From: Candidatus Parvarchaeota archaeon
GTDB lineage: Archaea; Nanobdellota; Nanobdellia; Parvarchaeales; Parvarchaeaceae
Direction of reading: 5' to 3'
NCBI GenBank assembly: GCA_023380585.1
Contig: JAMCRN010000026.1
Coordinates: 1 to 39,150, forward strand
DNA length: 39,150 nt
Shown: positions 1-39,150 of the stretch, one piece after another
Numbering within the stretch: position 1 is the stretch's first letter
How the letters are laid out: the number at the start of each line of letters is the position of its first letter
Notes under the pieces: model-generated
Database searches by the model: none
What the model saw: only the letters and a program-made list of their open reading frames with translations
Told to the model about the DNA's origin: nothing
Program-made: the position numbers and the translations under genes

Positions 1-1889
1 TACCTGCTTCTTCTTCTACTATAATATACATAGGTTACGCCCCAGTCTCAACGAATTTGTTAAATAGTGTCAATGATGGGGAAGCCCCGCAATTGTCTCC
101 AGTATATGGAGAGTACGATGACGGAGCGAACGTCTTTAACGATTATTTCAATGCGTTGTACCCGTCCAGCGATTTCTTTGTCCAAAGTGGTTACTCCATG
201 TCCCAAGTTGTAACATCATGTGCTTCAAGCACTAACTGTTATTCTAATAAAGTATACTATATAAAATCAACCGGGACCGGAGCTCGCGCCTTTGACGTCG
301 CTTATAGCAAGCCGATACCCGATCAAGCTGCGATAATTTTAGGTTCTAACATCGACACTTCTATATCCACTGAAGGGATAGTTTCTTTAGGCGCAGCCTC
401 TATGTCAACATCAACACCGGGCATAGACTACGCTACCACAAATGGAACCTCATTATCAATAACATATTTGCAAAACGGTGGATTTAGTAGCTCATCTGCG
501 GCAAATTCACCAGGTCCGAATTTTGATGGGATAGAATTAGAATACGTGCCGGGTGCTTCAGATGTTACGGCGCAGCTTGTAAACAAGACCGCAACATTAA
601 GCTATACAAATGTAATCCCTTCATCCTATAGTGCCGGTTTGTATATGGGGATAGCGACCGCGACCTTAAACGTACAAGAATTAGATTACACAAGCTGGAT
701 GGCCGCAGCGGCCTATCCCCCGAATGGAGTAATGCCATCAGTCACATTTATGAGTATAGCTCCCCCAACAAGTATGACTATTTCGACATCTACCGGAACG
801 TACAGCGCTAACACATCGTCCGAGACAGATAATGGCGTTGATTACCTATTTTCTAATCCATCGGTAACTGCTGGCTCGTCCTTTTCTTTCAACTATTGGA
901 AACCAAAATCTGTCATAAATTATGCGAATTTGACTATAACGAACTCACAGACTTCAGCGACTCCGGCGCCATTCCAACAGCTCGTGAATATTCCCAACTC
1001 CGTTTATAATACTTATGCAAATTCGGAACTCAACAACACCGTTTTTTTTAACATTTCTACTGGAGGGGTAATCCCTTCCTGGCTGGAGAGTTACGCATAT
1101 TCGACAAATGCCATGTTCTGGCTGAGGTTTGATAGCGGTATACCAGCGTCAACCTCGATCAAGAGCGTAGGTGTAGGTTTTGCGAAAGCATCGACTAATC
1201 TTTTGAATAATTCTAGTGATGGGGAGGCCCCGCAGCTGTCATCAGCTTACGGGAAGTACGACGACGGGGCGGACGTGTTTAACTTCTATGATAATTTTGC
1301 TGGGACGAGTTTAGGCGATGAATGGCAGATATTCAACCAGGGCAACGGCACATACTCTGTTAATAATGGTTTAACACTCTCAGAGAAAGCATTTAAGACC
1401 CAGATCGACGTGGTCACAATAGCGTCATTTTCTTCTGGAATTTTTGAGGGAAGAATAACTTCACAAAATTATGGCAGTTATCGTGGCACCGGGATGGCAT
1501 TCGACACCGTGCTGCCTACTGATTCAGGAGGACAGCAGGACGGATATTTCTTTATGGCGTCTGATAACGGACGGACTGGCGATGCTGATATATATTCCGT
1601 AGTCTCCGGTGCACAGACATCTGTTGGCTCCGCTTCGGTGAATCCTCCCTCCACACCGTATCTAATGACGGTAGAGTGGCCAAACACCGGAAATGAAGCA
1701 TGGCTAAATAATTATAATACGTATATAACGTCTACAAACACTGCCGTCTCTAAAGGCCCTTCTTATTTGGATCTTTATGCCGGTTCAGATGGAAGTAATA
1801 TAGGGACAATATCATTTTCATATGTCAGAGTAAGAGCCTATCCCCCGAATGGGGCCATGCCTTCCGTATCTTTCAGCAGTGTAGGTTGA
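1..1889 (+). CDS. DUF2341-module surface protein, 5' end outside the window
   Basis: The reading frame is open from base 3 with no stop, and the residues before the first possible start (a TTG at 57) already match the family, so the gene begins left of the window. The visible part holds the end of one DUF2341-like unit (IYIGYAP..., then GEAPQLSPVYGEYDDGANVF), a beta-rich Ser/Thr/Asn-rich region closing with AYPPNGVMPSVTF near 709-750, a linker, and a full second unit from about 960. The second unit has PFQQLV, IPSWLES, GEAPQLSSAYGKYDDGADVF and a ConA/LamG-like region beginning DNFAGTSLGDEWQIF, and closes with RAYPPNGAMPSVSF just before the stop. Composition and many N-glycosylation sequons fit an extracellular protein. 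It is a paralogue of the protein at 23621. It converges on the secretion operon at 1954. Ligand and function are unknown. Confidence 0.85.
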   Translation, partial: PASSSTIIYIGYAPVSTNLLNSVNDGEAPQLSPVYGEYDDGANVFNDYFNALYPSSDFFVQSGYSMSQVVTSCASSTNCYSNKVYYIKSTGTGARAFDVAYSKPIPDQAAIILGSNIDTSISTEGIVSLGAASMSTSTPGIDYATTNGTSLSITYLQNGGFSSSSAANSPGPNFDGIELEYVPGASDVTAQLVNKTATLSYTNVIPSSYSAGLYMGIATATLNVQELDYTSWMAAAAYPPNGVMPSVTFMSIAPPTSMTISTSTGTYSANTSSETDNGVDYLFSNPSVTAGSSFSFNYWKPKSVINYANLTITNSQTSATPAPFQQLVNIPNSVYNTYANSELNNTVFFNISTGGVIPSWLESYAYSTNAMFWLRFDSGIPASTSIKSVGVGFAKASTNLLNNSSDGEAPQLSSAYGKYDDGADVFNFYDNFAGTSLGDEWQIFNQGNGTYSVNNGLTLSEKAFKTQIDVVTIASFSSGIFEGRITSQNYGSYRGTGMAFDTVLPTDSGGQQDGYFFMASDNGRTGDADIYSVVSGAQTSVGSASVNPPSTPYLMTVEWPNTGNEAWLNNYNTYITSTNTAVSKGPSYLDLYAGSDGSNIGTISFSYVRVRAYPPNGAMPSVSFSSVG

Positions 1890-1953
1890 CTTTGGTGATC
1901 AATAGAGCAAAGTTTTATTATCAGGCAACACAGGAGTGGATTTTATCGTCTTT

Positions 1954-4065
1954 TTATATTATATGCGTCGCTGACAGAACCAGTCCTCCGACAGAGGAGA
2001 ACACAAGAGTCACTATGACTGCTACTAATATATAAAGCACTATCGATATCAGCAGCGTCGAAGCTATGTTTTCCCTCAAAAGGACCTTATCCCCCGGTCT
2101 CGATATCCCCGATATAGCGTATCCTATTATTACGCTTAGGGTTATCAAATATATCCCTATTATTACTTGAAAGTCATACAGAGGGATCTCCCCACCACTC
2201 AGGTTAAACAGACTGAATGCGAACGGAAGCACAGAAGAGACTCCTCCGGATGCCGATGTACCACTGTTTATACCGCTCTGGATAGCGCTTATGCTACCAG
2301 AAAGCGACCTTAATACGGTGCCTATCAGCGTTGTTAGCCCTACCACTATCCCTGCCATTACTGGGCTCAACAGCCCGACTTCTACCCTCATTCCAGAAGT
2401 AACTTCTTCTAACAGAGACCTCACCTCTTCTTCTATTCTCTTTAGGTTCGCTAGATGCTTCGAGACATAAAGAGTGGCGGAAGCAGAGTTCTCCACGCTT
2501 TTTCTTGCCGATTCTATAAACACTTTTGTTGAAGCGATTATCATGGGAGATGGGAAGAACCTTGTTGAACCTGTGAGCTTGTCGAAAAAGGCCTCTTTGA
2601 GAGACATACCAAGTTTTCTCATATTGTTCACAGTGACATTGAAAAAATCGGCTATTGGAGTCTTCTTCATGTTGTCGCTTACCTTTATGATAGCGGCTTC
2701 GGGAGGGTAACCCTGCGAAAGGAATGAACCCATCTGAAACAAAGCAGCTCCGAATGAGTCCTCCGCACTCATAAGTTCCTCCTGTGTATCCTTTAGCTGT
2801 ATTACGGATAATTTTGAATATACGTATATGCTTAGTCCGATGCTCGCTGTTACGAATAATGATACGTATATTTGGTCAGGACCGAAAACCCCCAAAAATG
2901 GGGACAAATAAACCACAGGTATAAGTAGCAGGATGAAGACTGCTGCCGCAGGTATCAATGCGTTCATGGCAATTTTCTTTTTTCCGATTTTTAAGAAAAA
3001 GCTGCCGACTTTCGGTAAGTTTGGTATCCCACTTAAGTCTGGCGCGGCGAAACCCGCTGGCCGAGTGGTGAGCTTGTTTCTTATCAAGAAATATATCATC
3101 AATGGGAGCGCAATGTCATACATCAGGGCGAGCAGAATTCCAAAGTCAGGTACGGCTACGAAAGCCATAAGCATCGGAGCAAGTACAAGCCCTAATACTG
3201 GGAGGACCATACCTAGCATGTATACTGTATTGAGTGGCTCTTTAAGAGAAGAAGCATAAACAGTCATAGACTCGAATGTTCCACTCAATATCCGCTGCGA
3301 AGCTTCATCTAGAAGCGCCTGCCTAGTCTCTTCACTTTCCTGAGTAGTAGAGCTTTCTATGAGAAATATTGCATCAGTAAAAGCCGGGCTGCTTTTAGCC
3401 CATCGCATTGAATATTCATCAAGAGCCTCTTTTATGTTTGTGTACTTCCTTGCTGCAGTGTCCCACACTAGTTTCTTTAAGTCCAAAGCCATATAACTGT
3501 TTAGGTTGTCGGAAGCGAACTGTACAGCCTGCTCTAGGTTAGGACTCTGTCGCATGAATATCACTAGATATAATACAAAAGTCACAAGGTCGCCGGAAGT
3601 CTTACTCAATCTTGCGTTCATCTGCTGCTTCGGGAACTGTCTTATCTCTACAAACGCACCTATTCCAAGGAATATTAGGATTATCCCAATCAATGGCTGT
3701 CCTATGATGATTATTGATATCCCGATGATAATCCCCAACAAAAGCGCGAATATCCCAAAGCCGTATAACTCTTTAACTGAAAAATCATATCCTAAGAGAT
3801 AGAGCAGAGTGTTCGCTTTTTTCTCCTCGTCTGGATTTACTTTAAACTTTATGACTCTACCTACAGTACTCGCGCCGAAATTTATTATCTTAGACAACGA
3901 AGAGGGATTCTTTTCCTTGAATATCTTATACTCTAACGATCTAAGTTCGTTTCTGGCGTCCTGGTCCTTCTCAAGTATCTCTTTCGGGATTATCTCCCTC
4001 TGCTGAGAGTATAAATCTACGATTGGCTTTAATGGAGGAGATGTTATCTCTTTTCCTTCAGCCAT
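1954..4065 (-). CDS. TadC/FlaJ-type membrane platform protein of an archaeal type IV pilus-like system
   Basis: A 703-residue protein with a soluble N-terminus and about nine hydrophobic segments (near 99-142, 277-330, 365-417, 563-590, 632-656 and 668-698). Two cytoplasmic alpha-helical T2SSF/GspF-like domains lie between them: the first around 150-275, containing SGDLVTFVLYLVIFMRQSPN, and the second around 425-560, containing AALFQMGSFLSQGYPPEAAI. A duplicated F domain in one long polypeptide is typical of archaeal FlaJ/TadC-like platforms, which anchor the motor ATPase in the membrane. Its start overlaps the end of the upstream ATPase gene by 22 bp, so the two are translationally coupled. 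No pilin or prepilin peptidase lies in this operon, so I cannot tell whether the machine builds an archaellum, an adhesive pilus or a secretion fibre. Confidence 0.88.
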   Translation of the reverse strand: MAEGKEITSPPLKPIVDLYSQQREIIPKEILEKDQDARNELRSLEYKIFKEKNPSSLSKIINFGASTVGRVIKFKVNPDEEKKANTLLYLLGYDFSVKELYGFGIFALLLGIIIGISIIIIGQPLIGIILIFLGIGAFVEIRQFPKQQMNARLSKTSGDLVTFVLYLVIFMRQSPNLEQAVQFASDNLNSYMALDLKKLVWDTAARKYTNIKEALDEYSMRWAKSSPAFTDAIFLIESSTTQESEETRQALLDEASQRILSGTFESMTVYASSLKEPLNTVYMLGMVLPVLGLVLAPMLMAFVAVPDFGILLALMYDIALPLMIYFLIRNKLTTRPAGFAAPDLSGIPNLPKVGSFFLKIGKKKIAMNALIPAAAVFILLLIPVVYLSPFLGVFGPDQIYVSLFVTASIGLSIYVYSKLSVIQLKDTQEELMSAEDSFGAALFQMGSFLSQGYPPEAAIIKVSDNMKKTPIADFFNVTVNNMRKLGMSLKEAFFDKLTGSTRFFPSPMIIASTKVFIESARKSVENSASATLYVSKHLANLKRIEEEVRSLLEEVTSGMRVEVGLLSPVMAGIVVGLTTLIGTVLRSLSGSISAIQSGINSGTSASGGVSSVLPFAFSLFNLSGGEIPLYDFQVIIGIYLITLSVIIGYAISGISRPGDKVLLRENIASTLLISIVLYILVAVIVTLVFSSVGGLVLSATHII

Positions 4066-6284
4066 AGCTCAAAAGCCCTCGTTATGTTACTGCTTTCTGC
4101 GACACCATACTCTGTCTTTAATTTGTTGACTATGTCATAATACTGGTCTATAGCGGACGATACAAACTTGGCTTCCAAGAGCGAAGGGTCCCTAATCTTG
4201 TTTGAATGCTTGACCAGCATGCCAAGGAAATCCGCCCTTCCCTGTATGTTGTCAAGAACCGCATCCCAATTGCCGGCCCAGGTTTCTACGTTTGAAGCTA
4301 TCTCCTTGACCACATAACTGTTGCCTTCTAACAGGTCAGGAGTAGGCCTCAACTCGTCCTTATTTATATCATATTTCACCAGATCAACAAAACCGTTCTC
4401 ATAGAAAGGATCCTGCTCCCAGTCCTTTCTTACTTCGGTTATATTCAACAGCCGCCTCTTTTCAGACAACCTGTCGATCGTCTTTATCTTGTTCACCGAG
4501 ACTATCAGGTCCGTGGCTTTGAAACTGGTGCGCGGGACTCCCAAGTCATTTACCACTCTGTCGAATACTCCGTAAGGGTTCTCTCCGTGTATGGTCCCCA
4601 TAACTACGTTCGAGAGTGCTCCTACTCGCATCGCTTCATACAGCGCCTTTGCTTCAGTGCTCCTTACCTCCCCGACTATAAGAGAGCTGTCTCCGAGCCT
4701 TAATGTCGTCCTTATGCCTTCTTCCGCTGTCATCTCTGCCTTTTCCCCAGTGATTGCACTCTGTACCTTGAGCGGTAGGATGTCATACCCGAGGTCTATA
4801 AAAGAGCTGTAAGGTATCTCCATCGTGTCTTCGACAGTTATTATCCTATATTTCTTCATCAACAGTAGCATCAAAGCCGAGAGCACAGACGTTTTTCCTG
4901 CGCCCCTAGTACCACTTATTAGTATCGTCCTTGCACCTTCCACGCAGAACCAAAGAAGTCCAGCAGCAAAAGGTGACATCATCTTGTTGTTTATGAAGAG
5001 AGGTATCGTCCATGGACTTTCCCTGTGTCTTCTGAATGCGATGCTTATCCCTTCTGGAGAAAGTGGCCTCTGCACTATCGATACTCTTGCATTTATGTTT
5101 TCAGTTATCAATTCTGTGTCCAGCACTGGATGACCTTCATCTAGCGGCCTGCCAGACATTAGACGGAACCTGGAAGCCCATGCTTCCGCTTCCTTAGCGT
5201 TAGGTATTATATTGGTCGAGCACTCCCCGTACTTAGAGTGTTTGACAAAGATAGGAGATTTGCTTATAGGAGAATTTATATATACATCTTCCACTTTGTC
5301 ATCTGTAAGTATTATTTCGCTCATCCCAAAACCAACAGTCAGCCTTACAAGTATATCGGAAAGTTTGTATATGGATTTGAAGTCAAGATTGTAATTATTC
5401 TTGCGATTCATCTCATCTATCATGTCTCTACCTATGTTTCTAAATACGCTTCTCATTCGGATGGCATCTGTGAATTCTGCCTCCTGCGGTCTATAGTCTA
5501 TAAGGCTGTTCCTGACCTGATCGAGTATGTTGTACTCGTCAACATTTAGTAGCAGCTCCGGCGGTGCCATATGGTAGAGATACTGTGACACTCCAGGTAT
5601 TTTGTATATGGTTACTTGTGTCTGGTTGGCAGGACCTATCGTATAACTCTCGACTTCCACCGCAGTGATTGGCGGCTCCAGCATTATCCTTGTGTATGTG
5701 AAGTTTGGCCTTATTAGCGGTTTCAATAGGGCTTTGTAGGGGGTACGATCTCCTATTTTATAGCCTAGTATGAAGTCTGTGCTTTTTTTAATAAAATCCG
5801 TCTTTCCTACCCTTTCCACTAGATCGATAAATTTTCCGAGTAGCCTTTCTGCTTCAGGGGATTCGTCATACTTTGTCTTTACTCTCATCTCCCGCAGAGC
5901 CCTCACACCGAAGACATAGGCGCCTATAGGATCCCTTTTAAATCGCTGGAATAACAGGTAATTGAAGACCGAGACCTCATTCGGGAATTTTTTCTGGACT
6001 ATCTCATCGAAAGTGTTTCCCACATCAGACTCTAACGCGGATTTGTATGAGTCGGCCAAATCATTGAAAAGGTCCGCTTCTTCCTTTACATATATATAGT
6101 TCCTGTCACTGACGATTACTAGCGAAGTCACGTGCCCAGCTTCTATTATTGCATCGGTTATCTTCTCGAATATGTCTTCATTGTCTTCCGGATTAGGATA
6201 AAGGACGCTAAAAGGCACTTTATAGGTAAGAGTTATCTCCCCCTCTTCCCTGGAGATGGTGTAATCTTTTCTCTTTATCTCCAT
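4044..6284 (-). CDS. FlaI/TadA/GspE-family secretion ATPase
   Basis: A hexameric motor ATPase of the type II/IV secretion superfamily, acting at the cytoplasmic face with the TadC-like partner encoded next. A Walker A motif GTRGAGKTS lies at about residues 458-466. An Asp-box region ITVEDTMEIPY is at about 482-492, Walker B-like DSSLIVGEVRSTEA at about 532-545, and a His box TIHGENPYGVFDRV at about 564-577. The N-terminal 300 residues are a divergent family-specific region. The 746-residue length is greater than that of a minimal FlaI (about 550). It overlaps the platform gene by 22 bp and follows the protease gene after 26 bp, giving a three-gene minus-strand operon. The assignment to the superfamily is firm; the exact branch (archaellum, pilus or Tad) is not resolved. 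Confidence 0.93.
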   Translation of the reverse strand: MEIKRKDYTISREEGEITLTYKVPFSVLYPNPEDNEDIFEKITDAIIEAGHVTSLVIVSDRNYIYVKEEADLFNDLADSYKSALESDVGNTFDEIVQKKFPNEVSVFNYLLFQRFKRDPIGAYVFGVRALREMRVKTKYDESPEAERLLGKFIDLVERVGKTDFIKKSTDFILGYKIGDRTPYKALLKPLIRPNFTYTRIMLEPPITAVEVESYTIGPANQTQVTIYKIPGVSQYLYHMAPPELLLNVDEYNILDQVRNSLIDYRPQEAEFTDAIRMRSVFRNIGRDMIDEMNRKNNYNLDFKSIYKLSDILVRLTVGFGMSEIILTDDKVEDVYINSPISKSPIFVKHSKYGECSTNIIPNAKEAEAWASRFRLMSGRPLDEGHPVLDTELITENINARVSIVQRPLSPEGISIAFRRHRESPWTIPLFINNKMMSPFAAGLLWFCVEGARTILISGTRGAGKTSVLSALMLLLMKKYRIITVEDTMEIPYSSFIDLGYDILPLKVQSAITGEKAEMTAEEGIRTTLRLGDSSLIVGEVRSTEAKALYEAMRVGALSNVVMGTIHGENPYGVFDRVVNDLGVPRTSFKATDLIVSVNKIKTIDRLSEKRRLLNITEVRKDWEQDPFYENGFVDLVKYDINKDELRPTPDLLEGNSYVVKEIASNVETWAGNWDAVLDNIQGRADFLGMLVKHSNKIRDPSLLEAKFVSSAIDQYYDIVNKLKTEYGVAESSNITRAFELWLKEKR

Positions 6285-6310
6285 ATATCAATGGATAGTC
6301 CTATAGGCTT

Positions 6311-8731
6311 TTATATCTTAATCCTCTTTTTTTGTCTTCTTTTTCTTTTTATAGATTCGAATATGGTCAGTCCAGCAAGGCCTAAAGTCACTATCCCTAA
6401 GATTAGGTAGATCTGGTATAAGAGCGGGGATATCTGTATGTTCTGGGAGCTTCCGTTCTCATTCTTATAGCTGTATTTAGACCCATAGGCATACACTGTC
6501 AGATTATAGTCTTTTTGGGGGATATTCTGGAATGAGGTCTTACCGAGGAAATTAGTGGAATTATGCACAGAATGGTTACCGATATTAAGTATTACAGAGG
6601 CTCCCACTATAGGTATTCCAAGAAATGTCGACACTGTTATAACAGCGTTATAAACAGGGAGTATTATGGTCTTTGAAATGTTGCTCTGGTCTAATTCTGT
6701 GGGTTTTGGGAGGAGATCAAAGCCGTTGAACACCACATCGTTCACCTTGAAACTGCTATTAAGCGGTACCCACACACTATCATTGAATAAGTATGTAAGT
6801 CCGTCATAAGACACTGATACGTTTTCCGGTATTACGGTATACCCTTGGTCGTTTGAAAATCTCAGTGACGCTCTTTTCTCTTGTATGAAATAAACATAAA
6901 TCAGATTTGGTGCCCTAAAGCTCATATTTTCAAGCCCGTATCTGAATCCAGAGTAATATTCCGGATTTGCTGACACGTTCACCAGGCTATCATGTATAGC
7001 TGCGACTTTTCCGCCGTTCGATACAGTTCCAATGTAAACCGCAGTCAGGTTGGATAATGGTTCGAAGCCGATGAAAGAGACGTTTACTTTCCCACCAGGG
7101 GGACTATCCTTTAAAAAAACATAAGATAGAGGAGTAAGCCTCCATACAAAGCTCACATTCAGAGGCGAGTCGACTGCAAATGACCCGAAATTTTGAAATA
7201 TTGTCGGACCGTCATCTACTCTAAACCCGACGAGGGTATAAGTGACATTGGAAGTATTGTAGTATTTCTGAGAGGATACATTAAGAGTTAGACCATGGTC
7301 GACGAATTCTGTCGTATTAACCGTACCATTTTCAAAGAAGAACTCCACCCTATCCTGCAAAAGATAATTCAAACCCACGCTTCCGGATGCGGAGACAAAA
7401 AATGATATATTTGGAGAGTTTGACGATTCTAAACCGGAATAGTTTTTAAAGATGTAACGCCTTCCATTTATATCATCGGATGAGTAAGCCTTTACTGACA
7501 CTTTTTCCCCGAAGCTGAAATTTAGAGATACACTGTTGCTGTAATTTACCCCATTTATCTGGAATGTTATTCCGCTTAAAGGAACAATAAAATTAATTTT
7601 ATAATTCGTCTTGGACAGTGCCTGGATCAGGCTATAAGCTTTGGGGGATCCAAGCCCTGTAACCATATTATAAGTACCGTCTGCACAGTAGTAGTCGTTG
7701 CATCCACTCGTTATATTGTTGAAAGTAAGGTTTCCGTCGGCGTAATAGACCATATATAGACTTCTGTCTATGAACGCCAGGTCTCCCGCCGTCTTCTGGT
7801 TGATAAGTGCGTCCAAAGCCGACCAACTCGGAGCCGCAACACTAGTACCGAAATATCCTCCCCACGATGAGTTTATATAAGCGCATAGCGCAGTCCCTGC
7901 GTTGAAAGCTACATCTGGTACCATCCTGGCAGTGCTTATGTTCGGCTGGAAGGGAAGCTTACCGAAGAAAATGCTCTCTCCTCCTCCGCTACCGTTCCAA
8001 GCAGTTTCGGATTGGTAAGAGCCTCCGCTACTGACTGATAGTACTGTGCCTCCGACCGAAACCACATTAGGGCTGGAAGCAGGGTAGTTTACATTCAGAG
8101 TGCCCTGCCCGTTGTATGCTCCGGAGTCTCCACTGGCCGCGAATATGTTTATCCCTTTGTTTTCTGCAGAAGACAATATCTGGTTTACCTGTTGTATTCC
8201 TGCATTATTATATTCCAATTCTGTCGCCCCCCAGCTAATTGATATTGTCTGTACAGGTAGATTGTTTACTGTGAAATTTATAGCATTGAAAAGCCATGAA
8301 GAATTAGGTGCGATCACGAGATATATCTTGGCGCCGGGCGCAAGCGAGTGGAAAGTTTCTACGTCTAAAGCGCTTTCCGTTGCCCATTTTTGCGTGTAAT
8401 GTCTAGGCAGTCCGAAAGGATATTCTACCAGAAGATTAGATCCGTTCACGAGCGGTGACAATGAATATTGCGAATCGAATACGTTAAGGTCGGAAATTAG
8501 GGATGGGTCTCCTCTCGCTACGATTATGGCGACGCTCGAGCCGTTTCCATATATTCCTTGTTTAAAAAGGGTATTGAAACCATAAGCATCCTGTATCTGT
8601 GAAGGGGTCAAGAATTGGCATACTGATCCCTGAAAAGGTTCAGATTTGAAATTAAGCATAATGCCATGAGCGACGTTGAAATCAAGCATCAAAAACAATG
8701 TAATGAGCACTATGGTTAGCAGCAATCTCAT
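6311..8731 (-). CDS. Secreted, membrane-anchored sedolisin (S53) serine protease
   Basis: An 806-residue acid-active serine carboxyl protease. Residues 1-22 form a signal peptide. The catalytic domain runs from about 38 to 375 with all four family residues visible: Glu119 and Asp123 (ATESALDVE), Asp202 of the oxyanion site (AASGDSGA) and Ser297 (GYFGTSVAAPSW). The C-terminal half is beta-rich with many N-glycosylation sequons. It ends in a membrane helix near 770-790 and a strongly basic tail, so the protein is anchored facing outward. The usual N-terminal activation pro-domain of about 150-200 residues is missing: the mature-type sequence begins right after the signal peptide. The two Asp ligands of the sedolisin calcium site appear as Asn (FNNITSG near 337-343, TYNMVTGLG near 353-361). 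It heads the operon with the secretion ATPase. A TATA-like ATTAATAATTTAAGC lies at 8752-8766. Confidence 0.9.
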   Translation of the reverse strand: MRLLLTIVLITLFLMLDFNVAHGIMLNFKSEPFQGSVCQFLTPSQIQDAYGFNTLFKQGIYGNGSSVAIIVARGDPSLISDLNVFDSQYSLSPLVNGSNLLVEYPFGLPRHYTQKWATESALDVETFHSLAPGAKIYLVIAPNSSWLFNAINFTVNNLPVQTISISWGATELEYNNAGIQQVNQILSSAENKGINIFAASGDSGAYNGQGTLNVNYPASSPNVVSVGGTVLSVSSGGSYQSETAWNGSGGGESIFFGKLPFQPNISTARMVPDVAFNAGTALCAYINSSWGGYFGTSVAAPSWSALDALINQKTAGDLAFIDRSLYMVYYADGNLTFNNITSGCNDYYCADGTYNMVTGLGSPKAYSLIQALSKTNYKINFIVPLSGITFQINGVNYSNSVSLNFSFGEKVSVKAYSSDDINGRRYIFKNYSGLESSNSPNISFFVSASGSVGLNYLLQDRVEFFFENGTVNTTEFVDHGLTLNVSSQKYYNTSNVTYTLVGFRVDDGPTIFQNFGSFAVDSPLNVSFVWRLTPLSYVFLKDSPPGGKVNVSFIGFEPLSNLTAVYIGTVSNGGKVAAIHDSLVNVSANPEYYSGFRYGLENMSFRAPNLIYVYFIQEKRASLRFSNDQGYTVIPENVSVSYDGLTYLFNDSVWVPLNSSFKVNDVVFNGFDLLPKPTELDQSNISKTIILPVYNAVITVSTFLGIPIVGASVILNIGNHSVHNSTNFLGKTSFQNIPQKDYNLTVYAYGSKYSYKNENGSSQNIQISPLLYQIYLILGIVTLGLAGLTIFESIKRKRRQKKRIKI

Positions 8732-8806
8732 TTCTCTTTTATGATGTGGAAGCTTAAATTATTAATCCTCGATGACGGTAGTGCAGTTTTTTATATAGCA
8801 TACGGT

Positions 8807-8818
8807 ATTTTATTATAC
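8807..8818 (+). promoter_or_regulatory. TATA-like element of the tRNA-Thr/rdgB transcript
   Basis: The AT-rich run TATTTTATTATA sits about 30-40 bp before the mature tRNA 5' end. A second candidate, TTTTTATATAG, lies near 8788-8798. No comparable box can be placed for rdgB alone, because the correct distance falls inside the tRNA. Position-based prediction only. Confidence 0.4.
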
Positions 8819-8846
8819 ATACGGCTGCGAAACTATCTTATGGTAT

Positions 8847-8917
8847 GCCTCTATAGCTCAATGGTAGAGCGCTTGACTTGTAATCAAGCGACGAGGGTTC
8901 AATTCCCTCTAGAGGCT
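8847..8917 (+). tRNA. tRNA-Thr (anticodon UGU)
   Basis: The cloverleaf can be drawn completely. The acceptor stem pairs GCCTCTA (8847-8853) with TAGAGGC (8910-8916), with discriminator U at 8917. The D stem pairs GCTC with GAGC. The anticodon stem pairs CTTGA (8872-8876) with TCAAG (8884-8888) around loop CTTGTAA. The T stem pairs GAGGG with CCCTC around TTCAATT. The anticodon TGT (8879-8881) reads ACA threonine codons. There is no intron and no encoded CCA. The rdgB start codon follows after only four bases, so the two are almost certainly on one transcript. Confidence 0.96.
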
Positions 8918-8921
8918 TAAA

Positions 8922-9491
8922 ATGGAAGTGTTTTACGCTACAGGCAACGCGAAAAAGTTCTCTGAGGCAAGAGAGGAGATACCTTCTTTGCGCAGACTTG
9001 ACATAGATTTGGAAGAGATACAGTCAGATAATCCAGATAAGATAGTTGAGCAAAAAGCTAAAAAGGCGATGGAATCGTCTAATGTAGCGGCATTGATAGT
9101 GGATGACGTGGCAGTATATTTAGAATGCTTTGATTATAAGTTGCCTGGGCCGCTTGTAAAATGGTTTTTGAAAGCTATTGGTTCGGCTGGTATATATGAA
9201 ACAGCCCGGAGATTTGGGAGATACAAAGCAATAGCCGAATGCACTTTGTATTATATAGATAAGTACGGGAACTCCAGCTTCTTCAAAGGCAGTGTAAAAG
9301 GGACTATCGTCGAAAGCCTTGCGGATTCCGGAGACAGCTGGGACAGCATCTTCATGCTTGAAGGCAGCGATATCACATTTGCTGATATGAGCATTCCTGA
9401 GAAGAATAAAAAGAGTCATAGAGGCATTGCCCTGAGAAAGCTTCGCTCATATCTTGACGGCATCGAGAAGAGGCAGCTCCATTCATCATGA
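8922..9491 (+). CDS. rdgB: XTP/dITP (non-canonical purine NTP) pyrophosphatase, Ham1/RdgB family
   Basis: A house-cleaning enzyme that hydrolyses deaminated purine NTPs such as ITP, dITP and XTP to the monophosphate, keeping them out of DNA and RNA. The N-terminal nucleotide-binding signature ATGNAKK is at residues 6-12. A conserved region DNPDKIVEQKAKKA at 36-49 and the metal-site acidic pair near Asp61-Asp62 (LIVDDVAVYLE) follow, then GPLVKWFLKAIG and the C-terminal SHRGIALRKL. The length of 189 is usual. The ATG lies four bases after tRNA-Thr and has no room for a Shine-Dalgarno site, so its mRNA 5' end is probably made by tRNA 3' processing. Its stop overlaps the convergent SPFH gene by 6 bp. 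Confidence 0.92.
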   Translation: MEVFYATGNAKKFSEAREEIPSLRRLDIDLEEIQSDNPDKIVEQKAKKAMESSNVAALIVDDVAVYLECFDYKLPGPLVKWFLKAIGSAGIYETARRFGRYKAIAECTLYYIDKYGNSSFFKGSVKGTIVESLADSGDSWDSIFMLEGSDITFADMSIPEKNKKSHRGIALRKLRSYLDGIEKRQLHSS

Positions 9492-10415
9492 TGCCTGTTC
9501 TATCTTAGTTTTTATCTGGTCTATTACGTTCTGAACGTTCTGCTGTCCACCAAGCGACGCGAGGGCTGTAGCCGACAGACCTGCAAGGCCACCTGCCATA
9601 CCTCCAAGTCCCTGCATGAACTGCATAGGCAGGACTATCTTCGAAGAGCTCGAATCCCCTATCTGCTTTAGCGCCTGGAGATATAAGTACATTATAGATC
9701 TGTCATCAAGAGCTTTAGCTCCCTCGCCTATCGCCTCCATGACTATTTTCTGGGCATCAGCCTTGAACATCTGTGCCTGTAGAAGGTTTGCTGCTATTTC
9801 AGGCTGCTGCATCGCTTTGATAACCTCATCCGAAGGAGCTATCGACCTTATCTGTACAGTCGGCACATCTATCCCCCATTTCCATGTGAGATGCCTAATT
9901 GTATCAGCAAGAACGTCATTAAGCTGATCTAGATTTCCAAAGAGCTGTCTCATAGAAAATGAAGCTATAGCATTCCTCACGGCAGACTGGACTAGATTAA
10001 TCAATCCTTGTCCATAATTGTCTATCTGCATCGTAGCTTTCTCAGGGTCGGTTATCCTGTAATAAATAGTACCTTCTATAGATAGCTTAAGGTCATCTTT
10101 TGTAAACACATCCTTTGAGGTTATATCCATCATCTTCACGCGTACGTCGACTCTCTGGTACTCTTCTTCAAAGAAAGGTATGACTACTGCCCACCCAGGC
10201 CCTGCGATTCTGGCGAATTTCCCAAGCCTGAATATTATGCCTCGTTCAAACTGAGTGTACTTCTTCACAGATGTCACAAAAAATACGGCGAATATTACAA
10301 CGAACAAAGCCGTAAGAAAGACATAGAAGAAAGCAGGTATAACTATCCCTATTAGGAACAGGACTATTATGACCACCAAACCCGCTATGAACGCCCACAA
10401 GTCAGCCGGACTCAT
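9486..10415 (-). CDS. SPFH/band 7 (stomatin-like) membrane protein
   Basis: A 309-residue member of the SPFH family, which forms membrane-associated oligomeric scaffolds. Two N-terminal hydrophobic segments (about 5-60) precede an SPFH domain beginning YTQFERGIIFRLGKF and running through IPFFEEEYQRVDVRVKMMDI and KDDLKLSIEGTIYYRITDPEKA. A helical region and a Gly/Ala-rich tail (GLGGMAGGLAGL) end in an amphipathic helix. I chose the ATG at 10415 (MSPADLWAF) rather than the longest frame up to 10709, because the extra 98 residues lie opposite the N-terminal coding region of the divergent gene and lack family similarity. A TATA-like CTTATATATTG at 10438-10447 also fits this start as a leaderless mRNA. 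Partner and substrate are unknown; SPFH proteins often work with membrane proteases. Confidence 0.9.
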   Translation of the reverse strand: MSPADLWAFIAGLVVIIVLFLIGIVIPAFFYVFLTALFVVIFAVFFVTSVKKYTQFERGIIFRLGKFARIAGPGWAVVIPFFEEEYQRVDVRVKMMDITSKDVFTKDDLKLSIEGTIYYRITDPEKATMQIDNYGQGLINLVQSAVRNAIASFSMRQLFGNLDQLNDVLADTIRHLTWKWGIDVPTVQIRSIAPSDEVIKAMQQPEIAANLLQAQMFKADAQKIVMEAIGEGAKALDDRSIMYLYLQALKQIGDSSSSKIVLPMQFMQGLGGMAGGLAGLSATALASLGGQQNVQNVIDQIKTKIEQAS

Positions 10416-10527
10416 AATAGATAATGATTGGAGTTTCAATATATAAGTTTGTATTACTACTATAGACTCGAAATAAAGTTTAAATCTAAGGAATTTCAGT
10501 AAAGTAATGTAGAAGGAAAACAATAAT

Positions 10528-11520
10528 ATGATAGTTTTTAGCACTGCCGTAGCCGGCTCAGATCGCATAAAATTAGAGGAAACTGCAGCCAGGATAGCGT
10601 CAAAAAACGGCAAGAAACTGAAGATACTCAATTTTATAGACGAGATGATTGCGAGTGCGAGGGAACTCAACAAAAGCATAAATCCCGCAAACCTCCCGAA
10701 CCTCGACATAAAGACCCTTGAAATACTAAAGACCAGCGCTTTTCACAAGATAATCGACAAGACGAAAGAAGAGAAAGGCATAGACTACATAATAGACGGC
10801 CATGTGTCTTTTTGGTGGAAGGGAGGACCAATAAACCTTCTCAACCTGAACGATTTCAAAGAGTTAGATCCTGACTTCTTCATATCGATAGCAGTGACTC
10901 CATATGAAGTTATGAAAAATCTGAAGCGGAAAAAAGAATGGACAGATAAAGAGATAGACGAGTACGAGATAGCAGTATGGTCAGAACTGGAGATATACAC
11001 GGCTGATCTTATAAGCGACGCAATGGGTAAGAAAAATTACCTCATAGGTTCCAAAGATGATCCATCCGTTCTATACGACTTAGTATACTCCCAATGGAAA
11101 CCAAAGATATATATGAGCTATACTATGGCCAACAGGAAGGAAGGTTATGCTAGACTAAACTCCTTCATAAAGAAACTGAGAAAACATGCGATAGTCTTTG
11201 ATCCAAAGGCAGTGGATATAAATTCTTACAATCAGGAGAGGGATTGGAGGATAAAGCGACTTGTGTTCAACCAGACAGTTAGGAGAGACTATCATCTCAT
11301 AGACCAGTCTGATATAGTCGTAGTACATCTCTCTGAGTTGGTATATTCTAGTGGCGTGGATAGCGAGAGGATGCATGCCCATACTACAGGCAAGACAGTC
11401 CTCCTGTACTTTCCTTTCGAAACTTACAGCCCGTTCACGCCTTACTTTGTAGATAAGATGTACAAGCAAGAAGAAGAGATAATATCAGAAGTCGCCAAAC
11501 TTTCCAGGAAAAGGAGATAG
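10528..11520 (+). CDS. Degenerate AdkA-like kinase domain fused to a nucleoside 2-deoxyribosyltransferase-like domain
   Basis: Residues 1 to about 185 resemble archaeal adenylate-kinase-like P-loop proteins (YIIDGHVSFWW, LDPDFFISIAVTPYEVMKNLKRKKEW). The P-loop is not recognisable, however: TAVAGSDRIKLEE stands where GxPGxGKT is expected. Residues from about 190 look like a nucleoside 2-deoxyribosyltransferase/DRHyd fold: IYMSYTMANRKEG, VFDPKAVDI, then IDQSDIVVVHL and SSGVDSERMHAHTTGKTVLL, in which Glu of VDSE matches the catalytic Glu of the GTxxE motif. The enzyme may act on a nucleotide N-glycosidic bond. The real substrate is unknown. It lies near rdgB, which suggests nucleotide-pool cleaning. 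TATA-like AAAGTTTAAAT is at 10475-10485. Confidence 0.68.
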   Translation: MIVFSTAVAGSDRIKLEETAARIASKNGKKLKILNFIDEMIASARELNKSINPANLPNLDIKTLEILKTSAFHKIIDKTKEEKGIDYIIDGHVSFWWKGGPINLLNLNDFKELDPDFFISIAVTPYEVMKNLKRKKEWTDKEIDEYEIAVWSELEIYTADLISDAMGKKNYLIGSKDDPSVLYDLVYSQWKPKIYMSYTMANRKEGYARLNSFIKKLRKHAIVFDPKAVDINSYNQERDWRIKRLVFNQTVRRDYHLIDQSDIVVVHLSELVYSSGVDSERMHAHTTGKTVLLYFPFETYSPFTPYFVDKMYKQEEEIISEVAKLSRKRR

Positions 11521-11527
11521 GGCAATT

Positions 11528-12223
11528 TTATACCACCAGGAGGTCTGTCGTTATCCTCTTTACTGTTTTGGAATATTTCATGATCCCCTTCTTTTTTATG
11601 TCGTCAGAGCTTCCTATGTAAGGGTTGAATTTTGGAAACACTACAGCGTACTTTAACTTTCCCTGTGGATAGAGTCCTTTTGGCATTCTAACGTCCATAA
11701 GCAGCCAGCAGTCCTGTTTGTAATAAACAGAATTCGAATCCTTAAGCGTCACCGCAGGATGCATATGCCCAAGGCAGACTGTAGTACTTTCAGAAACAAG
11801 CTTTTTTGAGGGCATCGCATGCCCGTGCATAAAGCCTATGTCTTTGTATATAAATTCATCAACAAGCTGGACGTTGCCCAGTCTAGATGTGATTTTTGAT
11901 AGGCCCCCATCATGATTTCCTTTGGTTATTATTACCTCTTCGAATTTAGCAGACAAAGAATTAATAACCCTGAATATCATTCCGCCTTCGAGCGGAAGAA
12001 TTTGGGTGAAACTTCCTCGGATGTCCCCAAGTATTATCAACTTTCTTTTTTCTATATGAAGTATTTTATCAAGCGTTTCTTGTGTTTTATCCCATATGAC
12101 ATAGCCATCATTAAGGAGCTCTTTTTCGAAGCCGATGTGCAAATCGCTTATCACCGCGTATTCGTCTAAGAAAGCTATCGGTTCTCCCTTCTTCAATCTT
12201 AATGGTATATCCTCGAGATCCAC
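11528..12223 (-). CDS. Calcineurin-like metallophosphoesterase (COG1407-type)
   Basis: A 231-residue archaeal ICC-like phosphoesterase. Metal-site motifs appear in family order: DLH at residues 27-29 (VISDLHIGFE), GD at 66-67 (IILGDIRG), GNHDG at 102-106, GFMHGHAMP near 130, and CLGHMHP near 150. Members sit beside or resemble nuclease SbcD/Mre11 and are predicted phosphodiesterases or nucleotidases, but the substrate is not established. The usual His after the GD motif (GDxKH) is Gly here (GDIRG), a possible variation in metal coordination. The start is a GTG at 12223. A TATA-like GTATTTAACC (12246-12255, minus strand) is at the correct distance for a leaderless start. The gene converges on the 10528 gene with 7 bp between stops. 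Confidence 0.86.
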   Translation of the reverse strand: MDLEDIPLRLKKGEPIAFLDEYAVISDLHIGFEKELLNDGYVIWDKTQETLDKILHIEKRKLIILGDIRGSFTQILPLEGGMIFRVINSLSAKFEEVIITKGNHDGGLSKITSRLGNVQLVDEFIYKDIGFMHGHAMPSKKLVSESTTVCLGHMHPAVTLKDSNSVYYKQDCWLLMDVRMPKGLYPQGKLKYAVVFPKFNPYIGSSDDIKKKGIMKYSKTVKRITTDLLVV

Positions 12224-12259
12224 TTGTTTTATATGCTTATAAAAAGGTTAAATACTTAA

Positions 12260-13606
12260 TCATATCCCGGCGAACATGACTCCGGCAAATATTGCTATCA
12301 TAAGCAAGACAAGTATCACCTCTTTCATCCTAATTCTTATATTTTGCCCTTCATTCTGGCTGCTATGTATATCTGACAAATCCATCTTCATGAGTATGTT
12401 CGCATAGTAAAAAGTCGAGAAAAGCAATATCGCGAACAAGGCTATTACAAGCGACACATAGCCGTGTGCGAGCAGCGCCGAGAATATGAGAAGTTTTCCG
12501 AAAAATCCTATAGTAGGCGGCAGCCCAAAAAGAGAAAGTACACCTATGAACATTGCAGCAGTCGCTATCTTCGATATGCGTGGCATTCTATTTGCGTCTT
12601 TCAAATATATTATTTTCTTGTCCTCAAAAATCTTGTAGGCCAGGAAGACCAATGCATCGGCAACAGCGAAAGAAAATATATAGAATATAGAGGCGGAGAC
12701 CCCATTACGATTCAGAAGCGCAAGGCCTATGAAGGCGAATCCTGCCTGTGCTATACTAGAATAAGCCAGTAATCTTTTTATCCTGTCCTGGACCGAGGCC
12801 AGGAACGTCGCGAAGAATATCGTCGCTATCGCAAGGCCGAAGAATACTATACTCACGAAAGAGGATGATACCTGGAACCCGAAGAAAAATACTCTAATCA
12901 GCGCCAGCAAACCCGCTGTTTTAGACACAGAAACAAGAAATGCTGTGACCGCACTGTTTGAGGACTCATAGACGTCCGGCGCCCACATATGGAACGGCAC
13001 TATTGTTGCCTTGAATGCCAGACCAGCTATGACTATCCCGACTCCGAGTATAAATGGGAGATAATCAACATTTGATACCTTCCCGAAAGAGAGGGTCCCT
13101 GCCCCAGCATATATCAGCGATATACCGAATATCAGGATTATCACAGATATGAAGCTTATAGCTACGTATTTCATCGTGGCTTCCATTCTGCCTAGAGTCT
13201 TCTGGAAGAAGACGAGGCTGTAGGATGCTATAGATATCATCTCTATCGCAATCAGGAGCGAAATGAAGTTGCTGGAGATTATCACAAGGGTGGCTCCAAG
13301 AACAGCAAAAAGATACAAAACGTCTATATACGTGCTGTGTTCGGGGGTGTCTATCAGAAGATAAGCATATACTGCGACTGAAATGAACAGCACGAATCCA
13401 TTCACAAAGTAGGAGTATTGTACTGAGGAGAAAAACTCCACGTTCATGTTTCCGAAAACAAGCTCAGTAATAAAAGACAGGATCAATATGCCAAAAGTGA
13501 CATAGTGTATGATATTGTTCGTCTGTCTTTTAAGACCGATTCTCAGCAAGTCGAGTAATATTACCCCAAGGACCCCAGCAAACAACACATATTCGGCATT
13601 TATCAT
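12260..13606 (-). CDS. nuoN: Complex I antiporter-like subunit NuoN
   Basis: A 448-residue polytopic membrane protein with about 14 helices, one of the three Mrp-antiporter-like proton channels of respiratory complex I. Key elements are Glu122 in a helix (LLIAIEMISIASYSLVFF), corresponding to the essential TM5 Glu; FKATIVPFHMWAPDVYESS, the discontinuous-helix lysine and loop; and LLAYSSIAQAGFAFIGLAL. It is the last gene of the J-K-L-M-N operon. Its start overlaps the nuoM stop by 4 bp, which implies coupled translation. Whether the electron donor is NADH, F420H2 or ferredoxin cannot be read from these subunits. Confidence 0.93.
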   Translation of the reverse strand: MINAEYVLFAGVLGVILLDLLRIGLKRQTNNIIHYVTFGILILSFITELVFGNMNVEFFSSVQYSYFVNGFVLFISVAVYAYLLIDTPEHSTYIDVLYLFAVLGATLVIISSNFISLLIAIEMISIASYSLVFFQKTLGRMEATMKYVAISFISVIILIFGISLIYAGAGTLSFGKVSNVDYLPFILGVGIVIAGLAFKATIVPFHMWAPDVYESSNSAVTAFLVSVSKTAGLLALIRVFFFGFQVSSSFVSIVFFGLAIATIFFATFLASVQDRIKRLLAYSSIAQAGFAFIGLALLNRNGVSASIFYIFSFAVADALVFLAYKIFEDKKIIYLKDANRMPRISKIATAAMFIGVLSLFGLPPTIGFFGKLLIFSALLAHGYVSLVIALFAILLFSTFYYANILMKMDLSDIHSSQNEGQNIRIRMKEVILVLLMIAIFAGVMFAGI

Positions 13607-15021
13607 AACGTCACACTAAACGAATTCAAAAGTATACCCGGCACGATTCCCAGTACCAGAATGAACATCGAAAAAAACGACAGTTGCAGTATGTCGTATA
13701 CAGATATGTCCCTTACTTTCTGAAGTTCTTTCTTCAGAGAAGTAAAAAGTATCCTCTTTATAGCGCTTATATAATAATTTGTAGCTATAAGTACTCCCGC
13801 TAGGGAAAACAGCACAAAAGCGTATGTCATGTATCCTCCTATAAAGACTAGAGCCTCTCCTATGAAATTAGACATCCCAGGCACGCCTATTGTTGCGAGC
13901 ATCGCAAACATGAGAAAGAAGGCGTAAAAAGGCATGTTCTTGGCAAGTCCTCCAAGTTTGTCAATGTCCCTTGTGCCAGTCTTTTCCTTCAGTATACCGG
14001 CCAGGACGAACAGCATGCTGACTATGAATCCATGGCTGACCATGAGGAAGACCGCGCCTGATTCCCCATATCCATTTATTGAGAATATTCCTATGAAAAC
14101 CAATGCCATGTAGAATATGCTCGAATAGGCCACAAGCCGCTTGAAGTCCTTCTGTGCAGAAGCCACAAGGGACACGTAAAGCAGGGTAAATACGCCGAGT
14201 ATCAACGCCGGGACCTGTATAATAGATGCGACGTTTGGCAGCAACTCTAATCCAAAAAGGAGCAGTACATATCCTCCCATCTTAAGAAGCAACCCCGCAA
14301 GTATTACACTGCCGGTTGTAGGAGCACTGGTATGCGCATCAGGTAGCCATGAATGCAACGGAAAAATAGGCATCTTTATGAGAGCAGTCATAAGAACCAG
14401 GCCGAATATAGTGTAAGATACCCATGCAGGTACGCTGCCTATCATCGTTCTTATCACAAACAGGTTGAAAGACCCTGTGTACAAGAACATAAGTATAAAT
14501 CCTGCCAGCAGTGTAAAGCTCCCGAACTGCGTAAAGACTAGGAACTTTATACTGGCTTTGTGCCTTGTCTCCTCTTCGCCCCAGAAAGCTATCATAAAGA
14601 AGACTGATATAAGCGTAACTTCCCAAACCACAAACAGTGAGATAAGATTAGTCGATACAAAAAGCAGTATCAGTGACATGTAAATCAACAAGAATAACAC
14701 ATAGAAGAGAGTCGCATTTTGCTTTATCTCTTTAAAGGCAGAATTTAGGCCTATTGCCGGAACTATCACTGCAAGCAACATGAACGGGATGCTTATAGAA
14801 TTCAGACCTAGCGAGAAGGAGAAGTCTATAGAACTCACCAGACTTATTGAAAAGCCAGAGAACCCAGTTATCAACCCTACCAGGAAAGTGGCTACAGTTG
14901 CTGCTACAGCAGAGAGCACTATCTTTCGCTCATCCAGCCTGGGTTTTATTAGGGAGTTTATGTACAGCCAGATTATCCCTATCGCAGGGATTACCAGGAA
15001 CAGGAACAGGCTTATACTCAT
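13603..15021 (-). CDS. nuoM: Complex I antiporter-like subunit NuoM
   Basis: A 472-residue polytopic antiporter-like subunit. The conserved channel Glu is Glu134 (FVVWEVTLISVFFMI). The TM7/TM8 region reads ALIKMPIFPLHSWLPDAHTSAPT, a NuoM/NuoL hallmark, followed by LAGLLLKMGGYVLL and FKRLVAYSSIFYMALVFIGI. It lies between nuoL and nuoN with 4 bp stop/start overlaps on both sides. It provides one proton translocation path in the membrane arm. Confidence 0.94.
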   Translation of the reverse strand: MSISLFLFLVIPAIGIIWLYINSLIKPRLDERKIVLSAVAATVATFLVGLITGFSGFSISLVSSIDFSFSLGLNSISIPFMLLAVIVPAIGLNSAFKEIKQNATLFYVLFLLIYMSLILLFVSTNLISLFVVWEVTLISVFFMIAFWGEEETRHKASIKFLVFTQFGSFTLLAGFILMFLYTGSFNLFVIRTMIGSVPAWVSYTIFGLVLMTALIKMPIFPLHSWLPDAHTSAPTTGSVILAGLLLKMGGYVLLLFGLELLPNVASIIQVPALILGVFTLLYVSLVASAQKDFKRLVAYSSIFYMALVFIGIFSINGYGESGAVFLMVSHGFIVSMLFVLAGILKEKTGTRDIDKLGGLAKNMPFYAFFLMFAMLATIGVPGMSNFIGEALVFIGGYMTYAFVLFSLAGVLIATNYYISAIKRILFTSLKKELQKVRDISVYDILQLSFFSMFILVLGIVPGILLNSFSVTL

Positions 15022-16772
15022 ACCAACACCGCCGCTATCGATATCAGTGCAAGAAGGCCTATGAATATCGCTATCATATATGTATGCGCATCTCCATTCT
15101 GTATCTTCTTAGAGGATGATGAAAGGAAAATGGATCCTGAGGCCAAAGCAGAGTAAAAGGATGAAAGGCCATCGTCGAACCTGGCCGCGGCGACGCCTAG
15201 TCTTACGAATGCTCTTCCTATCGAATACACTAATCTGTCATACTTGTACCGATTAAACCTGTCTGCTGCGTTTCTCATTGCGTATCTCAACCCGGCCATT
15301 TCAGACTTGTAGAAAAAAGCATATCCGAAATAGACACCTACGAATGCAGATACTACGTCTATGAATACGAAAACGTTGAAGGAATAGTGTATGTTTATTA
15401 TGCTACTGAATGTAAAGAGAAGGGATCCTCCTATTATCGATATAATAGAAAGTATGTAGATAGAAAAATAGGCAGGAAAGCTCTTCCGGAGATTTTTTTG
15501 GGATCTTCTGCTGAACATTACGAAGAATGCTCTGAATGAATATAAAGCGGTGAAGAAAGAAATTGCGATGAAAATCGTCTCCTCTAACATACTAAAACCG
15601 TACGAAAAAGCTGCGTGAGCAAAGAAGCTCATGAACGGCGGAAGTCCAGCAAGCGAGGCGAAACCTATCACAGCAGGTATCTCCAGCCATGTACCTCCAA
15701 GTTTTTTATTTTTAAGGTCATATATATCATATGTCTCAAAGAAGATCGCCATAGCTCCCGCTACGAGAAAAAGCAGTGACTTGAATATCGCATGTGTAAA
15801 TAGGTAAAATATCGCCCCTCCTATATTAGCAGTACCTATCGCCATGAACATAAAGGACAGGCTTTCTATCGTCGAATAAGCTATTATGCGTTTTATGTGG
15901 GTTTCATAAATCCCGAGAAGTATCGCTATCAGGGCCGATATCAAGGCTAATGTGACTATAACTGACCCTATGTTAGCCGCTCCTATCAACGGATAGAGTC
16001 TTACTAGTAGATACGCGCCGGCTGCTACCATCGTAGCCGAATGCAGTAATGCGCTTACCGGTGTCGGGCCTTCCATAGCGTCTGGTAACCAGGTGTAAAA
16101 CGGAAACTGCGCGGATTTTGACAGTCCAGCTATAAGTATCAGTGATGCAGATATAAAGACTAGGTAGCTGGGCAAAACGCTTGTTGATGATAGTATGGAA
16201 TTTATGGAGAAAGTCCCGAAAACCGAAAATAGTATTATTATAGCCGCCAAGAAAGCCATGTCCCCTATCCTAGTGATTATCAGTGCTTTGTTCCCGGCCG
16301 CAGCAGCGCTTTCTTTCTTGTACCAGAAACCTATCAGTAAATAAGAGGATACCCCCACGAGTTCCCAAAACACATAGAATAGCAGAAGGCTTCCAGAGAT
16401 GACAAGCCCAAGCATTGACATTATGAAAATGGACATCTCCACATAGTATCTCTTCTGCGGCTCTTTGTCCATGTAAAACACTGAGAATATAAGTATCACC
16501 AGAGACACGAAAGACACAAGGACAGCCGCACTCAAGGTAAGGTTGTTGCCAGTCAGAGAGACGCTTATTCTGCCGAAACTGAATTGCATCCAGACGTAGC
16601 TCTGGGTTATTGACCTGCCGAATATGGTTGCAAGGAAATAAAGCGAAAATCCAAGGGACGCAGCAGCGCCTGCTATAGCTATAAGATAGCTCTTTATGAG
16701 CTTTTCTCCCAGCATCGCTATAGTCGCCGCGGCGATCAGCATTGGAAGTATTATGAAGACCAGCATACTCAT
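15018..16772 (-). CDS. nuoL: Complex I antiporter-like subunit NuoL
   Basis: A 584-residue distal subunit of the complex I membrane arm. It has Glu137 in FYVFWELVGVSSYLLIGFW, the NuoL signature KSAQFPFYTWLPDAMEGPTP, and HSATMVAAGAYLLVR, then IKRIIAYSTIESLSFMF. After the antiporter core, residues from about 490 to 560 (AMRNAADRFNRYKYDRLVYSIG onward) match the long lateral helix region, and a last membrane helix ends the protein (MIAIFIGLLALISIAAVLV). The full architecture is therefore kept at close to the bacterial length. It overlaps nuoK and nuoM by 4 bp each. Confidence 0.94.
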   Translation of the reverse strand: MSMLVFIILPMLIAAATIAMLGEKLIKSYLIAIAGAAASLGFSLYFLATIFGRSITQSYVWMQFSFGRISVSLTGNNLTLSAAVLVSFVSLVILIFSVFYMDKEPQKRYYVEMSIFIMSMLGLVISGSLLLFYVFWELVGVSSYLLIGFWYKKESAAAAGNKALIITRIGDMAFLAAIIILFSVFGTFSINSILSSTSVLPSYLVFISASLILIAGLSKSAQFPFYTWLPDAMEGPTPVSALLHSATMVAAGAYLLVRLYPLIGAANIGSVIVTLALISALIAILLGIYETHIKRIIAYSTIESLSFMFMAIGTANIGGAIFYLFTHAIFKSLLFLVAGAMAIFFETYDIYDLKNKKLGGTWLEIPAVIGFASLAGLPPFMSFFAHAAFSYGFSMLEETIFIAISFFTALYSFRAFFVMFSRRSQKNLRKSFPAYFSIYILSIISIIGGSLLFTFSSIINIHYSFNVFVFIDVVSAFVGVYFGYAFFYKSEMAGLRYAMRNAADRFNRYKYDRLVYSIGRAFVRLGVAAARFDDGLSSFYSALASGSIFLSSSSKKIQNGDAHTYMIAIFIGLLALISIAAVLV

Positions 16773-17071
16773 CCTTTTGTCCTCCTTAAGTTCGAAAAGG
16801 AAACAGAACCTGTCTTCTTGGATAGTACGAGAAGCATGCCTATCACAACAACTGTCTCTATCACAGCTATTACCAGCACGAGCAGAGCATAACTAGAGCC
16901 TTTCAGCGAATCAAAGTAGCTTGAGGCGGAGACAAAGTTTATAAGAGAAGCGTTCAGTATTATCTCGGCCGAGACAAGAAAAGTTATCCCATCTCTGTGT
17001 GTGATTATCGCATATAATGCTATTGAAAAGAGTATCAGGCTAAGCCATATAACATAATAATACGGTATCAT
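16769..17071 (-). CDS. nuoK: Complex I subunit NuoK
   Basis: A 100-residue protein with three membrane helices. The two buried proton-path glutamates are present at positions 36 (FLVSAEIILNASLINFV) and 72 (LVIAVIETVVVIGMLLVL), the same numbering as in Escherichia coli NuoK. Stop and start codons overlap neighbouring nuoL and nuoJ by 4 bp. Confidence 0.94.
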   Translation of the reverse strand: MIPYYYVIWLSLILFSIALYAIITHRDGITFLVSAEIILNASLINFVSASSYFDSLKGSSYALLVLVIAVIETVVVIGMLLVLSKKTGSVSFSNLRRTKG

Positions 17072-17544
17072 AGTGCGTCCTCCTTATTTATTAAATATAG
17101 CGTGGAAATCAAGGTAGACACAGCAGTGATCGCCAGGACGGCTATCAGAATGGAATAGTTCTGGAACAGAAATATACCGAAGCCGGAATACGAAACCTGC
17201 TGAACCAGCTGGCTTTTCGTGTAGAAAAGCGCTAGATATGCGGCTATAGCCAGAGTCAATATAGGTATTATAGAAAGATATTTTAGGTCACTCCTGTTCA
17301 GGCTTTCCTCCGGCATAAGGCTTATCCCTATTGCCAGTAGAAGTACTATCCCGCCATTATATATTATAAGCTCTGCTATCCCCAGAAACACAGCATTAAA
17401 GTATATGAACATCCCTGCAACTACTAGCAAGAAAAGGAACAGGAATAGTATCCAATGCACAAGCTTCTTGCTCGATACTGTAAACGCTGCAAAAAATATA
17501 AGAAAGCCGGAAAGGATGAAGAATACAGTGTCATATAAGTCCAT
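17068..17544 (-). CDS. nuoJ: Complex I subunit NuoJ
   Basis: A 158-residue protein with about five membrane helices. The conserved TM3 region reads FLGIAELIIYNGGIVLLLAIGISL, the part that carries the pi-bulge in complex I structures. It is the first gene of the cluster: upstream there is only a 102-bp divergent intergenic region, so nuoA-D, H and I are not part of this transcript. A TATA-like CTTTTTATTG (minus strand, about 17565-17574) lies 20-30 bp before the ATG. Confidence 0.9.
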   Translation of the reverse strand: MDLYDTVFFILSGFLIFFAAFTVSSKKLVHWILFLFLFLLVVAGMFIYFNAVFLGIAELIIYNGGIVLLLAIGISLMPEESLNRSDLKYLSIIPILTLAIAAYLALFYTKSQLVQQVSYSGFGIFLFQNYSILIAVLAITAVSTLISTLYLINKEDAL

Positions 17545-17582
17545 AATCTATAAAAAGCCTTAATCAATAAAAAGCTTCCGAA

Positions 17583-17598
17583 GCGCCTTTAAAGGCGC
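17583..17598. promoter_or_regulatory. Perfect 16-bp palindrome between divergent nuoJ and membrane-protein promoters
   Basis: GCGCCTTTAAAGGCGC is its own reverse complement. It lies midway between a minus-strand TATA-like element for nuoJ (about 17565-17574) and a plus-strand one (GATATTTATTA, about 17615-17625) for the gene at 17647. Looser outer arms AGCCTT (from about 17556) and AAGGCT (about 17602-17607) flank it. The arrangement suits a dimeric regulator controlling both directions; binding is inference. Confidence 0.5.
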
Positions 17599-17646
17599 AT
17601 AAAGGCTAAAAAAAGATATTTATTAACCGCCTCTCATATTAATTAT

Positions 17647-18513
17647 ATGTTTGGGTTTGACATAGGGAATTATGAGAAAGAATTCAAGACAGACAAGCTT
17701 GAAAGCAGGCACGTTTTCTACGATTTATACATAAAGAGCGACGATCCGCAGTCATTGCGCAACGAGATCTTAGAATCCATTACCGAAATGGACTATAAGA
17801 CTCTCCTCAATGAGCTTTCAAAATTCGAGGACACCGAACTGGAGGAGACCTTCCGCGGGGGCAATGCAAAACCGATAAGAGCCCTAATAAAGGCCGCCAA
17901 AGACAATAAGAAAGGACCGAAATACCCTCTTGTATGGAAGACCGGGCTTATTGTCGGGATAATACTTCTGATAACCTTCCTTGCGTTGTCAAGGAACGCT
18001 TTTTACGGCGGATTTTCCTCATTCGGGTACTCCTCATCCTCTTTCCTTCTTTACGCGATGATTGCCTCTTTCATAATAGCATTGATCGGCTGGCTAGTCA
18101 AGAAGGTCGTTCCTGTGTTTCTATGGATAAAGATAATAGGTATATATGATCCCACCGAGGAGACTGCAAATGTAAGGATAATACTATCAGGAGAATGTAA
18201 GTTCAAGGATAAGGATTCCTACTCGAAGCTTGAAAATGATATGGCAGAACTTTATAGCATCTTGTCAAGGAAATACTCAAATAAGCTCAACAAAAAGCAG
18301 ATGGCTCGTAACATTAATGATGCGCTTTCTCTTGGCACTAGGTCTGGCCAGAATCTCTCCAATAAGATGAGGGAAGTGGAGAAGGAGTCCGCTGACCTAG
18401 AGAGGAATTTTGTCGCAGGGAAGATAAGCGAACAGCAGTATAAAGAGCTTAAAGCAGAATTCAACGCAAAGAAAGCGCAGTTAGAGACATTGTTCGACTT
18501 GATGAATGGATGA
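17647..18513 (+). CDS. Unknown membrane protein with C-terminal coiled coil
   Basis: I do not recognise this 288-residue protein. Its N-terminal 95 residues are soluble and acidic/basic mixed. Two membrane helices are predicted at about 97-115 and 131-151, separated by an aromatic Gly/Ser loop (YGGFSSFGYSSSS). A cytoplasmic-type C-terminal half has a highly charged helix from about 215 to 288. The tail LERNFVAGKISEQQYKELKAEF resembles the short SHOCT-type helical hairpin often found at protein ends. It starts at an ATG with a TATA-like GATATTTATTA about 22-32 bp upstream, so the mRNA is probably leaderless. It is divergent from nuoJ with a shared palindrome, so it may be co-regulated with complex I. 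Confidence 0.75.
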   Translation: MFGFDIGNYEKEFKTDKLESRHVFYDLYIKSDDPQSLRNEILESITEMDYKTLLNELSKFEDTELEETFRGGNAKPIRALIKAAKDNKKGPKYPLVWKTGLIVGIILLITFLALSRNAFYGGFSSFGYSSSSFLLYAMIASFIIALIGWLVKKVVPVFLWIKIIGIYDPTEETANVRIILSGECKFKDKDSYSKLENDMAELYSILSRKYSNKLNKKQMARNINDALSLGTRSGQNLSNKMREVEKESADLERNFVAGKISEQQYKELKAEFNAKKAQLETLFDLMNG

Positions 18514-19644
18514 TCAGTCCAGAAACTTCTTTTCCTTGAGTTTTTCAGGTAGATAGTGCTCGGTCATAAAGGAGAGTCCTTTCGCAGTGAAAGCATCCAA
18601 TTCGACCTTTGCCCCGAGCTTTTCCATCTTATCAAGCTCCTCGCTCCAAGCCTTGCTTTTCTTGAACCACTCATAGTTTTTTATCTGTTTTAGCCGCTCT
18701 ATATCAACTTCCTTGAATTTTATCAGGTGTCTCCTTAGCTGATACTTGTCTATGTCATCCATAGTGAGTCCCATGAACTTCGCTTCCGGAAGAGCCAGCT
18801 TATCAGAAGCATTGGCCAGCGCTATAGATCCGAATTTTATGGTAGAATATATATATACTCCCCATATGTCGCCGTCGGTAAGTATAAATACATCTAGTCC
18901 ATGTTCCCTACTCAGTCTCTGTAGGAGCCGTCTTATCCCGCGTGTAGCTTGACCTTGGCTCGCTATTATCACGCAGTGAAGGTTTTTCCAGGCCTTGTCC
19001 TCGTTAAGACGTGTCCATATCGACATCTTCTCCATGTATATAACGAATTTAGCCTTTACCTCCTTGAACGATATATCCTCGACATTGCTTGGTATAGCCC
19101 ATCCGCCACTGCCCATCTTAGACCAATCTATCACATCTCCCCTATCCTCTATTATCACTTCTCCTGCTACGGACCCACTTTTGTTCGCGTCTATATGAAG
19201 CTGTTCCCTGGTCAGGTCAGTTATAAGTTCCAGATCCTCTATGGCTTTGTTCGTCTCAGTCTGGTCGTCTACAACGTCTATCTTCGTCCCTGGTATCGTA
19301 CGTCTTATCTGGTAAAATGCAGACCTGAGGCTTGTGTGCTTGTCGCTTTCTACAAGCTCCTTGCTCAGCGCGGCCATCGCGACTGTCTGTATGAATTTCC
19401 TGACATGCCCGACGTTCAGAAAATAACGCCTTGAAAGACCGCTCCCGAGAGTGAGTATCCTTTTCTCTTCGCTGTATTTAACATTTGACAGGCCTCTCGT
19501 CGGTATGCTGAAATAAGGGTTTTCGCTCTTTTCTATCTCAGAATATACCCCATATCCTAACTTTTTCAGTATGTCTGCTGTCTTTTTCCTCTTTTTTTCT
19601 GCGTCCTCTTCCATACAAATCTTACTGTCCTTCCTCTGAATCAT
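18514..19644 (-). CDS. top6A: Type IIB DNA topoisomerase VI subunit A
   Basis: The DNA-cleaving subunit of topoisomerase VI, related to Spo11. The winged-helix (5Y-CAP) domain carries the likely catalytic Tyr111 in LRSAFYQIRR. The Toprim domain has the metal Glu205 (FVIYMEKMS) and the DxD pair Asp257/Asp259 (ILTDGDIWGVYIYSTIKFG). The 376-residue length is normal. The first ATG at 19644 overlaps top6B by 23 bp; an ATG at 19614 (MEEDAEKKRKK) would give no overlap and is a reasonable alternative. It is the last gene of an elp3-KH-top6B-top6A operon, and its stop abuts the convergent gene at 17647-18513. Confidence 0.95.
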   Translation of the reverse strand: MIQRKDSKICMEEDAEKKRKKTADILKKLGYGVYSEIEKSENPYFSIPTRGLSNVKYSEEKRILTLGSGLSRRYFLNVGHVRKFIQTVAMAALSKELVESDKHTSLRSAFYQIRRTIPGTKIDVVDDQTETNKAIEDLELITDLTREQLHIDANKSGSVAGEVIIEDRGDVIDWSKMGSGGWAIPSNVEDISFKEVKAKFVIYMEKMSIWTRLNEDKAWKNLHCVIIASQGQATRGIRRLLQRLSREHGLDVFILTDGDIWGVYIYSTIKFGSIALANASDKLALPEAKFMGLTMDDIDKYQLRRHLIKFKEVDIERLKQIKNYEWFKKSKAWSEELDKMEKLGAKVELDAFTAKGLSFMTEHYLPEKLKEKKFLD

Positions 19645-21499
19645 GAGCAGACGAGTCTGACTCTATCTTGCTGGAAACCACTTCATTCGAGTTAAGAGTT
19701 TCAATGACATGCTGCTCTACTTCTCCCCTTTTCTTATCAAGAAGCGACTGTATCTTTGCTCTTATCTTTTTTTCGTCGATGTCAATAAGTTTTGATAGAG
19801 AGAATGCCAGCTCTATGCCATATTTGTCGAATAGGTTTATTCTCTCAGTAAAAAGGCTGCTTCTATGCTTTTTATTAAGAAAACCTGACAAGCTCCTGAC
19901 AAGCTCTTGAAGTGCAAGTTTTATTTCTTTTGTTATAATGGGGTAATTGGCTATAGCACTCTTACTTTCATTCGTATACGGCACCCAAACAGAGACCATA
20001 TGTATCACGAATACCATATTTCCTATTGGGACCCTGTTCTCCACCTTTATGCCGTATCTTGAAAAATCTATACTGAGAAAGCTCTGCGTCATCGCGCACG
20101 AGGAAGAGTCGTACAAGAGAGGTATCTTATTAGCGAATCTCCACAGAGAGGCCTTCTCAGATGATATATTCCCTCCATAGGCTACTGCAACTTCTATCTG
20201 GAACGGCATCCCTCTATACACATCCGGTTTTCTCTGTATCGCCTTTACGAACTCCGGCTTGAATTCTGATTTCAGACTCTTTTCCAGCTCCTCGATGCCT
20301 ATCGGGGACAGGCAGTCCGTCTGCGGTCGCATAAGATCCATTGATTGTAGAGCCTTTAAGATAGAATTAGCCTGTGCCCTATCGACATCGACAGGCTTCA
20401 TTTTGCGGTCCAATCCAACTCCATCTATCACGGATTCTGCTACAGCCCTGCTTACTCTTGAAAGCTCCTTTTCAAGGACAGAAGCGAGCGTCCTTTCGGT
20501 AGAATTCTTCAATATCCTCATAAATATCCCGATCTCGAGTCCCTGCGGGTGTGGTTTTATTTCCACTGGCTCCTTTGGCAGTGCGCCTGTTACGCGCTTG
20601 AATGTAGTCTTTGCTCCTTCAGGATTAGTGTAATGTATCGTAGCCGCTGGGTTCACGATTGCCGTCCTTCTTATATACTCATCTACGCTTTTGTTGCCGC
20701 CAGTGTAAAGCCCTTCTAGTTCTAGCTCTATCGCAGTCCCATGCTCATATGGAAAGTCACTCGTTTCCTCTTTGTCTACAACATCAGGTTCGTTCTTGGT
20801 GATATTTATCTGTACTCTCATCAGCGTTGCCTTCTTTTGGCTAGAGATCTTGGATATTATCTTTGCCGGCTTGCCAGTGGTCAACTGGGAGTACAGTACG
20901 GCAGAATGTATGCCTATCCCCTGCTGTCCTCTGCTCTGCTTCATTGTCTGAAACTTGCTCCCATATAACATCCTACCGAATATATCCGGTATCTTGGATG
21001 GGAGTATACCAGGGCCGTTATCCATCACTTTTATCATAAATATAGGGGCTGTTTTTTTTATACGCAGAGGAGAACCGTTCATAGAAACAGACAGCTTTCC
21101 ATTGTTTTCCTCTATCGTAAAAGTTATATCGCCGAAAGAAAGCGAGACTCTTCCAGATTTCATGCTCTTATCCTGAGTAGTCCCCTTATAAAGGATGGAA
21201 TAGTTATTTTTCTGTACCATCATCTGAGCGACATTATTCTTTTCGTCAAGTATCTGATAGTTATCGCTGACCGACTTGATTTCTACAGTTATTTCAGGCA
21301 GGCTCACCTCTTCTTTATTTTTCTGTTGCATATGCCCGAGCTCTTCACATGCGTCGAGAGAATTGTCGACAGCTTCCTTTACGCACGTAAGCAGGGCCTT
21401 CTGTTTGTTGTCAAACCCGAGGAGGTGTCTGTTCTTCTCAAAGAATTCAGTCACGCTAATGGCCTTCTGCTTTTTCGCCAATTCTTCAGCTATTTCCAT
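19622..21499 (-). CDS. top6B: DNA topoisomerase VI subunit B
   Basis: The ATPase subunit of topoisomerase VI. GHKL motifs are visible: N box EAVDNSLDACEE (about 41-52), G1 VMDNGPGILPSKIPDIFGRMLYGSKF, and G2 SRGQQGIGIHSAVLYSQLTTG. A transducer domain follows with the IPLLYDSSSCAMTQ region carrying the family switch-lysine neighbourhood (ANKIPLLYD). The N-terminal ATPase region contains an insert with extra charged residues (about 60-115: EEVSLPEITVEIKS through KSGRVSLSFGDITFTIEEN), longer than usual. The C-terminus is acidic. It overlaps the KH gene by 14 bp and top6A by 23 bp. Confidence 0.95.
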   Translation of the reverse strand: MEIAEELAKKQKAISVTEFFEKNRHLLGFDNKQKALLTCVKEAVDNSLDACEELGHMQQKNKEEVSLPEITVEIKSVSDNYQILDEKNNVAQMMVQKNNYSILYKGTTQDKSMKSGRVSLSFGDITFTIEENNGKLSVSMNGSPLRIKKTAPIFMIKVMDNGPGILPSKIPDIFGRMLYGSKFQTMKQSRGQQGIGIHSAVLYSQLTTGKPAKIISKISSQKKATLMRVQINITKNEPDVVDKEETSDFPYEHGTAIELELEGLYTGGNKSVDEYIRRTAIVNPAATIHYTNPEGAKTTFKRVTGALPKEPVEIKPHPQGLEIGIFMRILKNSTERTLASVLEKELSRVSRAVAESVIDGVGLDRKMKPVDVDRAQANSILKALQSMDLMRPQTDCLSPIGIEELEKSLKSEFKPEFVKAIQRKPDVYRGMPFQIEVAVAYGGNISSEKASLWRFANKIPLLYDSSSCAMTQSFLSIDFSRYGIKVENRVPIGNMVFVIHMVSVWVPYTNESKSAIANYPIITKEIKLALQELVRSLSGFLNKKHRSSLFTERINLFDKYGIELAFSLSKLIDIDEKKIRAKIQSLLDKKRGEVEQHVIETLNSNEVVSSKIESDSSAHDSEEGQ

Positions 21500-22001
21500 T
21501 GATATACATCTCCAACTTCATTTTATTTATCATCGAGAATACGCTGTCATGCTTTGCGCCATTCAGTATCATCTCTATAGCGTATACTGCTATCCCTATC
21601 GTTTCTACCGGGCCTATTATGCTCACAGTCTTCCCATAGACTTTTATCCAGCATGAAGTGTCTTTCATTATCCTGGTTTTTATTATGCCCCTATTTCCTA
21701 TAACTCTTCCCTTGAGTTCTATCTGCCTCTTTTTTGAGGAGGCATAATCAGATATGTTTATCACTGCAATGTCAAAGTTTCCATCAAGAAGGTTAGCTGA
21801 AGTCTTTGCATCGAACCCTCTATTGAACGCTATCAGGACGTTTTTTGCCAGCAGTCCATTGAAGGCGCTGTCGGAGTGCAGGCTTATAGTGTTCCCGTCC
21901 TTTTCTATATTAACGCCCATCTCTTTCAGCTTACCTATAAGTTTCTTTTCTGACATTATTTCCGCCGCTCTTCTATCAGTCATAGTTATTTCTTGTTCCA
22001 T
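21486..22001 (-). CDS. Dim2/Pno1-like KH-domain RNA-binding protein
   Basis: A 171-residue protein with two KH-like units. The second carries LKGRVIGNRGIIKTRIMKDT and ends IIGPVETIGIAVYAIEMILNGAKHDSVFSMI, a strong match to archaeal Krr1/Pno1(Dim2)-type proteins, which bind the 3' end of pre-16S rRNA during small-subunit assembly. Linkage of this KH protein to top6B and top6A is a known arrangement in many Euryarchaeota. The start ATG follows the elp3 stop after 1 bp, and the end overlaps top6B by 14 bp. Confidence 0.85.
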   Translation of the reverse strand: MEQEITMTDRRAAEIMSEKKLIGKLKEMGVNIEKDGNTISLHSDSAFNGLLAKNVLIAFNRGFDAKTSANLLDGNFDIAVINISDYASSKKRQIELKGRVIGNRGIIKTRIMKDTSCWIKVYGKTVSIIGPVETIGIAVYAIEMILNGAKHDSVFSMINKMKLEMYINGNS

Positions 22002-22002
22002 A

Positions 22003-23583
22003 TCAGATGTATTTCACCATGTATTCTTTATCTAATATGTATCCAAGCTTTTTATAATATCCCCTAACGCCTACCCCCGATATTATGCGTATCTTCCTCC
22101 TAGAATATTCGCTCCTGACTATGTTTTCTGCAGAATTTAGCAGAGACCTACCCCAGCCTCTGTGCTGGAAGCCTTCCGCCGAAGAAATAGAAAGTGGAAG
22201 TTGTTCTCCATACACATGCAGCTCTCTTACCATACCTTCCGAACTGTCGTCTTTCATCCTAAGTCTTAGAAACCCTACTATTGCATCGTTGTTTTCATCT
22301 TCCGCTGCCAAGAATATTTCATCACCACCAGCAGCGCGATACTGATAGCGGTTGATCCTTATATCTGGCTGCTTTTTTATAGCGACATGTCCTATCTCTC
22401 TGCTCCTTATATCAGATGGGTATTTACCAGATAGTCTTAATCTCTCATCAACAAGCTGCCTAAGATTGGTCATCTTTATCCCATCTTCTACCTTATTCGA
22501 TGGTATATCTCTTTGTATCCTCATTATCCTTAGCCATTTTGGCGCTTTTATCTCTGCTTCTGCTATTATATTTATAACTTCTTCCTTAGGATATGCTTTA
22601 TATCTGCCTTCCTTCCACAGGTTGTACAATCCAGTTCCCTTTATCACCAATGTTGGATATATCTTTATCGCATCTGGGCGAAGATCTTCATCTTCATATA
22701 TCTGCCTTATGGATTCCCTGTCTTTATCTATGTCAGAAAAAGGCAGATTAAGCATTATGTGATAGTCAACCTTATACGCATTGTCCCTGAGTCTCTTCGT
22801 AGAATCTTTTACATCTTCTATAGAATGGCCGCGGTTGTTCCTAGAGAGAACATCATTAAAGACGCTTTGAACTCCCATTTCAACCCTTGTCACTCCGAAT
22901 CTTATTAGCTGCTTTATATCTTCAGCCCCGCATCTTTCAGGCTTTGTCTCTATCGCGAATGTTACGCATCTTGAATAGGCAGACTCATTCATCTTTTTTT
23001 CATTATCTAAGTCTCCTTTCTTCGTCTCGGTCGCGTTAAAATTGTTTAGGGCTCTGTATACGTTTTCCACAAAATACTCTTTGTAATCGTTAGGCAGCGA
23101 TGTGAAGGTCCCACCTATGACTATTACCTCAACTTTTTCAGGAGAATACCCCATAAAGACGTAATGCTTAAGCCTTGCTATCGTTTGCTTGTACGGATCA
23201 TATCCTGAAAGAGCAGCCCTCCTTGCAGCCGGTTCTTCTCCAGTATAGCTTTGCGGCGTACCGAACCTGGTCCCTCCTGGACAGAATAAACATGTTCCAT
23301 GCGGGCAGTCGAACGGTCTAGTCATAACAGCTACAACTGACACTCCTGATGCGGTCCTGACGGGTTTCGATCTGAGAATATGTGAGAAGTAGCTCGCTTC
23401 AACTGGCTCAAGGCATGCCATTATCTCCCCATTTTTTGGGATCCTGTCCATTTTCAATGAATCGCACACTTTTTTCTTTTCCTCTGTCAGATTTACCTTT
23501 CCGGTCTCTAAAGCCTCATATAAAACAGGCTTGAATCTATCTAAAAATATAGACAAATCTTCTTTTCTTTCTAGCTTCTCCAT
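22003..23583 (-). CDS. elp3: Elp3 tRNA U34 carboxymethyltransferase (radical SAM plus GNAT)
   Basis: Single-subunit archaeal Elp3, which uses acetyl-CoA and S-adenosylmethionine to modify the wobble uridine (cm5U-type) of tRNA. Cluster-binding cysteines Cys93, Cys98 and Cys101 lie in FDCPHGTCLFCPGG. A radical SAM barrel follows, with VIGGTFTSLP, TRVEMGVQSVFNDVL and DYHIMLNLPF. The C-terminal acetyltransferase domain has EGFQHRGWGRSLL for acetyl-CoA binding and GVRGYYKKLGY before the end. The length of 526 residues is typical. It is the first gene of the topoisomerase operon and shares a 37-bp divergent promoter region with the surface protein at 23621. Confidence 0.95.
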   Translation of the reverse strand: MEKLERKEDLSIFLDRFKPVLYEALETGKVNLTEEKKKVCDSLKMDRIPKNGEIMACLEPVEASYFSHILRSKPVRTASGVSVVAVMTRPFDCPHGTCLFCPGGTRFGTPQSYTGEEPAARRAALSGYDPYKQTIARLKHYVFMGYSPEKVEVIVIGGTFTSLPNDYKEYFVENVYRALNNFNATETKKGDLDNEKKMNESAYSRCVTFAIETKPERCGAEDIKQLIRFGVTRVEMGVQSVFNDVLSRNNRGHSIEDVKDSTKRLRDNAYKVDYHIMLNLPFSDIDKDRESIRQIYEDEDLRPDAIKIYPTLVIKGTGLYNLWKEGRYKAYPKEEVINIIAEAEIKAPKWLRIMRIQRDIPSNKVEDGIKMTNLRQLVDERLRLSGKYPSDIRSREIGHVAIKKQPDIRINRYQYRAAGGDEIFLAAEDENNDAIVGFLRLRMKDDSSEGMVRELHVYGEQLPLSISSAEGFQHRGWGRSLLNSAENIVRSEYSRRKIRIISGVGVRGYYKKLGYILDKEYMVKYI

Positions 23584-23586
23584 TTA

Positions 23587-23616
23587 TAAGTTTAAATATT
23601 CGGATTAATATTTAAG
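23587..23616. promoter_or_regulatory. Symmetric bidirectional TATA region
   Basis: The 37-bp gap between elp3 and the surface protein holds the inverted repeat TTAAATATT (23592-23600) and AATATTTAA (23607-23615) with spacer CGGATT. Each arm can serve as a TATA box for the gene on the opposite side at 21-32 bp from its ATG. Both mRNAs would be leaderless. Confidence 0.55.
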
Positions 23617-23620
23617 ACTT

Positions 23621-24952
23621 ATGCAGAAAAAGGCGCAGTTTGTTACTATATTTTTTTCCATTTTCGTAATATCAGTCATATTGTCGATATTGGCGTTGGA
23701 ATCAAACACCGTCTCTAACAACATGAACCAGGGCGCTATAAAAAATTCCTATTATTTCGGTAACAGCATATTCCAGGAACTGTCATACCAGAACAATCTT
23801 CTGAGCTCGTTTAACCCCTCGCCGCAGTCAGCCAATATGTTCTTAAACACGGTAAACACTATATTCAGGAATTTCGCAAAGGACTATTCCGTCAATTTAA
23901 GCTGTGGGGTTGTGGTATCTAATCAATACCTTGTGTTCTCAAATACTCCGCCTTCTTTACAGACATGCGTGGAAATTAATATAATAAACACCCAAAACAT
24001 TCCGACTGCGAGCCCATTCCAGCAGCTTCTCATAGTGAACAGCTCAGCATACAGCCAATACGAAGCTCAAAACCTTGACAATGTGGAATTTTTCTTTCAA
24101 AATGGGACGATAATACCAAGCTGGATGGAATCAGGAAACAGCAACACCGCCCAACAGACATATTACTGGATCAAGCTCGGGAGCATACCTGCGGATTCCG
24201 CAATTAAAATATATATGGGTTTCGCGCCTACCGACGTCAACGTTTTAAACAACAGAACCACTGGAGAAGCTCCGACTCTTTCTCCATCATACGGAGAGTA
24301 CGACGACGGAGCCAACGTGTTCGATTATTACTTTCCAGGAGGTTCGGATGCAGGTTGGACATTGTCGGGGGCAGCAGGATATACTACCTCGGCCCCTTCA
24401 GGCTCTCCATTCGGTACAAATGCGCTTTATGCAGACGGTTCCGTCGGCGACTATATGTATATCCCTCTTCCAGGTTTTGATGCGACGGGTAATTACATTA
24501 TACAGTATTATGTCAATGTAGGGTCGCTCGGTGATTTCTTTTTTACTGCAAGTCCTTCAGGCGCAGGGACCATGACGCGTTTAGACGGGCGAGGCGGTTC
24601 TAACTATGTCGGACTCGCAAAAACAGCTTCATGGACTTCGTGGAATGCCCCGAAGACTTCTACAACAGCTTCAGAGAATGTGTGGTATTTGCAGACAACC
24701 GTTATTGCTGGTGGAGGAAGCTCTGTCGGAGACTATATATCTTCCGGAAGCACTACATATAACAATCTAGGCCTGACAGTGAATCCTCTGTCAACGACTT
24801 ACACAGACAGCGGAGGAACAGAAACATACACCCAGGATGGCACATATATAGGATTAATCGGAGACGGGGGCGGAGGGGTTTCCTATTGGAATGGTATTAT
24901 AGTAAGGGCTTACCCTCCTTACGGAGTTATGCCCACCGCTTCATTTACATGA
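23621..24952 (+). CDS. DUF2341-module surface protein with N-terminal membrane anchor
   Basis: A 443-residue protein. Residues 1-25 (MQKKAQFVTIFFSIFVISVI...) form an uncleaved anchor or a prepilin-like leader (KKA before Gln); the usual Glu5 is absent, so a prepilin is uncertain. Residues from about 45 to 120 look pilin-stalk-like helical. A DUF2341 unit follows: PFQQLLIVNSSAYS, NVEFFFQNGTIIPSWMES, YYWIKLGSIPADSAIKIYMGFAP, then GEAPTLSPSYGEYDDGANVF. A jelly-roll-like beta region ends with RAYPPYGVMPTASF at the stop. The same order of motifs occurs twice in the protein at the left edge of the window. The next gene, a glycosyltransferase, starts 7 bp downstream. Extracellular adhesion or S-layer-associated function is inference. 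Confidence 0.85.
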   Translation: MQKKAQFVTIFFSIFVISVILSILALESNTVSNNMNQGAIKNSYYFGNSIFQELSYQNNLLSSFNPSPQSANMFLNTVNTIFRNFAKDYSVNLSCGVVVSNQYLVFSNTPPSLQTCVEINIINTQNIPTASPFQQLLIVNSSAYSQYEAQNLDNVEFFFQNGTIIPSWMESGNSNTAQQTYYWIKLGSIPADSAIKIYMGFAPTDVNVLNNRTTGEAPTLSPSYGEYDDGANVFDYYFPGGSDAGWTLSGAAGYTTSAPSGSPFGTNALYADGSVGDYMYIPLPGFDATGNYIIQYYVNVGSLGDFFFTASPSGAGTMTRLDGRGGSNYVGLAKTASWTSWNAPKTSTTASENVWYLQTTVIAGGGSSVGDYISSGSTTYNNLGLTVNPLSTTYTDSGGTETYTQDGTYIGLIGDGGGGVSYWNGIIVRAYPPYGVMPTASFT

Positions 24953-24959
24953 TGAGTAT

Positions 24960-25667
24960 ATGGCACCTTTCTTTAGTATAATAATACCGACGTATCAGGA
25001 AAAAGATTATATACGCGCTACTCTCGACAGCGTAAAGCGGCAGAATTTCACTGATTACGAAATAATAGTATGCGATTTTGGCTCCACCGATGGCACAGTT
25101 CAGATAGCTAAAGAATATGGAGCAAACGTCTTAAACGTTAAAAGCAGGGGTTCGGGTTTTGCAAGAAATCTTGGTGCCGTAGCTGCAAAAGGCAGGTTCC
25201 TTGTGTTTTTAGACGCTGATACGACGATGTGGCCGGACTGCCTTGAGGTATTCAAGGTTGCCATAGACTCGAGTAATGTCGCCGGTTTTCCTTCAGTGGA
25301 GTGGGCCACAGACACTACGTTATACAATATCTTCAGAAAAGTGTTTCTAAACCCGCTTTATTTCTTAAGTACGATTATCAACATCGGTGTTGGTCCTTCA
25401 TGCTGCTCATTTTATAATAAACAGGTTTTCCTGGAGACGCACGGTTTCGACGAAACCACTGAAATCCTGTCAAATATCGACCTTAACAGAGAGGTTAGGA
25501 GACACGGCAGGCTGGACTTTGTGGTCAGGGCTAAGTGTTTCACTTCTGATAGGAGAATAAAGTCAGAGGGTTTTATCTCATATTATCTTACCATAGTATA
25601 CGCGTTTTTCATGAAGAAACTGAAGAACAAGACTATGCCTCTAGATTTTTTCCAACCAGTAAGATGA
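24960..25667 (+). CDS. Family 2 glycosyltransferase
   Basis: A 235-residue GT-A fold glycosyltransferase. It has FSIIIPTYQEKDYIRATLDSV at the N-terminus (nucleotide-sugar site), CDFGSTDGT (about 38-46), GFARNLGAVAAKGRFLVFLDADT with the DxD metal site at Asp85/Asp87, and a GFDET acceptor-side motif near residue 157. No strong membrane helix is present apart from a weak hydrophobic stretch near the C-terminus. It lies in an apparent operon with the surface protein just upstream, so it may glycosylate that protein or make its glycan. The gene ends four bases before the convergent ftsY stop. Confidence 0.88.
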   Translation: MAPFFSIIIPTYQEKDYIRATLDSVKRQNFTDYEIIVCDFGSTDGTVQIAKEYGANVLNVKSRGSGFARNLGAVAAKGRFLVFLDADTTMWPDCLEVFKVAIDSSNVAGFPSVEWATDTTLYNIFRKVFLNPLYFLSTIINIGVGPSCCSFYNKQVFLETHGFDETTEILSNIDLNREVRRHGRLDFVVRAKCFTSDRRIKSEGFISYYLTIVYAFFMKKLKNKTMPLDFFQPVR

Positions 25668-25670
25668 CAG

Positions 25671-26681
25671 TCAGCCGAGAATATACTCAAGCGTTTTTTC
25701 CTTATCAAAGTTTATAAGATCTCCGTACTCCTGCCCCGTACCGAGGAAGAGTATAGGTTTTTTAGTAACATATGATATTGAGAGGACGGCCCCTCCTTTC
25801 TTGTCGACATCAGCTTTAGATAGTATTGTAGCGTCTATGCCTACTTCTCTATCAAATGCCTGTGCCTGTTTTACTACATCATTTCCTGTGAGTGCATCAC
25901 CTACGAATATTGTCATGTCCGGCTTGCTTACTTTTTTTACCTTTTTCAGCTCCTCAAGCAGATTCTTGTTGACGTCGCTTCTTCCTGCTGTATCTATAAG
26001 AACCACGTCCGCACCCGTCGCCTTGGCATGTTTTATAGCGTCGAAAGCGACTGCCGCAGGGTCCGCTCCGTAGCTCCTTTTTATCAGGTCTATCTTAAGC
26101 TTTTTCATATGTATATCAAGCTGCTCTATCGATGCAGCTCTGAAAGTGTCGCTGGCCGATGCTACGATTTTTAATCCCTCATTGGAAAGTTTATCAGCCA
26201 GCTTTGCCAGAGTAGTCGTCTTTCCGGCACCGTTTACTCCTATAAACAGAATGATGAAAGGTTTTTTCGACCTTATCTTTGATAAGAATTCCTCTTCGGG
26301 GTATTCTTTCAGCACGTCCGCTATGCTTTTATGTATTGCTTCTACCACTTCCTTTTTGTTGTTAAAGATAGATACTTCCTTGCCGATAAGATACGATTTC
26401 AAATCATCGTGTATAGCGTCCAGAACAGAAACCGCTACATTATTTTCTGTTAGGGCCTCTTTTATATCAGAGTAAACCTCATCTATCTCTTTTTCTGTGA
26501 CCTTACGAGAGATTATCCTGTGCTTTCTTTCCTCTTCTCTATGCGGTTCCGATGTGTTTTCTTCATGTATTTCTTTTTCTATCCCAGTATTTGTCTCTGC
26601 CTGGCGCTTTTCTTCGCTTATTATCTTCTTCTGTATAGAGCTTATAGAATCTTTTATCTTTTTCTTTAGAAAATCAAACAT
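25671..26681 (-). CDS. ftsY: Signal recognition particle receptor FtsY
   Basis: SRP receptor GTPase that docks ribosome-SRP complexes at the membrane for co-translational targeting. Residues 1-60 are a charged A-domain-like extension. The NG domain follows, with P-loop GVNGAGKTTT at about 148-157, DTFRAASIEQL (I-box region), DTAGR at 230-234, SKAD at 288-291 in place of the common TKxD, and the closing GTGQEYGDLINFD. The length of 336 residues is typical for archaea. It is the last gene of the rpp21-rps19e cluster, 3 bp after pfdA, in the classic archaeal order with prefoldin alpha. Confidence 0.96.
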   Translation of the reverse strand: MFDFLKKKIKDSISSIQKKIISEEKRQAETNTGIEKEIHEENTSEPHREEERKHRIISRKVTEKEIDEVYSDIKEALTENNVAVSVLDAIHDDLKSYLIGKEVSIFNNKKEVVEAIHKSIADVLKEYPEEEFLSKIRSKKPFIILFIGVNGAGKTTTLAKLADKLSNEGLKIVASASDTFRAASIEQLDIHMKKLKIDLIKRSYGADPAAVAFDAIKHAKATGADVVLIDTAGRSDVNKNLLEELKKVKKVSKPDMTIFVGDALTGNDVVKQAQAFDREVGIDATILSKADVDKKGGAVLSISYVTKKPILFLGTGQEYGDLINFDKEKTLEYILG

Positions 26682-26684
26682 ACT

Positions 26685-27107
26685 TCACTGCAGCTTGTTT
26701 TTGTAGTCCTCGTACAGCTTGTTTATCTCCTCTTCTATTCGTTTTCCTTTTGTCTGCAGGTTCTGTATTATGGAAACTATCTGGGATATGGTATCCTGCA
26801 CCTCTTTCATGTCTTTCTCCAGCTTTTTGCCGACATCGTTTATGGACATCTTCTTTAATACCCCACTCCCAATGTTTACGAGAGCATTGTCTTCGTCGGT
26901 TATCTTCCCTACAAGGAAAATATCATGAGAATAAGGAATAAGAGCGCTTTCTGATTTCTTTATATCTGGTATCCCTGCCATTGAAACAGCTATACTCTCC
27001 TCCGTGTTCTGGAGGCTGCCGAGCAGGTTTATGTACCCGTCAAGCTCTCTTCTTATGTTCTCTATCTCGAGGAGATGTTTGCTTATGGCGTCCTCACTTG
27101 TTTCCAT
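26685..27107 (-). CDS. pfdA: Prefoldin alpha subunit
   Basis: A helical coiled-coil chaperone subunit that captures unfolded proteins for the thermosome. Two long coiled coils flank a beta-hairpin region with IPYSHDIFLVGKITDEDNALVNIGSGV, the family signature. I start it at the ATG at 27107 (METSEDAISK, 140 residues). The longer frame begins with a TTG at 27134 and would overlap rpl31e by 41 bp, whereas this start overlaps it by 14 bp. Position next to ftsY and rpl31e is conserved in archaea. Confidence 0.85.
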   Translation of the reverse strand: METSEDAISKHLLEIENIRRELDGYINLLGSLQNTEESIAVSMAGIPDIKKSESALIPYSHDIFLVGKITDEDNALVNIGSGVLKKMSINDVGKKLEKDMKEVQDTISQIVSIIQNLQTKGKRIEEEINKLYEDYKNKLQ

Positions 27108-27378
27108 CAGCCTTCTTTTCCTTGCTTCCAACAAGGTTTACTTTCACCGTTTGTTTGTCGTCTTTGGAACATATCACGCGTATCCTCGAAGGAGGATTCT
27201 TCATGCCATTTTTGAATATCGCATCATTTACATGAGTGTCTATCTTGACTTCTTTTGCTTTCATGTGTCTCTTTATGAACTCTCGTAGGAATCCTGAAGC
27301 AGCATCCGCGCGTTTATACATTGGCCTTGATTCTATGGCCTTCCTCATGTTGACGGTGATTATCCTCTGTTCTGCCAT
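27094..27378 (-). CDS. rpl31e: 50S ribosomal protein L31e
   Basis: A 94-residue archaeal/eukaryotic large-subunit protein. It has EQRIITVNMRKAIESRPMYKRADAA, FLREFIKRHMKAKEVKIDTHVNDAIF and a PPSRIRVICSKDD motif, the normal L31e pattern, with a short basic tail. It starts 1 bp after the rpl39e stop and overlaps pfdA by 14 bp. Confidence 0.95.
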   Translation of the reverse strand: MAEQRIITVNMRKAIESRPMYKRADAASGFLREFIKRHMKAKEVKIDTHVNDAIFKNGMKNPPSRIRVICSKDDKQTVKVNLVGSKEKKADGNK

Positions 27379-27379
27379 A

Positions 27380-27526
27380 TCATCTTCCTACGTTCTTGTT
27401 CATACGCGACCTGTCTATCCTTCTAGTCCCGTATTTCCTTATCTGTGCAAAGACAGGAGGCCTCGCGACCTTCCTTGCGTGCTTTATCAACTCTCTTTTC
27501 TTTACCGCTGATTTATTCCTCGCCAT
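27380..27526 (-). CDS. rpl39e: 50S ribosomal protein L39e
   Basis: A 48-residue very basic protein read on the minus strand from ATG at 27526 to TGA at 27380: MARNKSAVKKRELIKHARKV, then ARPPVFAQIRKYGTRRIDRS and a short tail. This matches L39e, the smallest archaeal large-subunit protein, lining the exit tunnel. It is too short for ordinary length cut-offs. It overlaps the upstream PDCD5-family gene by 14 bp and precedes rpl31e by 1 bp, the standard archaeal order. Confidence 0.95.
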   Translation of the reverse strand: MARNKSAVKKRELIKHARKVARPPVFAQIRKYGTRRIDRSRMNKNVGR

Positions 27527-27827
27527 AGTCTTTCTCCTTAAAGTTTATTTTATGCTCATTTTTAGGCGCGGACATCGTCTGCAATAGAGCCTTCAGTTTA
27601 TCGTCGTCTATCATAGATTTAAGTCTGTTTGATAATGCTGACTCAACTATCATATTCTCGACGCTTTCCGCCATATCTGGGTGTGCGTATCTTAGGTTGC
27701 CAAGCCTTTCGCGTGCTTCTTTCGTAAGGTACTTTATCAAGATCTCCTGTTTCAGCTTTTCAAGCTGCCTCCTCCTTTCCGTCTCTAACCTATCCTGAGG
27801 GTTCTCAATCTGCATATCATTTCTCAC
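27513..27827 (-). CDS. PDCD5/TFAR19-family DNA-binding protein
   Basis: A 104-residue helical protein of the archaeal PDCD5 family (COG2118). The N-terminal acidic/Gln-rich helix (QDRLETERRRQLEKLKQEIL) leads into the conserved core YLTKEARERLGNLRYAHPDMAESVENMIVE, followed by the KLKALLQTM helix. Family members bind double-stranded DNA, and the human homologue is linked to apoptosis. It lies between rps19e (overlap 11 bp) and rpl39e (overlap 14 bp), as in many archaea. An internal ATG at codon 5 is an alternative start. Confidence 0.93.
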   Translation of the reverse strand: MRNDMQIENPQDRLETERRRQLEKLKQEILIKYLTKEARERLGNLRYAHPDMAESVENMIVESALSNRLKSMIDDDKLKALLQTMSAPKNEHKINFKEKDYGEE

Positions 27828-28254
27828 TTTTTTCTATAGATTTCGCTGCGGCATCGATAAAAGATATGCCTGCAGGGGTTATACGCCTACCATAATGCTT
27901 GTCGACTTTCACTTTCTTAGTGAGGCCATATGCTTCCAACTGCTGCATTATCTTCCTTATCGCGGCCCCGCTGGCAGGCATGAAATGCTTTCCAGAGTAC
28001 CTGTTCTTGGTCTTGTCTCCGTATACGACTCTCAGCCTGTTCACGCCTTTTGGTCTATTATCCATATAAAATCTTCTTAGTATGCTAGCCCCGCGTATAT
28101 ACCACCAGTCCTGCTGTGATGGCACCCTGTCCTTTGCCGGAGATGTCTTTACAAAAGAGGCCCAAGCCGGCGGAGACAGCACCTTTTCACGTCTCATCTT
28201 ATCGGCGACAGCCTCAACTAGTTCAGTCTGATTTACGTCGAATCCTCTTATCAT
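27817..28254 (-). CDS. rps19e: 30S ribosomal protein S19e
   Basis: A 145-residue archaeal/eukaryotic small-subunit protein. Signatures are VLSPPAWASFVKTSPAKDRVPSQQDWWYIRGASILRRFY, KGVNRLRVVYGDKTKNRYSG in part, and the C-terminal winged-helix with GRRITPAGISFID. The start overlaps the end of rpp21 by 32 bp in another frame. Confidence 0.95.
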   Translation of the reverse strand: MIRGFDVNQTELVEAVADKMRREKVLSPPAWASFVKTSPAKDRVPSQQDWWYIRGASILRRFYMDNRPKGVNRLRVVYGDKTKNRYSGKHFMPASGAAIRKIMQQLEAYGLTKKVKVDKHYGRRITPAGISFIDAAAKSIEKSEK

Positions 28255-28540
28255 ACATCAACTTCCTTGTATTGCCACAGCTCCTGCATTTATATGTTAT
28301 CATACCTTTGTAGAGCCTTACACTCATTGTCTTACCGGGTATAAGTATCTTAGTACAATGTCTACATATTAAAACTTTTTCTCCGCGTGGCGGTTTAAGT
28401 TTCTTCGATAAAAGCATCCTATAAGCTATATAAGAGTATCTTTCCGAAAGCTCTTTGTCATCATCATACTTCTTGGATGCGAGATTCAAGAGCCTGCGGT
28501 AATCCCTTAAAAAAGCGTTTTTGTCCCTTTTCGTTATCAT
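28223..28540 (-). CDS. RNase P protein component 4 (Rpp21/Rpr2)
   Basis: A 105-residue zinc-ribbon subunit of RNase P, which matures tRNA 5' ends. It has an N-terminal helical part (SERYSYIAYRMLLSKKLKPP), then Cys59/Cys62 (LICRHCTKILIPGKTMSVR) and Cys85/Cys88 (YKCRSCGNTRKL). I start at ATG 28540 (MITKRDK). The longer frame up to 28708 would add a hydrophobic, family-unrelated 56 residues running through the promoter of the divergent small ORF. A TATA-like AATATTTATC at 28568-28577 (minus strand) supports this start. It heads the s19e-to-ftsY operon. Confidence 0.9.
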   Translation of the reverse strand: MITKRDKNAFLRDYRRLLNLASKKYDDDKELSERYSYIAYRMLLSKKLKPPRGEKVLICRHCTKILIPGKTMSVRLYKGMITYKCRSCGNTRKLMYDKRIRRKSD

Positions 28541-28604
28541 ACTATATGATATGAATAAAGCCAGGTAGATAAATATTAGAACATTTACGAAGAAACTAGG
28601 TATA

Positions 28605-28620
28605 GAAAGATTTATAAATA
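28605..28620 (+). promoter_or_regulatory. Strong BRE/TATA promoter of the small acidic ORF
   Basis: GAAAGATTTATAAATA matches the archaeal purine-rich BRE followed by an A/T TATA box. The expected transcription start lies near 28643-28647, giving a leader of about 45-50 nt before the ATG at 28692, unlike the leaderless genes around it. Confidence 0.6.
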
Positions 28621-28639
28621 GGCTTACTCTTTTAAAAAG

Positions 28640-28672
28640 TAAGACGTGCTTAACCGGATTAAGACGTCTTAA
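28640..28672. promoter_or_regulatory. Two tandem inverted repeats TAAGACGT(G)CTTA at the predicted transcription start
   Basis: TAAGACGTGCTTA (28640-28652) and the perfect palindrome TTAAGACGTCTTAA (28659-28672) share the same half-sites, centred about 20 bp apart. Another CTTAC...GTAAG pair spans 28623-28643. They could be operators for a dimeric repressor, or RNA hairpins in the leader. Confidence 0.5.
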
Positions 28673-28691
28673 ATCGATAGGGAGGTCCAAA

Positions 28692-28811
28692 ATGGCAAAA
28701 AAAACCATGAAGAAAAAGGAAGAAGAGGCAGACGAGGATATAGACGAACTAGAAGATGACGGACTTGAAGACGAGGAAGAGGAATTTGATGAGGAAGACG
28801 ATTTAGAGTAG
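28692..28811 (+). CDS. 39-residue highly acidic small protein
   Basis: A short ORF with a lysine-rich start (MAKKTMKKKEEE) and a nearly pure Asp/Glu tail. It has a clear Shine-Dalgarno-type GGAGGT at 28681-28686, five bases before the ATG, and a strong TATA box upstream, together the best expression signals in the window. I do not recognise a family; low-complexity composition makes similarity uninformative. It could be a chaperone-like or ribosome-associated polyanion, or the leader could matter more than the peptide. Reality as a gene rests on the promoter and Shine-Dalgarno site. Confidence 0.6.
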   Translation: MAKKTMKKKEEEADEDIDELEDDGLEDEEEEFDEEDDLE

Positions 28812-28860
28812 TCCGAGAAGCAAATACTTTTAACTTTTCTTATTATCTTTTAAATTTTAT

Positions 28861-29358
28861 TCAATATCTCTTTAATACAAGTACAAGATTTCCGTTTACG
28901 AATTCCTCAGATAACAGCCCCTGCTGCTTGTCTCTCTTTATTATCTTTAGATAGAGCCTTTTACCCATAATTGCTCTAACTTCCAGAGAGTTTTCCATCT
29001 TCGTTATAGCTATGTCCGACTTGCTCTTTATCCCCGGTAGATTTATGGAATGCACTACCGTATCTCCATGTTCAGAGATTATATCTTCTGGTTCAACCAC
29101 TTCCTCTACACTTGACGTATCCTTCCCAAATCTGCTATTTAATCCCTGGTTCTTATGGTCATGGTTCTGTTTTTGGAATACGCTTCCCATTATCCCGTTG
29201 AAAATTTGTGGGACCACCTGTTGGAAGACTTTTGTCATGTCTATAGCTATGTCCTGTACATCAGCTGCCTGTGCATTTACAGGCCTGCCGCATTGCGGGC
29301 AGAACCTCCATTTCTTATTTATTTTCTCACCACAGAACCTGCAGTTTTTATTTAGCAT
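28861..29358 (-). CDS. Zinc-ribbon protein with Hsp20/CS-like domain
   Basis: A 165-residue protein. The N-terminal zinc ribbon has Cys6/Cys9 (CRFCGEKI) and Cys20/Cys23 (CPQCGRPV). An Ala/Gln-rich linker helix (about 30-75) leads to a C-terminal beta-sandwich like small heat-shock proteins: VVHSINLPGIKSKSDIAITK, LEVRAIMGKRLYLKI, and the terminal NGNLVLVLKR. It lacks an IxI tail, which may mean a co-chaperone or adaptor rather than a large oligomer. TATA-like AGTTATATATTTAAT lies at 29377-29391 (minus strand). Single-gene unit. Confidence 0.75.
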   Translation of the reverse strand: MLNKNCRFCGEKINKKWRFCPQCGRPVNAQAADVQDIAIDMTKVFQQVVPQIFNGIMGSVFQKQNHDHKNQGLNSRFGKDTSSVEEVVEPEDIISEHGDTVVHSINLPGIKSKSDIAITKMENSLEVRAIMGKRLYLKIIKRDKQQGLLSEEFVNGNLVLVLKRY

Positions 29359-29440
29359 ATAGACCGTTTATCCTCATTAAATATATAACTTTAGTCTTTT
29401 AATTTTTCCTTTGTCCAGACATTTTAATGTATACCTACAA

Positions 29441-29560
29441 ATATTAAAAGTTATAGTTTAAAAGTCCATAGTAATCCACATTCCGTAAGGTGGATATGAA
29501 AAGCAGTAGAGCATAAAACGTACGGAATTAAACTCAATGAGGGAGCTACGGATAGTTCAC
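29441..29560 (+). ncRNA. Possible structured RNA with H-type pseudoknot
   Basis: Hairpin ATCCAC (29474-29479) pairs with GTGGAT (29490-29495). Eight loop bases ATTCCGTA (29480-29487) are perfectly complementary to TACGGAAT at 29521-29528, which would make a pseudoknot. A TATA-like ATATTAAAAG at 29441-29450 predicts a start near 29473. No ORF or known RNA family was recognised. Transcription is unproven. Confidence 0.35.
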
Positions 29561-29595
29561 AAAAGTTAAATACGGAGATTTACTATATCTATAAT

Positions 29596-29820
29596 ATGTT
29601 GAAGTCTGTGTTTTTAATAGGGTTGGTCATATTCATAGTCGGATTGATAACACTCCTTGGCTTATCGGTGCCGTACGCTACCGGTTATATAAACAAGGCT
29701 TTGTCGTTTCTGCCTCTGCAGGCACACTACATAGCGATAATACTCTCAGTTTTGGGCATAATCCTGATGGTTTTAGGTGGAAAAATCTCAAAAATGGGGA
29801 AGTATTATAAATTTTACTGA
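29596..29820 (+). CDS. Small two-helix membrane protein
   Basis: A 74-residue protein, mostly two hydrophobic helices (about 5-27 and 47-65) separated by a short loop and ended by a basic tail (GGKISKMGKYYKFY). No family recognised. A TATA-like GTTAAATAC at about 29565-29573 lies 23-31 bp before the ATG, consistent with a leaderless mRNA. The next small gene begins 3 bp after its stop, so they form an operon. Confidence 0.65.
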   Translation: MLKSVFLIGLVIFIVGLITLLGLSVPYATGYINKALSFLPLQAHYIAIILSVLGIILMVLGGKISKMGKYYKFY

Positions 29821-29823
29821 GGT

Positions 29824-30039
29824 ATGGGTTTTCTGGATACAGAGATAACCAAAGAAGATGCAGAGGTCATATTGACATCTTTGGTAAAGGTTTACGCCTC
29901 TATCCCTGGTGTGCTAAGACCGTACATTCCGGACCTGAATACGGTTCTGAAGGCGGTCCCGCAGGAGGTAAGGAAATACCCCTTGGAAGACATAATCAAG
30001 CTATTAGAATGGGCTGCGGCAAATCAAATAGTTGTTTAA
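29824..30039 (+). CDS. Small helical protein of unknown function
   Basis: A 71-residue soluble protein that is almost entirely predicted helical (EITKEDAEVILTSLVKVYAS, PYIPDLNTVLKAVPQEVRK, EDIIKLLEWAAANQ). No family recognised. GAGGT sits directly before the ATG and overlaps the end of the preceding gene, which suggests coupled translation. The stop overlaps the convergent rpl29 stop by 4 bp. Confidence 0.65.
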   Translation: MGFLDTEITKEDAEVILTSLVKVYASIPGVLRPYIPDLNTVLKAVPQEVRKYPLEDIIKLLEWAAANQIVV

Positions 30040-30212
30040 ACCTGCTTCTTGGCAGTCTGTTTTATCTCTTCTTTTCTCAGCCTGTCTTTGAGCTGAGCTA
30101 TCCTCTTTTTAAGGTGCCTGTATCTACCCGCATCAGCTGGCTGCAGTCCCTGCGTCCTCTTTACGTTCATTTTTAGGAGCTCCATCTCCAGCTCCTTCAG
30201 ATCCTCTTCCAT
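30036..30212 (-). CDS. rpl29: 50S ribosomal protein L29 (uL29)
   Basis: A 58-residue protein on the minus strand from ATG 30212 to TAA 30036: two helices, MEEDLKELEMELLKMNVKRT and GRYRHLKKRIAQLKDRLRKE, joined by QGLQPADA. This is the L29 helical-hairpin pattern, and the order after rps3 is universal in archaea. The first 80 bp lie inside the 3' end of rps3 in another frame, an unusually long overlap; internal ATGs at codons 10 and 15 would reduce it but would cut into the first helix. Confidence 0.88.
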   Translation of the reverse strand: MEEDLKELEMELLKMNVKRTQGLQPADAGRYRHLKKRIAQLKDRLRKEEIKQTAKKQV

Positions 30213-30804
30213 CTTTTAGTTTTATACCTCCTAAATGCTCAGGGGGGACCACTATAGTCACTTTTATGCCTATCGTGCCTCGCTTAAGCACCAGCTGTTT
30301 CTTTGCTTTCCTGACACCAAAGAGTTCGATCTGGCCGGTCTTTGGCATCACGCTGCCGTGAGGCCTGAACTTGAACCTTGCAGCTCTCTCTTTTATAACG
30401 CCGGACAGCTCTACTTCTACGCCTCCTGCTCCTCCTCTAAGTACGTCCTCCATTATCTGGTGAACTATGGCTTTATATCTCATAGGACCGTATTTGTTTA
30501 TCTTAAAAGATATAGAATCTGCCACTACAGCTGGATCTAATATTGGGTCCTTTACCTGCTCGACTTCTATCCTACTTATCTCCTGGTTGTACTCAATGCT
30601 CATCTGCTTGACAATGTCATGCATTAATTGAGATGCCCTCGTTATCAATATTCCCGGCTTGGGCGTGAGAGCTACCACTTTTATCCCCAAAGGGGTCTTC
30701 TCTATTTTAACATCGACTACTCCAAACCTTTCGAGCTTGCCGAGTGTGAATTCTCTTTGTTTTTGTTCCTGTACCCTAGAATTAATTATTTTCTTTGGAA
30801 GCAT
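30133..30804 (-). CDS. rps3: 30S ribosomal protein S3 (uS3)
   Basis: A 223-residue protein with an N-terminal KH domain (GIKVVALTPKPGILITRASQLMHDIV in part) and a C-terminal S3 domain (MRYKAIVHQIMEDVLRGGAGGVEVELSG, ARFKFRPHGSVMPKTG, RGTIGIKVTIVVPPEHLGG). It lies at the mRNA entry channel. A Gly/Glu/Lys-rich unstructured tail (from about residue 195) extends the protein, and this tail is encoded where rpl29 overlaps. The start overlaps rpl22 by 23 bp. Confidence 0.95.
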   Translation of the reverse strand: MLPKKIINSRVQEQKQREFTLGKLERFGVVDVKIEKTPLGIKVVALTPKPGILITRASQLMHDIVKQMSIEYNQEISRIEVEQVKDPILDPAVVADSISFKINKYGPMRYKAIVHQIMEDVLRGGAGGVEVELSGVIKERAARFKFRPHGSVMPKTGQIELFGVRKAKKQLVLKRGTIGIKVTIVVPPEHLGGIKLKDGRGSEGAGDGAPKNERKEDAGTAAS

Positions 30805-31342
30805 CCTTTACCTCAAAACTCTGATTAGTATCTGTGCTTTTTATATCTTCCTTTTTACCGGAATCGACCTGTTTACCCTCTGTTTTGATATTGTCATCTT
30901 GTCCAGTTGCCTTCAGCTTCTCCGGCTTCTGTGCCTCTTGAACTTCTACCTCCCCGATTATCTTGAGGTTAGTCCGTTTCCCATGTCTGTAAATGGAACC
31001 GCTTCCGAATCTTGGGTACCCTCCTCTTCCCAGGTTATAACTTACGATAATGACTTTATCGGGATCGCCACCGATAACCTTCGCATTGGCCCTAAGCTCT
31101 CCAAGCAGCGAGATCACCTCTGCGCTGGCCTTTTTAGGGTATCCTGCCGGTATACCGCGTTTATGGCCTTTGCTTGGATATCTTAAGAAGGGAACAAACT
31201 CCTCTTTATTCATTACACGTTTGAGAGAAGAAGACGCCTTGTCCACGTTTTTTCCCTTTATAAATTCCATTATCTCATGCGTCTGCTTCATAGATACGAA
31301 CATGTTCATTCTGGCAGCAGATATTTTTTTCATCATAATCAT
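30782..31342 (-). CDS. rpl22: 50S ribosomal protein L22 (uL22) with charged C-terminal extension
   Basis: The core (about 1-135) is normal archaeal L22: SAARMNMFVSMKQTHEIMEFIKG, PFLRYPSKGHKRGIP, GYPKKASAEVISLLGELRANAK and GRGGYPRFGSGSIYRHGKRTNLKI. A lysine/acid-rich tail of about 50 residues (EVEVQEAQKPEKLKATGQDD onward) follows and has no family counterpart that I know. The start lies directly after the rps19 stop. Confidence 0.94.
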   Translation of the reverse strand: MIMMKKISAARMNMFVSMKQTHEIMEFIKGKNVDKASSSLKRVMNKEEFVPFLRYPSKGHKRGIPAGYPKKASAEVISLLGELRANAKVIGGDPDKVIIVSYNLGRGGYPRFGSGSIYRHGKRTNLKIIGEVEVQEAQKPEKLKATGQDDNIKTEGKQVDSGKKEDIKSTDTNQSFEVKDASKENN

Positions 31343-31729
31343 CTATTTGATAGGTACAAACTCACTCGATCGAGTGGCGCTCATTCCAGGTGACCCATGT
31401 CTTACCTGCTTAGTCGTCAGAACATATTCTCCAAGCCTGTGGAATATCATCTCAGGTTTTATCTGCACAGGCAGGAATTCCTTCCCGCTGTGGACATTTA
31501 TCGTAAGTCCCACGAATTGAGGCAGTATGAACATCTCCCTGCATTGTGTCCTTATAGGTTTTTTACTGTTTTTGTTGGATTCCATGTTTCGCAAGAACTT
31601 TTTTTCCTCAGGAGAAAAACCTCTCTTTAAGACTCTCCTGAAATCAGCATTGACGAGTTTCATCAACTCTTCATTGTTCATCTTCTTTAATTCCTCTATA
31701 GTTTTACCACGATATCTATACTCTGCCAT
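31343..31729 (-). CDS. rps19: 30S ribosomal protein S19 (uS19)
   Basis: A 128-residue small-subunit head protein. The archaeal N-terminal part (YRYRGKTIEELKKMNNEELMKLV) is followed by the universal core with IRTQCREMFILPQFVGLTINVHSGKEFLPVQI and LGEYVLTTKQVRHGSPGMSAT. It starts 2 bp after the rpl2 stop. Confidence 0.96.
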   Translation of the reverse strand: MAEYRYRGKTIEELKKMNNEELMKLVNADFRRVLKRGFSPEEKKFLRNMESNKNSKKPIRTQCREMFILPQFVGLTINVHSGKEFLPVQIKPEMIFHRLGEYVLTTKQVRHGSPGMSATRSSEFVPIK

Positions 31730-31731
31730 AT

Positions 31732-32436
31732 CTATCTTACACCCGTCCTTTTAGGCGATATCGATCCTACCTTTGCTCCTGGAGGGGCCCTTCTCGATAC
31801 GCTCTTTGTCCTGTGCTGGCTGCTTCTCCTCTTACCGCCGAATTTGTGTTCATAAGCGTTCATAGCTACAGCTGCGTTCATAGGCCAATATCTTCCTCTT
31901 GCCCTTATCAGGTGATAGCTATTGCCGGCCTTGTATAGTGGCTTTTCTTTCCTCCCGCCGTTAGATATCTTTCCTATGATCGCTTTGCATTCCGGGTCAA
32001 CATTTATGACTTTTCCACTAGGAAGCGCTAAGCTTACCTTATTGTGCGTAATCTCCATTATCTTTGCGCTGCCACCACCGGCTCTTACCAGTTTTCCGCC
32101 GTCATTTGGTCTGAGTTCTATATTATACACGTCCGTGCCAGCTGGCATGTCTCTAAGACGCAGTATCATCCCATTAGAAGAGCTGTTCTCTGGTTTGAGG
32201 TAGGACAGCAGCATTCCCGTGTAAGCGCCTACAAAAGCAGGTAAAAAGGACGTCTGACCGTCCTCGAACTTTATCTCCATAAGAGGAGCAGTCCTGTAGC
32301 TGTCATGTACTATATTTATCACACGCGCATTCATAGGACTATTAGACCTTATAAGTCCTACTCTGGCACTTGCCCTAAAAGTATTCATCCTGAATATACG
32401 GCTTTTTCCTCTTCTTCTCGATCTGGGTACTTTCAT
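31732..32436 (-). CDS. rpl2: 50S ribosomal protein L2 (uL2)
   Basis: A 234-residue core large-subunit protein. An N-terminal RNA-binding domain is followed by the C-terminal SH3-like part (APPGAKVGSISPKRTG). The loop near the peptidyl-transferase centre reads AMNAYEHKFGGKRRSS (about 191-206). The family has D-H-P-[HF]-G-G-G there; the functionally important His is kept (His197), but the preceding Asp is Glu and P and the last G are Lys. It is the first gene of this r-protein string, with AAAGGAGAT just before the ATG. L3, L4 and L23 are absent upstream. Confidence 0.95.
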   Translation of the reverse strand: MKVPRSRRRGKSRIFRMNTFRASARVGLIRSNSPMNARVINIVHDSYRTAPLMEIKFEDGQTSFLPAFVGAYTGMLLSYLKPENSSSNGMILRLRDMPAGTDVYNIELRPNDGGKLVRAGGGSAKIMEITHNKVSLALPSGKVINVDPECKAIIGKISNGGRKEKPLYKAGNSYHLIRARGRYWPMNAAVAMNAYEHKFGGKRRSSQHRTKSVSRRAPPGAKVGSISPKRTGVR

Positions 32437-32483
32437 ATCTCCTTTTAATAGATTTATGTATTTAAAAATCTTTTACCATAAAG
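32437..32483. promoter_or_regulatory. Divergent promoter region between rpl2 and the HhH-like gene
   Basis: The 47-bp gap holds one AT-rich box GTATTTAAAAATC (32457-32469), which reads as a TATA box in both directions at 15-32 bp from each start. The rpl2 side adds a Shine-Dalgarno-like GGAG at 32439-32442; the plus-strand gene has none. Confidence 0.45.
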
Positions 32484-33140
32484 ATGGAATATGATTATGG
32501 TTCTCTGTTTACCGAAGCTGTAAGATCCGAAGCCAAAGGCTTCGCTTTAAGCTGCGTAAATGGAAGCAGATGGTATTCGAATCCCCTCTTGATAGCGATG
32601 GATGCATGCTTTGACAGCAGCGGTTTAGGTTATTTTTCTGTCGTTTTTAGGAAAGTGAATCTTTTCTACGAAAAATACGTAAAGACAGGTATAATTAAAG
32701 ACATGGAAAGTTTCATAAGAAAATACAATGAGATAGACAGGGACTCGATATTCATGAACAATCGGGTATGGTCGGCTTTGAAGGACATATGTGCATACGT
32801 AGTTTCTAAAAAGAAGCAAGGCCACACAGAGATGCAGACTTTAAAGGAATGGGCAAGGAATGCTAAAATAGAAAGTTGGAGAGAAGACAGTATAGGCATG
32901 ATAAAAGGGGTAGGGCTAATCACATTTCAATACCTTAGGATGCAGGTAGGAGAAAATGTAGTCATGCCGGACAAAGTGATACTAAACTGGGTCGTCAAAA
33001 CATTAAAACGTAAAGTGGATGCTTTCGGCTGCATGAAAGCCGTCGACGGTCTCTCTAGAAGGTGGGGCATAAGCAACATCGAGCTTTGCTGGGCTATTTG
33101 GATACAGGAAAGTGGAGAGCTAGGGAAGATCGATATATAA
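32484..33140 (+). CDS. Helix-hairpin-helix protein, possibly DNA-glycosylase-like
   Basis: A 218-residue helical protein that I do not recognise firmly. The part from about residue 138 reads GMIKGVGLITFQYLRMQVGE followed by NVVMPDKVILNWVVKTLKRK. This resembles the HhH-GPD pattern (LPGVGxxTA, then VDxHVxR), with Asp163 at the position of the conserved catalytic Asp. There is no Lys before the hairpin as in bifunctional glycosylases and no C-terminal iron-sulfur cysteines. It could be a base-excision or HhH DNA-binding protein. It is followed by a small zinc-ribbon gene and rsmA in the same direction. Confidence 0.5.
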   Translation: MEYDYGSLFTEAVRSEAKGFALSCVNGSRWYSNPLLIAMDACFDSSGLGYFSVVFRKVNLFYEKYVKTGIIKDMESFIRKYNEIDRDSIFMNNRVWSALKDICAYVVSKKKQGHTEMQTLKEWARNAKIESWREDSIGMIKGVGLITFQYLRMQVGENVVMPDKVILNWVVKTLKRKVDAFGCMKAVDGLSRRWGISNIELCWAIWIQESGELGKIDI

Positions 33141-33197
33141 TGATTACAAAACCCAGGCACGAAAAAGTATTAAAAATATTGAAATTGATAATAAGGA

Positions 33198-33485
33198 ATG
33201 CTACCTGAGCCAGGAGACTGCAATTTTATAAAGAAGTCAACGATACGGTACGGTGATAAGACAGAAAAAGTCCTTATATACAGGTTGAAAGGTAGCCCTG
33301 ACTTCCATATATCCTTCAAGTGTCCTTCATGCACCATTGAAAAAGAAATAATCGGTGAATTAAACATAAGGAAATACAAGGAAGGCGGCAAGAAAAAAGA
33401 AGGCTATGAATTTGTATGTGATTCGTGCAATACCGTGTTTTGCATTGAAAGGCTAAAGCCAGGACGCGGCGCAAGTTCCAAATAG
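33198..33485 (+). CDS. Small zinc-ribbon protein
   Basis: A 95-residue basic protein with two CxxC knuckles, Cys42/Cys45 (KCPSCTIEKEI) and Cys74/Cys77 (VCDSCNTVFCIE), enough for one zinc ribbon, and a beta-rich first part (TEKVLIYRLKGSPDF). No known family recognised; size and charge suit a nucleic-acid-binding protein. Its stop is 2 bp before rsmA, so they are co-transcribed. Confidence 0.7.
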   Translation: MLPEPGDCNFIKKSTIRYGDKTEKVLIYRLKGSPDFHISFKCPSCTIEKEIIGELNIRKYKEGGKKKEGYEFVCDSCNTVFCIERLKPGRGASSK

Positions 33486-33487
33486 TC

Positions 33488-34285
33488 ATGGGATCCTTGC
33501 TACAGACCACTATCCGACTGATAGACTCTCTTGGTCTCAAAGATATGGCCTCTTTCGACCAGAATTTCCTTATAGATGAAAACATAATTGACACCGAGAT
33601 AAAAACGCAGGACTTAAAGCCTTCTGATGTAGTGCTTGACATAGGGTGCGGCTTTGGATACACATTGCAGAAAATAAGTAAGATCTGTAGGGTAATAGGC
33701 ATAGAGAATGACTTTAAGATATATTCTTATCTGGTCGACAAATACGAACTTGAAAAGAACGTGGAGCTTATAAACGGAGACATCATGGAGATGGTTCTGC
33801 CGAAGTTCTCAAAGATAATCTCCAACCCACCATATTCCATCGTAGATAGAATAATGGATAAGCTTACACACTACAGTTTTTCCAGCGGTGTAATGGTACT
33901 TCCTAAGACTCTGACAGATGCTCTTCTAGAGACTCCTTGCTGCAATAAATTTAGCTTTGTACAGCAGGCCTTCTTCAGTTTCGAGAAGGTAACAGACGTG
34001 GAAAAAGACTCTTTTTACCCTATACCGAGGATTACCAGCGTCATGCTTCTTATAAAGCCAAAAGAATACAGCCTTCTGCAGGAGGTTTTGAAGCATGGAG
34101 AAATGACTGTGAAAAACGCTTTACTTCAATCAGAGCAGAATTTCCTTGACACGACAAAGAGGAGGAGCCGAGAGCACCTGGATGCGAGTATAAAAAGTAT
34201 AGACAATATTTTTGATAAACAGTTAAAGAGACTGAACCTTGATGAGCTTTATCAACTTCGCTCTTTTATCGAAGAGTATCATTGA
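33488..34285 (+). CDS. rsmA: 16S rRNA dimethyladenosine transferase RsmA/KsgA/Dim1
   Basis: S-adenosylmethionine-dependent enzyme that dimethylates two adjacent adenosines in the 3' terminal helix of 16S rRNA. It has SFDQNFLID at 22-30 (family SQNFL), the SAM motif LDIGCGFGYT at 50-59, acidic GIENDF, the catalytic NPPYSI at 113-118, and the C-terminal helical domain. The length of 265 is typical. Its stop overlaps the smc stop by 7 bp (convergent). Confidence 0.95.
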   Translation: MGSLLQTTIRLIDSLGLKDMASFDQNFLIDENIIDTEIKTQDLKPSDVVLDIGCGFGYTLQKISKICRVIGIENDFKIYSYLVDKYELEKNVELINGDIMEMVLPKFSKIISNPPYSIVDRIMDKLTHYSFSSGVMVLPKTLTDALLETPCCNKFSFVQQAFFSFEKVTDVEKDSFYPIPRITSVMLLIKPKEYSLLQEVLKHGEMTVKNALLQSEQNFLDTTKRRSREHLDASIKSIDNIFDKQLKRLNLDELYQLRSFIEEYH

Positions 34286-37200
34286 GAGTCGGCTTTTATC
34301 TGCTCTTTTGGCAGTTTTATGCTAACAACTTTGCTTGCTCCAGTGGCGTCCATCACAACGCCGTATATCACGTCCGCGCCTATAAGTGTGTTCTCATTGT
34401 GTGATATGACTATAAATTCCGTGCTTTCCGAATAAGCTTTTATCAGATTAGAGAACTGCGAGGAATTAATAGAGTCGAGGGCAGCGTCGACCTCGTCTAA
34501 TATATAGAACGGAACGTCTATGTATTTAGATATCGACAGCAGAAGCGCTATCGATACAAGCGATATCTCGCCTCCGCTCAATCCCCTAACATTGTTGACT
34601 TTTTTGTTAGGCAATGAAACCTCTATGTCCAGACCGCCTTCGAATATGTTCTGCGGATTGTCAGGTACTAGTTTTATATGTCCATTTGTTATAGAATTGA
34701 ACACTTTTTCAAATATAGAATTTATATCAGATATTGTCTTCATAAAGGCCTCCATCTTCTTCGCCTCTATGTCTGCTATGACCGACATTATCTTTTCTTT
34801 TTCTTGGCCGAGGATCCCCATCTTTTCGTTAAATTCTGCGAATTCTTCGGCTACCTTGTCGAATCTTTCCACTGCAAGCTCATTTATCGGGCCGAATCCA
34901 GCTATCCTTGACTGAATTGATGATAATCTCCTTTTTAGCTCTTCTATTGAATCTCTCTCTTCTATTTTTGATTCATCACCTTCGAGCTTCTTAAATTCCT
35001 CATCTTCCGTCTCGAATTTTACCTTCAACTCAGCTTCTTTAACTCTCAAATTGTTTATTTTGTAGGAGACTTCATCATATCTTTTCCTGTCAGCCCCCAT
35101 TTTTTCCTCCAGCTCGTAGATTTTTCCTGACAACTCTTCCCTATGCTTTCTCAATGAAACTATCGACTGTGAGCTTTTTTCTAGGTCAGCCATGGATTCC
35201 TTAAGGGCGGACTCGATGCCCGTTATCTTGCCTGCTAGCTCTGCTATCTCTTTCTGGAAATGTGATCGCTCCTTTTCAAGTTCAGAGATTCTTTTCCCAA
35301 AGTTGGATAACTCTATTTTAAAGACGTTCTCTATCTTGTTTAAGGAAGTCTTTAATTTTATCTCTAATTCGTTCGCGTTCTTGTCAAGGACAGAAACGTC
35401 TTGCCTAACATCTGCTTTCATAAGTATATCCTTACTGTATCTCTCTAGCATCATTTCAGTTTTTCGCTTATCTTCCTCTGTCCTCCTCAGTTCCTCGGAG
35501 AGCTCTGCTTCCGAGCCCTTAAATGTCGATTTTTCCTTCAAAAGTCTCGATATCTGCAGGTTTATCGTTGCTAACTGGCTTTCTATTAGTTTTATCTCTG
35601 ACATCTCTGAATTCAGAGAGGATTCTTTCTCTGTGATTTCTTTTTCAAGTGATTCCTGTTCAGCAGTAAGTTTTGATATCTCCTGCTTCAAGTCTGATAC
35701 CTTTTTATTGAATGAAGAGAGATTGAACGTTTCGTAATGCCCTCCCGATATCACACCTGATTTTTCGAATACAGTGCCATCCATTGTTACCATCCTATAC
35801 TGCCCTATCAGGTCTTTGGCACCGTCAAATGAGTCCACGAGCAGCGTGTCAGAAAATACGAATCTCATAGCTCTTTCGAACCTAGGTTCAAATCCCACCA
35901 TGTCTATGGTGAATCCTGTTATGTGCGGAGAATCAGGCTTCTGGATGGTTGTCATCGCGGATATTTTGTTGAGAGGTATGAAATTGAAAATCCCCAGCTT
36001 TTCTTTCTTAAGTTTGTTTATGCACTCGGCTGCTATGGTGTCAGAATCGACTACTATAAAGTCGCTTCTCCTACCTATAGACCTGTAGATCGCCTCACTG
36101 TATATTTCGTTTTTGACGGAAAACAGCTGGCCGACACTTCCGTAGACTCCACGCACATCGTTTTTTAGCTTGTCGGCAACTTCTGATGACTTACTTTTAG
36201 AGTGTATCGAAGCCGATTCAGACAACAGGTTCTCCTTTAGCCAATATATTCTGTCTTCCTTCTGTTTTTTGTACTGCTTCAGTCTAACGAGTTCAGGCTC
36301 AAGACTAGAAAACTTAGTGACTATATCTCTCTTTTTTGATTCAAGATCGTATTTTAGCTTGTTATTCTCTTCTAGTTTCTGCTGGACCTCGAGTGTCTTC
36401 GGATAATTGGATAATGACAGCTTATACTCATATGAAACCCTAGTAAGCTCCTCCAGTTTTTTCTCGAGCTCTTCCTTTTCTTTGAGATATCTCTCTATTT
36501 TCGCAGCTTCTTCTAGAGCACTCGTCTTCTGAAGGTTTATTTCGTTAAGTTTTCTGGTATACTCTTCTACGTCTTTAGTCTCCTTTTCATATGACCTTAT
36601 TATCTCTTCTCTTGCCTTTTCAAGTTCTTTCAGTGAGTCTTCTATCTTAATGAGCTGGTCCTTGTCAGATTTCATTACAGAATCAAGTCGTATTAGTTCG
36701 GATTCAAGTTCCCGTGCTTTCTTTTCCAGCGTCTTTATCTCTGCCTCTCCTTCCTTCTCTGCTCTCTCGTTTATTCTTTCTATCTCGTTTCTTATATCTT
36801 CGATCTCCTTTGACGTCTTTTCTCTCTCAGCGTCTATCTTATCCTTTTCTTTCATAGCCTCTGATATGCTTGAAGACACTTCGTTTAGGTTGTCATATGC
36901 CCGTTTTCTGAGTAGATAATGCAGTTTATATGCCGTTTCCGCGCTTTTCGCTTTTAGTTCCTTAAACTCTACTGCCTTTTTCTTTTCATTGTCAAGCTCG
37001 TCCATAAGCCTCTTTTTCTCTTTCAGGACAGTGTCTATATTAGACATGTTTTCTTCTACTTTTTTCATCTCGTTCATCGCCTTCGATTTCTTGTCCTCAA
37101 ACACGCTTATACCTGAGATGTCGTTTATTATAGCAAGCTTGTCCTCGGGAGAGGAATTGGCTATTTCTGTTATCCTGCCTTGAGGTATTATGTTGAAACC

Positions 37201-37614
37201 ATCTTGTCTGAATTTTATCACAGAAAGAAGGTTAAGTATTTCCTCTCTTGTCGATGCTTTACCGTTTATCCTAAAAACGCTCTTTCCACTGCTGTCTATC
37301 TTCCTGCTTATAGAAACCTCTTTTTCCTGGAAATTCTTAAGAAGCCCTTCAGAGTTGTCGAATGTTATGGTCACTTTTGCTGAGTCCGCAGGCTTCCGCT
37401 CTTTCCCTCCGTTGAATATAAGGTCAACGAGCAGGTCGCTTCTCATTTCCTTCTTCGAGGACGCTCCGAAAACGAACATGAATGCGTCAATCACATTGCT
37501 TTTGCCCGAACCATTTGCGCCTGCGATTATATTAAAACCGCGTATGAATTCAAGTTTAGTGCGGCCGAAAAAAGATTTGAAATTCTCTAGCTCGATAGTT
37601 TTTATGTAAACCAT
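34279..37614 (-). CDS. smc: Chromosome segregation ATPase SMC
   Basis: A 1111-residue SMC. The head N-terminal half holds Walker A GANGSGKSN (32-40). Long coiled-coil arms surround a hinge at about 485-620 (GVYGSVGQLFSVKNEIYSEAIYR region). The C-terminal head has the ABC signature LSGGEISLVSIALLL at 1012-1026 and Walker B FYILDEVDAALD at about 1035-1046. Length is near the lower end for SMC proteins. No ScpA/ScpB-type kleisin neighbour is present here, though archaeal smc often sits beside scpA. TATA-like GTTATTTATTC at about 37636-37646 (minus strand) suits a leaderless start. Confidence 0.96.
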   Translation of the reverse strand: MVYIKTIELENFKSFFGRTKLEFIRGFNIIAGANGSGKSNVIDAFMFVFGASSKKEMRSDLLVDLIFNGGKERKPADSAKVTITFDNSEGLLKNFQEKEVSISRKIDSSGKSVFRINGKASTREEILNLLSVIKFRQDGFNIIPQGRITEIANSSPEDKLAIINDISGISVFEDKKSKAMNEMKKVEENMSNIDTVLKEKKRLMDELDNEKKKAVEFKELKAKSAETAYKLHYLLRKRAYDNLNEVSSSISEAMKEKDKIDAEREKTSKEIEDIRNEIERINERAEKEGEAEIKTLEKKARELESELIRLDSVMKSDKDQLIKIEDSLKELEKAREEIIRSYEKETKDVEEYTRKLNEINLQKTSALEEAAKIERYLKEKEELEKKLEELTRVSYEYKLSLSNYPKTLEVQQKLEENNKLKYDLESKKRDIVTKFSSLEPELVRLKQYKKQKEDRIYWLKENLLSESASIHSKSKSSEVADKLKNDVRGVYGSVGQLFSVKNEIYSEAIYRSIGRRSDFIVVDSDTIAAECINKLKKEKLGIFNFIPLNKISAMTTIQKPDSPHITGFTIDMVGFEPRFERAMRFVFSDTLLVDSFDGAKDLIGQYRMVTMDGTVFEKSGVISGGHYETFNLSSFNKKVSDLKQEISKLTAEQESLEKEITEKESSLNSEMSEIKLIESQLATINLQISRLLKEKSTFKGSEAELSEELRRTEEDKRKTEMMLERYSKDILMKADVRQDVSVLDKNANELEIKLKTSLNKIENVFKIELSNFGKRISELEKERSHFQKEIAELAGKITGIESALKESMADLEKSSQSIVSLRKHREELSGKIYELEEKMGADRKRYDEVSYKINNLRVKEAELKVKFETEDEEFKKLEGDESKIEERDSIEELKRRLSSIQSRIAGFGPINELAVERFDKVAEEFAEFNEKMGILGQEKEKIMSVIADIEAKKMEAFMKTISDINSIFEKVFNSITNGHIKLVPDNPQNIFEGGLDIEVSLPNKKVNNVRGLSGGEISLVSIALLLSISKYIDVPFYILDEVDAALDSINSSQFSNLIKAYSESTEFIVISHNENTLIGADVIYGVVMDATGASKVVSIKLPKEQIKADSQ

Positions 37615-37671
37615 ATTAATAGTTAGAGAAATCAGAATAAATAACTATTCAATAAAAACGTTCAAATACGG

Positions 37672-38469
37672 TCAGCCTAATACATGCAAAGCAGCCAATT
37701 TTTTTATCCTTTCCGAGAGGTATTTACCCCTTACATGCAGTATTATCTCATTGCTCGGGTGGGTGTCCCTGTCATCCTCTGTGAATATGAACACCTCATT
37801 CTCATCTATTATGACGAACCTGCCGATGTCCATCCCAAGCCTGTTAAGCCGGCCTATCTGCTTTATCTCGTTGGCGAGCGTCTCGCTGATGTCTTTTATT
37901 GGTGCATAGACATGTATCGTCACGTTGTTGGATTTTGCTTGCTTAAGCGCACGGCTGAGAGCTTTTATCTTTGGTTCCAGAGAAGAAGCAGTGGTTATAA
38001 GCACTATTTCGCTTTTAGCGCTCTTTATACTTTTCTTCATCCTGAAATAAGCGGCTTCAAGCCCCTGGTAAGACGTGGCTACTTTTGTTTCGTCAACGAA
38101 TTTTATGCCTTTTTCATATAATGACTGCAAATCCTTCATCATCGAGCTGTCCCTAATCTTCTCCAGTTTTTCTATCTTTTTGTTGGTCTCTTCCTTAGCC
38201 TTCTCCACAAGCCTTTCTATGAGCTCATTTGGGGATATCGCTCTGTAGCTTATTGGTTTAGTAAGATTTCTTACTATGAAACCGCCATTTTCAAGCGATA
38301 CTAAGATGTCGTATGACCTTGATTTTGGGACATTGGCAGGTTCGCTTAATTTCCCGGAAGCGGATTTTCCCTGGGAGAGGATCGCAAGCCACATCTTCGC
38401 TTCGTAAAGATTAAGTCCGAACATCCTCCTTACTTTTGCGATGTAATCCTCATTGAAAGAAAGTGCCAT
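37672..38469 (-). CDS. TrmB-family transcriptional regulator
   Basis: A 265-residue protein. The N-terminal winged helix (about 10-85: FGLNLYEAKMWLAILSQGKSASG, PANVPKSRSYDILVSLENGG, PISYRAISPNELIERL) is TrmB-like. A helical linker is followed by a phospholipase-D-like effector fold (EIVLITTASSLEPKI, VTIHVYAPIKDI, MDIGRFVIIDENEVFIFTEDD). Family members sense sugars or other metabolites; the ligand here is unknown. The TATA-like TTTATATATTA at 38502-38512 lies upstream, with an imperfect inverted repeat before the start that could be an autoregulatory site. Confidence 0.9.
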   Translation of the reverse strand: MALSFNEDYIAKVRRMFGLNLYEAKMWLAILSQGKSASGKLSEPANVPKSRSYDILVSLENGGFIVRNLTKPISYRAISPNELIERLVEKAKEETNKKIEKLEKIRDSSMMKDLQSLYEKGIKFVDETKVATSYQGLEAAYFRMKKSIKSAKSEIVLITTASSLEPKIKALSRALKQAKSNNVTIHVYAPIKDISETLANEIKQIGRLNRLGMDIGRFVIIDENEVFIFTEDDRDTHPSNEIILHVRGKYLSERIKKLAALHVLG

Positions 38470-38475
38470 AACATT

Positions 38476-38487
38476 TACTTTACAGTA
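38476..38487. promoter_or_regulatory. Short inverted repeat in the TrmB-family promoter
   Basis: TACTTTACAGTA (TACT, four bases, AGTA) lies 7-18 bp upstream of the regulator's start and downstream of its TATA box. It could be an autoregulatory operator; the arms are only four bases, so this may be chance. Confidence 0.3.
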
Positions 38488-38551
38488 GTAATAGGAAGCA
38501 ATTAATATATAAACCTTTCCTTATCAAAATAAAAAAACAAAAAACGATTAA

Positions 38552-38767
38552 TCAAAGCCTTATCCTGAAAGCAGCCATCCCTATAGCGAATATCACTGCG
38601 CCGATTATTATCTCAGCTCCAGAATATTGTATCTTTGGAGAAAGCTGGTATAGGACAGACGCGAAACCAAGAGCCAGCATCACCACCCCGACCGTGTACA
38701 GCACAAGTCCAAGGACGATGTCTACCATCTTCTTGTCTCTATCCTCGAGTTTATGTCCGATTTTCAT
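38552..38767 (-). CDS. Small membrane protein with two helices
   Basis: A 71-residue protein: a charged N-terminus (MKIGHKLEDRDKKM), then hydrophobic helices at about 15-38 and 51-67, ending FRIRL. Glycine-rich helices suggest a compact helical hairpin. No family recognised. A TATA-like CGTTTATAAAG (minus strand, about 38788-38798) lies 21-31 bp before the ATG. It is upstream of and co-oriented with the TrmB-family gene, which has its own promoter. Confidence 0.65.
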   Translation of the reverse strand: MKIGHKLEDRDKKMVDIVLGLVLYTVGVVMLALGFASVLYQLSPKIQYSGAEIIIGAVIFAIGMAAFRIRL

Positions 38768-38845
38768 AGTCTATATTCACAATTTTTCTTTATAAACGTT
38801 TTTATTCTGTTTGCTAGTTCTATATAACATCTACTAATGGTCGTC

Positions 38846-38856
38846 AAAGTTTAAAT
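38846..38856 (+). promoter_or_regulatory. TATA box of the HIT-family gene
   Basis: AAAGTTTAAAT lies 23-33 bp before the ATG at 38879, predicting a leaderless mRNA. The same element precedes the gene at 10528. Confidence 0.55.
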
Positions 38857-38878
38857 CCTATAATATACAACTCTAAGA

Positions 38879-39150
38879 ATGGAAGAAGCATCATGCCCGT
38901 TTTGTTCTATAGCCTCAAAATCCATAGATTCTTATATTGTGTACGAGGACGAAGCCGTGATAAGCGTCCTTGACATAAACCCGGCGAGCGTAGGCCATCT
39001 TATCGTATTCACAAAAAAACATTACAATAGCCTGTTCGAGATGCCGGAACAGGAATACTCAGCTCTCATGACCATAGCCAGGGCTATAGCATATTCCCTT
39101 TTGTTGTCCCAGGGTGCCGTCAATATAGACATGCTGTACACGGTCGGGGT
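38879..39150 (+). CDS. HIT-family nucleotide hydrolase, 3' end outside the window
   Basis: The frame from ATG 38879 is open to the right edge (90 residues visible). It begins MEEASCPFCSIASKSID, with the CPFC zinc-type pair common in HIT proteins, then IVYEDEAVISVLDINPASVGHLIVFTKKHYNSLFEMPEQ, a clear match to the HIT N-terminal region (NPxSxGHxLVxPKxH). The His-triad itself lies beyond the window. Family members hydrolyse nucleotide conjugates such as AMP-linked substrates. Confidence 0.88.
   Translation, partial: MEEASCPFCSIASKSIDSYIVYEDEAVISVLDINPASVGHLIVFTKKHYNSLFEMPEQEYSALMTIARAIAYSLLLSQGAVNIDMLYTVG

Follow-up and report, generated by a model that had tools for sequence, protein, structure and literature searches.

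Replacement of whole head domains between conserved brackets in DUF2341 surface proteins of DPANN archaea and in rudiviruses

The window, i.e. the whole stretch of 39,150 nucleotides analysed here, corresponds to contig C26, read from the first base onwards, of a genome of 0.70 Mb that is 83% complete. Ribosomal protein L2 of this genome is 64–69% identical to that of Parvarchaeota-labelled genomes and of Acidifodinimicrobium mancum, 54% identical to that of Rehaiarchaeum and 35–39% identical to that of five Micrarchaeota- or Micrarchaeaceae-labelled genomes, indicating that the organism is a Parvarchaeales-like DPANN archaeon. Two surface protein genes in the window (Table 1) carry one and the same module architecture, composed of DUF2341, the motif GEAP..YDDGAxVF (the opening bracket), a beta domain, hereafter also referred to as the head, and the motif AYPPxGxMP (the closing bracket). 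Gene 1 is open at the first base of the contig, lacks its 5' end and holds two complete bracketed domains, and gene 2 holds one module. The motifs PFQQL and IPSWxES stand ahead of copies 2 and 3 and are absent from copy 1 because the contig starts inside the DUF2341 of the latter. Just past the pilus-type ATPase gene, positions 6311–8731 encode a large secreted protease of the subtilase family with a beta-rich C-terminal part and a terminal membrane helix.

Table 1. Features of the bracketed modules and the neighbouring pilus-type genes in the window.
Feature	Position	Strand	Evidence or remark
Surface protein gene 1, 628 aa: tail of first DUF2341 and two complete bracketed domains	3–1889	+	weak DUF2341 match, 18.8 bits; phrog_7548, E = 8e-33
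Opening bracket, copy 1, GEAPQLSPVYGEYDDGANVF	78–137	+	motif positions
Exchangeable domain, copy 1, type t3, 190 aa	138–707	+	relatives in G017 at 55%; SIRV1/2/3 domains match other t3 members
Closing bracket, copy 1, AAYPPNGVMP	708–737	+	motif positions (AYPPxGxMP from 711)
DUF2341 of module 2, with PFQQL and IPSWLES	924–1220	+	
Opening bracket, copy 2, GEAPQLSSAYGKYDDGADVF	1221–1280	+	motif positions
Exchangeable domain, copy 2, type c0, 184 aa	1281–1832	+	hhalign probability 98.4 to c0 family
Closing bracket, copy 2, RAYPPNGAMP	1833–1862	+	motif positions (AYPPxGxMP from 1836)
Type IV pilus-type platform protein (1954–4065) and assembly ATPase (4044–6284), convergent with gene 1	1954–6284	-	
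Surface protein gene 2, 443 aa, with hydrophobic N-terminal segment, stalk, DUF2341 and bracketed domain; divergent from elp3	23621–24952	+	
DUF2341 of gene 2	23969–24262	+	PF10102, 26.0 bits (cut-off 23.4)
Opening bracket, copy 3, GEAPTLSPSYGEYDDGANVF	24263–24322	+	mostly low-confidence linker in AlphaFold model
Exchangeable domain, copy 3, type c1, 194 aa, predicted ConA-like lectin fold	24323–24904	+	nearest relative (75%) from another species, in a gene that is not orthologous
Closing bracket, copy 3, RAYPPYGVMP	24905–24934	+	motif positions (AYPPxGxMP from 24908)

The open reading frames and the positions of both brackets confirmed the original prediction, made from the letters alone, that the same motif set recurs in three modules of two proteins. 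In the Pfam scan, only gene 2 passed the gathering threshold of DUF2341 (PF10102), gene 1 giving a weak match, and a genome-level search returned PF10102 matches over the cut-off on contigs C3, C23 and C26. When the copy 3 module was used as the query, copy 2 was matched at E = 5e-22 together with more copies on C3, C9, C20 and C23 of the same genome, so that the three-copy pattern is not a product of chance. The three beta domains of the window represent three families (t3, c0 and c1) with no homology between types by profile comparison, bearing out the further claim that the domains between the near-constant motifs differ completely. The between-bracket domains have no Pfam or NCBIfam coverage, none of the ten domains scanned against Pfam scored above the cut-off, and the c1 profile did not match any PDB sequence.

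The AlphaFold model of the gene 2 module (pLDDT 85.9) consists of DUF2341, then a linker, then a beta sandwich. The low-confidence residues 93–111 of this model span most of GEAP..YDDG. In the closing bracket, RAY forms the end of the sandwich's last strand, so that conservation of this bracket is partly structural, which qualifies the original reading. We infer that a flexible linker before the head, and a strand and tail behind it, are sensible sites for swapping heads without disturbing DUF2341. The best solved relatives of the copy 3 model include VIP36, ERGIC-53, legume lectins and CBM66 (TMt about 0.5–0.7), and on the strength of this model the c1 domain is predicted to have a ConA-like lectin/glucanase fold. 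Among viral proteins, the gene 2 model has its best relative in the DUF2341 protein of Sulfolobales Beppu rod-shaped virus 1; the best fold matches in BFVD also include TPX, a protein of Thermoproteus tenax virus 1 (model m55e5e7ffe07b; TMq 0.48). A further type, c2, appeared PA14-like by eye, but as neither Pfam nor PDB profile searches supported this and the AlphaFold model of a c2-type domain was poor (pLDDT 41), c2 is left unassigned.

The genome carries about ten modules, those beyond the window being located on C3, C9, C20 and C23. Modules were detected in 33 of 55 relatives, and all 28 sampled genomes of the genus were positive. When 237 genomes of the phylum were sampled evenly, only two families were positive; a GTDB genome scan added many Micrarchaeota-labelled contigs, and an IMG/VR scan found the module in viral contigs, named records confirming rudiviruses among them; a plasmid collection gave no match. 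The module profile is therefore not restricted to the two window genes, varied domains occurring elsewhere as well, and the suggestion of a lineage-specific module had to be abandoned given its presence in a second family of the same phylum, in Micrarchaeota-labelled genomes and in rudiviruses. Module-bearing open frames reach 4722 aa among the 55 relatives, and in three genomes (G017:C17, G025:C13 and G013:C5) frames of 4223–4722 aa with many tandem modules were observed, very large for genomes of less than 1 Mb. As two contigs of the assembly end inside modules (at position 1 of the window and at the end of C23), module counts in draft genomes are lower bounds.

Heads are replaced at orthologous loci. 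In a pilin-type gene (loci L023, L024, L029 and L032), DNA identity is about 60–95% across 1.5 kb of upstream sequence and DUF2341; in comparisons involving L029 or L032 it falls to 20–52% in most of the domain and recovers past AYPP, and between L023 and L024, which share the domain type, it is uniform without any collapse. Elsewhere in the genus, an orthologue of gene 2 adjoins elp3 as well; three of these genomes have it without the module. At this elp3 locus, comparison within G002/G003/G026 and G005/G025 revealed 70–100% identity in the upstream and N-terminal DNA, 21–58% in the domain and about 76–96% downstream. At the orthologous loci compared, that of gene 2 included, both flanks are mostly 70–95% identical at the DNA level and the domain is at chance level. 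For 17 of the 24 elp3-locus domains the closest relative is found at another locus (a few table entries being mis-registered), and the gene 2 domain of the window shows 75% identity elsewhere as against 45% at the same locus. In G001, G007 and G009 (L146, L150 and L148) the elp3-locus gene has the same N-terminus followed by short repeats (LYINGxExSN..) and no DUF2341, indicating that the whole module is replaceable too. Across the genus, the place next to the pilus platform protein where gene 1 lies is not a conserved module site, and orthology for the window's own genes thus comes from the elp3 locus only. Every DPANN sequence used here stems from a metagenome-assembled genome, which leaves individual chimeras possible; repetition of the replacement over many genomes and in isolate viruses argues against chimeric assemblies.

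Heads also move between non-orthologous genes. In four such pairs (L107/L111, L088/L096, L041/L092 and L095/L139) only the domain is common, with 70–100% DNA identity and limits at the brackets, and the DNA on both sides of it is unrelated or weakly similar. Together, conserved flanks around differing between-bracket DNA at orthologous loci and the same bracket-bounded domain in non-orthologous genes corroborated the original reading of fixed brackets enclosing an exchangeable domain. Base-level alignments mapped the crossovers to TATGAYGAYGG.GCTAATGTATT and TAYCCNCCAAAYGG.GT.ATGCC. Within the own genome, paralogues on C20 and C23 share 88% of their DUF2341 DNA and a near-identical 3' end and carry different heads. 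Two neighbouring modules in one gene of L085 (segment positions 1338 and 1867) are 100% identical in the DNA of the head and 89% identical in the DUF2341 protein, reflecting a recent copy or conversion event.

Ordinary fast divergence, by which all beta domains would descend vertically from one ancestor and merely evolve faster than DUF2341 and the edge strands, could draw on the start NFxGTSL..W and last strand WxRxRAYPP common to some domain types, and on the closing bracket being in part the final strand of the sandwich. However, among 120 modules, where two DUF2341 share 75% identity or more, the domains fall below 35% identity in 28 pairs and reach 80% or more in nine, with one pair between, and vertical divergence would have filled this almost empty gap; conversely, domains at least 80% identical occur in 16 pairs despite DUF2341 identities of only 34–62%. 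The abrupt shift of DNA identity at the brackets also speaks against it, and the sharing of domains at 70–100% DNA identity by non-orthologous genes refutes it as the sole explanation, leaving it hardly credible. Targeted diversification by a dedicated system, for instance a diversity-generating retroelement or a recombinase with site specificity for the bracket DNA, in place of general homologous recombination, would account for borders recurring in the same 20–30 bp of each bracket. We nevertheless regard it as very improbable, as whole domains change and not scattered adenines, and copies of the bracket DNA vary at synonymous sites, which suits a strict site-specific enzyme badly, recombinases not having been searched for systematically; a retroelement target in particular was dismissed in the absence of reverse transcriptase (PF00078) from the 83% complete own genome. 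Synonymous identity in the brackets is higher within genomes (0.50) than between genomes (0.38), and equally so in the preceding DUF2341 segment, so that the brackets are not unusually homogenised; excess synonymous identity was consequently dropped as a sign of a recombination hot spot, genome-specific codon use being also uncontrolled. Recombination between the brackets, as originally proposed, remains the best explanation of the crossover positions, although the process as such has not been observed, and that bracket homology drives it is our inference.

Several module proteins of the own genome have pilin-like N-termini (KSQSALEYMMTYGW and variants, as read by eye), those of the C20 and C9 paralogues being of the KSQSALEYM type. 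The N-terminus of gene 2, KKAQFVTIFF, has no E at +5 and that of gene 1 is missing, and none of the NCBIfam and Pfam pilin models reached its cut-off on the module proteins. Three near-neighbouring pilin-like genes on C20 (L018:8161–9282, 10747–12234 and 12417–13802) have 88–91% identical N-terminal DNA, and their bodies consist of LamG, DUF2341 plus head, and a beta-propeller, respectively, which suggests exchange at the pilin/body border as well. A LamG-like domain lies within DUF2341, between SWLESGN and YWLK, on C20 and C9 (L018:1680–3983; L019:2439–5456) and in the elp3 orthologues of G004, G011, G012, G014, G015, G019, G021, G023 and G024, gene 2 being without it. This insert is also replaced between elp3 orthologues (G011/G015 versus G024), so that the constant part itself contains a second slot of exchange.

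In rudiviruses, the cassette forms the C-terminus of a P564-type structural protein (SIRV1 ORF562, ORF580 of SIRV1 variant XX and SIRV2 ORF564), which corresponds to phrog_7548, of unknown function, in PHROGs. In the Icelandic viruses, its gene comes after that of ORF1070, for which a role as fibre protein has been proposed (PMC7911016), and the annotation of SIRV3 lists its product as a structural protein. All three domain families of the window are found in this one viral gene: t3-type heads, as in copy 1, in SIRV1, 2, 3, 5, 7, 9, 10, V3, V60 and V65, c0-type heads, as in copy 2, in SIRV4, 8 and 11, and a c1-type head, as in gene 2, in SIRV1 variant XX. SIRV1 and variant XX differ by a swap of the complete head at these same brackets, with 72–100% identity in the upstream DNA, 33–55% in the head and 1083 identical bases downstream that start within the closing bracket. 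The head of XX is about 69–70% identical to DPANN c1 heads, and identities to DPANN heads amount to 60% for SIRV4 and 62–64% for SIRV8/11. In the trees, viral DUF2341 forms one clade on a long stem (SH-aLRT 100), and the XX head sits inside the DPANN c1 family on a short end branch. The window proteins match phrog_7548 only at about positions 237–582 of 591 (E = 2.5e-25 and 8.3e-33) and failed to give a full-length match including the viral N-terminal part.

Taken together, these data make it very probable that the beta domains are exchangeable heads of DPANN surface proteins, replaced whole between two brackets from donors including other DPANN archaea and rudiviruses. In this view, GEAP..YDDGAxVF is a conserved, flexible linker by which a constant DUF2341 carries a beta head of some 190 aa, closed by AYPPxGxMP; at least one head type has a predicted ConA-like lectin fold, and many of the host proteins have N-termini that look pilin-like. 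Heads are swapped whole and at the same position, with crossovers inside the two bracket sequences, and are donated by further modules in the genome itself, by different DPANN species and, directly or via a third party, by rudiviruses. That DPANN archaea and Sulfolobales rudiviruses share one pool of interchangeable attachment heads that cross the cell-virus boundary, symbiont and virus possibly recognising partner cells with the same swappable domain, is a reading we favour with some reserve.

In the absence of binding data, we infer that the heads attach to glycans or filaments on partner or host cells and that their exchange alters binding specificity. This reading rests on the lectin fold, on the cassette being in a virion protein of viruses that use type IV pili for attachment (PMC4456609, PMC7911016), on DUF2341 in pilus loci, on a DUF2341 gene found together with pilin (epd) genes among the matches of a transformation screen in Methanococcus maripaludis (PMC10133366) and on proposals for DPANN jelly-roll proteins, none of which tests the window proteins. 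The heads might instead be catalytic or structural, acting in glycan hydrolysis or in an S-layer lattice, with exchange as drift among equivalent parts, and the lack of a binding assay and of a Pfam family for the ten scanned domains leaves room for this. We consider it unlikely without dismissing it, as the predicted fold is lectin-like with no enzyme family detected, the viral cassette belongs to a structural protein encoded beside the putative fibre protein, and the M. maripaludis screen links DUF2341 to pilins. If the heads do serve attachment, the rudiviral cassette suggests that in acidic hot springs and mine drainage cells and viruses trade attachment domains. Host choice and host attachment of DPANN archaea are unresolved and give hardly any molecular point of entry; a head replaced as a unit, with known borders and loci, offers a testable candidate for host specificity, and the two SIRV1 variants differing by one complete head provide a cultivable system for measuring head binding directly.

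Recombinational exchange of surface domains is already known from VARTIG (PMC8416519) and from bacterial adhesins (PMC10952558). In the literature searched, mostly open-access, we found no report of the bracketed cassette, of its exchange in DPANN archaea or of its sharing with rudiviruses, and none of the six open publications found to mention DUF2341 refers to rudivirus. The constant part of the module is the already known DUF2341, which corrects the original reading. VARTIG, the hypervariable Ig-domain proteins of Thermococcales (PMC8416519), are likewise archaeal surface proteins at a fixed locus with a distal domain exchanged between species by recombination, but they involve Ig domains and gene islands, with neither DUF2341 nor two-sided brackets described. 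Their authors saw no counterpart outside Thermococcales (PMC8416519), and Pfam scans of the window proteins and domains gave no match to an Ig family. The adhesins of the CshA/B NR2 type (PMC10952558) also shuffle ligand-binding domains between scaffolds, but they are bacterial, employ other domain families and scaffolds and, in the portion of that source available, show no sharing with viruses. DUF2341 also occurs in large proteins of type IV pilus loci in archaea that have been compared with PilY and proposed as pilus-tip adhesins (Makarova et al., 2016, PMC4858521); these, however, belong to methanococcal pilus loci, and the accessible part of that work contains no bracketed domain exchange. 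The LamG-like expansion near type IV pilus genes of Mia14 (PMC5498576) provides jelly-roll surface proteins in a small acidophilic DPANN archaeon for which host contact has been proposed; LamG is, however, another family, found here inserted inside DUF2341 in some paralogues, and bracketed exchange is absent from as much of that report as was at hand. The P564-type rudiviral protein differs in its viral N-terminal part (phrog_7548 1–236), in having no pilin-like or membrane-anchored stalk and in holding one module per gene, but shares with the DPANN proteins the order DUF2341, YDNG bracket, beta domain and PPNGVMP, the same three domain families and, between isolates, the same replacement borders.
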